In this document: positions 1 to 64,000 of the stretch, one piece after another
How positions within the stretch are numbered: the stretch's first letter is position 1
Layout: each line of letters opens with the position of its first letter
Assembly: GCA_002104985.1 (NCBI GenBank)
Contig: MCGO01000047.1
Location: forward strand, 124,001 to 188,000
Origin: Rhizoclosmatium globosum
Lineage: Eukaryota; Chytridiomycota; Chytridiomycetes; Chytridiales; Chytriomycetaceae
Direction: 5' to 3'
DNA length: 64,000 nt
The notes under the pieces: generated by a model
The model's input: the letters and a program-made list of their open reading frames with translations, nothing else
Told to the model about the DNA's origin: nothing
The model's database searches: none
Program-made: the position numbers and the translations under genes

Positions 1-2
1 AA

Positions 3-509
3 ACTGACCTCCTCATGCTCACCCTCCTCTCCGACCACTGCCTCCAGAACTCTGCATACATGGGCGAACAAATCAAACAGCTAGTTCACGTCTTTGCAAC
101 AGTCAAACAACGTGGCGCCGAGCCCCACATTGCATCCATCTGTGACGAATACCTCATCAAGTTCAGGACAGTTATTCAAGGCGGTCCTGGGGATCCTGTC
201 GGGGGTATGGGAGAGAGCAAAGAGCAGTGTCTTGCGTGTGGTGGCGCTGTTGTGTTTGTGAGTCCGTGGAAGGCTATTTGTTTGAATGGCCATCCGTGGG
301 ATCGATGTGCTGTTTCGTTGTTGACTGCAGCGACGCCAAAGACGCGTAGTTGTTTGGGATGTAACCGGAAGACGATTTCACCAGAGGCGCTTGGAGATGG
401 AGAGCCGGAGGGTGGGCAGGGTGAAGGGCCTACACCTTCAGTGGTTATGAAGACTTTGGTTCAATGTATGACTGTTTGTTTGTATTGTGGTAATCGATTG
501 AAGCTGTGA
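3..509 (+). CDS. TFIIIC zinc-finger subunit (TFIIIC90/GTF3C4-like), 3' part
   Basis: The frame is open from the window edge, so the 5' part of the gene lies outside. The C-terminal part shows a cysteine/histidine pattern typical of the putative zinc finger of the TFIIIC complex: CLACGG, then an AxCxNGHPWDRC segment, then RSCLGC, and a last CLYCG a few residues before the stop. That family contributes to the B-box-binding factor that recruits RNA polymerase III to tRNA genes. This is seen as motif order only; no catalytic residue is involved. A Gly/Pro/Glu-rich linker separates the last two cysteine pairs. The stop lies only 31 bp from the end of the convergent membrane-protein gene. Annotation as TFIIIC is likely; the exact subunit is inferred. 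Confidence 0.75.
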   Translation, partial: TDLLMLTLLSDHCLQNSAYMGEQIKQLVHVFATVKQRGAEPHIASICDEYLIKFRTVIQGGPGDPVGGMGESKEQCLACGGAVVFVSPWKAICLNGHPWDRCAVSLLTAATPKTRSCLGCNRKTISPEALGDGEPEGGQGEGPTPSVVMKTLVQCMTVCLYCGNRLKL

Positions 510-540
510 ACGAATAAAAAATTTATTGAAAATCTTAGGG

Positions 541-1693
541 CTAGGGCTTGCTTGTATTCTTCAAGGTGAGTGACTCCAACCTTGAGTCGTGTATCAAAGT
601 GATTTTCATGGCCAACTGCACGAATATATAGACAAGCATTGTGCCGTGAGAATAATGCAGTAACTCACAATGCTCATTGGGGGCGCAGTAGAGATTGCAG
701 AAAATGCAGAAATAACAGCGACAGCAGACGTGCTACCTTCAAGCAACACAATCCAAAAACATCCAAGTACTCCATAAATGCACAGTATTTTTTCACGCCG
801 CGTGCATATTTCCAAATTACCTTTTTGTATTCTGACCAAATATGCGACATACATTCCAGTTACAAGGAGATCGAATACAACAGCAACCAATCCAACAACC
901 AAAGCCAGCCATTGCAAAATTGCTGAAGTAGTAAACAGAAGATTCATGTCTGTACTCCACAATGTGACGGCAATCAACGCGTCTTCAACGATTGCAAGAA
1001 CTGCGTACAGAACGATCATCAAATATAAATGCCGTCGAAGTGCTGGAATCACTATTCTTGCAATTGGAGCTCCACGTATCCACGTGTATGTCATGGCTAA
1101 TATATGAAACATAGCGAATAAGATATTTCCAAATTCCGCGGCTAATGGGGATGTCGATAAAAAGACTTGTGGAGCAAATATGATGCTGTTTAAGATTATC
1201 ATGGCGACGAGCATTATGTTGAAGGGCTTGAAGATGGTATTGTGGGGTGGTTCGTTGCTTGCAGCAAAAACTTCAAATGTATGATGGATTCCATTGATGG
1301 CTCGCACTCAAGAGAACCGAATTTACTTCGACCCTTACACATCACTGGAATAGTGGAGTATGCTTGGAAGAAGAAGACTGTGGAGAGGGTACCGACAGAG
1401 GTACCGAATATCACATTGCCCAATCCGTCTCCAGATTTAACATCCAATATCCACAAACATCTATCCCAAAGATAAGTCCAAATAAAGCAATCACACAAAA
1501 TGTGGTGTTCTTCTCCAAGGCTTCAAATGCGTTTCCAGGGTCCGCAGAATGGCTGTGGTGTCACTCGTGTGGAATCCAGCGTACATTTAACAGACAGGGA
1601 ATCCCTCTCGTCCGCTTGTCTGAACTGATCCGAGCATAACAGGAGGACATTCACGGCAATGAACGATGCGATTCTGATTTTGGCTTTGGTCAT
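541..1693 (-). CDS. Multi-span membrane protein, unknown function, several introns
   Basis: This is a hydrophobic minus-strand gene with about six or seven membrane-spanning stretches, including LILNSIIF-type, ALAIVEDALIAV-type and LALVVGLVAVVF-type segments. The start chosen is the ATG at 1693, which gives a hydrophobic N-terminus and lies 15 bp from the divergent neighbour's ATG. The last intron (616-668, GTGAGT...CAG, 53 nt) is clear and joins to a short final exon ending with TAG at 541. Frame changes near 1520, 1420 and 1310 imply further short introns or frameshifts whose borders I could not fix. The pattern of a basic loop followed by paired hydrophobic segments recalls the proteins at 30116-31063 and 50237-51361, so I infer a local paralogous family. 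No known receptor or transporter motif was recognised. Confidence 0.55.
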
Positions 1694-1708
1694 TTCTGAA
1701 AAGAGAAG

Positions 1709-4190
1709 ATGGATGAAACAGCCCCAACTGCGCCGCCCACCAGTGCCGACCCTCCAGTCCAGCTGGCACCAAACCTGCTTCATGTCGATCCTATGCAAGC
1801 ACAAGTTAATGCAGACACGATGGCGAATGATATGGTGGACCTCCGTGCGAGTGTGGAGCAGTTGAAAGCAAAGATTGCGGAACTGGAAGCCAATGTGAAG
1901 AAGGCGGAAGACCAGATTGAAAGTTTGAATGGAGAACTGAGCGAGTTGAAGGGAGAATTGAAGGACTTGAATGAAGAACGGAAAGTGCTGAAGGAAAGGG
2001 AGAAGAAGTTGGAAGCAAAGCAAGATTATCTGGAAACGAAACAGAACAAGTTGGAGGTTGTGCAAGACAGGCTCGAAAGTCTCAAGCGTAAACCGAGAGA
2101 CCAGTGGAATGCCGAAGACAGGGAGAAGTATCGAGACATGGCCGATCTGGAGGCATCTTTCGCACAAGTCATTGCTGACAAAGCGTCGCTTAATTCGGAC
2201 AAAGCGTCGCTTAATTCGGACAAAGCGTCGCTTAATTCGGACAAAGTTGCTTTGAACAAACGCATCGAAACGTTGGACCAGCGTAGTCTGAACCTGGATA
2301 ACGAAAAGGCTTCTCTGCGCGAAGAGAAGAAGTCAATTGAAACGAAGTTGGAGGACTTTTTAGCGAAATTAAAGCAGTTGAATGTGGAATACGAAGCTGC
2401 TACTGGTATGTGTCGCTTATTTCCTTGTGTTTGGTGTTCATTCTTCTGCAAGGTGCTAGTGTTGATTCTGGGCATGGTGTGGGATCTGTCATATTTTCCT
2501 GCAGTGGCAACAATAAGATCACCGACCATGATTTGGAGAGGAACTTGATTGGGATGTGCGCGGAGAATTGTACGGATCCACGAATAGCCGAGTTCAAACA
2601 AATCCTTGCCACGAAGCGAAAATTCATCCTAGACGACGCCACGAACCTGATGATTACCACGCTTCAAGCGATTTGGTCGACGAATGAACAAAGAAATGAT
2701 GAGAGACCTTGGTCTCTTTCAGACAATATTGAAGTTGTTGTTGATCCAACTGCTTCTCAAAACCCGACTGGCTTTCTGGAAATTCTTCAATATGTGCTTA
2801 TTGCGGGGCTAAGAAGCATGGTGCTTCCACCGAATTTGTCAGAAAATGCCTTGGATGTTGTACAAACTGGTCCTGTACTGGATTTTTCGTGCTTGCCAAA
2901 TATGGAAGAATATAACCGAAACAAGGTACCCATTGCTTATCTACCTTCTTGAAATCTAATAGCATAATAATTACATAGAAATCTCTTTTTCCGCTGAATT
3001 TCAGGAGCCCTGATGGGGGGGAATTCCACACCTACACCAAGGCCGATTTTAGTGTTCCTTATAGAGACGTCTTCTACCGCATCATCAGCGTATCTAAAAA
3101 CGCCTCGAAAGTGCAAAATGCACTATTTGAGTCTGATCTAGTCAAAACTCTGTTTGTGGCCAATATCAATCTTGTGGCAATACATCGAGTTACTGGAAAT
3201 CATGCCATGGTCTGCCCATTCATCATCTTTACTGCTGGTTGCTACGAGCTATATATCATGTTCAAAGAGAATGTGAAGGAGAGTCCGAGATATTTGTACA
3301 AGCTTGTCAACACATACAAATCTACCTCCTTCCGGGAAAAGACGGAGCTTGCCTTTCATATTCGAAATATCTTGGATATGAAACTCCCTGATTTAATTAA
3401 TCCTGAGGATGCTAAGATATTAGTGTTGAAAAGACCTCTTGGCTCGTCCCTCTCCTCATCCCAAAGCAAAGGCAGTTCCATGTCTGTGACAGAAGGCATT
3501 GTGAAAAAGAAAAAACTAAATGAAGTTTCTAAGTCTGCTCATAGTACCAGTGATGAAATGTTAGAGGATGAAGCTACTCTCAAGTCATACAAACTCATGA
3601 ACTTCAATCCCGCCTTTGCCCCAGACCTCCCAAATTGCCGCTTTGCCATGCATCGCTTTACTGGACTTCATGTCTTCATCAAGAGATCACACAAAAAACA
3701 GGAAATCTACTTCTTGAAACTTTTGAATTCCCCCTTCTACAGAGCCGATCCTCGCAACGTTACGATTCAGGTTATTGAAATTGTTCAAAGTCCAAAGGTC
3801 TATAGGATTGTGTTTCCCTTGTTGACGGTTTTACTTGATACCTTTGGTGAAACTCCAAACTTATCCAAGGAGCTTTGGTTGCGTCTAGTCCAGCAACTTC
3901 GTGATTACTGCAACTTCTTGCATGAACATCGGATTTGTCATAGGGATATCAAACCAAACAACTTGGCAGTTGACCAAGACACAGAACAACTTGCTGATTT
4001 GGATTGTGACCTGATGAAAGTATACCCAGAAGACAAGATTGCAATCGTGACAAAGTTTTGTGGAACAGAAGATTGGTCTGACCCCGATTACGTGAGGAAT
4101 CCGGAGCTGGGATTTAATGTGTTTGAGTTGGAACAATATTCCGTGGAGAAAACCTGCGAATGGATGATACATCAAGCAAAATGTGCATAA
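1709..4190 (+). CDS. Coiled-coil protein with C-terminal protein-kinase-like domain
   Basis: The N-terminal ~230 residues are almost wholly Lys/Glu/Leu coiled coil. After an intron at 2406-2452 (GTATGT...AAG) comes a globular region, then a second intron near 2926-3004 whose exact joins do not keep phase cleanly. The C-terminal part holds kinase signatures: a catalytic loop reading HRDIKPNN (about 3939-3962), then DLDCD where DFG is expected, then a CGTEDWSDPDY segment resembling the activation-loop end. The protein stops about 35 residues later, so most of the C-lobe is missing. I infer a degenerate or truncated kinase; a catalytically dead scaffold is possible. A polylysine stretch (KKKK) lies before the kinase part. 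It might relate to the large kinase expansions of chytrids, but I cannot assign a family. Confidence 0.55.
2177..2239 (+). repeat. Three perfect 21-bp tandem repeats in the coiled coil
   Basis: Three consecutive identical 21-bp units each encode DKASLNS, followed by a fourth diverged unit (DKVALNK). They add exact heptads, so the coiled-coil register is kept. Perfect identity suggests recent slippage expansion. Confidence 0.9.
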
Positions 4191-4676
4191 ATTGAAATGA
4201 ACGAGAAAGGAAGATAAATACTTTATTGCGTTTATTCTGTGGAAATAAATTATCAATTCAGAAGCTCTGGCACTAGCACTTCAATTCATATATTTTGTCT
4301 CCTCTGACAGGTACAAAATATCCCGCGTTCAAGTGTAAATGTGAGGAATGGGCTACTGTTCGAAGTGGACCCAATCTAATCATCCAAATATAATTGTTGT
4401 CAACACAAAACAAATACACATCATTAACGAATGTGATACAAATTATATTTCAATGCTTAACAAATATACACAGCAAACTTCAGAAATACCAAATACTTTC
4501 ATCCATTAGCAAGCAATCAAAACTCAGAACTTAAACAAACTTCCCTTGGAACAGAAACCCCAAATTCTTCTTTCCCAACACAACCTTCTCCACAACGTCA
4601 ACAGAATCAACTTGTCTCGGCTCCAACGACAACGACAACGCGTAGGCTTGCTGGAAACACCCAAAAAACCTCGAAA
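4191..4676. other. Intergenic, A/T-rich, no gene seen
   Basis: This stretch separates two convergent genes. I see only short frames and A/T-rich sequence, probably 3' UTRs; nothing else supported. Confidence 0.5.
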
Positions 4677-6200
4677 TCAGCATTTGATACAACACAAGAA
4701 TCTTACACAAACCTCAGTAGTCAAAGCCGTACTCTCCAAAATCATTCCCAATACTCCATGATCTCTTTGGATCTGATGCGGCCGGTCTTGATACCATTGG
4801 ATCGTGAGCACAATATCTGCAATCATGACGGCTTTGGAGAGGTTTACTTCTCCCGTTGGTGAAAGTACGTCTTTGTTTCCTTCTTCGATGTAGATCAGGT
4901 CGCGTGTGATTACGCCTCTGAAAATGGGGTTTGTGTTAGAATTACACGGGGGATCAAAAAGGGAGGTACGTTACAGGTATGGTATGCATGGACATGGCGA
5001 GTCGGTTAATGCCTTTCTGCATCGGGAAAAGAGCTTCTCTTGACTCATGAGTTGTTCGAGGTCTCGGATCGCGTCAAAGAGTGTTGGGTTTGGGTCATGG
5101 CCGTCAGAGTATAAGTGTTGTTGCTGGAGAAGTGCTTGGGTTTGTTTTAAGCGGTCAATGGGTGTACTAGTGAGGCCGGATATGACGGACATGAGTGTGT
5201 TGAAGTTCCTAGGTATGAGTGTCAGGTATGAAACTGAAAAGAAACTGTCAATGGGAGGACTCTCACCAACGCTATCTGGATAAACTTGTGAATCATTTTC
5301 GCGCGTGATTTGGGTTTTCGATCCATCAAGACGCGTGTAATCACCCTGTTCGTTGATTTGTTATTTCAACAAAAAACCTGTTGATTCGTTACAACTCACC
5401 ACGCAGATACGAAATTGAAATGCCCGACATTTGTATCCACAGTCGACAACACATCTCGCCGTGATTCCATGCCCACTTTGTCCCATTTACACGAACCGGC
5501 GTTGACAAATAGGTCATACGGCTTTCAGCGAGGTGTTAGAGCATGCGATGGGACCACGTAGCTTACATCAATTGCACAAAAGATGCGTGATTCAAGGTAC
5601 GTCAGTTGAGCAGCAACGCTAGCGGAATCGATTGCAAGGAATGCTTCACACCAAGACTGCGATTTCGGGCGGATGGTTTTGGAATATCGTCGGTGCTGAT
5701 ATATTTTACAGAGTGAGTCAGCAAATGTAAAAGCCAAGAGGAGAGCCACTCAAACTGATTTCCGAATCGACAAGAGTTGAATTGTATTCTTGACGATGTT
5801 TCAGTGGTGGTTCCGAGAGCCTTGGAAACAGTTTATCACCGATTACGTTTGTGTATGGGACAAGGGACGTTACGTGGGTGGCATTTGATTTGGTTGAACT
5901 TGTGAGAAGGACCAAGGTTGAGTGGAAGACTTTGAGCAGCGTTAAAGCGGGTTTGTTTGCATCGGAAGTCACGGTCAAATGATGTTGATGTCCAAGTGGA
6001 GACAAGGATTGCGATTCTGGGAAGGTACTTAAGGCTGCCAGGGTACTTGCTACTAGGGATGGGATTGAATACCTCAGCTGGATTGGATGCACTTGTCCCG
6101 GCGTCTCAAACTCATCAAACAGATCAAGGAGAACCCCGAGAAAGTCTGAGGCAGTTGCGTATTTGGGCCATACGGAAAGCAGCGCGGTGGAAAATATCAT
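4677..6200 (-). CDS. Ras guanine-nucleotide exchange factor (CDC25/RasGEF domain)
   Basis: RasGEF proteins load Ras-family GTPases with GTP. Read on the minus strand, exons give a REM-like helix (ALLSVWPKYATASDFL) followed by RasGEF core landmarks in the usual order: LTYLESRIFCAID, then VGHFNFVSAW, then a RAKMIHKFIQIA segment, then SVISGLTSTPIDRLKQT, then PCIPYLG and DLIYIEEGNKD. The last two are joined across an intron with donor GTAACG (about 4937-4973) that keeps frame. The final stop is at 4677. Introns also split the core near 5190-5290, 5345-5400 and 5530-5570. The start is uncertain: an ATG at 6200 opens the REM-like exon, but a GTAAGG donor just upstream suggests another 5' exon. At about 400 residues it lacks the long N-terminal region of yeast Cdc25. 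Confidence 0.85.
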
Positions 6201-6921
6201 TTATTTGACGAATTGTTGGGATTCCTTACCTCGCTCTGAATACATTCAATGCAATGGCCCGTATTTTATTTGACTGCTTTCAAGCTGTGTGTCCAGACGA
6301 GAGCTCGGCTAAAGAAGAGAGATTATTCTGAGTATATGTATAAATTATGTTCCAGGAATAAATACTCATGAAGATTTGGCTCGCATACTCAGTTAAATCT
6401 ATACGAGACGCATGCGCAGAAAAATTGAGGGGAGGATCTTTTCAATTCAGAAGTCGTAGTTGCTGACTACTTAAACTATACTGTGAAGTCCTCACTACTC
6501 TTGAAGCTACGAGACGCTTTGAAAAATCGTGCTTCGTCGTCCCCTTTGTTGATCCTCACTCGTTTTGTGCCATTTTGGGGTTATTCGTCTCAATTTAAGC
6601 TTTTCCGCGAACTATGCCACATTATTAAGGTTGTGTATTTATTGTTCATTTTCGTAACGCGAAAGAGATTGAATTGGCGGCGCTGCAAAGATCACTTGGT
6701 GTTCTCATTCCAAATCACATTACAACAAATTTGGTTTCGCGTGACTTAAGACCGATTGATTTCACCAAACACGTAGGCGCCACCAAGAAAAGGTATATAA
6801 CGCAGCAGGACACTCATTTCCCCTCTAATCACTATTTATTAGTTTTTTGAAGGAGGCTGCAAATGAAACAATCTTATCGGTTTGAGAAGGAAAGCCAGAA
6901 ACGCGATAATCCAAAACCAAA
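6201..6921. other. Intergenic between divergent RasGEF and LRR genes
   Basis: About 720 bp with no supported gene. It should hold both promoters; a TATA-like TATATAA lies near 6793, upstream of the LRR start. Confidence 0.4.
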
Positions 6922-8949
6922 ATGCTTGCTGTCACACCACCGCTTTCTCCACTTCAACATAAGCTACCTATCGAAATCATCCAGCATATTTTCAGTTTGT
7001 TTCCACCATTGGAAGCACTGAAACAGTTGGTGCTGTGCAAGAGAATACGATGGTGCCTCCAAGACCAACACTTTGCCAAACTAAACTTACTCACTCACTT
7101 CCCACCTTCTGTATGCCTCAATAACCCGTCATTGCTATCAATACTGCGTACACTCTGGTTCTTGTTACCTTCTTCGTCTTATCAGTCAATGATAGCCAAA
7201 ACATATCTACTTATCTCTCTTGGGTCTGATCAGCCAACCAAACTCGACTGGTCATTCCAATGTCTATATGGACGTATTCCTTCCTCTATATCACTATTTT
7301 CTGGGATTTCGAGCTTGTCGTTGTCTGAAAACAATTTGCACGGTGCAGTTCCCATCCAACTCTTGTCTTTGGCACCTTCATTAGTGTCGTTGGATCTGAG
7401 CTACAACCGGCTGACATCCGGATGGGAATCAATCACGCAACTCATACATCTCACGAACCTCAATATGTCAGGAAACTTGCTTGAAGGGCTGTTACCATCT
7501 GAATTGGGAAACTTGAGCGCGTTAGAGCACCTTCTGCTTGCTGAAATGGGGTTGACCGGAACTGTGAAGTACTTCACAAGGGGTTCTTCTTGTTCATTAC
7601 CTAGGTTCAAAGACTTGGCAACGGGGCTTGTATTTATTCTTTTACGTTTTGTTATATTGTTATTTTATGTACTTTACTTATTTATTTGTTGTTATGGGGG
7701 ATCAGCGGTAAATCAGTAAAGATTGAAGTTGTCTATAATTGAAGTGCTGTGGCGAGCATAGAGAGTATATTCAAGGACCCTTCGACAGTCGCTGCGGGTG
7801 AGCGCTGTTGTCGACCATATTCACGCCAGGGAATCTCGTTGCGAGTTCTGAGCGATAGTGTTGAACAAGTAGCACAGGTACAATGGGCACAGGAAGAATC
7901 TCTAGTTAGGGGACCTGTGGGTTGTAGGTCTGGCCAAAAGTAACGTGGATAACGTCAATGGACCGTAAAGCGCTTAGGACCGGATAACGGCTTCTGGAAA
8001 TAACCGTGGTGACGTCGTTTAGTCAAAGGGGAGTTGTGCAGCCATGGATCAAGAGGTACAGCGGGGTGATCATGGTGCGACTCGACAGTTTATTATATTT
8101 GAGCGGAGGCAGGAACCTAGTTCCCCACGGATTGCTAAACCGAGCATGTATAATGACACGTTCTAACGTTTGGACTTGGTCGTTCGGAGCGTAGGAAAAG
8201 GAGCTATAGACCGTGTTGAGGTCATGCGGCACTAGTCCTAAAAGCGCTCTTCAGTGGGGTAAGTCGAGCAGCTACGAGGTGGAGTATTTCTTTATTAGTT
8301 GTGTTGTTTCTTTTATTGTTATTCTCTTTCCTGTTCTTTCCCTTCCCTTACTGTTAGTTCTACAATGCTCTAACGTGCTTAGGAACCGCACATTTCCCGC
8401 TCTGCAATTGGGGCCAATGGACCTGCAGGGTAGGATGGACATTACTTCCAAATCTATAACGATCAAGGTCTGTCGTCGTCCAGTCGATGGATCGAGACCA
8501 GTTAGAGGTTTCACAGAACGCTTCCCCGAGAGATTGGAAAACTAGAGAATCTCAAGACATTGGATTTGAAGAAGAATAGGATTTCGGGGAGTGTTCCGGT
8601 TGAATGGAGCGGAATGCGACAATTGAGGTACCTCTACCTACAATCAAACCTGTTGGAATTATGTCCGTTTGACGTAGTTGCAGAAGGATGCAAATATCTA
8701 CGCGTGTTGGACGTTAGTGACAATCAGTTGACAGGGCATGTTCCGTGGACAGCACTGTTACACAGTGGATCAATTTGGAGTCTATCCCTCGCGAGAAATC
8801 AGCTTGAGTTAGGAGAATTGTCTGCAGAAAGTATTTTACGGAAGCCAAGTAGTTGTTTGAATTGGTTAGACATATCTGGAAATTCATTCACGCTCTCCAA
8901 GCAAGACAGAACTCGATTTGAAAAGGAGCTGGAAAAGTTTATTTGTTGA
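6922..8949 (+). pseudogene. F-box-like/LRR gene interrupted by a solo-type LTR
   Basis: The N-terminus has an F-box-like helix (LPIEIIQHIFSLFPPLEALKQLVLC), followed by plant-type leucine-rich repeats with LxxNxLxGxVP cores. The frame breaks at 7563, where a 953-bp LTR begins, and LRR coding resumes at 8520 through the TGA at 8949. Removing the LTR and one 4-bp GAAC duplication leaves 1071 nt, exactly 357 codons, and the repeat consensus reads through the join (LTGT then LPREIGKLENL). So the insertion is the only visible lesion. Such F-box/LRR proteins may act as substrate adaptors of ubiquitin ligases; that role is inferred. As it stands the allele encodes a protein cut off shortly after the insertion, unless the LTR is spliced out. 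Confidence 0.85.
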
Positions 8950-9458
8950 AGATTGGTGCACGTATTGTAAATAATATGTTAATTGTTTAATTGAGAATAA
9001 CATCACACCGTCTGATGCATTCGTTTCACAGCATACCAAGTAATTAATACTTAGTAATATTAATCAGCGAGCAAAAGTGGGCGGCAATGAGGAACGAATT
9101 GTCGCCCGCTGGAGCGAGCTTTTTAGGTCATGTTTGAGTGTGTTTGGAACAATATAGAATGATAGCGGGCAAAACTCGAATTTTTTCTCCGTCATCATTT
9201 CAAAACTTTGCCACAACCGCCCTCACCCAATAGTCACCCCTTCCTGGAGAACTATGGCTTATTGGAAAGCTATGGAGCAGGAAAATCGTTTGAGTTTATT
9301 TAAAAATCGAAATAATGAAGATCATATGCTGTTCTGATCAATCGCAGATTCCAACTCATTGAATCAGCAATTAAAACGGAATCCCCCACGTTGGGCTCTG
9401 GGAGTACATGCTTGGAGAAAGATTATAAAAAAATAATGAAAGAAACTTATTCCGGTGG
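7561..9458 (+). repeat. 1.9-kb direct repeat, copy 1 (LTR + LRR 3' half + flank)
   Basis: From 7561 to 9458 the sequence matches 17778-19675 base for base in every line compared, with constant offset 10217. It holds the LTR, the LRR 3' half and about 510 bp of downstream flank. At 9458/9459 (GGTGG followed by TAATCC) the similarity stops abruptly, whereas copy 2 continues GGTGG then AACGG. Identity over non-mobile flank shows that this is a segmental duplication or two alleles joined, not just two LTRs. Confidence 0.9.
7563..8515 (+). mobile_element. LTR copy 1 (953 bp) inside the LRR gene, with target-site duplication
   Basis: The element begins TGTGAAG and ends TTTCACA, giving the inverted TG...CA termini of an LTR. 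The first 16 bases, TGTGAAGTACTTCACA, are themselves a perfect palindrome. Both ends are flanked by GAAC (7559-7562 and 8516-8519), a 4-bp target-site duplication. The interior is A/T-rich in its 5' third (TTATTTATTTG-like), consistent with U3. No internal retroelement sequence follows this copy: LRR coding resumes at once, as expected of a solo LTR. The copy at 17780-18732 looks identical. Confidence 0.85.
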
Positions 9459-9761
9459 TAATCCGCCATGGCTACGGATATTGTAGCTGGCCTGACAGGA
9501 TGTCACGCCTTTTTACTATTATGCGTTTAACGCTTTTGACCCACGTATAACGTGTATTTAACTTAAATGATGAAAAATTGAGTCCTGGGTATGGAAAACC
9601 CACTATCCTGTTCGGAACTTCAAGTTTCACAGAATTTCTTTATTCAAACCTCCGAAAATATATAAGATAAAATACTTCCTTAACGATTTACAGGCAGTTA
9701 TGTTTGGAGGAGTTGTATTGTCAGGATTCCGACAATTCATTCTTTTGAAGAAACAACAAAG
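9459..9761 (+). mobile_element. Retroelement 5' leader, truncated or displaced
   Basis: About 300 bp lie between the end of repeat copy 1 and the polyprotein ATG. In an intact element a tRNA primer-binding site would directly follow an LTR; here the preceding sequence is LRR-gene flank. A TGG at 9456-9458 sits at the junction, but I could not match it to a specific tRNA 3' end. I infer that the true 5' LTR/leader join has been lost. Confidence 0.5.
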
Positions 9762-12700
9762 ATGGCTACTACTACAGACCACCAAAAGGATTCCTACTTT
9801 GAGACACAGACTCTCAAATTAAACGCACATGGCATGAGAATCATTCTCGAAATGTACCAAAGAATCGCACGAGGTCCATTGGAAGAGAATGACAAGGAGT
9901 TCCTTCATGGGACGTTTATTAGCTACTGCAAATACAACTATCCTCAATTTTTGAGGGAAGTCTCCATCCGTCCGGACATATACCCCCAGGCCAATACTAT
10001 ACATCAACTTGTTGTAAAGCTGGGAAAAGATTACAACAAGCTCCATCCCGACTATCCTGTTGTCATTCCAGCAACATTGCCAAAACCATCGAAAACTAAA
10101 GCGCCAAAAGTTGTGCGTGGAAAGCAGCCGAAGTCAGCTGAAATTGTTATCGAAGACCCCCCAACTGATGAAACTCAACCCTCGGCTAATTCAGCTGATC
10201 TTACTGCGGATGTGGATTATACGGGACTCGAAGGAATGCTCGGAGAGACGTCGCTCTCGCGCGAGCCTATGGAAGTGGACGGGGATGATCTTGATTTGTC
10301 GGTTGATCCTGTCACTGCCAATACAGTCGATCCTGTCACTACTACAGCAGATCCTACCACTACAGCCACTACCGTGCCTTTGGAAACTCCTATTGTCGCT
10401 GGATCGTCTTCTTCGGAGCCTGTAGTCACCTGTCGCGAATCAGATTTGAACAGCGTCAACACCGAAGACTCACCTTCTGTTCTCGTTGAAATGGAGGTCG
10501 ATCAGGACGTCCCTCCACAATCCCCGAAGGGCAAGGCCGTCTTGAAATGCCAGGACGTCGACGTTCAGCCATTGGACGTGCCCGTTCCAGTGGTCACCGC
10601 TCCTGCTGCCGAACACAGTTCAGCCACTCCCCCCAATCCTGGTGCCTCATCCAGACCCGTCCCAGTATCGGAGGTCGACGAGATCGTCCCTATTCCGGCT
10701 GCGATCGTTGATGCCGTGAATGCCTCGTCGAAGTTCGGTGACTTTCTAAACAAGGTTTATACCTTAATTAGAAAAGAAAAAATCACCTACGCGGAACTAC
10801 AGGACAGCGAGCCCCGGATCAAGGAGAAGTTTCCTAACTTCAAAACGGACCTGACTCGGAAAACATTCGGTCGCCAAGTGTCTGTCAACGAGCCTCGCAA
10901 CACCTACCAGAACTCTGATCGCGAGTCTCGAAACCGCCCTTCGCCAAACCCTCCACGTCAGCGTAGTCGAAGCCCGGATACTTCACCCAAGAGACCTTGT
11001 CCAACCGATCGCCGTGCAAATCGCCAGGAGGCACGTCGGCAGTCGAACAATTTGACCACGTCGAGGATTGCCCAGATGGGCTACGACGCAAGTACGTATG
11101 ATCCCTATCATACTTTTATTGGCGGGTTAGTTGGGATAACAACTACCTTGCTGGCCTACTATTTAGTACGCCTTGTCCCAATGATAACGGGGTTTCTTAT
11201 GTTGATGGAATCAACTAAAACAACAAATATAATAGGAGTCACTTACCAGCACGACAAGGAATTCTGGGAAACCGTCAGACGTATCAGGTTGAGTAAGGCG
11301 GCTACCCCAGTTGGTTCGACGTACCAGGATATCAAGGACACAACCCTACGTCTCCTTCAGGAAAAACACGGGGAACACATTGTTCGGAGTGAAATGGGAC
11401 GCGAGAAAGCCGAACGAGAGCGTCAACGTGCGGAACACGAACGTTCGGAACGTGAATTCGAGGAGGAGTTGCGTCGTTTTGAGTCGGACCAGAGTTACCA
11501 TGGAAATAACGACCAATACGGAAGTGGATACAGTCATGGTGATCGTGACTACCGCAACACACGAGGAAGTACCTCCAGAGGAGGTCGAGGAGGTCGTGGA
11601 TCCTGGAACTCCGATCGTGGAAGTTCTAGTGGAGGTATGACACTCTATACAATGGAGGAACTATTAATGACGTCTAAAATCCAGCTCCTCCCACAATGGG
11701 ATACGGAGGCCGCGGAGACCGGCAGGAGTAGACTGTTCCTTCATTTCTTTAGTAGTGCGATTAGAAGTGACGGCTCTATCATGCAGTTCTTTAAGGACGA
11801 GCAACAGGAAATCCAGTATCTTGAAGAAAACTATTCGGACGTTGCTTGGAACAAATTGATTGTGTGTCTGCAAAACTTCAAAAAGCACTTGGGAATCAGT
11901 CACTATCGATGGACTCAACCTAAGTACGGATTGATGGAATATTTATCAATGATGGGAGTCGTGTATGATCACGAAGTTGTGTCAACTCCAATGGAGACGA
12001 CACCCTCCAAAGTTTCTGGATCTCGTTCGAGGAAAGCGGACTTCCTTGACGAAATAGACGTAGCGCTGGAACCCTTTACGTCCAGCAAACAGTCGTCACC
12101 AACAAAAAGTATGTTGGCAATTGCGAATCTGTCACCCGAGAAACAGAAAGCCCTTGCCCTTGACATCGCCAAAGGACAATTAATCGCGACCGTTAATAAT
12201 GAACCGGACGAGGAGGATACCTCAAGTACCGACGGACACAGTTCAGAAGACAACAGTCGTAATTCGAAAAGGAATTATTCTTCTAAGAAGCTTCCGCCGA
12301 AAGACAGCGACGACGACGACTCTTCGGATCCAGAATCTGGATCTGGTTCGTCCAACAACTCTTCGAGCAACAGTGATAATTTGTCGTCCGAATCGGAGGT
12401 CGTTCCTTTGAAAGGCCCTTCATCGCCCAGGAAAGCTGGTGGTATCTCTAAGAAAGAAGGTATTATCCGAACAGTGGCAAAATTGACTGACTCTAAGTCA
12501 TCTTATCAATTGGCTAATAACGCCTTTGTTTCTCTAATAGAATCGCAGAACGCTATGACACATAGCTTCAACGTCATGTCGAGCCAAAGTCTCATCAAAG
12601 GACTTCAGGAACAACAACCGCCATTAACGGACAAAGCATCGGCGCAAGTTTGGCTCGAAAAGGCGGAAATGGCGAAACGTATGCTCTCACATGTTTTCGT

Positions 12701-15700
12701 GGACGACAACGCATTTGTGAGAGGTTTCTTGAACGGGACAAAGTTTGACGGTTCGATTGGACGTCAAGTGCAACTGATATTGAGTCAAACAAAACCGGGA
12801 CTCAATCTTTGGAAGTCAATCAAGGATTTTCTCAAAAAGACTGCGGAGTCTCCATTTTCGGATGAGACCCGCAAGAATAACTTTATTAAGGACTTCAGAC
12901 TTAAAACTGTGAATGCTACCGAAATTGGCTGCGAAATTGATCTCGCCCATATTGTAATCTGGGCTATCAATTCATTTGATAGATGGATTTGGAATAGGCC
13001 AGTTACAATTGAAACAGACCACTCAGCTCTCTTACCTCTCTTCAAGAAGGGTGAGCTGACAGGGCGCTTTGCAAGATGGGCATATGCACTTGCAGACTAT
13101 GACATCACATTACACCATGTAGCAGGGAAAACTCAGTTTGTGGCTGATGCCCTTTCAAGAGTGAAACTCCATAACAAGGATACACTATCACCTCGGAGAG
13201 GTGATGCTCAAAAAAGTGGGACCGATGGTCAGGAGGTTGACCAAGATGATTCTGACACTGAGTCAGATATCTCAGCGGAAACAGCCAACACTGTCTTGAT
13301 GGAACACCCCCCACTCGAAACATTTTTAGATTGCTATATGTACGGACATCACAATCCAACGCCTGAAAAAGTAGTGTACGCTGGAAATAGGTTCAAGAAA
13401 CTTTATGAGTCTATGTTGAACAAAACTGAAATGAAGCAAGAAACAACCCATCAACTAATTACGGAGCTTTCAAAGCGCATGATGCGCCGGAAGAGTCGAG
13501 ACAAGACCATCCGTTCAGTTGATGACATCCGTACATCACTAAAACCTTTGGGAGGCATAAAATGCCCTTCAGTAAACATTTCGAATGAGAACTGTAATGG
13601 CCTGAGAAACTTGTTGAAGAAGCATAATGATAAGCATGGAATAAGTCCAGCATTTCATACGGTGGATAACATTGAACACTTTCTCAATCAAAGCAAGAGT
13701 AGTATTTGGTGTATACAGGAAACCAGAGTTGGTAAAGACGGCAAAAGTCAGAAACTTGTTGAATCGTTGAAGAACCTTCCAAATTGGAACTGTTCACTTA
13801 ACGATACACAAACGGGCTATGCAGGTGTTGCCATACTTTGGAGGAAGGAGTTGAATGGAAAGTTTGACTCTGAATTGGTTAAGACCGAAAAAGGTCCATC
13901 TGTTAACGAGGAAGATGAGGGTCGTATCTTGACTCTTAAACTAGCAGACTTTGCTTTTGTAACAACCTATGTTCCTAGTGGAATGCGCAAGTCAGAGCGC
14001 CATGAATATAAGATGCGCTTCCTGGATAAACTCAAGAAGTATTGTGACTCTCTGAGAGAGCGGCACTATGTTTTTGTCCTGGGTGACTTTAATATTGCAC
14101 CAACAGCAGAGGACTTACTCCCATTTGTAAAGGAGGAAGGCTTTGAAAACAGGTTCCCTTCATCTATAACACCAGAAGAACAACTTTGGTTCTTGAAGAT
14201 GACTGAGAACTTCACAGATGGATTTAGGACTAAACACCCCAAGGAAATGGGTGCCACTTGGTTACTCAAAGGACTGGATAAGAAGGAATACCCTTTCTGG
14301 AGAATCGATCATGTCTTGGTTGACAAGCGAATCAAAGAGGAAGACTTTGATGTGCGAGTGAATATGGACAAGAGCTTAAGTGATCACTTAAGACTGGAAC
14401 TCCATGTGAACTTACATAAGTATGGTTTTGCAGATATGCCAGATGAGACCACTTGGCTTGATCCCAAGGCAGAGAGCCCTTTCACCTATGAGTGTAATTA
14501 TAACCTTGAAACAATACCATTTGAAGGATATGATGTGGCTAGGATTAAGAAGTTGCAAGAAGGGGACGAGTTCTTTAGTGAAGTCCTATTCTTCATGAGG
14601 ACAGGTAAGACCCGCGAATCCAAGTTCAAAGGAATTGTGCGCACAGCCCAGTCCATGGTTCTTGATAAGAACGGATTGTTGTACCATGTTGCTGAACTTA
14701 CTTCTAAGACAGTGAGGCGACAACCAGGTCGTATAGCATTATGCATCCCTGATGGGATGAGACAGGAGATATTTGACCGTCACCATGCCGACCTTTATGG
14801 AGCACACTTGGGTTATTCGAAGATACTACCAACTTTGTTGGATAGATTTTGGTGGCCTTCAATAATTGAAGACTTTAAGTCATATTGTGAGGGTTGCGAG
14901 ACGTGTCAGAAGACAAAAGACCACCGACAGAGGAAAGGATATCTTCACCCGATACCCATAGGAAATTACCCCAATGAGCGTATGTTTGTTGACTTTGTGG
15001 GTCCTTTGAAAGAAGGCTCAGAGACAGGCTGTCAGTATGTCATGGTGTGTATTGATAGTTTTACAAAGTGGGTTGAAGCTGTTCCTATCCCTGACCTCAA
15101 GGCTGAGACTGTGATAAAGGCCTTAGTGACAGAAGTATTTGTTAGAACCGGAATACCTGTGTTCCTTCACACAGATGGAGGCGCACCTTTCAGTGATAAC
15201 TTGATTAAGTTGTTGTCAAAAGCCCTAGGTTTTGAAAAGACATTTACTGCACCCTATTGGCCACGAGCTAACGGTACAGTCGAAAGAGTTATTAAGACCT
15301 TGTCACAAGGAATAAGGGCTTATATCAATAAGTATGAGTTTGACGACTGGGACGAGATACTCCCTTTTGTCCTGTTTGCGTACAGAACGCATGTACATTC
15401 AACCACAGGTGAAACACCTTTTTACATGTGGCACGGAAGAGATGCAAGGCTGCCCACAGACTTGTTTTTTGGGGTCAGCCCTGATGACGAGTTATACCCG
15501 GATGAGTTGGATCTCCTGGATATAGCAGAAGTCAATAAGGAAACGATATGTAACGTTAACACTGAGTTGGAGGATTCTAGCTTTACACCTAGTCACAGTG
15601 TTAGTGATTGCAGACCAGTGGATTATGTTGAGGAAACCCACACATCATTTATGATGATGAAAGGAGAGCAACCCCAGTTCCCTCGAATTGCAGTTGCAAG

Positions 15701-17420
15701 GTTTTCCAACATGAAGCAGTTCAAGGATAAGTTATGTCTTAAGATACATGGTTATAAGAAAGATGTACCCTTTTGGCAAGTGCTAAAAGATGCCTATGAG
15801 ACTTTTGCTCTAGATGTGTTAGTCTTGGTGTTTGAACCCAGAGGCAAAGGAAATACTAAGGAGCATATACCGGGGTACTTCTTCTTGAAGGACGGGACCA
15901 GTGTTGATCTTAAGGGATCTTATCGTATTCGACCGGGACATACCCCTTACTTGGTTAAGTTAGATCGTTTCCCGGCACCTAGAGTAGTGTCTATTTATAG
16001 TAGACCAGGAATTGTTCACCCTGGACCTCCCCCAGAGTCGCTTGGTGACATATCAGAAATGGCTATTGGCCCTTACCTTTCACTGAAGATGGGATTACTT
16101 ACTTGTTCCTACCGTTCATTTGGAACTGAAGGTGCACGTCCTACAGATTGGAATAGTATCATTTTTGATCCGCGATTTGAGAAGATAATTATGCTTGAGG
16201 ATAAACCTGTATGGCAAGGGTCTGGAGACTTCAAGTTCCTCCGAGCGCCTTGTCTAGGAATTGACTTTGCATATCAGGACTTAACATATAAGACTGTCCT
16301 TAGTCCACAAGTGGATGACCAGAACTTTGACCTGGAGACATTCCTTGTTCAGGATAATGAGGAATATGCTGAAGAAACTAGTGAGGAAATAAGGAAACTT
16401 GTCCTCCAGAGGTTGAGAACTGGATTGAAGGCTGCCTATGATGTTGTGAAGGACAAAGTAATGCAAGCACAGAACAAGTTGAGAGCAGCATCCTTAGAGA
16501 AGGACAGAGCTCCATACAGTTTTGAGATAGGAGACAGAGCATGGCTAGCAGTACCTATTGAAGCTGAAGCTCAAAGACTGAAAGTAACGAAGAAGTTTGT
16601 CCCCAGGTGGGTAGGCCCTGTTAGGATCTATGACCGCTCAGGAGGGGATACAGAAACCCAATACACTATCATAGAGAATTTCCCTGGACGAGTAATTGTT
16701 GTCAGGAAAGTACATGTCAGTAGACTACGGCCCTTTACCCCGACAAGGCCTATTGATTCAGCAGCTAAGGCACTGAAGGACTCCAATGTTAGTTTTGAGG
16801 ATGAGATGCGCGAGTATATGAAATATACTATCACAAACCGCCGTCCGACGGATTCTTACCAGTCTCTTGATGAGACCCATGAGATGCTTCGTAAGAAGTT
16901 TGATCCAGAGTGGTCTGAGATTGATAGATCAGATCCACTTTATGTTATATCTAATGTGAAGAAGATTAAGTTTGAGAACCGTGCTTACTGGTATCTTGTG
17001 GAATGGCTACATCAGAACAAGTCCAGGAATACTAGTTGGCAACCACATGCAGGAATGCCTGAGGCTATCCTCAATGATGTTTGGGAAAATTCAGTTAAGA
17101 AGACAAACCCTGAGTATTATGAACTTTACCAGGACTGGCTGAATGGAGAATGGACACGTACCTCACCTATGCCGAAGCTACTTAAGATTGATGATAATCT
17201 TTTGTTGACACCGCAGATTGTGAAAGCTGCATTTGCTGGCACTAAGTCTACAAGGAAGAGGACTGTGACACAGAGCAAGACCAAGGAATCTGAAAGGAAG
17301 ACCAAGACTGTTCAACAGTCAGAGACTACTGTAACCTCCAAGGCTAGAGTCTCACCTAAAGTGAATACACCAGCAACGCAACATACTAGGACACTGAGAG
17401 AACGACCTACTGTAAAGTAA
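9762..17420 (+). CDS. Ty3/gypsy-type polyprotein: gag-like, RNase H, ExoIII-like nuclease, integrase, chromodomain; no RT
   Basis: One open frame of 2552 codons. Residues 1-1040 are gag-like and low complexity, with an RGG box near 601-625, a hydrophobic stretch near 450-485 that might be an unspliced intron, and no CCHC knuckle. An RNase H segment spans about 1052-1135 (VIWAINSF, TDHSAL, ADALSR). An ExoIII/APE-type nuclease spans about 1272-1545 with QET (E1320), TYVPS (Y1403), GDFN (D1442, N1444), RIDH (D1516) and SDH (D1541, H1542). Integrase follows: zinc site H1675, H1682, C1712, C1715; catalytic D1744, D1805, E1841, with 35 residues between the last two. After a ~350-residue insert come the GPY/F-like segment (about 2281) and a chromodomain-like module (about 2394-2440). 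Protease and reverse transcriptase are absent, so the copy cannot be autonomous as read. Confidence 0.85.
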   Translation: MATTTDHQKDSYFETQTLKLNAHGMRIILEMYQRIARGPLEENDKEFLHGTFISYCKYNYPQFLREVSIRPDIYPQANTIHQLVVKLGKDYNKLHPDYPVVIPATLPKPSKTKAPKVVRGKQPKSAEIVIEDPPTDETQPSANSADLTADVDYTGLEGMLGETSLSREPMEVDGDDLDLSVDPVTANTVDPVTTTADPTTTATTVPLETPIVAGSSSSEPVVTCRESDLNSVNTEDSPSVLVEMEVDQDVPPQSPKGKAVLKCQDVDVQPLDVPVPVVTAPAAEHSSATPPNPGASSRPVPVSEVDEIVPIPAAIVDAVNASSKFGDFLNKVYTLIRKEKITYAELQDSEPRIKEKFPNFKTDLTRKTFGRQVSVNEPRNTYQNSDRESRNRPSPNPPRQRSRSPDTSPKRPCPTDRRANRQEARRQSNNLTTSRIAQMGYDASTYDPYHTFIGGLVGITTTLLAYYLVRLVPMITGFLMLMESTKTTNIIGVTYQHDKEFWETVRRIRLSKAATPVGSTYQDIKDTTLRLLQEKHGEHIVRSEMGREKAERERQRAEHERSEREFEEELRRFESDQSYHGNNDQYGSGYSHGDRDYRNTRGSTSRGGRGGRGSWNSDRGSSSGGMTLYTMEELLMTSKIQLLPQWDTEAAETGRSRLFLHFFSSAIRSDGSIMQFFKDEQQEIQYLEENYSDVAWNKLIVCLQNFKKHLGISHYRWTQPKYGLMEYLSMMGVVYDHEVVSTPMETTPSKVSGSRSRKADFLDEIDVALEPFTSSKQSSPTKSMLAIANLSPEKQKALALDIAKGQLIATVNNEPDEEDTSSTDGHSSEDNSRNSKRNYSSKKLPPKDSDDDDSSDPESGSGSSNNSSSNSDNLSSESEVVPLKGPSSPRKAGGISKKEGIIRTVAKLTDSKSSYQLANNAFVSLIESQNAMTHSFNVMSSQSLIKGLQEQQPPLTDKASAQVWLEKAEMAKRMLSHVFVDDNAFVRGFLNGTKFDGSIGRQVQLILSQTKPGLNLWKSIKDFLKKTAESPFSDETRKNNFIKDFRLKTVNATEIGCEIDLAHIVIWAINSFDRWIWNRPVTIETDHSALLPLFKKGELTGRFARWAYALADYDITLHHVAGKTQFVADALSRVKLHNKDTLSPRRGDAQKSGTDGQEVDQDDSDTESDISAETANTVLMEHPPLETFLDCYMYGHHNPTPEKVVYAGNRFKKLYESMLNKTEMKQETTHQLITELSKRMMRRKSRDKTIRSVDDIRTSLKPLGGIKCPSVNISNENCNGLRNLLKKHNDKHGISPAFHTVDNIEHFLNQSKSSIWCIQETRVGKDGKSQKLVESLKNLPNWNCSLNDTQTGYAGVAILWRKELNGKFDSELVKTEKGPSVNEEDEGRILTLKLADFAFVTTYVPSGMRKSERHEYKMRFLDKLKKYCDSLRERHYVFVLGDFNIAPTAEDLLPFVKEEGFENRFPSSITPEEQLWFLKMTENFTDGFRTKHPKEMGATWLLKGLDKKEYPFWRIDHVLVDKRIKEEDFDVRVNMDKSLSDHLRLELHVNLHKYGFADMPDETTWLDPKAESPFTYECNYNLETIPFEGYDVARIKKLQEGDEFFSEVLFFMRTGKTRESKFKGIVRTAQSMVLDKNGLLYHVAELTSKTVRRQPGRIALCIPDGMRQEIFDRHHADLYGAHLGYSKILPTLLDRFWWPSIIEDFKSYCEGCETCQKTKDHRQRKGYLHPIPIGNYPNERMFVDFVGPLKEGSETGCQYVMVCIDSFTKWVEAVPIPDLKAETVIKALVTEVFVRTGIPVFLHTDGGAPFSDNLIKLLSKALGFEKTFTAPYWPRANGTVERVIKTLSQGIRAYINKYEFDDWDEILPFVLFAYRTHVHSTTGETPFYMWHGRDARLPTDLFFGVSPDDELYPDELDLLDIAEVNKETICNVNTELEDSSFTPSHSVSDCRPVDYVEETHTSFMMMKGEQPQFPRIAVARFSNMKQFKDKLCLKIHGYKKDVPFWQVLKDAYETFALDVLVLVFEPRGKGNTKEHIPGYFFLKDGTSVDLKGSYRIRPGHTPYLVKLDRFPAPRVVSIYSRPGIVHPGPPPESLGDISEMAIGPYLSLKMGLLTCSYRSFGTEGARPTDWNSIIFDPRFEKIIMLEDKPVWQGSGDFKFLRAPCLGIDFAYQDLTYKTVLSPQVDDQNFDLETFLVQDNEEYAEETSEEIRKLVLQRLRTGLKAAYDVVKDKVMQAQNKLRAASLEKDRAPYSFEIGDRAWLAVPIEAEAQRLKVTKKFVPRWVGPVRIYDRSGGDTETQYTIIENFPGRVIVVRKVHVSRLRPFTPTRPIDSAAKALKDSNVSFEDEMREYMKYTITNRRPTDSYQSLDETHEMLRKKFDPEWSEIDRSDPLYVISNVKKIKFENRAYWYLVEWLHQNKSRNTSWQPHAGMPEAILNDVWENSVKKTNPEYYELYQDWLNGEWTRTSPMPKLLKIDDNLLLTPQIVKAAFAGTKSTRKRTVTQSKTKESERKTKTVQQSETTVTSKARVSPKVNTPATQHTRTLRERPTVK

Positions 17421-17779
17421 GGATATATGTTGCCTTGTTATAGATGGATAAGTCAGGATGACTATTTGTAGATATTGGGGCGAGAGATGTTAGGTGTAGG
17501 GTTATTTGGCGTTTCGGTTTATTTGGTATGGTGTGTATTTAGTGTTGTTACTTATAAGGTGTTATTTTAGGTTGCAGGCCTTTGAATACTAGCTTGGTGA
17601 ACTTTAAGGACAAACCCTCCAGTGACGAAACCCTAGGTCCCTCACATTTCATGCTTAACGCTACCCAGCGGTGTGATTTGTCATACCTCATAAATTTAAA
17701 ATACTATTCAACATCTTGCTGCTTCTGACACGTACCCACGTGGCTGACGGAGCAACCACAAGATTGTTTTTGGGGTCAC
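17421..17779 (+). mobile_element. Retroelement 3' untranslated region up to the 3' LTR
   Basis: This runs from the polyprotein stop to the first base of LTR copy 2. A polypurine tract is expected just before the LTR; the sequence there is GTTTTTGGGGTCAC, a weak match. No other gene is seen. Confidence 0.6.
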
Positions 17780-18732
17780 TGTGAAGTACTTCACAAGGGG
17801 TTCTTCTTGTTCATTACCTAGGTTCAAAGACTTGGCAACGGGGCTTGTATTTATTCTTTTACGTTTTGTTATATTGTTATTTTATGTACTTTACTTATTT
17901 ATTTGTTGTTATGGGGGATCAGCGGTAAATCAGTAAAGATTGAAGTTGTCTATAATTGAAGTGCTGTGGCGAGCATAGAGAGTATATTCAAGGACCCTTC
18001 GACAGTCGCTGCGGGTGAGCGCTGTTGTCGACCATATTCACGCCAGGGAATCTCGTTGCGAGTTCTGAGCGATAGTGTTGAACAAGTAGCACAGGTACAA
18101 TGGGCACAGGAAGAATCTCTAGTTAGGGGACCTGTGGGTTGTAGGTCTGGCCAAAAGTAACGTGGATAACGTCAATGGACCGTAAAGCGCTTAGGACCGG
18201 ATAACGGCTTCTGGAAATAACCGTGGTGACGTCGTTTAGTCAAAGGGGAGTTGTGCAGCCATGGATCAAGAGGTACAGCGGGGTGATCATGGTGCGACTC
18301 GACAGTTTATTATATTTGAGCGGAGGCAGGAACCTAGTTCCCCACGGATTGCTAAACCGAGCATGTATAATGACACGTTCTAACGTTTGGACTTGGTCGT
18401 TCGGAGCGTAGGAAAAGGAGCTATAGACCGTGTTGAGGTCATGCGGCACTAGTCCTAAAAGCGCTCTTCAGTGGGGTAAGTCGAGCAGCTACGAGGTGGA
18501 GTATTTCTTTATTAGTTGTGTTGTTTCTTTTATTGTTATTCTCTTTCCTGTTCTTTCCCTTCCCTTACTGTTAGTTCTACAATGCTCTAACGTGCTTAGG
18601 AACCGCACATTTCCCGCTCTGCAATTGGGGCCAATGGACCTGCAGGGTAGGATGGACATTACTTCCAAATCTATAACGATCAAGGTCTGTCGTCGTCCAG
18701 TCGATGGATCGAGACCAGTTAGAGGTTTCACA
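17780..18732 (+). mobile_element. LTR copy 2 (953 bp), 3' LTR of the retroelement
   Basis: It has the same TGTGAAG...TTTCACA ends as copy 1 and no difference was noticed. On the left it is joined to retroelement sequence and on the right to GAAC plus the LRR 3' half, as a 3' LTR at the same LRR target site should be. Confidence 0.85.
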
Positions 18733-19166
18733 GAACGCTTCCCCGAGAGATTGGAAAACTAGAGAATCTCAAGACATTGGATTTGAAGAAGAATAGGATT
18801 TCGGGGAGTGTTCCGGTTGAATGGAGCGGAATGCGACAATTGAGGTACCTCTACCTACAATCAAACCTGTTGGAATTATGTCCGTTTGACGTAGTTGCAG
18901 AAGGATGCAAATATCTACGCGTGTTGGACGTTAGTGACAATCAGTTGACAGGGCATGTTCCGTGGACAGCACTGTTACACAGTGGATCAATTTGGAGTCT
19001 ATCCCTCGCGAGAAATCAGCTTGAGTTAGGAGAATTGTCTGCAGAAAGTATTTTACGGAAGCCAAGTAGTTGTTTGAATTGGTTAGACATATCTGGAAAT
19101 TCATTCACGCTCTCCAAGCAAGACAGAACTCGATTTGAAAAGGAGCTGGAAAAGTTTATTTGTTGA
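18733..19166 (+). pseudogene. Second copy of the LRR gene 3' half
   Basis: After the GAAC target-site duplication the LRR coding of 8520-8949 is repeated to the same TGA. There is no 5' half upstream, because retroelement and LTR sequence precede it, so it cannot make the full protein. It is the 3' side of the same insertion site. Confidence 0.85.
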
Positions 19167-19675
19167 AGATTGGTGCACGTATTGTAAATAATATGTTAAT
19201 TGTTTAATTGAGAATAACATCACACCGTCTGATGCATTCGTTTCACAGCATACCAAGTAATTAATACTTAGTAATATTAATCAGCGAGCAAAAGTGGGCG
19301 GCAATGAGGAACGAATTGTCGCCCGCTGGAGCGAGCTTTTTAGGTCATGTTTGAGTGTGTTTGGAACAATATAGAATGATAGCGGGCAAAACTCGAATTT
19401 TTTCTCCGTCATCATTTCAAAACTTTGCCACAACCGCCCTCACCCAATAGTCACCCCTTCCTGGAGAACTATGGCTTATTGGAAAGCTATGGAGCAGGAA
19501 AATCGTTTGAGTTTATTTAAAAATCGAAATAATGAAGATCATATGCTGTTCTGATCAATCGCAGATTCCAACTCATTGAATCAGCAATTAAAACGGAATC
19601 CCCCACGTTGGGCTCTGGGAGTACATGCTTGGAGAAAGATTATAAAAAAATAATGAAAGAAACTTATTCCGGTGG

Positions 19676-20281
19676 AACGGTATTAAGTTTGGCAAGTTTC
19701 ATCCAACAACAATGACTCGCCCACGCAAAGCCAAGACCACGGCTACCAATGCCTTAAGGACGGCACAATTGACTCGCGCCAATGAACACGAATGATATAG
19801 ACAAGAATGGAGATATACGCCCTTTGACTGGTTTGCACTGGGTTCAGACAGAATCAACAGCTCTGATTTAACGACTGAACACAGACATCTTTTGCAATAC
19901 AACGATTGAACAGCGAACCCAATTCAATGTTCCTCCAATGTTACAGTTTGCAAAGCGCGTTTGGGATTTGGTAGCAGGATTACAGCTGTTCAAGATTGAG
20001 GTCACCATTTTGTTTCTTCTTTTCAACGATTCGGAACTTACTTTTTACTATGATGGTTTGGATAGAGCTGCGGTTGAAGTTCAAAGTGGTGAACATTTTG
20101 TATTTCAGCAGTTTGGATACCAAGTGTTTTATTGACGAAATGGAAGAATAATAAATGATGTGCACTATTACAACCGTAGGCTGGAATACAACTTAGAAAA
20201 AAGCGAGCTTTCAAAGCTCTGCTTTTCTATCTTACTTCTCAAGTAATTGAAATTGATTCTTCGATAAAAACACCAAACAAG
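19676..20281. other. Intergenic upstream of katG
   Basis: About 600 bp. Only short unconvincing frames are present; it presumably holds the katG promoter and 5' UTR. Confidence 0.4.
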
Positions 20282-22450
20282 ATGCGCACATTGCTCCTTG
20301 TTTTAGCATGGACCGCCACCGTCCTCGCAGCCTGTCCCTACGCCCGACGCGATACTCCTCCAGGCCAACCATTGTCTCTGAGTGTTTTGCATCCGAGAGC
20401 GAACCACCTGTCAACAACGCGACCACGGGGGCACCAACACGTTCTTGTTCCGAGTCCAAACACACAACACGACCACGACTACACACACTTAAAAGCAGCA
20501 ATCGCAGCGGCGCTCGTCCAATCCGAATCGTTCTGGCCATTTGACTTTGGCAACTTTGGCAACTACGGCGCACTGCTCATCCGCCTCGCCTGGCACTGCT
20601 CGGGCTCACACAGAAACGCCGATGGACGCGGGGGCTGCGACGGTGCACGAATCCGCTTTGTGCCAGAGAGGGCCTGGGACGACAACACGAACCTCGACAA
20701 GGCCCTGCGTGTCCTCGAAAAGATTAAGACGGAATTCGACTGGGTCTCGTGGGGCGACTTGATTGTGCTGGCGGGGAATGTTGCGATTGAGGTGTGTGAA
20801 TTGTTTTGGGTTGCGGGAATACGAATAGTATCCCACTTATTCCTAAACAAACAAAAATAGACTATGGGTGGTCCTCAAGTAGGATTCTGTGCTGGTCGTA
20901 TTGATGATGCTGATGGATCCGATTCTTTGTTGCTTGGTCCTACTGCTCTTCAAAAACACGTGCAGCCTTGTCTCTTGAATGGCAACTGTACCACTCCCTT
21001 CGGTGCTACTACTATTGGTTTGATTTATGTAAATCCAGAAGGCCCCCTCGGAGTGCCCGATCCAAAGTTGACTGGTGAGTGTCCAACGTGGAGTGTAGGC
21101 AGACACTAACCATTTAAACCCATAGTTGCTACGATCCGTACCACATTTGGAAATATGGGTTTCTCTGATCGCGAAACTGTGGCTATTATTGGTGGTGGCC
21201 ACGCATTTGGAAAGACGCACGGAGCCTGTCCTTCTGGTCCAGGTCCTTCTCCAATTGATGATCCAACAAACCCATGGCCGGGAACCTGCGGTACTGGTCC
21301 ACGTAAAGGAAAAGCTGAAAACGCATTTACCTCTGGTTTTGAGCTCAAATGGACCACAACTCCAACGAAATGGTCCAATCAGTACTTCCAAAACCTTCTC
21401 AACTTTGAATGGGAGAAGTTTATTGGACCAGGTGGACACAATCAATGGCGCCCAACTGGAATTGATAATCCTGACATTGGGATGCTCACTGCCGACGTTG
21501 CCTTAATCCATGATCCCACCTATAAAAAATATGTGCAAGAGTTTGCTACCGATTTGGATGCTCTCAACAAAGCTTTTGCTGCAGGATGGTACAAACTTGT
21601 AACACGCGATATGGGACCCCGTGAACGTTGCACAAACTCTGATGCACCACCTTCTCAGGAGTTCCAAAACCCTTTGCCAGCCTCCCATTCCAATCCTGTA
21701 GACGTTTCCCGGGTTTCTGCTGAAGTCAAAAAAGTCATCGCCACAACTCCATCCCTTGCCAGCGCGTTGGTTCACCTCACCTACCAATGTGCTTCTACTT
21801 TCCGCCGAACAGACTACCGTGGTGGCTGCAACGGTGCCAGAATCCGATTCCCACCTGAATCCGAGTATCACGAAAACAAAGCAACAGGCGTCTCGGACAC
21901 ACTCCGCGCTCTCCTTCCCATCAAGCGATTCTTTGGAAACCGCCTATCCTGGTCCGACCTTATTGTAACAGCCGGATCCACAGCCCTCACCCTCTCAGGC
22001 GGCCCAAAAGTCACGCACAAATACGGTCGCAGCGACGCCCCCAACGGCGAACAGAGTAAATCCTTCCCTCCACGTGACTACTACACCTCCATCGACTTCC
22101 GAATCATAGACGACGCAGATGTAATTGGCTTAACCCCACGCGAATCCGTCGCCCTCGCCGCACGTCCCCGTGTAAAAGTGAACGTCGGACTTAACTCCCG
22201 CGTTAGCAACAAATTCTTCCAGGCGCTTTTGTCGCAGACGTGGGTGCAACCTGCTGGTTTTGAGCATGAGTACAGGAGCAAGGAGAACCCTGAGTGGGTC
22301 GTGTTGGACCGTGACGTTGCCGTCCTGCGTAACCCGGAGTGGAAAAAGATTGTGGAGGAGTTTGCTGAAGACGAAGATGCATTTTTGGAGGCGTTGGGAA
22401 GTGGCTGGACGTATTTGGTGGATGCTGATTTGTTTGATCAACGTGTTTAA
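20282..22450 (+). CDS. katG: Secreted catalase-peroxidase (KatG family), 682 aa, three exons
   Basis: KatG enzymes break down hydrogen peroxide by catalase and peroxidase reactions with one heme. Exons 20282-20791, 20861-21074 and 21126-22450 join in frame (introns 69 and 51 nt) to 682 residues. A hydrophobic signal peptide ([13 protein letters not shown]) opens the protein, suggesting export. The N-terminal domain keeps the distal site RLAWH (R101, W104, H105), the proximal histidine region [11 protein letters not shown] (about H267), and the residues of the Trp-Tyr-Met crosslink (W104, Y226 in [11 protein letters not shown]252). The C-terminal half repeats the fold in degenerate form ([23 protein letters not shown]) without the active histidines, as in other KatGs. 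It is shorter than the usual 730-750 residues. Fungal KatGs are generally thought to be of bacterial origin; transfer here is inferred, not shown. Confidence 0.88.
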
Positions 22451-22529
22451 GAACATGGTTTAAGGAATATATTAATATATGATTATGTTTGCATGCGTTT
22501 AATGGATTTATTTTTAATGGAAATCGAAG

Positions 22530-22752
22530 CTACTCCTCATATCCCTCAATTCCAGGATTTTCATCCACATTCAAATTGAGTTTTCGTATTCGCTTAATCT
22601 CACGAGGAATTAGCCCAGTCGTGTGGCTGTCATATAAATACAATACACGCAACTTTCTAAGCCGTCCCAACTCTAGCGGAATAGGTCCGTGCATTAAGGT
22701 AGGCACATTGGACCGTCGATTAAAAAGACTTCCTCCGATACAGCTAAAATGT
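22530..22752 (-). pseudogene. LRR gene fragment
   Basis: Minus-strand coding gives two plant-type LRR motifs (HGPIPLELGRLRKLRVLYLYD, then GLIPREIKRI) and ends with a stop at 22530. A plausible splice acceptor (TTTTAG) lies at about 22747, but no F-box or further LRRs could be found upstream. It looks like the surviving 3' exon of a gene related to those at 6922 and 37489. Confidence 0.55.
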
Positions 22753-23035
22753 TAATTTAATAAGTGATTTCAAGGAATTCCTGAAGGTGACGAAAGATTC
22801 TAATTGTGAAGTGTGGTAATAATTTGGAAAGTAAGTAGAAGTTGAGAAAACGCTGATGTTGGCGGACTTAAGATGTCAATTTGATCAATGTGTTCAGGCT
22901 TATGATTTTCAGGTATATATACAACATACGCGGTTCTCGCGCATTAAATATGTCCGTTTTAAGAGAAGAGCGTTTAACGGAATGTCTAGATTAACAAACG
23001 CTGCCAAATCATTATGATCACTTCCTCACGTCGTG

Positions 23036-23107
23036 TGTTGTATAGTGTAGTGGTTATCACCCTGGTTTTTGATACCAGTAACTCCGGTTCGAATCCGGAT
23101 ACGACCT
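23036..23107 (+). tRNA. tRNA-Gln (UUG)
   Basis: The cloverleaf has an anticodon stem CTGGT/ACCAG around the loop TTTTGAT (anticodon TTG) and a T-arm TCCGG-TTCGAAT-CCGGA. The D-arm region TAGTGTAGTGGTTATCAC is typical of fungal tRNA-Gln. The first acceptor pair reads T-C, a mismatch; all other pairs form. Confidence 0.85.
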
Positions 23108-23938
23108 GACGAATGTTGTTTTGGGGAGTTGTAGTGCAGGCCTGTGTGGATGTTGGAAAGGCTTGAAAACTCCGTTTATGGCTTCTGTCCCACTGACTTA
23201 CTCTATGGAAGCAATGATATTTACTACTAAAGGACAAATAGGGAGGCCAACGCGTGGGAAAGTTGGGAACTGTGAGTGTGCAAAAAGTTGATTGTCCACG
23301 AACATGTCAGTGCAAGTGAATACATTGAGCCATCAATAGCCTAGCAAATCTTTATTCTGTGAATTTTTTGTTGCTTTCCATTATTTCCTAGAAACTGGGA
23401 AGACGTTATCCAAATCCGGCTATTAAATTCATCTTTGACGAAATCACAATGCTCAGAGACTCTACCGTTGACGCCGCCTACTGTAGATTTACGAAGCCGT
23501 GAAGTGGACACTCATTAATATGTTTGAGGGCATGGTGATAAAGTAGGGATGGTCTGCATCGGACTTCTGATCCATCCCTGTTATTCCCACAACCAGCGTC
23601 GTCAATGGTCGGTTCTGTATATATTAAGTCCATGGCAAACAATCCTCGCGGGGGATGAGCGGGGATCACGATAGATAATATCGTTTTTATCAACAATTCA
23701 ACACATCTCATTTTCGCGTTGTTATAGCTCAAATACACCCATAAAATAGTACTTTATCCTTGCAATCCTTTGTGGTACCTGCATACATGTCCGCAGTTGT
23801 TCGCCATTGTGGCTGACTCGATTTCGGAGATGGATCAGCCCCATTTTTGGTAAACGGCACACAGCCCCATGTATAAATTTTATCGCAGCAGGCCTTTCAA
23901 TTAATTGAGAAAACTACGAGTATTAGTGGGACTGTCTC
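23108..23938. other. Intergenic; one weak possible small gene
   Basis: Mostly without coding signal. Two stretches look protein-like: about 23179-23289 (MASVPLTYSMEAM..., with GRPTRGK) and 23398-23503 (LGRRYPNPAIKFIFDE), with a GTGAGT and a TTTCCTAG between them, but their phases do not join cleanly. I do not call a gene. Confidence 0.3.
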
Positions 23939-26900
23939 ATGTTCGTCGTATCCCTACTCTCGCTACTTCCATTCGTGACAGCCATCCAAGGCACCGAGTT
24001 TGACATTTGCGTGGCGTCGCGGTCCTCAGGACTCAATGACATTAGCGGAGTCCCACGCAGATTTGGAACAGACTGGACCAAGGATAATTGGACGGTACAA
24101 CTTGCTCAAGACTCGCATTCACAGGCAACGAAAGCGAAAGAATCGGACATTGTAGTCCGCACTACAAACTACATCTCCGAGGAAGGACCCGTGAACCTCA
24201 CGTACTCTTGTCTGCAGAATGTGCCCGGTGGCTCGTTTGCAAAGCTCACTAAAGTGATGCAGATTCCTAAAGAGCAGGTATATTCTGTTGACGACGGAGT
24301 TATGGCATTTGACTACTTTGTGCATAACCCGTTCTTCATGGCTGACGGAGCTATTGTTGAAGACGATGCCTTTTTGGACAACTTGATTGATACTACAAGT
24401 GTTGCATTTGGCAAGGAGTTTGCAAACTTGACGTTTATTGATTCGAAGGGTGGTGTCATTGCATCACTCTTTGATGACAACTTTGGTGAAAACTACAGCA
24501 CTGTGAAAGGAATCAGCTCCAGATACATTTACATTCCGATGGGAACAAGATCTATCAAGGCTGAAATCTATGGCTCCGTTAGTTCCCCACAAGACACTCT
24601 TCCGTCAAGTTTTTGTATGGGGAGATACTCATTTTACACATGTAAGTTCAAACTTGCATTCAGCAAATTCTCATCAATTGAACAGATCAATTTGACATCA
24701 AGTTTCGCGACCGGGCTCAAAAGCTTGTCAATGTTACCTTCATCATTAGTTTGGTATTTATTCTCATGGTTCCTTTGGCTATGCTGCTTGAAGGTCGACG
24801 CAACGGGAAACGTACACTGTGAGTCTTTTATATTTTAGATTATTCATCTACCTTAATCAATCACTAAAATCACTTAGGAAAATGATTGACCTGGTACATA
24901 CTCAAGGATCAAGATTAATCCGCGGAATGTTTTTCGCCCTTTGCGTTTCGTTCCTCTACGCAACATATCAATGGCTAACAGCGAAGAAAGGATCGCCAAA
25001 CACAGTGTTACCAGTTTTCAGTGGAATCGATTCGGCAAAGCTTGTAACTTCGCACGCCATGAAAGCTGTCAAGACACCTATCTTCATGCTCTGTTTCCTG
25101 ATCATCGGTATGATGTTCTGGCCAATCGCTATTTGCTACGGACATGTGAACGAGGGCTCAAGAACTGCTGCTGTCCTTGGTTTATTGGCTGTTGTAAACG
25201 TTGCTGTCTTACGTGCATCGTTGCAATACTTGCAGATGAATCCTTTGGACAGTATCACAACAGTTGTCTTTTACCACTGTAAGTGTATCCGATATAGAGA
25301 AAACTCATAGTAATACGTCTTCACAGTGGTCGAGTTTTTCGCATTCATTTCATTCATCGTCTACTTTGCTCTCAGTATCGCTCTACCAGGTCGGTTTGAG
25401 ACCTACATTCGCAAAACATATTTCCACAGTGCTCTGCACGTCACAGCCCTCCTTCGCAAGGTTGATGAGTCAGAATCTGACGAGTCTGAGGAAAAATCTC
25501 AAGGAATACTTGCTAAAATCAAGTCAAAGTTTACTCGCGTTGAAGTCCGTCCAATTTGGATAAGCGGACGTGAAAAGAAATCCCAAACCACAACACCATT
25601 CATCAAAAGCGCTCTTGCACATGCACCAGTCCGTCTCATTTCTCTTTACGTCATGATCACGCTCTTCACATACACAGACATGGTCATTTTCGTATCCAAA
25701 ATCTTCAACGGATCTCCAAGAATTGCTTGTGTTCTCGGAACATCTTCGACAATCATCATTCGTGCATTCGATACTGTATTCCAAGTCCTTGAAGAGATTG
25801 GTCAAACTCAATTGTTTGGTGAGAGTGTGCGTGAGGCTTTGACGGATTTGGTCGGGATGGGGAATATGACTGATTTACTTCAACGTATGATTCGTGGAAG
25901 TTGCATTTCTGCGTGCATTCTTACTTTCATAATCCTCGTATTCAACATTGTGGATTTGGCTGTGACTTATAAGAGAGATTCGGAGAGACTCCGAAAGGGC
26001 GATTATGGCTTTTTACTGGAAGGTGAAATGAGAACTGTAAGTTCTGCATTTGCAAGTCAGTTTATGGGCATTCAGATTGGGTTCGCGTTTGTTGGAACTA
26101 TTTGTAAGGATTTCAAGCTTGTTATTTGTATCACTAATTTTTACTTCACAGGGACTTTGTTCTGTTGCATGATGATATGCTTCCTTCTTGCCTGCTTTTT
26201 CACGGTGGAAAAGCTTCGTCGCTTCTTGTGGGACTGGCTGTTGCAAAACGGATTCATTGTTATCGCCATTCTCGTATCTTACGTTCTTGGAAAGATCCAG
26301 CAATTTGTGGTCAATCGTTTCTTTGTGGCTCATTACGAAGTCCAGGTTCCCGAAACAGACAAGGAGGTTATCGTCAGCACCAAATTTTGGCTGAAGAACG
26401 TTAACAAGTACAATCAAATGGATTGTAAGTTTATCTACTTCATTGTCCCCTCTCAGTAAGCCAAGCTAATGTTTAATCAAGACCTATTCTTGTTCCCCAA
26501 CCTCATCAACGGGTTGACGACATTCTTGGGATCAATTATGACAACTTTCGTGGCTTCCTTTATTTTCTCGTACCGTCTTGATAAGCGAGGATTAATGCCT
26601 TTGTTTTCAAAATATTCTCTTTACCTCTCATGGATCTTGCAAGAACACCATCATCACAGTAAGTAGTCGTATAGAGCAATCTATTATTGACTTTCTTTAG
26701 ATCCAACTCTCCAAGTTGCTGTAAAACTCTTCCGTGACTCCATCCTTCCTGAAAACCTCTCGTCCATTCATGTATTCACTAACCGACCTCACGAAAAACG
26801 TGAACTTTCAAGTACTTCATTCAGTTACTCCATCAACTCGGTTCACAATGGAGTAACGCCATCGAGAATGGTCCTTGATAAGGCTTCCTCAAAACGTGCA

Positions 26901-27137
26901 CGCTCAAAATGGTTCCTTGCTTACACACTCATCAAGAATCCGTCGTTGAAAGCGTACAGAAAGCAAAGAGTTCAAGAAACTCTATTGGCAGAATGGGTCG
27001 CTTCAAATGAATCCACTCGCATTCGTAAACAGGTGCTTGAAATGTTTGAATCCAAGGAAGCGGTTGAAGTCAGAGCCGTGATGAACGAGATGAGGGACAG
27101 AGAAAACAGGCTGTGGAGATTCGAAAGAGGTGTTTAA
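23939..27137 (+). CDS. STRA6-like multi-pass receptor, 966 aa, seven exons
   Basis: Vertebrate STRA6 takes up retinol from retinol-binding protein at the plasma membrane. Here exons 23939-24641, 24686-24818, 24878-25278, 25327-26103, 26152-26424, 26482-26658 and 26701-27137 join in frame. A signal peptide and a ~230-residue extracellular part with NxT/NxS sites precede about nine hydrophobic spans. The family call rests on the C-terminal part: FLFPNLINGLTTFLGSIM resembles the last STRA6 span, and RSKWFLAYTLIKNPSLKAYRK matches the conserved STRA6 tail motif (RARWGLAYTLLHNPTLQ-type). The protein is about 300 residues longer than human STRA6, mainly at the N-terminus. Its ligand is unknown; fungi have no retinol-binding protein, so sterol or another lipid transport is only a guess. 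Confidence 0.8.
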
Positions 27138-27226
27138 TCAGTTCAGAAAACTTTTTTTTTTTCATTATCAAATATCAAAAAGAGACCTTATAAATAGATA
27201 TATTCTTTATCTTTTCATTCAACTCT

Positions 27227-29221
27227 TCAAACTTCCCGCTTCATCAACCTCTCCAACACTTTATCATCCCTCAATCCCAAAACCAAATCCCCCTCACTCA
27301 CGTTCAATTTACATCGCTGCATTGGATCCCCAGCCGAAACACCTTTCCCAACCTCCATCAGAATTAATCGCCCCGCAAACAACTGCAGAGCAAGTTTCTG
27401 ACACAACCATGTATTCGGCGGCGTGATTCCCGTATCCCCAACAACAGCACAAAGCGCTTTATGCTCATCAACGACATCTACAAACGCTGCGTCTGTTGTC
27501 CCCGTTTTACGCATGTATTTACGGATTGCGAGGAGGAATAGTTTCTGGTGGAGGGAGAGGTTTGAAATAAAGGGAACGACGGTGGGAGAAAACAGGTCGC
27601 GAATGACGGATTGAATTAGTTTTGTTGTCACATGGGGTTTCCCGTCTTTTGCAGAGATGTAGGGAGCGAGAAGTGAGGCATCGTTTTTGGCGATGATTAG
27701 TTGTAACGATTCGATTCCCTTTCTGTTTTGTTAAAATGAGTCTGAGTATAAACCTAGAATCACGCGAGAAAGTACCTGCAAATATCCAAAGCACGTCTCG
27801 CGTCTCCACTCATTCCAGCCACCTTCTTGGCCACAAAAGTAATGGCGTCGTCACTCAAGACAGCGCCACCAGGAACTCCGACTCGACTTCCAATAATAAC
27901 CGCCAAGTCATTCGCAGTGTATGCGTGGAACCCGAGACGCGTCCCACCGACACGACTGTTGATTTTATGCGAAAAGACACGTTCAGGAAGATCCATAGTG
28001 TTTGCGATGGCGATGAGAATTAATGGCGAAGATGGGAGACGCGGCCAGTTGAATAGGTTGTAAATAACGGTTTGTTTGGATGTAAGTAACAAATCGAGTT
28101 CGTCAACCATAAGGATACTGTACGGATTTAGACTTGTATCTAATAACAAAATAAGCTTACATTGGCACAGTGTCGGTTGACGGCTTTCTGAAGACTTCTT
28201 GCAGCAAATCGCATGCATGTTTTGCGGATACTTTTGGGGTTCCAGGAAATAGTCCTTCGTAAATTGCACAATAAGCTTGGTTCGGATCCGTCAATTTCAT
28301 TCCATTAATTTCCACATATTTAAACTCTGGAATGGACTAGCACTGTAAGTTAGAAAGAGTACGAGACTTGAAATGGTTCGACCCACTCCATCAGAAATCT
28401 GGGATTGTAGAGTTTTGATGACTTGGCGCACAGTAGCAGTTTTCCCTGTACCAGGTACTCCAGAAATGTCTGTTTATGTAGTATTAGTCAAGTGTTTACT
28501 GATGATATTTCATTTCGACTCAGCTAAAGATTGTCGCTATGTTCACTTTTTCTATGGCTTTTGCCCACGAGCTCCGCTCGTGCTCTCGCTAGTCGCTTCG
28601 TGAAAGTCGACACCCTCTATTCAACTTCCAGACCCCATAGGATTCTCTAATAAGCTCTCCCCGCCAACACTCACAAATACACTCGCCCCCACCCTTCTCG
28701 ACCGCGGAAACCAAGTAAGTGTAAACTTCTTCAAACTGGGCATCACGACAGGGCAGGACTTCTGGGACATGTGAGACATGCAGCAATTCTCGGACACGGG
28801 CAAGTGGATCTTCATCAGTGAGAGAAGCAGCGGCCGAGTGTGTGCTTGAAACGACTCTCTTTGGCAGCAGTTGAAGAATGCGAACCCGTTTTGCCGCCGA
28901 GATCAAGTGTTTGTTTTTGGGTAGTTTTACAGTCTTTCTTCGAGTGTTCCGTTGTTTAACATTGTTGTTGTCGCTGTCGTCGTCCAAGTCCGCATCCGAT
29001 GAGTCATCGTCGTTTTCCTTGTCGTCGATGGCGTCATCGTCGTCGCCTGAAGAAGAGGTCTCGTCCGAGTTGAATTCGGAATCGTCCGAGTCGTCGCTGC
29101 TTTCTGTTTCTTCGATTCGGCGCTGCGACAACACCGTCACTCGCGGCGTTTTGGGCGTGCGCTGCGGCCGCCCTTCGCTCAACGGGTTTGTGTGTGGCCG
29201 CTTGGACGGTGTCAGTGTCAT
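27227..29221 (-). CDS. ORC1: Origin recognition complex subunit 1 (AAA+ ATPase)
   Basis: ORC1 binds ATP and helps load MCM helicases at replication origins. The N-terminus is acidic and Ser/Asp-rich, followed by the linker LHVSHVPEVLPCRDAQFEEVY. Then come Walker A (GVPGTGKTAT), EFKYVEINGMKLTDPNQAY, Walker B (LMVDELDLLLT), sensor 1 (IAIANTMDLPERVF), the Arg region SRVGGTRLGF and the C-terminal winged helix. Introns read: 28470-28674 (205 nt, unusually long), one near 28326-28375, one near 28112-28156 and 27723-27775. Phase fits at each. I chose ATG 29221; the open frame upstream to 29389 is not protein-like. No BAH domain is seen, so it is shorter at the N-terminus than animal or yeast ORC1. 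Confidence 0.9.
28470..28674 (-). repeat. AGCGA-rich element in a 205-nt ORC1 intron
   Basis: On the sense strand this intron runs from GTGAGT to AAACAG and contains ACGAAGCGACTAGCGAGAG, CACGAGCGGAGCTCGTG and GCCATAGAAAAAGTGAACAT. The last two recur in diverged form in the LRR-gene intron at 38123-38323. Other introns of this gene are about 50 nt. Confidence 0.65.
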
Positions 29222-29832
29222 TGGATGATGTTTTGGCGGGTGGGTGCAGGAAGTTCGGACAACTTTCTTTGATCGCCAACAACAACCCCTTCTTGGTGAA
29301 GTATTCAACAGTATCATCAATTGACTAATCATATATAGTATCCATGGAGACTTGAGATAATGGCCAAACCGAAACCACATGAAACACATGCATCTTTGCC
29401 ACGGTCTTGAAGTATACGCAACAAACCATGAGGTATTCAGTTGCTGTTCATTCGTTTTTAATGATTATTTTGACCCGCGTGTTCCTCAAGTTCATCTCAG
29501 CTGTTTTGTTTTTTTCTTTCTGCCTTTCGATTTCCAACGAAGGTAGGTAACTGGCGAGTCTAAAGTAGAAAAACGGATACTCGGCCCAAAATATCGTTAT
29601 ACTCTGCTGCTATGTATGAAAGGATCGGTTGCAATAGTATTAGGTTTGCAGAGTAAGGTGGCAGGTTACTTAAAAGAACAACGTCTCTCACTCTTGGTCT
29701 ATTGTGAACATTCGACCTGCATTCGTTGATACTTACTGCTCAATAATTTATTCATAAACTGAGTTTGATAATTCAAACGGCATGTTCAAGTACATTGAGA
29801 ACCTGGCTGAAAAAGCATGATTCATAAACAAG
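29222..29832. other. Intergenic upstream of ORC1
   Basis: About 600 bp with no supported gene; it should hold the ORC1 promoter. I see no clear element. Confidence 0.4.
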
Positions 29833-29904
29833 TCCTAGATCGTCTAGTGGTCAAGATCCGGCCCTTTCACGGCCGTGACCGGGGTTCAATTCCCCGTCTG
29901 GGAG
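29833..29904 (+). tRNA. tRNA-Glu (UUC)
   Basis: The acceptor stem TCCTAGA/TCTGGGA pairs fully with one wobble. The anticodon stem CGGCC/GGCCG encloses CTTTCAC (anticodon TTC), and the T-loop is TTCAATT. Confidence 0.92.
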
Positions 29905-30115
29905 CACTTTTTCGTTTGATATGGTGTAACGGTTGGGTGGTTGCATCTTTGTCAGTGGTTGGTGCCGGAAACTTCCATTTGCCTCAAATTTGTGACCGTA
30001 ATTTTGATGCCGATCAAATTCTTCATTAGTTTCTTGTTGTGAAGAATCTATAGTTTCAAAGCTTGAACGCGACGAGGGGTATTTGGTAACCATATTTATT
30101 ATTTCAAGCATACCA

Positions 30116-31063
30116 CTATGCATTCAATAAAGATGAACTCGATGGGTGCCAAGAATTCTTTCCAGACAGTTCGCATTCAGTCATAGCCTGCGTCGCTTTC
30201 TCTCGTATACCAGCATCATGCACTGCTCTTTCCCTTTCGCGACCTAAATACAGTTGCACCTTCATACTTATCATAATTCCTCCAACAATACTAATTACAA
30301 CACCCACAAGACTTGGTATGAAATTGATATACTCGTTGTCTACTCCCATTGCAGCCCGTGTTCCAAACAACGCAACGGAAACATACAGCAACACACAGTT
30401 GACAGAGCCATGCGTTGCAATCACCCGAAATTCAATTAAGTGCTCCGGAAAAGTATCACGCTTCGCTTTAACCAAACACTTTGCAAACGATACCAATAAA
30501 ATTGTATCAAATGCAATCACCAGTGCCCCAACAAACAACATTGAAGCATGAAACGCGAGCATCGCTATTTCTCGTTTAGACTCCTCTTCGTGATGCTCGT
30601 AATAAGCAAGCACGATTAGGGGACCAAGTCATCATACACTGCATAGGCCGCACGCTCCACGCAAAGAATATCCGGAGAATGTCTTTCACGCGAAGGTATG
30701 AATAGTATAGATACGTGTATTGCATAACCGATATGCAGACTGCCAGGCTATTCAGTGACAGAGTTGGAATTACAACAACGAACCTGTTGTTACGATATAC
30801 GGGTCCTTCAAACTTGCTGTGTTATGATTCTGTGTTATCATAAAGCTGTACAAGCCACAGTATATCGATCCGGTCACAGTTGCTACTGCCAACATGCAGT
30901 TTGCTTTTGAAAAGAGTTTACAACCTCGCGACACGTTCTGCATGACAAAGTATACAAGATACAAGAATTCTATGGCGAAGAGAAGAGATGTGGCTTTGTA
31001 TATCCATATGGCAGCTATGTCTAATGACGTCCTGCTTGTACCAGTGGTTTCAACCCCAATCAT
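30116..31063 (-). CDS. Multi-span membrane protein, paralog-like
   Basis: The N-terminal part (start ATG 31063) has two hydrophobic spans (SLLFAIEFLYLVYFV and MLAVATVTGSIYCGLYSF). The middle, 30614-30769, codes a third (FVVVIPTLSLNSLAVCISV) in a shifted frame, and the C-terminal part has four more (MLFVGALVIAFDTILLV and others) before a charged tail. Two frame changes, near 30780 and 30640, need introns or frameshifts that I could not place, so the gene may be intact or broken. Overall plan and a Tyr/Glu-rich loop before the fourth span resemble the products at 541-1693 and 50237-51361. The function is unknown; a seven-span receptor-like topology is possible. Confidence 0.5.
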
Positions 31064-32159
31064 TTTTTTACGATAGGATCGAGCCGATTCACCATTGTTC
31101 TATGGAATTAAACGAATGCCTTTCGCGAATTCGAGCTTCTCAATTGATAAAAAAGCGCGTCTTATGCGAGTCAGGAAAGGGCTGGAACATTACCACGAAG
31201 CAAATACTTTTTAAAGGTAACAGGTCTTTATCAAAGAACTTTGAGACTTATGACTTCTCAGTAAATTTATTGTGTTCTCTCATCATACGGTAACAATGCG
31301 CAAGGAATATAAACAAAAAAGAAATAGAGAAGAAAGAAAGATCTATCGGGTCACGTGATTTTTCGTGAATTGTCAGGTTGTCATTCTTCTCACGCCAGCA
31401 CCCTCGCCTTTCTTTGTTCCAAAACCACTCCACAAACAGCCTTCCAGCCAAACCAAGTCAAAACGTCTCCATCGGTCACGTCCTCTGTCTATGATGGGTG
31501 AGCTGTCCTCCCTTTCTGTGACTTGCTAATCTATGTACCTTATGATTCTACGCCCTCCTCTCCCCTTCCGTCCCCTCCACCTCGCCTCTTCCCTGCGACC
31601 GCGTCACTAACTTATCGTATCTTTCTTCGAGTAGGTCTCGCCTCTGCCTGAAGGTCTGATGCCATGTCTACCAGTCTTCGTTTCTGCTTCTTCGCACGCC
31701 ATCTGGTCTTCTCGTGGCCCCAGTTCCAGCCGCCAGACCTTCTCCTTTGCGCCGATCTCTCTATCTTTTGGTCTACTTCATCCACTTTGAATCTCGCCGA
31801 TCTTTGTTTGGGTCCACTTTGGGTCCATCTGTCTTTCACCCCGTCACAAAGTCACCAGATCCACTCTCTGTCTCGGCCTCATTCTCTGGTTTGCCCTCAC
31901 AACAAAAGACGCGAAAAACGACTACTTTGACGCGTGTTGGTCGTGAGTACGTCGTTTTTGCTTTTTGCTTCCCCACCGCCACCCTGACAATTCTTGCTTC
32001 CACACTCAACACTTCAACACAAAATATTCTAACACTTCTTCACTACAACTAGGTTGCCATCATACGCGTCTCCTCAACAAGTCAAGTCCTGTCAGACTCG
32101 CCGAAAACGCACGCGACACTTCCTTGCTCTCCTGCCTCACGTTGGTCTCTGTTGTCGTC
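31064..32159. other. Unidentified locus, possibly transcribed; no assignable protein
   Basis: From 31491 an ATG-ATG is followed by GTGAGC, and later GT...AG pairs (for example donor at 31943, acceptor CTAG near 32052) suggest spliced exons. Pyrimidine-rich frames are open in all three phases, so coding cannot be told from composition. No domain is recognised. Confidence 0.3.
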
Positions 32160-32495
32160 TTCAAGCTCACTGTATGAGGCAAGTATTCTTGCTCCCCTTC
32201 ACCTACTCTCTCGCGTTCGCCAATATGCTCGGGCCACCTCATTGACTCCTGGCGGCGCCTCTGTGTAGTATCCTGAGCTACATATGACCGTCTTATATCG
32301 GAAGAGGGTCAACGGAATAGCTTTTCTAGTGGAGCCAAAGTAAACTATTGGATGGATTGCGCTTGGTGCGAAAGCGGCCGGGCCTTTCTGTTGGTGCTGT
32401 TGATTAACCCCTCATGAGCATTTCCCACACTCACTTCATCTGACAAGCTCTTTTCGTTCGTTGATACTAACACTTGATTTCTTTTTCTTAATAGG
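32160..32495 (+). repeat. Tandem duplication, unit 1 (381-bp period)
   Basis: It starts TCAAGCTCACTGTATGAGG and ends with a textbook intron 3' end: TGATACTAACACTTG (perfect TACTAAC branch site), a pyrimidine run and AATAG. It recurs 381 bp downstream with about 95% identity by eye. It seems to include an exon end (SLYEASILAPLHLLSR) plus a following intron. Confidence 0.8.
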
Positions 32496-32540
32496 CTCTT
32501 CCAACCACGCGTCTCTTTTTCTGCTGTCTACGTCGCCGCT

Positions 32541-32868
32541 TTCAAGTTCACTGTATGAGGCAAGTATTCTTGCTCCCCTTCACCTACTCTCTCGCGTTCG
32601 CCAATATGCTCGGGCCACCTCATTGACTCCTGGCGGCGCCTCTGTGTAGTATCCTGAGCTACATATGACCGTCTTATATCGGAAGAGGGTCAACGGAATA
32701 GCTTCTCTAGTGGAGCCAAAGTGAACTATTGGATGGATCGAGCCTGGTGCGAAGAGCGCCGGGCCTTTCTGTTGGTGCTGTTGATTAGCCCCTCATGAGC
32801 ATTTCCCACACTGACTTCATATGACAAGCTCTTTTCGTTCGTTGATACTAACACTTGATTTCTAATAG
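32541..32868 (+). repeat. Tandem duplication, unit 2
   Basis: It repeats unit 1 with scattered substitutions (for example CTTTTCTAG to CTTCTCTAG) and a shortened pyrimidine run before AATAG. The TACTAAC branch site is kept. Confidence 0.8.
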
Positions 32869-33149
32869 GTCTGATCAAATTGAGCCTGGTTTCCTATTTC
32901 TCTTTTCCCTCATTTCTCTATTTATGAACACAATATTTTGTTCTGAAATAATTGATTCTTTGTTTTCTTACTTTTGTGTCCAATCAATGTACGCGATTCC
33001 TTACTTCACTGCTCAAAGAGTGAATGATGAACATAGTGTTATTGTAGGGGAAATCGACGAGCGCGCAAAGTGCATGCTAAGGCTCTTGGTGTTAGTAAAG
33101 GTGGGCTGTCAAGACTCAAGAAGGTGTCGACCGCGATTCTGACTATGTA

Positions 33150-33397
33150 CTCCCATAGTTTTCTCGCCAGATGTCGTGGAACAATCTGTTTGGATGGCAA
33201 TGTCAAGCGACGAACAGGTCCAATGGGTTAAGGACGCCAAGAAGGATGCTGCGAAACGAAATCACGAGTCAGCTCTCCGGGCCACAGCAGTCACGAAGCG
33301 AGCAGTTGTGAAAGGCATTTTCGAAGCTCAAAAGGATGTCGACTGGGACGATGAGTTGGTTGAGAAAATAGTTGGTATGATCATGGTTGAGAAATGA
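33150..33397 (+). CDS. Possible last exon of an unidentified gene
   Basis: After a CCATAG acceptor-like site the frame reads FSPDVVEQSVWMAMSSDEQ and a Lys/Ala-rich helix to the stop at 33397. Composition is protein-like (charged, helical), but no ATG fits and no family is recognised. It may belong to the locus with the tandem duplication upstream. Confidence 0.35.
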
Positions 33398-33825
33398 TAT
33401 CAGGCTATTTTAACAAGGTACAACGAAAGCAACTACTGTCGAAAACGAATTAATGAATCTAAGAAGATGTGAAAGGCTCCACAATTATCGCCAAAATCAA
33501 GTTGTTCACATTGCCGAAATGGACGACGAGAAAGATAACGTCTGAGGTTGCTGGAGTACATATTATTGAGCAATAAAACGCGTGGAATTGTTTTTAGCGT
33601 GTCCATTTTCTTTCAACACTTGAGTCTCCCATCAACCAAAGTATGTCTCCTCGTCACCCAACCCTGATTGATTTTAAAACACGTTGAAAGCAATCGGAAG
33701 TGTTTGGATACAAGTATGTGTATTGGTCCTTGTGTCTGGATTTCGGGAACAGAACGCGTGCGCAAAGCAATCAAACTACCATCACCCCAACTCCAGTAAC
33801 TAAACAGTGATTCATTCCCAGATCC
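33398..33825. other. Intergenic; weak antisense frame
   Basis: A minus-strand frame at 33613-33846 (77 codons, with FSYWSWGDGSLIAL) overlaps the start of the next gene and is not supported by anything else. Otherwise no signal. Confidence 0.3.
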
Positions 33826-35110
33826 ATGCTCAATAGGAACGACCATGAATCCGATGAGTTCAGCAGACGGCGTGACGGTGCCCGAAAGAGGAAATCGTCA
33901 GCAGAGGAACACGACGGCCAAGCAAAGAAGGCCAAGGAAGAAGAACAACTGAAGCAATCCAAGGGAGGAAAGAGGAGCTTCTTGATCATTTCTCAAGAAG
34001 AAATGGATGCAATGATCGCGGAGGAGGCGGCTGCAGCGGCAATGGAAGTCGTGGATTTGAGACACAAACCCTTTCGTGTCTTGCCAGCGAAGCCCGCGCT
34101 CCTTAATCCAATCTCCTCAGGTATCCACTTGATTCACAATTCGAACAGTCAATTGCGCCTGTTTTGGGTTTTTGTTTTACGCGCTGACGTCTGCTATGCA
34201 TTGTTGTAGGGATCACCGAATTCTTGTTTCCTTCAAATGAAGCTCTTGATCGTTTGGCCAATGAAACTGCGGTACCATGGCAGTCTAGTCGAAGCCTTGG
34301 ATTCAATAGTGGGACCGAGCCGCTTGTCATTACCCACGTTGAGCCTGAGGTCGACAGTGATGAAGAGGTGCCATTCGAAAGGGGCTTGGGTAAGGGAAAG
34401 ACACCAGCCCGGAGATTAGCAAGTAAGTCAAGCTCTCTAATTTACTGTGTTGAATTCCAAATATGCTGATGCATGCATTTAGACTCCTTTCTTGGACAAA
34501 CGTACAAAGGTGACAGCTGTGCGTGACGATTGATACGATACAATTTTTCAATTTAACTTGAATGCGAGTCGTTTTGTAGAACTAATATTTTAAACATATT
34601 GTAGATGATAATGACGATGATGACGATGATGACATGGATGAAGAGGATTCTGGGAATGACAACGACAACTCCAGCAACAACAGCACGTTTGAGTTTGAGG
34701 GTGAAAATGAGGATGAGGATGAGGGTGACAATGAGTTTGAGGATGAGGGTGAGTTTGAGGATGACGATGATGGTGAGGATGAGGGTGAAGGTGAACATGA
34801 GTATAAGGATGGGGGTTTGGATGAATTTGAGGGTGAGGAAGGGGAAGAGGAAGAAAAGAAGGAGGAGGTAGAAGTCGAGGAGGAGGAGAGCAGACAAGAG
34901 TCTGCCGCAAGTTCTAAGTTTGTTCGAGTTTTAATTCAAAAAAGTGCTAATCTTATTTATTTAGTGAAAACTCATTTGGTTCCTTATCATCAGGAGCCAT
35001 GGAAGAATTGGCGAGCTTGGTGGGGGAAGTGGGCCGCCCTATTTCAAATGATGAATGAAATAAACCCAAATGAAGATATTGAGTTGAGGATTCAAATCAT
35101 GACATCTTGA
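33826..35110 (+). CDS. Acidic, probably nuclear protein of unknown function
   Basis: The N-terminal exon is Lys/Arg/Glu-rich with basic clusters (RRRDGARKRK, AKKAKEEE) that could serve as nuclear localisation signals, and a QEEMDAMIAEEAAAAA helix. An intron near 34121-34209 (GTATCC...TGTAG) leads to GITEFLFPSNEALDRL. A second, near 34422-34603 (GTAAGT...TTGTAG), leads to a very acidic repetitive part made of GATGAG-type codons (34604-34890), and a possible third (34914-34964) precedes the short tail ending at 35110. Joins keep frame. The acidic run is of the kind found in histone chaperones and nucleolar proteins, but no domain confirms that. Confidence 0.5.
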
Positions 35111-35211
35111 GATGCCGCTTCATCTGCAATCGCAAATCGAATCGCGAAAATCCGATTTCGGACATTTCGAAAATTTGCTTGTCGTCCTTATAAAAATTAC
35201 ACCCACCCCTA

Positions 35212-35817
35212 ATGACTTATAAAGCGATTCTTATGAACCTGACGTTTCTGAGATTGGACTACTTATCCCTGACAGGTCCGATTCCTGATGAGTTAGTTGT
35301 CGCAACTTCAAGTCTTGAATCTATCTTAAAACAAATTCAATGGCTGTATATCCCCAAAGATTGGCTCCATGTCGGATCTGACGATTCTTAACCTCAGTTT
35401 CAATGAACTAAGTGGCTTGCTTCCAGACGATTTGCTATCATGTTCACGACTTGAGTCATTGAAGCTTGCGTCAAATAATTTCATAGGACCTCTTCCAAAC
35501 CTATCGAATTAAATTTACAGGAGTATCTTGACGTCGGAAGCAACAAGTTCTCCAGTTCAATGCCTAAACTTCCTCCCAACTTGTACCATCTCGATGTAAG
35601 CTGCAATCAGCTTGGAGGACCCCTGCCTTCATTAATCGGCAGCATATCATCTCTGGAGTACCTGTTTCTGCAATACAACAGGTTTTCGGGCTGTATTCCT
35701 ATGGAATTCGGGAATCTCGGCAATCTTCACGTTGCGAATGCGATTGGTAACAATTTGCATGTTCTTTCGGATGGGACCAAATTGAATTCTCGTGCATGGG
35801 ATTTGTTGGCGCTTTAA
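35212..35817 (+). pseudogene. Degenerate LRR pseudogene
   Basis: Plant-type LRR motifs appear in order but in different frames: LSLTGPIPDEL, then a stop; LTILNLSFNELSGLLPDDLL, then a stop; then LDVGSNKFSSSMPKLPPNL and LFLQYNRFSGCIPMEFGNL to the stop at 35817. There is no F-box start. Several frameshifts make a functional product unlikely. It belongs to the same family as the genes at 6922 and 37489. Confidence 0.75.
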
Positions 35818-36501
35818 TATTCTTGGTTGTACTGGGAACCAAATAGAATGCGTTAACCACTTGAAATATATAAGATTTATGTAAACATATTTTGATTCAA
35901 AGTTTGTGCATTCAGAGAGCAATTGCCTCTATATTACAAATGCGTTTATCGTTGCATAGAGCTTGATGGGACGTTTTGCGCGCGAACTGTTCACTTGTTG
36001 GGCCAGAGTTTTTAGTTGATATACTAAGTAGTCGATTCAGTTCGCGATTGACAATGGTGATATTGTGGTCTTTGCTAAGTCGGCTTGTTTGAGCTCTGAG
36101 GGTGGCTGTTTAGGTGGCACTTTGCTTCCAACGCCACCGCTACTATCAATCTTAGAAAACAGCTTTCTGATGTCTGGCACACAGTTCCAGTGCTTTTCAA
36201 TATTTTTAGCTGAATGAAACCACGATTGGAGAAAGGAAATCTATAACCAAAGGACAACTTGAGGCACTCTAAAACCGCTCGCCTCGAACTGTTACCCATC
36301 AAAATAGCAATAAATATCTGTATACATTAAAACAAAAGGTATTGATTGGTGGCGTGCATGTTCACATGATACAATCCATTACGGTCACGTTATCGCAAAA
36401 ATTGATCCACGCGACCACAATTATTCCAGCAGGTGAGCGCGCCACCGAAAATGGTACATAACGCAGTATGGCTTCCAATTCTCCTCATTCCAAAAACTCC
36501 A
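35818..36501. other. Intergenic, no gene seen
   Basis: About 680 bp of A/T-rich sequence without a supported feature. Confidence 0.4.
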
Positions 36502-36862
36502 ATGCTCCTCTCTCTTGTCCTTACTGCCGCTGCCTTCGTTTCTGCCGCTCCAACCGGCGAGACTCTTCCACACAGTGTCTCCTGGCACTTGAAGGATGGT
36601 GTCAAGAAGCACGAAGCTCTTAACCTTGCTGCAACCTCTGCTCACTTGACCAAACGCTGACAACGCGTGTGTTGCTGCTACTTCCGGTGGTGGTGGTGGT
36701 ACTGCTTGTGCCCACAGCAAGTGTGTTACTGGTGTGGCTTTGAGATCTACTTGTGACGCGTGTGTTGGTAAGATTGTTGCTGCGGACAGTTACTGTGGAA
36801 GCACTTCTTGGGACAGCACTTGTGTTGGAGAAGTCAAGTCCGTCTGTGGAATCACTTGTTAA
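36502..36862 (+). pseudogene. Small Cys-rich secreted protein with an apparent +1 frameshift
   Basis: The ATG at 36502 opens a strong signal peptide (MLLSLVLTAAAFVSAA) and a short propeptide ending LTKR, a Kex2-type site, directly before a TGA. One base on, the next frame continues with a Gly run and a Cys-rich domain to the TAA at 36862: CAHSKCVTG, STCDACV, SYCGSTSWDSTCV and VCGITC, nine cysteines in all. The pattern CxHxxC...CxxCV...DxYC...WDxxCV...CxxxC is one I associate with small secreted bacterial and fungal modules. The break sits exactly at the processing site, so it is either a true lesion, a sequencing error or a missed mini-intron. Function unknown. Confidence 0.65.
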
Positions 36863-37174
36863 ATATTGTGTATCAAAACTTTGTGGTGAACGAATTCTCT
36901 ATGACTTACACTGTCCGAATGGACTACAAATAAAAGAACTGTTTCTTTTAATAAATAATAACTTTAGATTTCAAAAGAGTTCCTCTGCTGTTTATTCCTA
37001 TATAGCTGAATTTTGAAGCTTTGAGTTACCATTTTCTATGCTGACATGGTTTTATATTATATGTTTGCGTGATGGAGAAAGAAAAAATACCGGCATTGTA
37101 CATTATATTATAGGTTGACATTAATTGCAAAAGTGCCCAGTGTGTGTCTTATAATAAACAACAAAATCGTGTGT
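36863..37174. other. Intergenic, no gene seen
   Basis: About 310 bp of A/T-rich sequence between the Cys-rich gene and tRNA-Val; nothing supported. Confidence 0.4.
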
Positions 37175-37248
37175 GGTTCCGTGGTGTAGTTGGTTATCAC
37201 ACCAGTCTAACACACTGGTGGTCCCCAGTTCGAGCCTGGGCGGAGCCA
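37175..37248 (+). tRNA. tRNA-Val (AAC)
   Basis: The acceptor stem GGTTCCG/CGGAGCC pairs with one wobble. The anticodon stem CCAGT/ACTGG encloses CTAACAC (anticodon AAC), with T-arm CCCAG-TTCGAGC-CTGGG. Confidence 0.93.
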
Positions 37249-37488
37249 TTTTTGTGCTAGTGTGTTGTGGATGGGTGCAGTGGCAGTGAGTGTTTGTTGT
37301 GCATTGGAAAGTTTCGATAGAAGTTTTCGTGTTTGAAGGAGACACTGCCAGTGTTCACGCGAAAACAGAATTATATAAGAGAATTTGTGAGATGAATGCT
37401 TCTATTTACCAGACGGAGTTGAGGTGTGTCCGTTTTGTAAGATAACAGAGATGTGATGCAGGCAAACACCCATTACTTCTGCTACCAT

Positions 37489-39075
37489 TTATTCTTGTTT
37501 CAGTGTAAAGCCTTGGTTCATCAACATATCCAATACAGCAACAGAACCAGTCGAAGTCTCATAACTAGAATTAAACGCTATTGGAAGTTCAGTTGACAGC
37601 CCTTCATTCCCTCGTAAATCCAGTGAATATAAATTCACCAACTTTGCCAACCCAGCCGGCACACATCCCGACAATCTATTATTCGCCGATTTCAACAAAG
37701 TCAATCTCCCTAAACACACCACCTCCTCCGGAATCTCTCCTTCCAATACATTATCCGACACATCCAGTTGAATAAGATTCGACAGCAAACAAAGTTCAAT
37801 CGGTATCGGTCCTGAAAACTTATTCTCGTTGAGTTTGAGCACTGCTAGTGACGATAGTTGGCCGAGTTCAGGAGGTATACACCCTGACAACTCGTTTCCT
37901 TCGAGATTTAGGCGGAATAAGCTTACTAAAGTTTTGAAGGAAGGTGGGATGGATCCTGAGAGACAGTTTCGGGCGAGAAAGATTGTTTCAAGGGAAGTAA
38001 GGGTTCCGAGCGTTGAAGGTATTTCGCCGGTTATCTTAGTATCGTTAATGTAGAGGTATTCGAGGCTCGTGAGGTTTCCTATGGATGCGGGGAGTGAGCC
38101 TGAGATGGGAGAGTGGCTGATTCTAAGAGTGTTTTGAGGTTTAGAGATTGGAACGACACTATACGCTCAGTATTCACTAGCTCCGTCTGAAGGCAATGCG
38201 CTCCACTCGTGTTCTCGTCACACATTTACTCTTCCGCGAAGGTTCGTTCGCTATGCTCACTATTTCTATGGCTTCGATTTACGCCTCTCTACTACGTGCT
38301 TCGCATTTCATTACATATTTCACCTAATATGCTGAAGCTTCGAAAGGAACCCAATTTCATGAGGAATCGGACCGGTAAGACGAGTGCGACTCAGAAACAA
38401 GTGTTCCAGATTGATGAGATTTCCGATCGAATTAGGAATGGAACCCGAGAAACCAGTTTTTGAGAGGTTGAGAAACCGAAGGTTGGTCAAGTTTCCGATT
38501 TGGTGTGATAGAGGCCCTACAAGTCCAGGATTCTCTTGCAGGTTTAATGCCTTGAGGAGAGTAAGGTTGAAGAGGGAAGGAGGCAGGTCGCCGTAGAGGT
38601 TTGTACTCTTGAGGTGCAGCTGTTCAAGGTTTGAGAGGCGACCGATTGACAAGGGCAAGTCTCCTCCCACAGTAAAGTTGTCATCCATCTTCAAGGTGTT
38701 GAGTTTCGAGCACCATCTAATTGCATATGGGATTGGGCGAGAGAGGGAGAGACCATGCACTGGATCTTCGCTGCACTCAATTGATTTAAGAGAATGAAGG
38801 CGCATTTGAGCATACAGACGTTGGTGGGCGGGAGGCCATTCGTCCCAAAACTGTTTAAACTCATGGTCTGCAACGGATAACCCCATACAGCCTCCAACTG
38901 AGGTATAGGCACTCTTTGTGGTAACAAATCGGGACAGATTCATTGCAATAAACTGTGAGTCCCTGAGACAGATTCGAAATCGACGTGACAGCAGTTGGCA
39001 GATGGCAGTGTGTATCGGTTTCAAGAAGGAGAAGATGAGCTGGAGCAGTTCAGTTGGAAGTTGGTCGAGTTGCAT
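37489..39075 (-). CDS. F-box/leucine-rich-repeat protein, 461 aa, two exons
   Basis: The N-terminus is a recognisable F-box (LPTELLQLIFSFLKPIHTAICQLLSRRFR), followed by about ten plant-type LRRs (LxxLxLxxTxLxGxIPxxIGxL). The coding is split by a 201-nt intron (38123-38323, GTGAAA...CTTAG): joining 39075-38324 to 38122-37489 gives 462 codons in frame, and the repeat reads through (SKLQHIRISHSPISGSLP). An F-box suggests a role as a Skp1-Cullin-F-box ligase adaptor with the LRRs binding substrate; this is inferred from domain logic. It is the only intact member of the LRR family in the window. It shares a 73-bp divergent promoter region with PSMG2. Confidence 0.82.
38123..38323 (-). repeat. AGCGA-rich element in a 201-nt LRR-gene intron
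   Basis: The sense strand contains AATGCGAAGCACGTAG, GCCATAGAAATAGTGAGCAT (18 of 20 bases as in the ORC1 intron) followed by AGCGAACGAAC, and GAGAACACGAGTGGAGCGC, which recalls the ORC1 intron's CACGAGCGGAGC. The length is near the ORC1 intron's 205 nt. Confidence 0.65.
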
Positions 39076-39148
39076 TTGTCAAAGTTCTTTTCTGATTTCA
39101 TTTGTTTGTTTAGCAGCCGCGTCTCCCTTCCAAACAACTTCCCAAACA

Positions 39149-40432
39149 ATGCACACTTCATTCAAAGCCTCCCGCCCAGGCCTTCCACTTCTCCTTGTAA
39201 GGCCCTCCTCCTTTTATGCTCCACCACAAGCACAACCCCAAGCAGCTGTGACTAAACAGACGCCATCGCAGGCGGCGCCGGGCTCAATTGGACACGTTGC
39301 CTCGCTCGCCGTCGATGTGATTGCCGCGAACTCGGTCGTTGAGGCAACACGTGTCGCTGCCTCGGCCTTTGTGAAGCCGCTTGTTTGCTGCGATGCCGCC
39401 TCGCTTTCGCTGAAAACTAAGTTGGATGCCGCGATCCAGATTGCTGAAACAAAAGACGCTGTGGTGCTGCTCTTTCGATCGCAGGTCTTTGAGGTGACTG
39501 ACGCTCTTGGTTACTACATTAATAATACGCTTTATTAATTGGCGAGACCGGGTGCAGGGCCATCAACGAAAGTTTGCAGATGAATTGGTTGCGTGGATCA
39601 AGGAAAACCAGTTCTCGTCCGTTGTTTTACTCTCTTCTTTTGATGCTTTCAAACGCACGGATGCCCAGATTCAGTCTGACTCTTTGTTGCGTTTTCTTTC
39701 TACTCCAGCTCCACTAGAGTCTCCATTCGCTCAACAGTGCTCAAGTACCCTCAATTGGATTCAACTCGAACAATTCAAAAGAGACGAGGAAATGAAGGAT
39801 GGTCGCCAGTTTCCTATTGATGGGGGATTGACCGATGCTCTTTGGTCGCGTCTTGTCGAGTACTCTATCCCGACTCTCCTAGTTTCCATGTTTGTCCCCG
39901 AAGATGGATGTATGTGTTTTATCTGCGAGTAGTGCGAAGTGCATTGATTAGTGAGGTTACGAGTGGAGTTCTGTTGTTACCACGTGAATCTAGTTAGTTA
40001 CTGGACTTAAGTGAGCGCCAGCGAACAAACTGTCATGAAGCGAACGAGTGGTACGAAGCGAATTGTCGAGTGAGTTCATGAGCGTAGCTCTGTTCTCTTC
40101 AGGCGAATCCAGTTATTTAGTGCGCTTTAGTGAGCGCCAGCGAACAAACTGTCATGAAGCGAACGAGTGGTACGAAGCGAATTGTCGAGTGAGTTCATGA
40201 GCGGAGCTCAGTTCTCTTCAGGCGAATCCAGTTGTTTATTGCGCGTTAGTGAGCGCCAGCGAACAAACTGTCGTGAAGAAAACGCCGGAGTGATAAATAC
40301 ACTGACACTTTAAAATACACAGTCCACTTTCAGCAAGCCATGTACCTTGCCAAGTCAGTAAACCAATTGGTCAACTTTGGAAAGTCTGGTAACTTAATTC
40401 TTTTGTTATTCCCGGAGATCACTGTTGACTGA
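39149..40432 (+). CDS. PSMG2: Proteasome assembly chaperone 2, 268 aa, three exons
   Basis: PSMG2 (PAC2) pairs with PAC1 to build the proteasome alpha ring. Exons 39149-39493, 39558-39909 and 40323-40432 join in frame to 268 residues, close to the family's usual length. Landmarks are GSIGHVASLAVDVIAA (the family's VGNVGQLAVDLI region), AVVLLFRSQVFEG, FADELVAWIKENQFSSVVLLSS and FKRTDAQ. The last exon, QQAMYLAKSVNQLVNF, forms the C-terminal helix. The second intron is 413 nt and almost filled by tandem repeats, against 64 nt for the first. A diverged copy of the last exon and 3' flank lies at 51583-51834. Confidence 0.85.
39910..40322 (+). repeat. 413-nt PSMG2 intron carrying 119-bp tandem repeats
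   Basis: The unit GTGAGCGCCAGCGAACAAAC... starts at 40011, 40130 and 40249, an exact 119-bp period, with a partial earlier copy from about 39961. Units contain GAAGCGAACGAGTGG and TACGAAGCGAATTG. Similarity between the central units is nearly complete. The motif GTGAGCGCCAGCGAA recurs in the JMJD7 intron. Confidence 0.85.
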
Positions 40433-40677
40433 TACCATTTGGGTTCAGATGAGTGGAAGATCCCGTACTCATGGCACGACGCTGCATTAACAACTGTCAC
40501 TGCGACGGCTCTTTATACCTGATCTATTTACAATTGTTTGGAAGAGGAAATATAGTGTATGTATTTGAATTCTATGCTTTTTTATAAGTCGTGCAGTCTG
40601 AATTTGTTTATGGAGAGGTCTTTGAGGTTGATTTTGACCAAAAATATTCTCCTTAATTCATGTTTGAATATGCTTGG

Positions 40678-42503
40678 TCAAATGCAATATCGTTTTAAAG
40701 CTTCGTTCAGAATCCTCTGTTCCTCTGTCCTCACAATGAGCGCCCAACGTTTTGGACTGTAGTTCTTCGTCGCCTAAATAACACTTTAATGAACGATGTC
40801 AAGAAATTTATACTTACAATCGCTTCTTGCAGTTCGGTCAATTCTTGTTCGATATGCACAGATTCATAACGCGACACACGATGCAGAGCCAGGGATCTTA
40901 AAACGGTGATGATATGCCGAATATCTGGTCTCAACGTTGAATTGACAGATTTTGAGCTCTTAATCGTTCCATCTGCAGGTGTCGCCGACCACGACAACAG
41001 TTCATTTTCAACAATATGTCGGATGTACTTCAAGACAGCGTCTTCGCTTTTCGTGAAAACTTGGAAGGCTTTTGAGTTCAGGAATGCGATTTGAAGGAAC
41101 GCAAGGAGATGAGTAGACGCCTTTCCGTTGTTTGAAAAGTTGAACAAGTCAGGCGGTTGTTGTATGAATTGGTCCACTGCGGAATCTTCACCACCCTCGT
41201 CGTCATCACCCCAGTTAATTTCTTCTTCGATTTGAGAGTCTTTCTTGTTGTGAATGATGTAATCGACAGCTTTCTGTCCAACTTGATTCCAAAACCGGCA
41301 CCGTTCCACCAACACATTCGCGCCTATGATATTCATAACGGTCGCACACAAGTGTTCCAAGTCGACTTGAACATTGTTATTCGGGTTATTTATCTCCGCG
41401 AAACCATACAGATTCAGTAGCTTGGAATTCGAGTGGTTTCCGTATGTATTGAATATTTCCGTATTTGGTTTCACAGAGTGTATCATGGTGATTTTCAAAG
41501 AGTCTTCGGATGCTGGTTCGTCGGAGTTTCTCTTGCGCGGGCTTGACTCTGCAGGTTTGGCTTTTCCACCTGCCAACTCTGGAACTGCTTCATCCAAATG
41601 ATACAACCAATCAACATCTTCCGTCTCACTATCAGTTTCCATGCCATCCGAATCTTCCCCGCAACAACCACCATTAGGATCGTGTTCATGGTGCGGATCC
41701 AACATCTCATCATCAGAATCCAAACACCCACAAGTACCTTCAACAGCCCCACAGTCCTCACATACATCACCACCGCCTTTAATATGAATAGTTTCAGCCC
41801 CGCTTTTGTGGTTGAATAGATCCGCGAATGGGACCAAAGCCTCTCCATGAAAAGCGTCAACGAGAAACGCACGAGACGTGACAATAGTAATACACTCCAT
41901 AAACTCTTTCCGCCACTCCCCCGCACTTCGCCTTGGAAATACGATCGGGTGAGATTCAATGAACGGGAACACATGTTCATCAAAATCGGAATCAAGACAC
42001 GATTTATCTTCTTCGATTGTCAAGTCAGTTGGAGACAGCAGTTTTGTTGATTCCGCGTCCCAGAACAAGGGTGTTTGCGCGTGGGTGGGTAGGGATGCGA
42101 TGTAACTTGACCAAGGCGTTCCGTTTCCTTGGTGTAGTTGGGACCGTTCGAAGAGGAGTGCGATGGATAGGGCGAGGGTTCCTGTGAATCCTGCTTCTTC
42201 TGATTGTGTTGTGTTAGGGAAGGGTCAAGGCAAGATGTTTCTTTTACCAATCAGGTTCGAGATTCCGCTGTTCCGTGCAGACAAGCACGCTGTTTTTGGA
42301 ACAGTGCCAATGACGGTGTTGGTGGGAATGGCTTCTGAGTTGGTTGTGACGTGAAACTCTGATGTGGGTGAACAGTGGATCTTCATCATTCGACTGTCAT
42401 ATTCAATCTTTTGGTCTTTGAACCATTGAAGAAGTGAGTCTTTGGATGGTGAATGATGTGACTTTGCTCTCAGAGCAGCTGTTAATGGTTTTTTGGGGCT
42501 CAT
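40678..42503 (-). CDS. SET-domain lysine methyltransferase (SETD6/RKM4-like), 575 aa
   Basis: Exons 42503-42248, 42193-40818 and 40773-40678 (introns 54 and 44 nt) give 576 codons including stop. The N-terminal part has the split-SET start (LLQWFKDQKIEYDSRMMKI) and PKTACLSARNSGISNLI. The SET core includes SRAFLVDAFHGEALVPFADLFNHK, followed after an acidic, Cys-rich insert (CEDCGAVEGTCGC) by EIFNTYGNHSNSKLLNLYGF, the cofactor-binding NxYG-type motif. The C-terminal half fits the Rubisco-methyltransferase-type substrate-binding domain. Such enzymes methylate lysines of ribosomal and other non-histone proteins; the substrate here is unknown. I chose the ATG at 42503 rather than 42536 because it gives the more usual short N-terminus. 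Confidence 0.85.
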
Positions 42504-42888
42504 TTCTACAGGTTGGGCATAAAAAAGTAAAATCAATATATAGTCACGATAAACAATTTAACTTAGATACTTATCGAAGCAATAGAGACCATAGGAACCC
42601 TAGGAACCATAGGAGAGACTCTTATTCTTTGATTTCAAAGGAATATTCCAAACGTTTAAGTAATCGAAGAGACTATCCACAAGCAATAGAGTTCACTCTC
42701 TTTCTTCAATAAACCCCTGACTAATATCACTGACATGAGATGTCAGTCGGATATCGGGATTTTTGAAGCCCGGTCATGTGAAAAAACAACAAAGTCACAT
42801 GTCCACTACACCCAGCCACACTCCAAACCGCTCCAATAACCACCAAACCCCTTATTTTCTCCCTTCTGAAAAACGTTGACGCCTTCAA
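42504..42888. other. Intergenic upstream of the LPMO-like gene
   Basis: About 385 bp. A short CCATAGGAACC/CCCTAGGAACC direct repeat lies near 42588-42612. No gene is seen. Confidence 0.4.
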
Positions 42889-44289
42889 ATGCACATCCTC
42901 CAACTCACCCTCGCCCTCCTCACCCTCCTCACCCTCACCGTCTCCGCCCACGGATTCATGAAATGGCCAATCCCAAGATCCCTCCCCGGCGACCAACAAA
43001 ACGGCGACACCTTTGTCCGAAACGCAAATAACCGCGTGATCGGGGGTACGCCCGCATACGACCGCGGTTGCAACTACCTGCCCCCCGGCCCAGTCTTCAC
43101 ACAGACGTTGAAGCCGGGGGACGCCGTTGTGGATTGGTGGATTTCGGCGTTTCATATGGGTGGATGTGTAGTTGAGATTTCGAGGGATGGAGGGACGACG
43201 TGGAGTTATATTGGCGGGGATGCGCGGTGTGGTGATAAGACTGTTGCGGGCCCGGGGTTGGATGGGCAAGGGGGTACCGGGCATATTCCTGTTGTGATTC
43301 CTGCGGTTTCGGGTGGGGGTGAGAGTTATAAGGCTGTGATTCGGTGGTATTATACGGCGAATAATGGGGGTTCGCCGGATGAAGAGTTTGCGTCGTGTTC
43401 GGATGTTGTTGTGGCGAATAATGGGAATAATGAGCATACTTTCCATGTGAAGGTTCCTCAGTCGCCGTGGCAGTATCAGCAGACTGGGTGTGAAGCTGGT
43501 GCTTTGATGTGTAGCGATGATTCTGCGTTTATCAATCAGTGTATTTCGTTGGCGAAATCGGGAACTTGGGGTGGCGGTTCTGCATGGTATGCATACCAGT
43601 GCCCTGAAGGTACCACCTGCAAGAACAACAATTGTGTTGGTAATCCAGTGACCACGTCTGTCATCGTTGCAAAGCCATCTTCAACTTCCGTTTCCTCCAC
43701 CATTGCACCAGTCGCTTCCTCTTTAGCTCTTTCAACTAAAGCTTCAACGACTATTCCAGCTGTGCCGATCTCTACGATTGTTGCTAAAGTTTCAACTAAT
43801 GCAGTTTCAAGAACTCAAGTTGTGACTAGCATTGCTACCACAACCCCCGTTTCTACCTCATTAAACGCGATCAAGACTGCAGCCGTCTCCAGCACTTCCA
43901 AGCCAACTTCAACGGTTCCGACATCCCAAGTTACTACCACCTTGGCCAAGGCAGCCTCCTCATCTACCATTGTTAAGGTTAACTCTTCTACCATTGTCAA
44001 GGACACCTCATCTACCGTCGCCAAAGCCTCTTCTTCTACTATTACCAAAGTATTCTCCTCCAACACTGTTGCCAAGGCCGCCTCCTCTTCAGTTGCCACT
44101 ACCGTTGGCAAAGGAACCACTGCCACCACATCTTCTGCTCCTGCTACTATAACCAAACCAGCGACTGGCTCCATCAAGAATGGTGATGCATGCACTGTAT
44201 TTGGAGAATGGGCATGCAACAATACAGTTTTGTGTTCGTACGGAACGAATGGCTTGCGTTGGTATGGAATCGCGAGTCAAGGATGTTAG
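42889..44289 (+). CDS. Secreted LPMO-like protein with Cys-rich carbohydrate-binding-type modules
   Basis: After a 20-residue signal peptide the predicted mature protein starts with His (HGFMKWPIPRS). With H89 (SAFHMGGC) it could form the copper histidine brace of lytic polysaccharide monooxygenases, which cleave chitin or cellulose oxidatively. Residues ~21-210 form this domain, with motifs unlike AA9; AA10/AA11/AA15-type relation is likely but not settled. A module with eight-odd cysteines (CEAGALMCSDD ... CPEGTTCKNNNC) follows, similar in pattern to chitin-binding CBM19. Then comes a long Ser/Thr/Ala/Val linker, surely O-glycosylated, and a C-terminal CTVFGEWACNN ... W ... QGC module. The gene is intronless and 466 aa long. 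A role in chitin or host-wall attack or wall remodelling is inferred. Confidence 0.72.
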   Translation: MHILQLTLALLTLLTLTVSAHGFMKWPIPRSLPGDQQNGDTFVRNANNRVIGGTPAYDRGCNYLPPGPVFTQTLKPGDAVVDWWISAFHMGGCVVEISRDGGTTWSYIGGDARCGDKTVAGPGLDGQGGTGHIPVVIPAVSGGGESYKAVIRWYYTANNGGSPDEEFASCSDVVVANNGNNEHTFHVKVPQSPWQYQQTGCEAGALMCSDDSAFINQCISLAKSGTWGGGSAWYAYQCPEGTTCKNNNCVGNPVTTSVIVAKPSSTSVSSTIAPVASSLALSTKASTTIPAVPISTIVAKVSTNAVSRTQVVTSIATTTPVSTSLNAIKTAAVSSTSKPTSTVPTSQVTTTLAKAASSSTIVKVNSSTIVKDTSSTVAKASSSTITKVFSSNTVAKAASSSVATTVGKGTTATTSSAPATITKPATGSIKNGDACTVFGEWACNNTVLCSYGTNGLRWYGIASQGC

Positions 44290-44429
44290 AAGACTAGCGT
44301 TGTTTTTTATTTCACTTTTTTTGAACCTCTTCTTCCTTCTAGATTATTGATTCAGATTGATTCTATGGATTGATTCTTCTCATTTCGTTCTTGTCCGAAC
44401 AATTATACTTTGTCCAAACAAGAGCCGCC

Positions 44430-44997
44430 ATGTTAATAACGAAGCTGAAGCAACTAGACACACTGCTTGACGCCGTCTCATTGACAATTCTCGAACAAGA
44501 AAGAAGAGAAAGTGTCGAACGCAGCGCCGATGTTCTTTCGCCCGAGTCACTTTGTAAGAGCCAAGCACTTGTTCTTTCTCACACTCTCACTCACTCACAC
44601 GCACTCTGACACAGCCGCTCTTCTCGCACCACTCAAATCGACTGCGACCCACGTGCTCAAAATAAAGTCAAAGATGAATCAGTTGTCGGCCACTCTTCAG
44701 AATCCATCAAACAACTCAAAAGAAAAAGAAAAGGAAAAGAATACAATTGTTCTGACACCCGAAGCCCAGGAGTACGCGTTCCCTTCTCTTTCTCTTTTAA
44801 CTTAATCAACAATCTAATGCTGCTGTCAAACCAGGATTCTTGCCACCTCCTTTCCCGTCTTCCTAGCCTCAGTTGCTTCCTGCGCAGATTCAATCGCTGC
44901 CATTCAAGACGCCTCAAAACCACACAAGGACACGCTCGCATCCATTGATGATATTGTGGACAAGATTGCCGTATTGAGTCGCGAATCTTCAAAATAA
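44430..44997 (+). CDS. Small helical protein, 147 aa, three exons, unknown
   Basis: Exons 44430-44553, 44615-44771 and 44835-44997 join in frame (introns 61 and 63 nt). The protein is helical and amphipathic throughout: LITKLKQLDTLLDAV, LLAPLKSTATHVLKIKSKM, a Lys/Glu stretch and DSIAAIQDASKPHKDTLASIDD. Size and heptads recall subunits of small helical tethering complexes such as BLOC/BORC, but I recognise no family motif. Each splice junction is consensus-like (GTAAGA, GTACGC; ACAG, CCAG). Confidence 0.6.
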
Positions 44998-45151
44998 AGC
45001 GAGAGTACAGTGACAACACAAAGGAGAAGGAAAACACGGACTTGATGCATTCACGTGTGAAGTAGATAGTCTGAGTATATCTCTACTTGTTCTCACTCCC
45101 TTCTCTTATAGTATCTCTTCCTTCTTTTTTCCCTTCTTGAAAACACAATAA

Positions 45152-46911
45152 ATGACAACAGACCCCAAAGAAGGTAACCCTCCACCACACACCATCCAAA
45201 CAGATACTAAGTGTAATGCATCCCAGTCCTCCGAATCCACAGCCAAACCTTCCGATCGTTTGGTGGTCACACTCTCGCCTCATTCGAAGGATCTCCTTCT
45301 CCGCTCGCTTTTGCTAAACTGGTCGCTGAAAACAGACCTGCTCTCTTCCGGAATTCAAATGTCGAGGATTGGCCCGCGATGGAATCTTTTGGAAATAGAA
45401 GTCAATTGGTGGACTTGATTGGTTCAGACCGAAATGTGAAAGTGGCTGTCACTCCAAATGGTAACAAGTGAGCTGCATCTGAGAGTAGTGAAGATGGTGT
45501 GAATAGAAAAGAGCCGACGAAGTCGGCAGCAGCAACGTCAAAAAGCGAAGTGTTTTGGAATGCCTACAGTTTCCTACCATGTAGTTCTTATTTAGCGAGG
45601 AACGAGCGAAATATGCACGCTTTCATTAGCGTGCCCTCAATGTGGGATTGAGAGAGTGTGGAAACTTTGCGAAAGGGAGGAATGCAATACGCCTAGTCCA
45701 AGGCGAGATTTTGGGACTGTGAGCGCCAGCGAATAACTTCTCGCGAAGGAATACAAGCTTGGAACTGTGAACTTTCGCGAAGCGAATGATCTAATGAGGG
45801 CAGACGCTTTCGTTAGTATCAGCGAACTCTTTCATGTAGTGAATTGTGTAACAAGAACAAGAACAACCTTTCAACAACCAAGTCTAATCAAAATATTATT
45901 TTATTTAGGACTCGCGGATGCTGTTATTGACGGAACATTCGTACTGCCACATGAAGAGTCGTTGTCTATCAACGAGTTCTTTGATCGATTGGACGCTGAA
46001 GATCCTTCAAATCCTCAAGCTGTGCATTATATTCAGAGTCAGAATAATAATATGCGGGGCGATGGAGACTTTGCCAAATTGTTTGAGCAAGTTCCTGAGC
46101 ACATTGATTTCGCGACTGAGGCATTAGGTATATACTTCTTCAAAAGACAATATTACATTTAAAAGTATTTATTGAATATATTTTGAAAGGAGCTATGCCA
46201 GATGCTGTCAACTTTTGGTGTGGAAGTCGACACGCCGTCACCTCATTCCACAAGTAAGCCAGTTCTCTCCTCACATTCTTAAAAACTAAAATGAACATCA
46301 TCAGAGACCACTACGAAAACATATACATTGTCATAACAGGCTCCAAAACATTCACCCTTATCCCACCCTCCGAATCATGGGCCCTCGAAGAGCGAACCTT
46401 CCCTACCTCGAAATACACACCGACTGAAACCAGATCCTGGACCCAAGAAGTGGTGTACATGGACCCAAAGACATACGACACCACAACCGACGCGTCTCAG
46501 TCCCATCCACGTATGATGACACGGTGGTGCTCCCTCGATCCAACGCGTGACGAAGATTTAGAGACTTTTACAGATAGAATTGGGTTCACTGCGTACAAAA
46601 GCCCCTTTTTGACTGTGACGCTTGAACGTGGGGATATGTTGTACTTACCGGCGTTGTGGGCGCATAAAGTGGAACAGGGGAGTGGGACGATTGCAGTTAA
46701 CTATTGGTATGATTTTTCGTTTGGCGGGAGTTTGTACCTGTTGCATCGGATGTTGCGGGGGCTTGCGGCTGATGCGGGGTATATGGAGCGGGATGAGGAT
46801 ATTGATGGAGATGATGATGATGATGATTGTGAGGAGGAAGATGTGGATGTTGATGAAGAGACTTTGTTGGTTCAAGCTGGGTATACGAATCACACTATAT
46901 TCAGAGGATAA
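45152..46911 (+). CDS. JmjC-domain oxygenase, JMJD7-like, 381 aa, five exons
   Basis: JMJD7-type enzymes are Fe(II)/2-oxoglutarate oxygenases; the human one hydroxylates lysine in DRG GTPases. Exons 45152-45173, 45227-45460, 45909-46127, 46190-46253 and 46305-46911 join in frame. Family landmarks: FAKLVAENRPALFRN, DWPAMESF, VAVTPNGLADAV (read across the long intron), VHYIQSQNNNM, PDAVNFWCGSRHAVTSFHKD and YIVITGSKTFTLIPP. The metal-binding HxD is H179/D181 and the distal His is H300 (LPALWAHKV). The third intron is 448 nt, far longer than the others (51-62 nt), and carries the AGCGA-rich element. The acidic tail (DGDDDDDDCEEED) is unusual for the family. Confidence 0.85.
45461..45908 (+). repeat. 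448-nt JMJD7 intron with AGCGA-rich element
   Basis: Between donor GTAACA and acceptor TTTAG the intron contains GAGGAACGAGCGAAATATG, GTGAGCGCCAGCGAATAAC (first 15 bases identical to the PSMG2 repeat), TCTCGCGAAGGAATAC and TTTCGCGAAGCGAATG, all on the sense strand. Confidence 0.7.
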
Positions 46912-46960
46912 AAAGCAGATAAAGACATTTTATTCATATTCACAAAGATAATTATTTAAC

Positions 46961-47977
46961 TTAAGGCTCGTTGACTGAGGGAGGATACTCTTCTGGCTTA
47001 CCCTGAACAGCCAAGAACCGCTTCTCTCTTGGGAATACATGTGCATGAGGCCAAGGCCATCCCCCAAACCGAGTCTTTTCATATTCGCGAAACGTTTGCG
47101 CAAGTTCTTGATGCGTATTCATCACAAACGGACCATGTTGTGCGACAGGTTCGCTGATTGGCTTTCCTTGAAGAATCAAAATCTCGAGATTTCCTTCCGT
47201 TCCAGCATGCTCAAGCTCGATTTCGCTGATACTGTGGTCCTTGAATTGAACGACACTGAGTCCAGGGATCTTAGTCTTGTCCAACGTCAAACCAGTTCCT
47301 TCAACGAGATACAAGCTTCGCGTTGATCCCTCCTCGCTTGTGGGAAGTGTAAACTTGGATCCAGGCTTCATAATCAAGTGCCATACATTGACATCATTCT
47401 CTGGATTATTCGCCCAACTGTCTCGAATTGGAGGAAGTGCTGTGTGTCCATGAAGCGTCCCAACAAGAACAGTAGCCTTGACCTTATCCCCGTCTACAGA
47501 GAACCGAGTAATATCTTCGCTCCAATGCATCAACTGATTCGGCTCAACAAGCTTACTCTTGGCAGGAAGGTTCAACCACAACTGAAACCAACGGAGAGGA
47601 TTCTCAGTGTCCTGATTCAAAAGCGGTATCATTTCTCCATGGACAATTCCACGACCCGCCGTCATCCACTGAAGGTCTCCGTTTCCGTATCGACCGCCAC
47701 CGCCAAGTGAGTCTGTGTGATCGATTGTTCCTTCAAGGGTACACGTGATAGTTTCAAAGCCTCTGTGTGGGTGTTCAGGGAATCCGGGGATCTTGTCGCC
47801 ATGGTACATTCTGTATGACTGGTTTGCAGACCAGTCGTTTCCGTTTCCTCGACGCGGGGCTTCCATCTTTGCGTTTCCGGCTGGGTAGACGTCCTTGTGG
47901 TACACGGCGAACAAGAATGGATCTTGTGTTGGCATTGGTGTTGCTGCTTTGATGCTCTTGATGGTGAATCGGGGCAT
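46961..47977 (-). CDS. Pirin-family protein, 338 aa
   Basis: Pirins are bicupins with one metal, known as quercetinases and transcription co-factors. The N-terminal cupin has the ligands HPHRGFE (H69, H71) and GIVHGEM (H113, E115), and the family motif WMTAGRGIVH. The C-terminal cupin region (residues ~185-290) lacks metal ligands, as usual. Single exon, with start at 47977 giving MPRFTIKSI. The gene is convergent with JMJD7, with 49 bp between stops. In fungi the role is unclear; stress response and flavonoid breakdown are options. Confidence 0.88.
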   Translation of the reverse strand: MPRFTIKSIKAATPMPTQDPFLFAVYHKDVYPAGNAKMEAPRRGNGNDWSANQSYRMYHGDKIPGFPEHPHRGFETITCTLEGTIDHTDSLGGGGRYGNGDLQWMTAGRGIVHGEMIPLLNQDTENPLRWFQLWLNLPAKSKLVEPNQLMHWSEDITRFSVDGDKVKATVLVGTLHGHTALPPIRDSWANNPENDVNVWHLIMKPGSKFTLPTSEEGSTRSLYLVEGTGLTLDKTKIPGLSVVQFKDHSISEIELEHAGTEGNLEILILQGKPISEPVAQHGPFVMNTHQELAQTFREYEKTRFGGWPWPHAHVFPREKRFLAVQGKPEEYPPSVNEP

Positions 47978-48500
47978 TGGTGGTTGATTTCGAATGGTTG
48001 GTTTGGTTTGGAGATTGAAATAGAAAGGGAATCTGAGCGGCTTTATACTGCCTGTTCATGATTTCGAAAGCGATTTCGAATGCATACAGGCTGGAGGAGT
48101 GAAGAATATCCTGGATGATTCGAAACTAAGGAAAGTTAACGACACAACCTTGTCTGTCAAATTTCCTGTTTCTGAACCTATCTAACTTCGTAAAATATGG
48201 CTCCGCGACCTGTGTTTGTCCTTATTTTTCTATTCGAATTTGTTGAAATGCTGGTCCGAATACTCATATGGAATCTAACTGTAGTTTCAAATTCAATGAG
48301 TAAGAACGTTTTGATATTCCTTCGGTATGACTTCTTCGACTGTGCTTCTTAAACTGTGATAAGTTAATTCTCAAAACACAATTCAAGTTTTTTACCTTTT
48401 GGGCTTGTTGTTGATGATGGTTGCATTCGACACCGATTTAATAAAACGATAGACAACTTTGTTTCTTCCTTCATAAACATGAAAATCACGGATTCCATCG
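47978..48500. other. Intergenic, no gene seen
   Basis: About 520 bp between the pirin start and the end of the E2 gene; it holds the pirin promoter. Nothing specific is recognised. Confidence 0.4.
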
Positions 48501-49719
48501 TTATTCCTCAAGCGCAACCAGCTTCTCCAACTCTTGTTCAACTTCCATCGTCAACGTATTCCAAGTAATAACATGAAACATATCTGCATTAGCCCACTTC
48601 CTGACTTGATCTTTCACTTCATTCTTGTTCAAGTAGAAGTGGTTTCGAATAACCTTTCCAAATCCTCCGATGTCCAGTAACGACGCGTTCCGAAGTTGGC
48701 CAAGGATCGCGAATCTTGAAAATACATGTCAAATGAGTATCAATCCTGAAACAGTAAAGAAATTCTTACTTTACGGTCTGTATGTGCAAGTTACGATTGT
48801 ACGCCAAGCTTGCGGGATACGTTGGACTGCGGTGGACTTCATAGCCCGGCTCATTAAAGTACGGAAACTCGGTCATAATGAGAGACTGAATAGAAACGAG
48901 AACCTGAAGCAACGTGCTCTTGTTTGGTTGCCAACATTCCTCAGGCTTAGTTGCTGGCCACGTTCCCAAAAGCGAAACACAAACGTATCCAGTTTCATAT
49001 AAATTTGGATTGAATCGGACGGTTCCGCTTCCGGTTGTTACGAGTTTGAGGGTTGGTGGGACATGTGGATAGTTAGGCGGGAAGAAAACATTGAATTCGA
49101 AGCACTGGTAGAAAAATATCAGACCTTAAGAAGAAAATGAGCTTTAACTTAACTCCGTAGGCGTACGGAGTTCCAACTGGGCCAGTCATCCTGTGTGTAG
49201 AAGTTTATTGGAAGCTGGAATTACGCGAATCATGAAGGACTTACACGACTTTCATTCCATCGATACGACCTTCTTCAACTCTTGCAAAGATGCTCGCCTT
49301 TTGATTGCATGGAAGGAGTTGCAGCAAGTTGGTCTATAGTTTACGTGTTCAGTAAATTTCGGCCGCCCAAACAAAAACGCGTACTATTTCTTTCGAAATC
49401 GGCTGCAAGCATGATTTGATTCCGGTTCCGGTGTTTGGTGTGTAGTATTGCTTCAGAACAGCACTGGGGAATGGCACACTTTCATTCCACAATGAAGGAA
49501 CCATGAGAAAGAGTTGCTAATCAAGATACATTCAGAGGGACAACTTATTCTACGCCGTAAGCAGCTCACATCTTTCATAACATCCTCGTAAGTGAGTTCT
49601 GGTTTTGGTGGGAGTTTAGGAACAACTGCGATCGGGATTCGGCTTGTTTGAGATTCAGATTCGAGCATGCTATCCTGTTTCTTCTTGACGCGTCTCAGGC
49701 TTTTAAGATGCAGCTTCAT
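48501..49719 (-). CDS. Ubiquitin-conjugating enzyme, BIRC6/UBE2O-type UBC domain
   Basis: Large-family E2s carry ubiquitin on a cysteine. Exons on the minus strand give [67 protein letters not shown] (the cysteine is the expected active site), [26 protein letters not shown] and the tail helix [19 protein letters not shown]. These match the BIRC6/UBE2O UBC pattern step by step. The N-terminal exon (start 49719) is basic and holds [17 protein letters not shown]. The stop is at 48501. The protein is only about 300 residues, so it is the UBC part without the giant N-terminal region of BIRC6. Several ~50-nt introns lie near 49510-49560, 49335-49385, 49195-49245, 49110-49155 and 48717-48770. A copy of part of the first exon lies near 59148. 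Confidence 0.85.
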
Positions 49720-49920
49720 TTTGGTGAGGTTTGTTTTGTTGACCAGGTGGCGAAGCTATTTCAAAGAAAACAAAGAAGAAAGAACTTTAACTTATCACGA
49801 AGCAGCTGTCTCTCGTTTTTCTTTATTTGAATTAAAAAGGTGAATAGGTGAATTAGAATCTATCACAGTTGAGGGTTTTGTTTAATAGGAACTTGTATAC
49901 CTTCATCCCCTCACGTATCA

Positions 49921-49994
49921 GCTCTTGTGGCTTAGTTGGTCAAAGCGTCGGTCTCATAATCCGAAGGTCACCAGTTCGACTCTGGTCAAGAGCA
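49921..49994 (+). tRNA. tRNA-Met (CAU), elongator type
   Basis: The acceptor stem GCTCTTG/CAAGAGC pairs fully. The anticodon stem TCGGT/TCCGA (one wobble) encloses CTCATAA (anticodon CAT), and the T-loop is TTCGACT. Confidence 0.92.
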
Positions 49995-50236
49995 CGTTTT
50001 GCATAGAATTGCTGGATGTATAATGGGAAGGCGAGGGTGATGTGATGCCAGACGGAGTCGATGTGAAAGGAATTTAGTTAAGCTACGACAAAAATTGGGA
50101 GCATACTATTATTCTCTCTACTATCGAAACTGGATAAAGATCCTTTCGAGACCTTTTAACACAAAGAGGAACCAACATCAATCCTTATCCTTGTCTGAGA
50201 ACAAAATATTCCGAAAATCAAGCCCTTTATTAAAGC

Positions 50237-51361
50237 TCAAGTCGATGACTTAGTTACAGAAGACGAACCGGACCCATCCAAAAACTGGTTGACTTTCCCT
50301 TTCGCTCCTTTACTACGGAATCCTCCACCACTTTTCATTGGTAATATCTCAAAAAGACCAGGTTTTACAAGCGCGGCCTTCATAATGAGCATATTGATTG
50401 CATCGAGAATCATAAATATGTCTTGTAGCATAACGCAAGTCATAGACGTCTTGTCGTTCTGAATAAATGCACTAACAGAATAGAATATTAAGCTAGTTAT
50501 TCGCAAAATTGTTGAAGCGGAAGTATACTTGGCGATGACCATATCTGGTAAAGTATCAATTTGATACAGAACAGGAGAAACTTACATGCAGGCGGAATAT
50601 CCACACGACTCGATTTGAGTGAAAATATTAAAGCAAAGTACGCTCTTAGTGAAAGGAGATCGACATTAATAATCATGGCGATTCCAAGAGCTGTTGGTAT
50701 TGTTGCGTATTGAACACTGTTCAATATCGGAAGAAATTGAATTATGCATGGACTGATTAAAATTATTGGGGCAGCTATGAGTTCGTATTGAAGAACGTCT
50801 ACGATCCATTGTTTGTAATGTAGTGAAATAACAGCCTTAGACCTATCAAGCAGTTCAATCTCCTGCAAAAGCGAGTGAAAACACGTACCTTAACCACGAA
50901 AACCACGCAATACTACTCTCTCCAGACATGACAAAGAAGAAGAGGCCAAACCCACTTGCAGGATACAACTGAGCATAAAACACAGCTTCGTTTGCAAAGA
51001 AGCAAGCCCGAAAGAGAAAGACTAACACCATAAGAAATGTAACAGGTGAAAACACGGTTTCAATTGAAGGGCGTAAGCCGCGAGAAGGGAGATCGTGCCG
51101 AAAAATAAAGTAAATAGAGTAAACGCAGCAAAAGAGCGAGATTCCGGCAAGTGCCAACTCAAAGTAAAATTGAAATAGATGGAATGGTGCCAGTTGGTTG
51201 TATGAGACGCGGACGATCGCAGTGAGGTTGCCATTGACCATTGTTGTTCTGGGATCCTTTGTTTTCACAATATTCCCCGTCCACCTTTGTTCCAGCTTGG
51301 AGATGTACCACCTTTTATATTTCAACAGTATAATGGATGGTTTTATTGTTTTCTTAACCAC
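50237..51361 (-). CDS. Multi-span membrane protein, third paralog-like gene
   Basis: The 5' exon gives spans FYFELALAGISLFCCVYSIYF, TFLMVLVFLFRACFF and SGFGLFFFVMSG. After a frame change near 50880 come LIAAPIILISPCIIQFL and a further span, and after an intron near 50535-50585 the last part (ILRITSLIFYSVSAFI, QDIFMILDAINMLI) and a basic Ser-rich tail. Only a 26-nt GT-AG gap can be seen at the first join and it does not restore phase, so the exon structure there is unsettled. The start may be the ATG at 51361 or 51239. Like the products at 541 and 30116, it has about seven spans and a short polar tail. Function unknown. Confidence 0.5.
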
Positions 51362-51582
51362 TCAATAATAATTTTTTATCCCAAGTCCAGATTAATCTAA
51401 TCTAATTTTCAGAAGCTTCCAAAAATCCTCCGTTTTCAAAGCTTCCAGGTCCTACTTCAAACAACCTAGATTTGACTAACTAGACACTTCTACTTACGTG
51501 GAGGAGGCTTGTCAATAAGACTTTCGTTTAGCAAAAAGATCAAGTGGAAATAAAACCACGCAGAACTATAATCAAGTTAAGG

Positions 51583-51834
51583 TCAATCAACCAATTGGTC
51601 AACTTTGGAAGCATGATAACTAAATTCTTTGTTATTCCCGAAATAACTGTTGGCTACTACCATTTGGGTTTAGATGAGAGGAAGATTCTGTACTCATATG
51701 GCACGACGCTGTATTGACAACTGTCACTGTGACGGCCCTCCATAACTTATGTATTTACAATTATGTGGAAGTGGAAATATATTGTATGTATTTGAATGCT
51801 GTGCTTATGTTTTTAAGGTCGTACGGTCTGATTA
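51583..51834 (+). pseudogene. Diverged copy of the PSMG2 last exon and 3' flank
   Basis: The sequence AACCAATTGGTCAACTTTGG and the following ~230 bases match 40358-40600 with many substitutions and small gaps. Shared stretches include TTATTCCCG, ACCATTTGGGTT, GGCACGACGCTG, ACAACTGTCACTG and GTATGTATTTGAAT. The copied part covers only the final coding bases and the 3' flank of PSMG2 and has no start. Similarity stops near GTCTGA at 51834, next to chitin-synthase sequence on the other strand. Confidence 0.8.
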
Positions 51835-52635
51835 TACAGCTGATCATCTTTGTTATACATTGTGCACATGACAGCAATTTTTGTGTAGCGACGCATGTGC
51901 GTCTGTCTCAGAGAAAAGACGTGGAGAATTCGTCCGGTTGCGTTGTAATGGCAGAATATCTCTACTTCTCTTTGATAGAGGTACAAAAACAAACCTGAGG
52001 TGCGTAAACTCCTCTGCGTCTAATACCGAACAGCCGAAGAATAGTCCTTTGACAAGGGAACGTTGAGAATGAATTTGCCGTCTGTGAGAACAACTTCTTT
52101 TGTAACGTATTTCATGGGGCGTCTCAGGAGACTTGGGATTTGAGGGGGTGGGTACTGATCTGAAGATTGAGATTGAGTGCCAAAGCCAAGGCCAATTGAC
52201 CGGCCCAGCGACAAGACATCAATGACTTGGCTGCGGTCAGGGAAGGTTCCAAATGAGGATTGGTGAGGCTGTGGCTGTGGCTGCTGTTGCTGGTAAGGGT
52301 GTTGTTGGGGTGTCAGTGGAGGCGGCGGGAACTGAGGGTACCCCTGGTTGTTACAGTGTGATTTAGTCCTATTGTACCTACCCAATCAAACCAACAACAT
52401 AGCTTGACGCTGCCAAGCTTCCTGCCAAAAGAGGCATGTAAAGCTGTTGCAATTGCAACTGGGTTTGTGGCGGTGGAACAGAAAAGGAGCCAGGCAGAAG
52501 CTCGGGTGCCAGCGAGTTCAACGTGGACGACGATGTCTGGCGCGTAGTCTGTGTTTCAACAACGAGGCAGCTTATTAGTGGATCACTTGGACGCAGCGAG
52601 TTTTGATTGGGTGGTGGTGGTGGTTGAAGCGACAT
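51835..52635 (-). pseudogene. Truncated chitin synthase pseudogene (N-terminal part)
   Basis: Read on the minus strand, a Pro/Gln-rich start (MSLQPPPPPNQ) and an intron near 52335-52380 lead to TKEVVLTDGKFILNVPLSK, like the chitin synthase N-terminal domain. Then, in another frame, comes DAEEFTHLR followed by YSAITTQPDEF, and in a third frame SLRQTHMRRYTKIAVMCTMYNKDD. These correspond to the family's EFTHLRYTAxTCDPDEF, TLRQ and VTMYNEDD landmarks in order. The frame changes, and the loss of everything after the MYNEDD motif at 51835, mean it cannot encode the catalytic domain. The break is exactly where the PSMG2-derived segment begins. Confidence 0.72.
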
Positions 52636-52758
52636 TAGATTTGTGTTTTTGGGTGGGATGTTTTCAGAACAACTTTCGGACTTTATTCTTGACAGCCACA
52701 AGAAATGCAGAACACTAAGAATCTCAAAAAGTACCATACAACTAACAAAGGTTTCTAC

Positions 52759-54703
52759 TTATGCAGATTCCTTCAATTCCTTCATTGCCGCTTCCAACAC
52801 CTTGGCATTCATTTTACACCCCTCCCCACCATTAATTGCAATATCTAATGGAGTCTGTCCATTCTTGTTGACTGCAGTCAAATCTGCACCTAAAGCAATA
52901 AGCAGTTGACTGATTTGAACTGGGTGCGGTGGAATCCAGTATCCATGCCGACAAAGTGTTCCCACCATGTCTGGCTGAAGTTCCTTCCAAATATTATCGC
53001 TTTTCAGATCCCACCATACATGTCCAGGAGCATAACGAAAGAGAACAGTAAAGTCCGAAGGTCCCGCATATCCCACTTTCAATCTGAAAATGGTATCAAC
53101 ATTACCGTTTGCCCATTCATACCCGAACTCAAGTAAATAATTGACCAGGAACTTTGTTACATCACTTCTGGGGGCAATCCTTTCTGTCTTCATTAATTCT
53201 GCGAGGTAGGAGCTGAGAATACACAAATCATATTCAGCACCAGGATATTCATATCCCTGCCGATCAACATCATGGGAGTCAATGATAATGCCTGCTGCCA
53301 AGTGAAGGGCTGTGTTACCCTGTGAATCAGGCACGTTAGTGAACATGCCCTGTTCCTTCACAAGAAAGTAGAGAGCCAACAAGTTCTTTTGTACCACAGC
53401 CATATGCAAAAGCGTTGATCCGCTGTTGACTGTACCCTGTCTTGACGGCCAGGTAGGTCGTTTCGCTCCTTCCGGCCAAAGATCGTTAATATTGGCTCCA
53501 TAGGATATCAAAATCTGGGTCATTTTGATGTTGGAATTGAACACTAGAGCCTCATAAAGAATTGATTCCACTGTTTTTGCATTTCTGATCAGTTTAGCAC
53601 CTGACTTGCAGAGTAAATGAACAATGTCGTAAGCTTTCATGCTGACTGCAGCACCCAACAGAGTCGTATTTTCATGATCGCAAGGCTCATTGATCCAACT
53701 GGGGAATTTGTTCAAGAATATTGCCAAGGACCGCAGTTGGGCATTGAGGCAAACACGTCCCATTGCTTTCATAATTATTTCTTTGAGTTCTGGAGTCATC
53801 TTATCAGGCAGCTTGTCCAACATTCGCTCTAAAAGGTTAGGATCAAAGCAGGCAGAACCGCTTAAAGCCAATGAGATGTCAATAGGAGCTGCATCAACAA
53901 GGCTCCAAATCTTGCTCGCAAACTCTGGAGTTGATTGTTTCATTGCTTCCCCCAAATTACCCTGATTTTCATACTTTTCCAGGAAAAATTGGAGCATATC
54001 AAATGATTGAACTGTTGCAGCTACTCCATACACTGCATCTGGGGTAAATTCGGCAAAGGCTTCAGAATGATTCTGGGTAAATCGCTTGAATCGATCCGTC
54101 CAATTTCCATCAGTAATTTGTTTCAAGTAGCCAGCCAAGATATCTTTTCGTGTTTCGAGGTCTTCAATAGCTGCAATCTCAGCAACGTACACGTCAACAA
54201 GTATCTCATCGTTGTGAAAGCAAGCGTCATTGAGGAGATCTGTCAACACAGTGACATAGTTTTCCCCATCCTGACCACCATTATTGTCACCACCATCATC
54301 ACCAGCGCTTACTTCAAACTCTTCATCATTACTCTCCCTGTTAACTCTTTCCTTCGAAAAACGTTCCAGCAAAACATCCGCCATCCCCATAATCCTCTTC
54401 AAATTCTTAACGTTTTCACTCACTGCTGCGTCAATCCAGAATCGTCGCCAATCACATGACATTGGCATTTCTGGCGTGTGCAGTGATCGCAAAACTCCGT
54501 CAGGGTATACTGAGACTAATTCATTGGTGATACAAAAGCCACGCCAGATGGATGAACCAAGAGGCCCGCGGAGTAAGTTTGCGAATCGAGGGTGGGATTG
54601 CTCTAATTTCGAAACGGATGATGGATCCAAGAACGATATAATAAGTAGGAGAATATCGTCAGGGGTATTTGAAAATGGGGCACCGCTGATTGTGTTGCAC
54701 TTG
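52759..54703 (-). CDS. F-box/ankyrin-type protein
   Basis: The start of the domain reads NTPDDILLLIISFLDPSSVSKLEQSHPRFANLL, an F-box. The rest is an ~620-residue protein whose C-terminal half has ankyrin-type repeats (TLLGAAVSMKAYDIVHLLCKSGAKL, STLLHMAVVQKNLLALYFLV, NTALHLAAG, ISQLLIALGADLTAVNKNGQTPLDIAI). An F-box plus ankyrins again suggests a ubiquitin-ligase adaptor; that is inferred. No in-frame ATG lies before the F-box, although the frame stays open to about 54891, so a short 5' exon or a non-ATG start must be sought there. A Gly/Asp-rich loop (GDDGGDNNGGQDG) follows the F-box region. Confidence 0.7.
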
Positions 54704-54921
54704 AAGTAGCTTGGTTGGTTCAGAGGGGAATATGATATTGGTTGGAGGCTGTTGGATGAGCTTGGAATGCCTGAACGTAAATAGAACCCTTGACAGTGGC
54801 GTCGAAATGAAGCCAGTAGATTTCGTTGAACGCACAGAAAATATTCAGTTTCGGATGGCTCAAAACCTAGGGTTGGAATGCGAACGTGTTAGATTGTGAT
54901 TGTGTGATTTTCAACCATCTG

Positions 54922-55584
54922 TCACAATATACCTCCAGTAGACAGTATTACAGACTCCTCGTTGATCCACGAAGCAACTCCAGCAACATAAATTGGAGGC
55001 AATAGAATCGGATTCGCCAGGAGCCATTCCTCTCCCGTGAAAAGATCCCAATCTTGATTCATTCGAGGTGCAGCGATGCCATAGTCAGTTCCCTCAATGC
55101 GACCTCTGTACTCATCCCAATTGTCATGAAGCCAACGAACAAATTCCTTCATGGTTGGGTACGTGAATGGATTCGTTGTCTCTGATTGAATCCAGGAGGG
55201 TTCCTTCAACCAAACTCTGCTCACAAGAACCAAGATACATGATGAGTGAAATCCAATTCCGCCCCATTCATAAGGATTACTACTGTCCCCGCCTTTGCAC
55301 TTCCAAGGTCCGCCCCAGTCCGCACGCCCATAGTCAGAAGGACACCCATTACTGGGTCTTAGCACTTGGACTTGCCCAATATACTTATCATTCCAAGGCC
55401 GCGGGTGATTCTGTACTGCGCTCTCGTTTCCTGCATTGTAATCAACCTTTTTTGCTGGATCGTCCCGAGAGTAATAGCAGGTATCGGTCGAGAGTGGAGT
55501 TACTCCGCAGAGTGAGGTCTTCCCCCTTTGAATCTTCCGGAACTTCTTCCATCTCCTTCTATCTTCTTCCATCTCCTTCCTCAC
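54922..55584 (-). CDS. Hypothetical protein, about 220 aa
   Basis: One minus-strand frame reads from a basic start (MRKEMEEDRRRWKKFRK) to an Ala/Ile-rich end at 54922. It is Trp- and Gly-rich in the middle (DWGGPWKCKGG, EWGGIGFHSS) and contains MKEFVRWLHDNWDEYRG, which looks like a real folded segment. I recognise no family. It might contain hidden introns, since the segment around SCILVLVSRVW is unlike its surroundings. Confidence 0.45.
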   Translation of the reverse strand: MRKEMEEDRRRWKKFRKIQRGKTSLCGVTPLSTDTCYYSRDDPAKKVDYNAGNESAVQNHPRPWNDKYIGQVQVLRPSNGCPSDYGRADWGGPWKCKGGDSSNPYEWGGIGFHSSCILVLVSRVWLKEPSWIQSETTNPFTYPTMKEFVRWLHDNWDEYRGRIEGTDYGIAAPRMNQDWDLFTGEEWLLANPILLPPIYVAGVASWINEESVILSTGGIL

Positions 55585-55975
55585 ATGACTTGATTAAAAG
55601 TTCTTGTTGACATCACTGTGACTCGAACCTGTGCACTTGAGATCATTGGGTCCACTCTCTGCTGGAGAAGCTACGGAACTGGTTGACAGCATAGCAATTC
55701 CAACATCCCAATAATGCATTGAGAGTACACATAATAATAAGGCCAACATCACAACCATTGTCCAAAAGGGGGGGGGTTCGAGGGGGGTTTTTAGGGGGGA
55801 AGGAAGGGGGGGGCTCGTCCCCCCCCCTCCCCCCTAATAATAGTGAGCTCCCCTGGATAAAATTTTTTGGTCTTCCGGAAGTTTTAGGGTAGAGTGCGCA
55901 GTATGTTGTGTAGCCACCCATCGACGTGGATAAGTAATTAACAACGTTTTAATAATTTAATTATCTTTTCCCAAT
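55585..55975. other. Intergenic with extreme G/C homopolymer tract
   Basis: Between about 55767 and 55837 lie runs of 10, 6, 6 and 8 G followed by runs of 9 and 7 C, enough for a G-quadruplex and for a G-run/C-run hairpin. No gene is seen. Confidence 0.7.
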
Positions 55976-58900
55976 CTACGCCCACGTGTTTTTCATCAGC
56001 TGGTGGGAATACAAGGCGTCAGCGGATTTTAAGAGACTCTCAAAGAGTCCTGACAGTGTTGTTCGAATATTAATCTCTGTAGGACCCACTGTCCAGACGT
56101 TAGTCAAAGCCATGGAGAGAGACCAAGAAATTGATTCACCTGGATCAACGAAATCTTCCAAAGTAGGCAGAGTAACCTTCACTTCAATCAGTCTACTCTC
56201 CTGTCTCAAAGCGGAAAGTGCATTTGCGACACTTTCAGTCCGTTTCATTGCCTCCGTCGCCTGAGCACTCACTCTTCCATCCCCTTCTTTCCCTTTATCA
56301 ACAGCTGGAAGCGCCAACTTTTGCGCTTGTGCTGCTGCCGCCGCAGTCGCCTCCTTCTCCTTCTCCTTTGCCGAAACCGTTTCCTTCTTCCCAGCCCCTC
56401 CCGCCCCGGCTTTTCCCTTTTCCCCCTTCTCCTTCTTCCCACCTGCAACAGCAGCAACAGGCGTAACAACTTCAACTGGTCTCTCCGCTGCTTCCTTCTC
56501 CGCCGCCTCTTTCGCAGCTAACGCGTCAACAGCAAGAATAGCTGCCTCGGCTTCCTTGGCAGCAGCTTCCTCAGCCATTAAAGCCGCCATCTCTTTTTCG
56601 ATTCGTTCGGCTTCGAGAGCTGCTGCTGCGGCGGCTTCGGCTTCAGCCTTTGCGCGTGCTGCTTCGTATGCGCGGTGGTGGAGGAGACCGAGAGTTTTAT
56701 GGTGTAAGCAGTCGTAGAAGGCCATGAACATTTCGTATGGGACGAGCTATACGTTCTGATGAGTATTGTTCGTGATTTAAAGAGAGGACTGTTACCTCAA
56801 ACTCGAGATTGTAGGATCCGAGGTCTCCAACGACACCGGGAATATGTGTGTCAAAGACGCTAATGAATTTAGCGATTGTGAGTGAGCCGTGTGGAGTTGT
56901 TTCAATCATTTTTGCATCCTATTCTCATGTTAATGATTCGTTCAACAATAAACAACGCTTCTTACATTCATAAAGTGGAGCAGCATTCTAATTGTGACAG
57001 TTTTTCGAAACTCTTTCTTTGCAAGCATCGTGTATACTTTGTATATTCCATCCCCATAATCTTGTTCAATGTCCTATGTAATAAGCGTCAGACAGATTAA
57101 AATTCGAATGAGTGTACCGTAAATAAAGTCCTTCCAAAATCAACAGTCGTAATGGGAACAGCATTTCCTTCCTCGTCAACTTCAGCCACTACCGTGATTT
57201 CATTCTTTTGTGGTGTGGGCATGTCAAGTGGTACATTTGGAATCACATCGGCTTTAATAAAGTGAGAAAATGCGGCTGCAATTCCGTGCTCATGGATTGA
57301 CAGATCTGATGTCGCGGTTCTGTATATGTGATGCGAGATGCGGAGAATCACATCCAGGAAGTCACGGAAAATGAAATGGTGGGAGACGTTGTGTGGGTCC
57401 TAGTTATATAAAACTTTTCAGCATAGGCTTTCACGAACAAGAGAAAAGATTATGTACATTATAGAGGTGTTGAAAAAGCGGTTCATTTTTTAGATGGGAG
57501 ACACAGGCTTCGTCTAACTTCACTATAGGAGTCCTTAGCCAAAAAAAAAACAAATGAATTAATTTCATACCAAACGAATATCCTTTTTGCTTCAGCTTGC
57601 AATCCGAAAAGAATTTCCATAATTGAATACGGGTAACAGCTCGATTTGAGAGCACTTTTCCTCGAGGAACACCGAGACCACAATAATACGAATAAATTTT
57701 GCGTAAATCGTTCGTGTGTCGCAAAATCACATTGTTGATTGCTTTGAGAGTTTCCTCGACGGCTACAGGGTCCGATGCGTTTATGGGAAGGTCTTTGAGG
57801 TTGAAAATGAACGGATATTCTGGGGTTCCAGAATGTTAGGCAGAAAAAGCGGTCAAAGTAAGTCATACCGTTTTGGAACTTGGGAGCCTCTAAGACAGGG
57901 CGATCGTTTTTGAATTCTCCTACAAACACACGACCGTTTTCATAGATGCAGTTTCCTTGACCATGTTTCAGATTATCCTTCCATTCGCCTTCATATCTAG
58001 CTCCACTTGCATACAAGAAAACTCCACGGCCCGTTCTTTTCCCGCAGACCCAATCACCTTCGAATGTATTTTGCATTGGGAGTTGGTGGTTTCTCGAGTT
58101 GGATACTTTCCACGTGTAAATCCCTTTTCCGTGTGGAAGACCGTTCTTTTTGTGCAGATTTTAGTGTTGGGGGGTATAACAGAGGTATTTTGGTACCTCC
58201 CAATCGCCATTGTATTCTTCTCCGCGATCTTTCCAAACCATCTTCCCTTTCCCTTGCTTCACATTCTGAAACCAGTCACCTGTATATACGTTTCCAGATT
58301 CATAGTGCATGGTACCTTTTCCATGTTTGAGACCATTCAGCCATGTACCTTCATAATAACTTGTTCCTTCCTTATTATACACAAGTTTTCCCTAATTACG
58401 AGGTTTAAGTATGTCTAATCTAGATCGATATGAAATTTCACTCACTGCACCATTCAACTTTCCCTCACCCCACAACCCTTCATAAGTCGCTCCCCGAGAC
58501 CCGCCGCCACACACAAACCGACCCACTCCAGACCTTAACCCATTCTTCACTTCTCCAACATACTTGCTCCCGTTCTTCCACGTGTATTCCCCCGTGCCTG
58601 TGATGGTGTTATCGGAAAAATCGCCTTCGTATTTGACACCGTCGCGCCAAATGAATTCTCCACGGCCCTGCATAAACCCGTTTTGAAACGCGCCAGTGTA
58701 TTTATGGCCGCTGTTGAATTCTGCGTGGCCATGGCCGTGGTAGAGGTTTAAAGGGGGAGGAATGGTGGGTTCGTTGGATGGTTCGGCTGTGCTGTTTCTG
58801 GGTGGAAGTGGGGCTGTTTCAGTATGGTCATCTTGCTGGGGGGCTTGGTTTGGGTCGGTTGAATCTGTGGTGATTGTTGGTGGAGAATCGGGGTCGTCTT

Positions 58901-59036
58901 GGTTTACTGTGGTTCCTTCGGCGGGAATGGCGATGTGATTCAGAGCGATTAGCTCATTGGATTCTTGTGATGTGATTGAATGGAGATATTCTCCTTCGTA
59001 GCGTTGGACGACAAGGTAAGACAGCTCCTCAGCCAT
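55976..59036 (-). CDS. MORN-repeat radial-spoke head protein, RSPH10B-like
   Basis: RSPH10B is a component of axonemal radial spokes in motile flagella. From ATG 59036 the protein carries about nine MORN repeats (for example GHKYTGAFQNGFMQGRGEF, YEGTWLNGLKHGKGTMHY, YEGEWKDNLKHGQG) over several exons down to ~57900. Next comes a conserved non-MORN region: LRKIYSYYCGLGVP and VTRIQLWKFFSDCKL, then an exon with VILRISHHIY. The C-terminal part is a long Ala/Glu/Lys coiled coil (AARAKAEAEAAAAAALEAER) ending near SALYSHQ-type sequence at 55976. Introns of roughly 50-60 nt separate exons near 58390-58440, 58160-58190, 57845-57870, 57395-57455, 57070-57110 and 56735-56800. RSPH10B identity is inferred from the LRxIYxYY...QxWxFxxDCK pattern. 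Confidence 0.75.
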
Positions 59037-59147
59037 TTTGGATGGAGAATTGTCGGTTTCAAAAATCGAATAAAATACGTCTTTGTTTTCAATGATATTA
59101 TATAATTATATACTATCAGCTCAAAAACGCTATATTCTCGAGCAATT

Positions 59148-59220
59148 CATTTTGGTGGGAGTTTTGGGTACAACTGCGATCGGGACTCGGCTACGTTGGG
59201 ATTCGGATTTAAGTGCATTA
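59148..59220 (-). pseudogene. Scrap of the E2 gene first exon
   Basis: TTTTGGTGGGAGTTTTGGGT and ACAACTGCGATCGGGACTCGG closely follow the bases at about 49599-49645. The minus-strand translation ESQRSRVPIAVVPKTPTK parallels [18 protein letters not shown] of the E2 gene. There is no start, and no E2 sequence on either side. Confidence 0.75.
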
Positions 59221-59397
59221 TCTTTCAGAGAGAGAGAGGAGGGAAGAAGAAGTAACCTGCATGCAGATGCACAACTGCAGGCGTATATCAACCAATTTAG
59301 TTTATTTGTATTGTGACAAAACATTAGAAACGTTGAATTCTTTTTATTCTTTCTACTATTCGGTAATAAACTGAATAAAACTTTTGTTAGGAAGCCT

Positions 59398-59693
59398 TTA
59401 AGCGCAGTACTTGTGCCAAAAGAGGGACCAGCATCCATCCTTTTCCTTGTCGCTATCACGTTTGACGGCATCAGCTGGTTTAGGTGGAGCTGGACAAAAC
59501 TTGTGCCAACCAACAGACCAACATCCGTCATTGTCGCCACCACGAGGATCACGCGTTTCATGAACTGGAGCAGGAACTTGTGCCAGTAAGTAGACCAGCA
59601 TCCGTCGTTGTCACCGCCCTTGACCGGAGCAGCAATGGCGGTCTGGGACACTAAGGTGGAAACCAAGAGGAGAGCGATTGGAGCAATCTTCAT
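59398..59693 (-). CDS. Secreted precursor with three CWxxWHKxC repeats (Kex2-type peptide precursor candidate)
   Basis: The ATG at 59693 opens a signal peptide (MKIAPIALLLVSTLVSQTAIAAP). Three repeats follow: GGDNDGCWSTYWHKF, GGDNDGCWSVGWHKFC and DKEKDGCWSLFWHKYCA at the stop. Spacers contain basic sites (ETRDPR before repeat 2, AVKR before repeat 3), as in fungal Kex2-processed repeat proteins and pheromone precursors. The first repeat and the other two are in different frames: a 2-nt deletion (or 1-nt gain) just after the first WHKF breaks the gene as written. Restoring phase would align all three repeats, so the break is recent or a sequence error. Similarity to a specific pheromone is not claimed; small effector is the main alternative. 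Confidence 0.6.
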
Positions 59694-60310
59694 TTCGATG
59701 TTTTTTGGTTGCCTTTGAGCTTTTGGGGATTCTTTTTGAGTGATGGAATCACGGGTTTTTATATGTTTTGAGGCTTGTGGTGGCGTGGAATGTACTTGTG
59801 ACCCAGAAAAGGCGGGGTTGGCAGTCACATGAATGAAATTGTACCTCCCAATCGTGGATCACTCAGTTTAAGTGCGTTCGGAGCTCTATTCCTTTTGGGA
59901 CGGGTAGAGCTGAATCTATTCATGCCAGTAACTTATCTCAGCGGTGACTGAAAAAGGCGGCGTAGGAAACGAAAACGTTTAGTCCGCGTTTCTAAACGGA
60001 AGGAGATCTTCCTTCCGCAATTTGTTGGTGAAGACAATCAATTTTAAAAATATCGGAGGAGGCAGACTATCATTGCTTTAGTACATCCTTCTTATGACGT
60101 TTATTATGATTGCATTAGAATGTATTGTCTTAGACGGAAGTTGGATATTAAATGGTGGCGTAAAACCCCTAATAATTGCGCTTTCGGCGTTTAAAGGCGG
60201 CGAAGGTGTCTACGGTCAAGAAATTCATATTTTATGAATTAATGAATGGATTAATGAATGGATTAATGAATAGGAATGGATGTCTTTCTCCCAAAAACAC
60301 AATTAATTGG
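59694..60310. other. Intergenic between divergent peptide precursor and TRAPPC10
   Basis: About 620 bp. It contains a near-palindrome GGAAGGAGATCTTCCTTCC at 59999-60017 and a short AATGAATGGATT tandem repeat near 60238-60272. No gene is seen. Confidence 0.5.
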
Positions 60311-63300
60311 ATGCCCGTTACCGTGACCTGTGCGTCCCCCTCTGCCCCTTTGAACAACTAAACCAAGCAACTAAATCGGAACGCAAACAGATCTTGATTC
60401 ATCGACAATCTGGTTTGACATTGAATCTGCGGTTCTGTCGCGGGTGCCGCTGTTGTCGGTGACATGGCTTCACGGGCGAACACAGCGACTTCTCGACGCG
60501 CTGCACATTGACTTTGTGCCCTTCAAAACTGACTTGTTTCCGCGCGTTGTTCCGGGAACGGCGACGTCGTTTGCCGTGCATTTGTACCTGGTTAACTGTG
60601 ATGTTCGTATTGCTCCTAGGGCTTTCCTAGGTGGCTCTCCTAGGGCTTCCTAGGCACCTCCTAGGGACCTCCTATGCTAGGACACACAACTAACCCACGT
60701 GCGAATTAGGATGTCGAGGTCTACAAAACATCAGTCAAAAAGCAGTTATCAGACTGGCTCGCTGTCGTGGGCGCAAAGAAGGCCCAGGAGCCTCTGATTG
60801 TCTACTTTGGTGCTCCTGATGCAAAGAAGGCCGGGCTCTTTAAAGGGGCTGTCATTGACAAGATCAAGTCGGATTTCCCAAAGTAATCGAGCATTTACAT
60901 CTATTCAACTCCTCTTCTTACAGCAATCATTTCTCTACATTGACAGAACAAACCTCATTCATCTAAAGCCACAACACCAGAAGGATCAGTCAATTTGGCA
61001 GGACTTTTTCTTGAAACTCAAGGAACTCATCCTTCAGTCGTTCAATGCGAAATTGCTGCAATATGACGAAGATACTAGAAGATTGGACGCCCAACGTCTG
61101 CTTCCTGGGTGGAACTATTGTCAGTTTTTCATTCTCAAGGTGAGATTGCTTGAACGGTAGAAGAAATGATGAATACCCATGGGGCTGACTTGTGGGAAAG
61201 ATGTACAAGACTGCATTTATGATCGCGAATTTAGAGGGACAGAATCTTTGGGCGAATTCGAAAATATCTAGAACCTTGAAAAGTACCAGTACAAAGTGGA
61301 GCTAAAATACAAACACAGGACGGAGCTGCAACTACGTATGAATACATTAATGTCATTGGCGAAGCTTTAATGCAGTATGACGAACTGGAAGCTGCGTTCT
61401 TTCAAAACTTGCAAGGTAAACATCTTCTTCTACTCATCCCCCACTCGCTCACAACTCCAAAACCAAAGAGCAAGGAGCACCATGGTTCCAGTCCTTCGGT
61501 GGCGCAGAACCAGGCGACGATTCACATGATATCCTGGATGTATCGAGAAAGCCATACAGGGACTTGATTCTCCAGAACACGGTTTCCATCTTTGATTTCC
61601 GTATTTACTTGTTTGCGCGTCAGCTCTCGCTTCTTTTTAAAAGTCCCAATGGAGTTGTCGAGGCTTGTACCCGTGCGAAGCGATTTATTTCTTCGTTTGC
61701 TAGAACTTTGCGTGAATATTCGGTGAGTTCAGTTTAGGGTGGAATTATTTCCAATTGAGTACAACGAATAGCTAAACGTATCTGACAAAAATTAGGCTGG
61801 TTTGACACCTTACTTTTCCGAGTCTTGGATCTTCACTGCTTGCACAAGTGTCATTACACATTGTGATAAACTCGTGTCGGAGAACCCTGAAGCGACAGAC
61901 TCAACTGCGTATGAAGGCGTCAAGGCCGATCTGCTGCATTATGCGCGTATGCAGTTGGATATTCTTGGGTCTGCGAGCGGTCTTTTTGATTCGTCGATTC
62001 ATAAAGTCGCGATGGAGGTTTTACCTGGTATGGAGCATAGTAACGATGGAACTGTGGATACGCGGTTGCCTGTTGAGACTGTGACGAATAAGGTATTGAT
62101 TGAGGCAGTCAAGAGTCCAAAAGCATTTGATAAACTGTATTTGGTAAGCCATCAGTCGTCCTTTTTTGTCTATGCGAGTCTTACTGTTTTGAATGAAAGG
62201 ATATTTCTGGTCGTGCCGTCAAAGGATTTGAAGTGAGTCAACGGAAAAGAACTGCGTTGATTGTTAAGGGTGATATCGCCTCTCTTCATTTGTGAGTGTC
62301 CTTGTTTCTCATCAAATTACCCTCATGTACTGAACTGCAACCCCGACAGCCACCGAAAGCGATACTCAGAAGCATCACAGTATTGGGAAGAAATTATCGC
62401 CCAATTCAGTGGAAACGGATGGGAATCTATGGACGAAGTTGTACTCGAAAAGCTCATTGTGTGCCAAAAAGAGCTCGGCAAAAACGCAGCACTTGTAGAT
62501 GCATGTCTGAGACTCGTTGGATCTCCTAGTTTCGATGCTGCAACCAAGGGCGCACAGTACGTTGATTTGATGAATGGTGCAGTCTTTGGCGCCGCAAAAG
62601 AGCCTGCAGGAGCTGTCTTCTCTGCACTTAAAATCTTCAAAGTTAACGTTACTCGGTTCATCAACCGCATCGGCAACCAGGATTCACACATCCTTGAAGT
62701 TCAGATTGACAACCAACTTCCCAAGGTACCTATCCGACGATCTCCTTCAACTCCATCAAACTAATTACCAAAAACCAGGATCTCCAAATCCATGAAATCC
62801 AAGGTACACTAACCGGAGGCAAAGAAACCGCCGGACTTACATGTACAACCGCCACAACCACAACCAACGTCACACTCACCCCCGGTCCCAACACAATCCG
62901 CCTCTCCTGTGAACGCGTCTCATCCACCGGCGTGTACCTTGTCGAAACCGTTACACTCAAGATTGGAAACGCGAGCGTGGAGTATCCAATTCCAAGAACC
63001 GGAATCAAGAAACGTGCTTTTCATGTTAAGGCGCAGGTGGATGCGTTTAACGTATCCGCGAATTTGACGCATCCTGGTGGCGGTGGGAAGCGTGCTGTGG
63101 AAATTTTGGTGAATCGTGCTGTTAAGGCGGTGCAGTCGGCGAGTGTGAGGGTGATTGGTGTTGACTCTGTTTTCGTCTCTACGCCGTCTCGTGTATCGGT
63201 TGATATTAGGAATGAACGTGGGAGCATTGTTAGACAGAGGACGGAGGATGTGGAGGTTCAGGATGGACAGTTTGTGGAAAATGAGTTTGGTGTAGATGAT

Positions 63301-64000
63301 GTTTTGGAATTTTCGTTGCCAGTTTTGGTGGATGTAGGTCACACGGGGAATGTGTCTATTAAGCTGGCTGTGGTATGGGTTTCGGTGGAAGATGGAAAGG
63401 AGCACACGTTTTCAACGGTGGTTGTGATGCCAGTTAGAAAGGCGATGGAAGTTAGTCATCGATTGTTTCCTCGGGGTTCCAAGTGAGTTTCCACCCGTGT
63501 TCTTGAACGTTTGGGGCTTATTTTGGTATACAGCTCGCTCCTTCAAGTTATGGTTGTTGGGGGCAGCAAAGTCCCACTCCGAATCGATGACGTTTTGATT
63601 TCAGGATTGACTGGATTCCAACTCACGGATTTCTCAAACTTGGACAACACAATTTTATTTGAGAACCAGACCGTCTCGTTGGTCTTTTTGTTGGAGCATT
63701 CAGATCTTTGTGAGTTGGTTTTTGGAAGGGTTTTCTTAATGTAAATACTGATACTTGGTTTCAGCTTCTCCTTGTCATGGACAAAAGGGTAACATTACTA
63801 TCAAGTATCATACGATCGATGAAGGTTCGTCGATTCGGGTATTTATACTGAGACTGATACTCTTTACAGAAATCAATCAACATCTCGAACGTCGTCTAAC
63901 CGCCTTCTTGACACCCAAAAACAAAACAAAGTACTCCAACTTCCTCTCCGCTCAATGTAGAAAGCTGTTGGATCTTGATGCCAACAAATACTCACTTCTT
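60311..64000 (+). CDS. TRAPPC10: TRAPP II complex subunit TRAPPC10/Trs130, 3' end outside window
   Basis: TRAPPC10 is part of the TRAPP II Rab-GEF complex of late Golgi and endosomal traffic. The first exon (60311-60329) joins across a 61-nt intron to give MPVTVTYLDSSTIWFDIES, matching the family start VTVTY. Later landmarks: DALHIDFVPFKTDLFP, DVEVYKTSVKKQLSDWL, IVYFGAPDAKK, IWQDFFLKLKELILQSFNAKLLQYDED, AQRLLPGWNYCQFFILK, EALMQYDELEAAF, and after 61.4 kb the helical part ending with ASQYWEEIIAQF. The beta-rich C-terminal region (for example VTLTPGPNTIRLSC, VYLVETVTLKIGN) runs to the window edge. Many short introns; one at about 60603-60709 holds a CCTAGG array. One stretch near 61150-61320 needs further splicing to stay open. 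Confidence 0.88.
60603..60709 (+). repeat. CCTAGG-rich array in a TRAPPC10 intron
   Basis: The 107-nt intron (GTTCGT...ATTAG) contains five CCTAGG hexamers in about 50 bp (CTCCTAGGGCTTTCCTAGGT and further) plus a sixth decayed copy (CTATGCTAGGA). Each hexamer is a palindrome. Coding resumes as DVEVY, which fits the protein family. Confidence 0.7.

Follow-up and report, generated by a model that had tools for sequence, protein, structure and literature searches.

LTR retrotransposons are usually considered to be sufficiently equipped with protease, reverse transcriptase (RT), RNase H (RH) and integrase (IN). The extras that some of them have captured (dUTPase, a second RNase H, a chromodomain) have revealed which steps limit these elements. 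In lentiviruses, a dUTPase is found between RNase H and integrase, and the extra RNase H of Tat-like elements is located between gRH and IN. LINEs are devoid of both LTRs and integrase. We know of no Ty3/gypsy element that harbours an ExoIII/APE domain, although a published or Repbase description may exist. In a fungal survey (PMC3248453), the word 'exonuclease' occurs 0 times. Two other reports describe dUTPase domains at varying Pol positions in the Ty3 elements of Postia placenta (PosPlaTy3; PMC2864245) and a second RNase H in the Tat, Archon and Chronos elements of the Ty3/gypsy type (PMC5348765).

We analysed a stretch of 64,000 nucleotides of the chytrid Rhizoclosmatium globosum (called the window), which contains a copy of an LTR retrotransposon with such an additional domain, and its relatives in the same genome. 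These elements share with Ty3/gypsy elements (Metaviridae, Ty3 type) the LTRs, a 4-bp target duplication (10 of 12 loci), the RT-RH-IN order, the match to Ty3 RT, the H2C2 zinc finger and, in several lineages, the rve integrase core. They differ from them by an extra ExoIII/APE domain in Pol, found at two positions, by the 15.2-kb length of the copy at locus C114 and by an insert of ~340 residues behind the integrase core (three lineages aligned). An Exo_endo_phos domain together with an RT is also present in LINEs with an APE-type endonuclease, but the nuclease described here is closer to ExoIII/APE1. Unlike the AP endonucleases of the ExoIII/APE1 (xth) family, it is a domain of a retroelement polyprotein and not a free repair enzyme. 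The dUTPase-carrying PosPlaTy3 elements similarly have a captured enzyme that safeguards nucleic-acid quality, with a variable place in Pol (PMC2864245), and Tat, Archon and Chronos elements similarly gained a nuclease domain, in their case an archaeal-type RNase H (PMC5348765). However, dUTPase cleans the nucleotide pool, whereas the nuclease of the present elements would act on DNA.

The element copy in the window

The features of the window copy are as follows.

6922..7562, + strand: 5' part of a leucine-rich-repeat (LRR) host gene interrupted by the element (ORF 6922-7719 enters the LTR)
7559..7562, no strand: target site duplication GAAC, left
7563..8515, + strand: 5' LTR, TGTGAAG...TTTCACA
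8516..9458, + strand: second copy of a 943-bp stretch of host flank (dispersed repeat and 3' LRR part), identical to 18733-19675
9762..17420, + strand: single open frame of 2552 aa with a Gag-like part, an RNase H remnant, the ExoIII/APE nuclease and integrase
12953..12954, + strand: deletion junction, with ~4.3 kb gone relative to C114 (zinc knuckle, RT and most of RNase H)
12954..13100, + strand: C-terminal half of RNase H (RT_RNaseH 57-105; Pfam)
13560..14414, + strand: ExoIII/APE1-type endonuclease/exonuclease/phosphatase (EEP) domain
14745..14921, + strand: integrase zinc-binding domain H2C2 (Pfam)
14970..15260, + strand: integrase core, rve (Pfam; D-D-E by eye)
15465..16556, + strand: insert of ~340 aa that separates the integrase core from the C-terminal module, kept in three aligned lineages
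17780..18732, + strand: 3' LTR
18733..18736, no strand: target site duplication GAAC, right

Pfam analyses confirmed the initial annotation of a whole EEP nuclease between RNase H and integrase in one frame (13560-14414 in frame 9762-17420). The losses of the window copy were determined by reference to the copy at locus C114, which is 15.16 kb long and has LTRs that are 100% identical. In addition to the large deletion listed above, the window copy lacks ~550 bp at 11764. Its interior begins at 9459, 104 bp past the position that corresponds to the end of the C114 LTR, as the copy of the 943-bp flank has taken the place of the initial ~104 bp of interior sequence together with the primer site. 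The window copy is defective, having lost RT, the primer site and the bulk of RNase H, and is incapable of autonomous replication.

The GAAC-flanked insertion hits an exon of the LRR gene, which appears by eye to be F-box-like and whose reading resumes past the right target duplication, i.e. across the empty site (also by eye). The host flank found behind both LTRs (8516-9458 and 18733-19675, 100% identical) is the result of a rearrangement or an assembly error. Since the duplication comprises LTR and flank in a single identical block, the identity of the window LTRs need not date the insertion. We rejected the 1898-bp repeat as the LTR of this element, since the LTR of other copies is ~955 bp long.

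The insert at 15465-16556 is conserved in lineages A1, A2 and A3, with 27-36% identity to the window. It has no Pfam match, and its predicted structure is poor (pLDDT 51.5). Further downstream, the region ~16932-17090 is chromodomain-like to the eye; a Pfam search at E 1 gave no match. Outside the element, the window contains local tandem duplications at 32160-32863 (97% identical) and 39926-40278 (87% identical).

Two layouts of nuclease-bearing elements

We searched the genome of R. globosum (56.9 Mb, 420 contigs) for related loci. Matches to chitin synthase (41 rows) and IFT46 (5 rows) mark this genome as that of a flagellated fungus. The search with the nuclease domain returned 51 rows with identities from 100 down to 28%, and many of them sit in open frames of 1000-3900 aa. 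The rows of searches with four families (RVT_1, RT_RNaseH_2, Exo_endo_phos and Integrase_H2C2), plus 2 rows from the nuclease-domain search, were clustered into an inventory of loci. It omits 14 of the 132 RT rows and 4 of the 66 RH rows, which score low or are second fragments, and its counts are lower bounds. The nuclease is found before the integrase at no fewer than 41 loci, including the window (33 RT-RH-EEP-IN, 5 RH-EEP-IN and 3 EEP-IN). At least 7 other loci have it at the beginning of pol, upstream of RT (4 EEP-RT-RH-IN and 3 EEP-RH-IN). This second layout and the absence of RT from the window copy both go beyond the initial annotation. The same genome contains at least 11 RT-RH-IN loci without the nuclease domain and at least 18 LINE-like EEP-RT loci. 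An EEP-RT-RH cluster on C338 consists of a LINE-like pair joined to a separate RT-RH fragment ~3 kb off, and the nuclease-free C384 locus is a deletion derivative: compared with the closely related C62, it lacks 1167 bp that contain the domain.

According to Pfam, RT, RH, nuclease and IN follow each other in one frame in C114, C130, C43, C13, C397 and C383:219k, and in C113 the same order spans two adjacent fetched pieces of one frame. The nuclease-RT-RH-IN order is present in one frame in C368, C383:75k and C146, the RVT_1 domain of C146 being under its cut-off (17 bits). In all ten lineages scanned, the nuclease is fused in frame inside Pol. It occupies the interval between RNase H and integrase in most lineages, including that of the window, and the N-terminus of Pol in the others.

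The integrase zinc finger H2C2 was found in every full frame scanned, for both layouts, and the seven nuclease-first loci also carry it. The rve core is above its cut-off in the window, C114, C130, C113, C43 and C383:75k and below it in C146; Pfam did not find it in C13, C397 (where the piece ends), C383:219k or C368. By lineage, A1, A2, A3, A4 and B2 pass, B3 is below the cut-off, and rve was not found by Pfam in A5, A5b (where the piece ends), A6 and B1. The D-D-E residues of integrase can be read by eye in B1, B2 and B3.

The nuclease-first gypsy elements with LTRs are located at C383:73544-83068, C368:90809-101585 and C146:332100-342830. Those of C383 and C146 have a separate large Gag-like frame before pol, which in C383 is split into two neighbouring pieces (680 and 261 aa) and matches DUF4100, and in C146 is 917 aa long. 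The C368 element contains an inverted duplication (C368:91141-92820) that covers part of the nuclease.

The initial annotation had considered the domain as a possible accident if no other element carried it, but 33 further RT-RH-EEP-IN loci are present in the same genome. A one-off captured exon or a misassembly is ruled out by the many copies in diverged lineages. Similarly, a LINE nested in a gypsy element is ruled out by the xth kind of the domain, its in-frame fusion and the integrase behind it. As judged from their sequences, the nuclease-bearing elements are a multi-lineage Ty3/gypsy group, of which the window holds a defective member.

The nuclease belongs to the ExoIII/APE1 family

The complete ExoIII/APE1 catalytic set (N, E, Y, D-x-N, D and D-H) is present in the window nuclease, including all the catalytic residues named in the initial annotation (E1320, Y1403, D1442, N1444, D1516, D1541 and H1542). 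Its xth family score is 121 bits, against a curated cut-off of 99, in agreement with the ExoIII/APE-type assignment proposed initially. The nucleases of 9 of the 10 lineages exceed this cut-off (107-136 bits). That of B2, whose first motifs are altered, is below it with 68 bits, no better than the LINE endonuclease of C380 (71 bits); the other LINE endonuclease of this genome that was scored reached 42 bits. An alignment of the 10 lineages with E. coli ExoIII has 20 invariant columns, and the catalytic columns, which are among them, are unchanged in all 10 lineages and in ExoIII, with the nuclease of some lineages being only ~20% identical to that of the window.

The nearest folds include Mth0212 (a DNA uridine endonuclease by its title, 3w2x/3w2y), ExoA and APE1, and in the structural alignment the element nuclease is 24-27% identical to solved ExoIII/APE1 enzymes. 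A profile of the element domains and E. coli ExoIII scored 150-236 bits against solved ExoIII/APE1 structures, the top score for 1ako being obtained by construction as the profile contains E. coli ExoIII, and ~65 bits against LINE-1 endonucleases; a search free of this bias likewise put the element nuclease nearer to ExoIII/APE1. By these comparisons, the element nuclease is assigned to the ExoIII/APE1 (xth) family and not to the LINE kind. A competent-looking ExoIII-type active site is kept in Pol, and activity is predicted.

Element class and integration

The RT-RH region of C114 has Ty3 RT as its best solved match (4ol8; 291 bits, E 1.4e-85), and so does that of the nuclease-first C368 (111 bits, E 5.2e-31), with one element representing each layout. 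Together with the LTR pairs and the integrase, these matches bear out the Ty3/gypsy context given to the polyprotein in the initial annotation. LTR pairs are present in 12 of 16 loci (window, C114, C401, C43, C113, C384, C13, C397, C68, C368, C383:75k and C146). The LTRs begin with TG and end with CA, and the two members of a pair are 98.9-100% identical, eight of the 12 pairs being at 100%. No LTR pair was found in C130, C62, C87 and C383:219k, the last three of which were fetched as 4.5-10 kb only. A 4-bp target duplication (GAAC in the window) flanks the elements in all loci with LTR pairs except C43 and C146, where none was seen. In the frames scanned, Pfam gave no match to an aspartic protease; D-S/T-G in a protease-like setting was seen by eye in A2 and A5b only. 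The presence of LTRs and integrase sets the elements apart from the LINE arrangement, in which the nuclease is N-terminal to RT and both LTRs and integrase are missing. Given the near-identical LTR pairs and the 4-bp duplications, their integration looks like that of ordinary gypsy elements. Several of the elements moved recently.

In the manner of LINE APE-type endonucleases, the nuclease might prime or guide insertion by nicks in the chromosomal target, for instance at abasic sites. The superfamily is shared with those enzymes, and the best structural matches cut double-stranded DNA (by their titles and general knowledge). However, both layouts have an integrase, with H2C2 in every full frame scanned and rve or D-D-E by eye in several, 10 of the 12 LTR-paired loci have target duplications of 4 bp, and the domain is of the ExoIII/APE1 and not the LINE kind. 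A role in target nicking is thus very unlikely.

Constraint on the nuclease and its possible role

Between lineages, the predicted nuclease is shown to be under constraint. Its dN is 0.31-0.67 over nine pairs, for which synonymous sites are saturated (pS 0.74 or more). The A1/A2 pair has 61% identity in the nuclease, 64% in RT-RH, 63% in integrase and 31% in the linker between RNase H and the nuclease. In all 8 further pairs, it is clearly less conserved than RT-RH (37-54% vs 58-66%; for instance 39% vs 59% for A3/A4 and 37% vs 66% for B1/B2), and thus it is under less constraint than the core enzymes. In addition, the 11 RT-RH-IN loci devoid of the domain, one of which arose by deletion within a nuclease-bearing family, indicate that gypsy elements can manage without the nuclease.

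Host genes are known to be captured by retroelements, and the nuclease could in principle act on the host, countering its defence or aiding fungal growth, rather than on the cDNA of the element. The in-frame fusion inside Pol in every lineage scanned and the divergence of the nuclease along with the element make such a role most improbable. Another possibility is that the nuclease is an accessory to integrase or to the finishing of the plus strand, which would take off the primer RNA (tRNA or polypurine), trim the 3' ends of the LTRs or process the single-strand gaps at integration joints. ExoIII-family enzymes possess RNase H and 3'-trimming activities. The nuclease directly precedes integrase in 41 of 48 loci, and we noticed by eye a primer-site-like TGG... 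past the LTR in C113, C384, C68 and C397, as well as runs rich in purines upstream of the 3' LTR. Nevertheless, it is ahead of RT in 7 of the 48 loci, the elements already own RNase H and integrase, and other gypsies of the same genome lack the domain; we therefore regard this accessory function as unlikely.

The best reading of the nuclease may be a role in cDNA maintenance, by analogy with captured dUTPases, and we are evenly divided between belief and doubt about it. The nuclease would be an active Mg-dependent AP endonuclease, 3'-phosphodiesterase and 3'-5' exonuclease, packaged together with RT and integrase, and its substrate would be the cDNA of the element rather than target DNA. It would cut this cDNA at abasic sites and clear its blocked or mismatched 3' ends, and leftover RNA primers might also be removed. 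From the cleaned cDNA, plus-strand synthesis could finish, and integrase would receive clean 3' LTR ends. In function, the nuclease would thus correspond, on the side of repair, to the dUTPases that some retroviruses and fungal Ty3 elements have captured. The sequence data suggest that the elements come with an enzyme of their own that removes damaged or blocked ends from their DNA copies. Somewhat more tentatively, these elements might represent an old group of LTR retrotransposons with a DNA-repair arm of its own, in which the ExoIII/APE domain, at either of its two positions, would run a base-excision-like repair of cDNA in the particle, with abasic or uracil sites perhaps as its normal substrate. 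If true, the conservation of an AP endonuclease would point to cDNA damage as a limit on LTR retrotransposons.

Origin of the nuclease

We compared in a tree the 10 element domains with 26 other ExoIII-family sequences, namely 24 bacterial or archaeal loci of 72, the viral-contig locus L119 and E. coli ExoIII. Four long rows of the outgroup (two LINE and two other EEP) were excluded. All 10 element nucleases are on one side of a branch and the 26 others on the other side, with a support of 91/95 that is not strong, in a tree that contains no eukaryotic APE1; the element domains thus stand apart as far as this sampling goes. The initial annotation had named a captured host gene as one of several options. 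Because the 10 element domains fall together, apart from the 26 others, a host-gene origin fits an old capture and not a recent one-off event.

The nuclease tree splits the element domains into A1-A4 (100/100) and A5/A6/B (100/98). The same two groups appear in the RT tree, where the three nuclease-first elements group together (99/96). In contrast with the RT tree, the nuclease of C146 is outside the rest of the second group (97/88). The simplest reading of these sequence relationships would be one capture, after which the domain changed its place inside A5/A6/B. Alternatively, there may have been two independent captures, one in A1-A4 and one in A5/A6/B, with a later change of position in the second. 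The RT tree with all rows places three nuclease-free gypsies on the A1-A4 side, and each nuclease group is well supported, the branch that joins them having only 91/95. Yet, a single clade of nuclease-bearing RTs is not rejected (p-AU 0.283 with 15 rows, the deletion derivative C384b being left out), omission of the two longest rows (B3 and C388) recovers it at 100/99, and the nuclease tree keeps all 10 domains on one side. Two captures are thus conceivable but rather doubtful.

We also looked for close relatives of the element nuclease in the host. The EEP gene L024 was rejected as CCR4-like. L039-L042 were rejected because, although they pass the general Exo_endo_phos cut-off, they do not match the nuclease profile at E 1e-3. 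No host APE1 was found with the E. coli ExoIII query at E 1, a search that an intron-split gene could escape. This query returned 38 rows, of which 37 are at inventoried element loci; the remaining one, next to C368, lies in the inverted duplication inside the C368 element. In IMG/VR, two queries each for the nuclease and the RT gave nothing, or only group-II-intron-like RT. The viral-contig locus included in the nuclease tree (L119:5989-8823, IMGVR_UViG_3300029705_005665) codes for a protein of 944 aa in which an ExoIII domain at the N-terminus (xth 248 bits) is fused to RVT_N, RVT_1 and group II intron maturase domains, i.e. a group-II-intron-type RT with an ExoIII arm.
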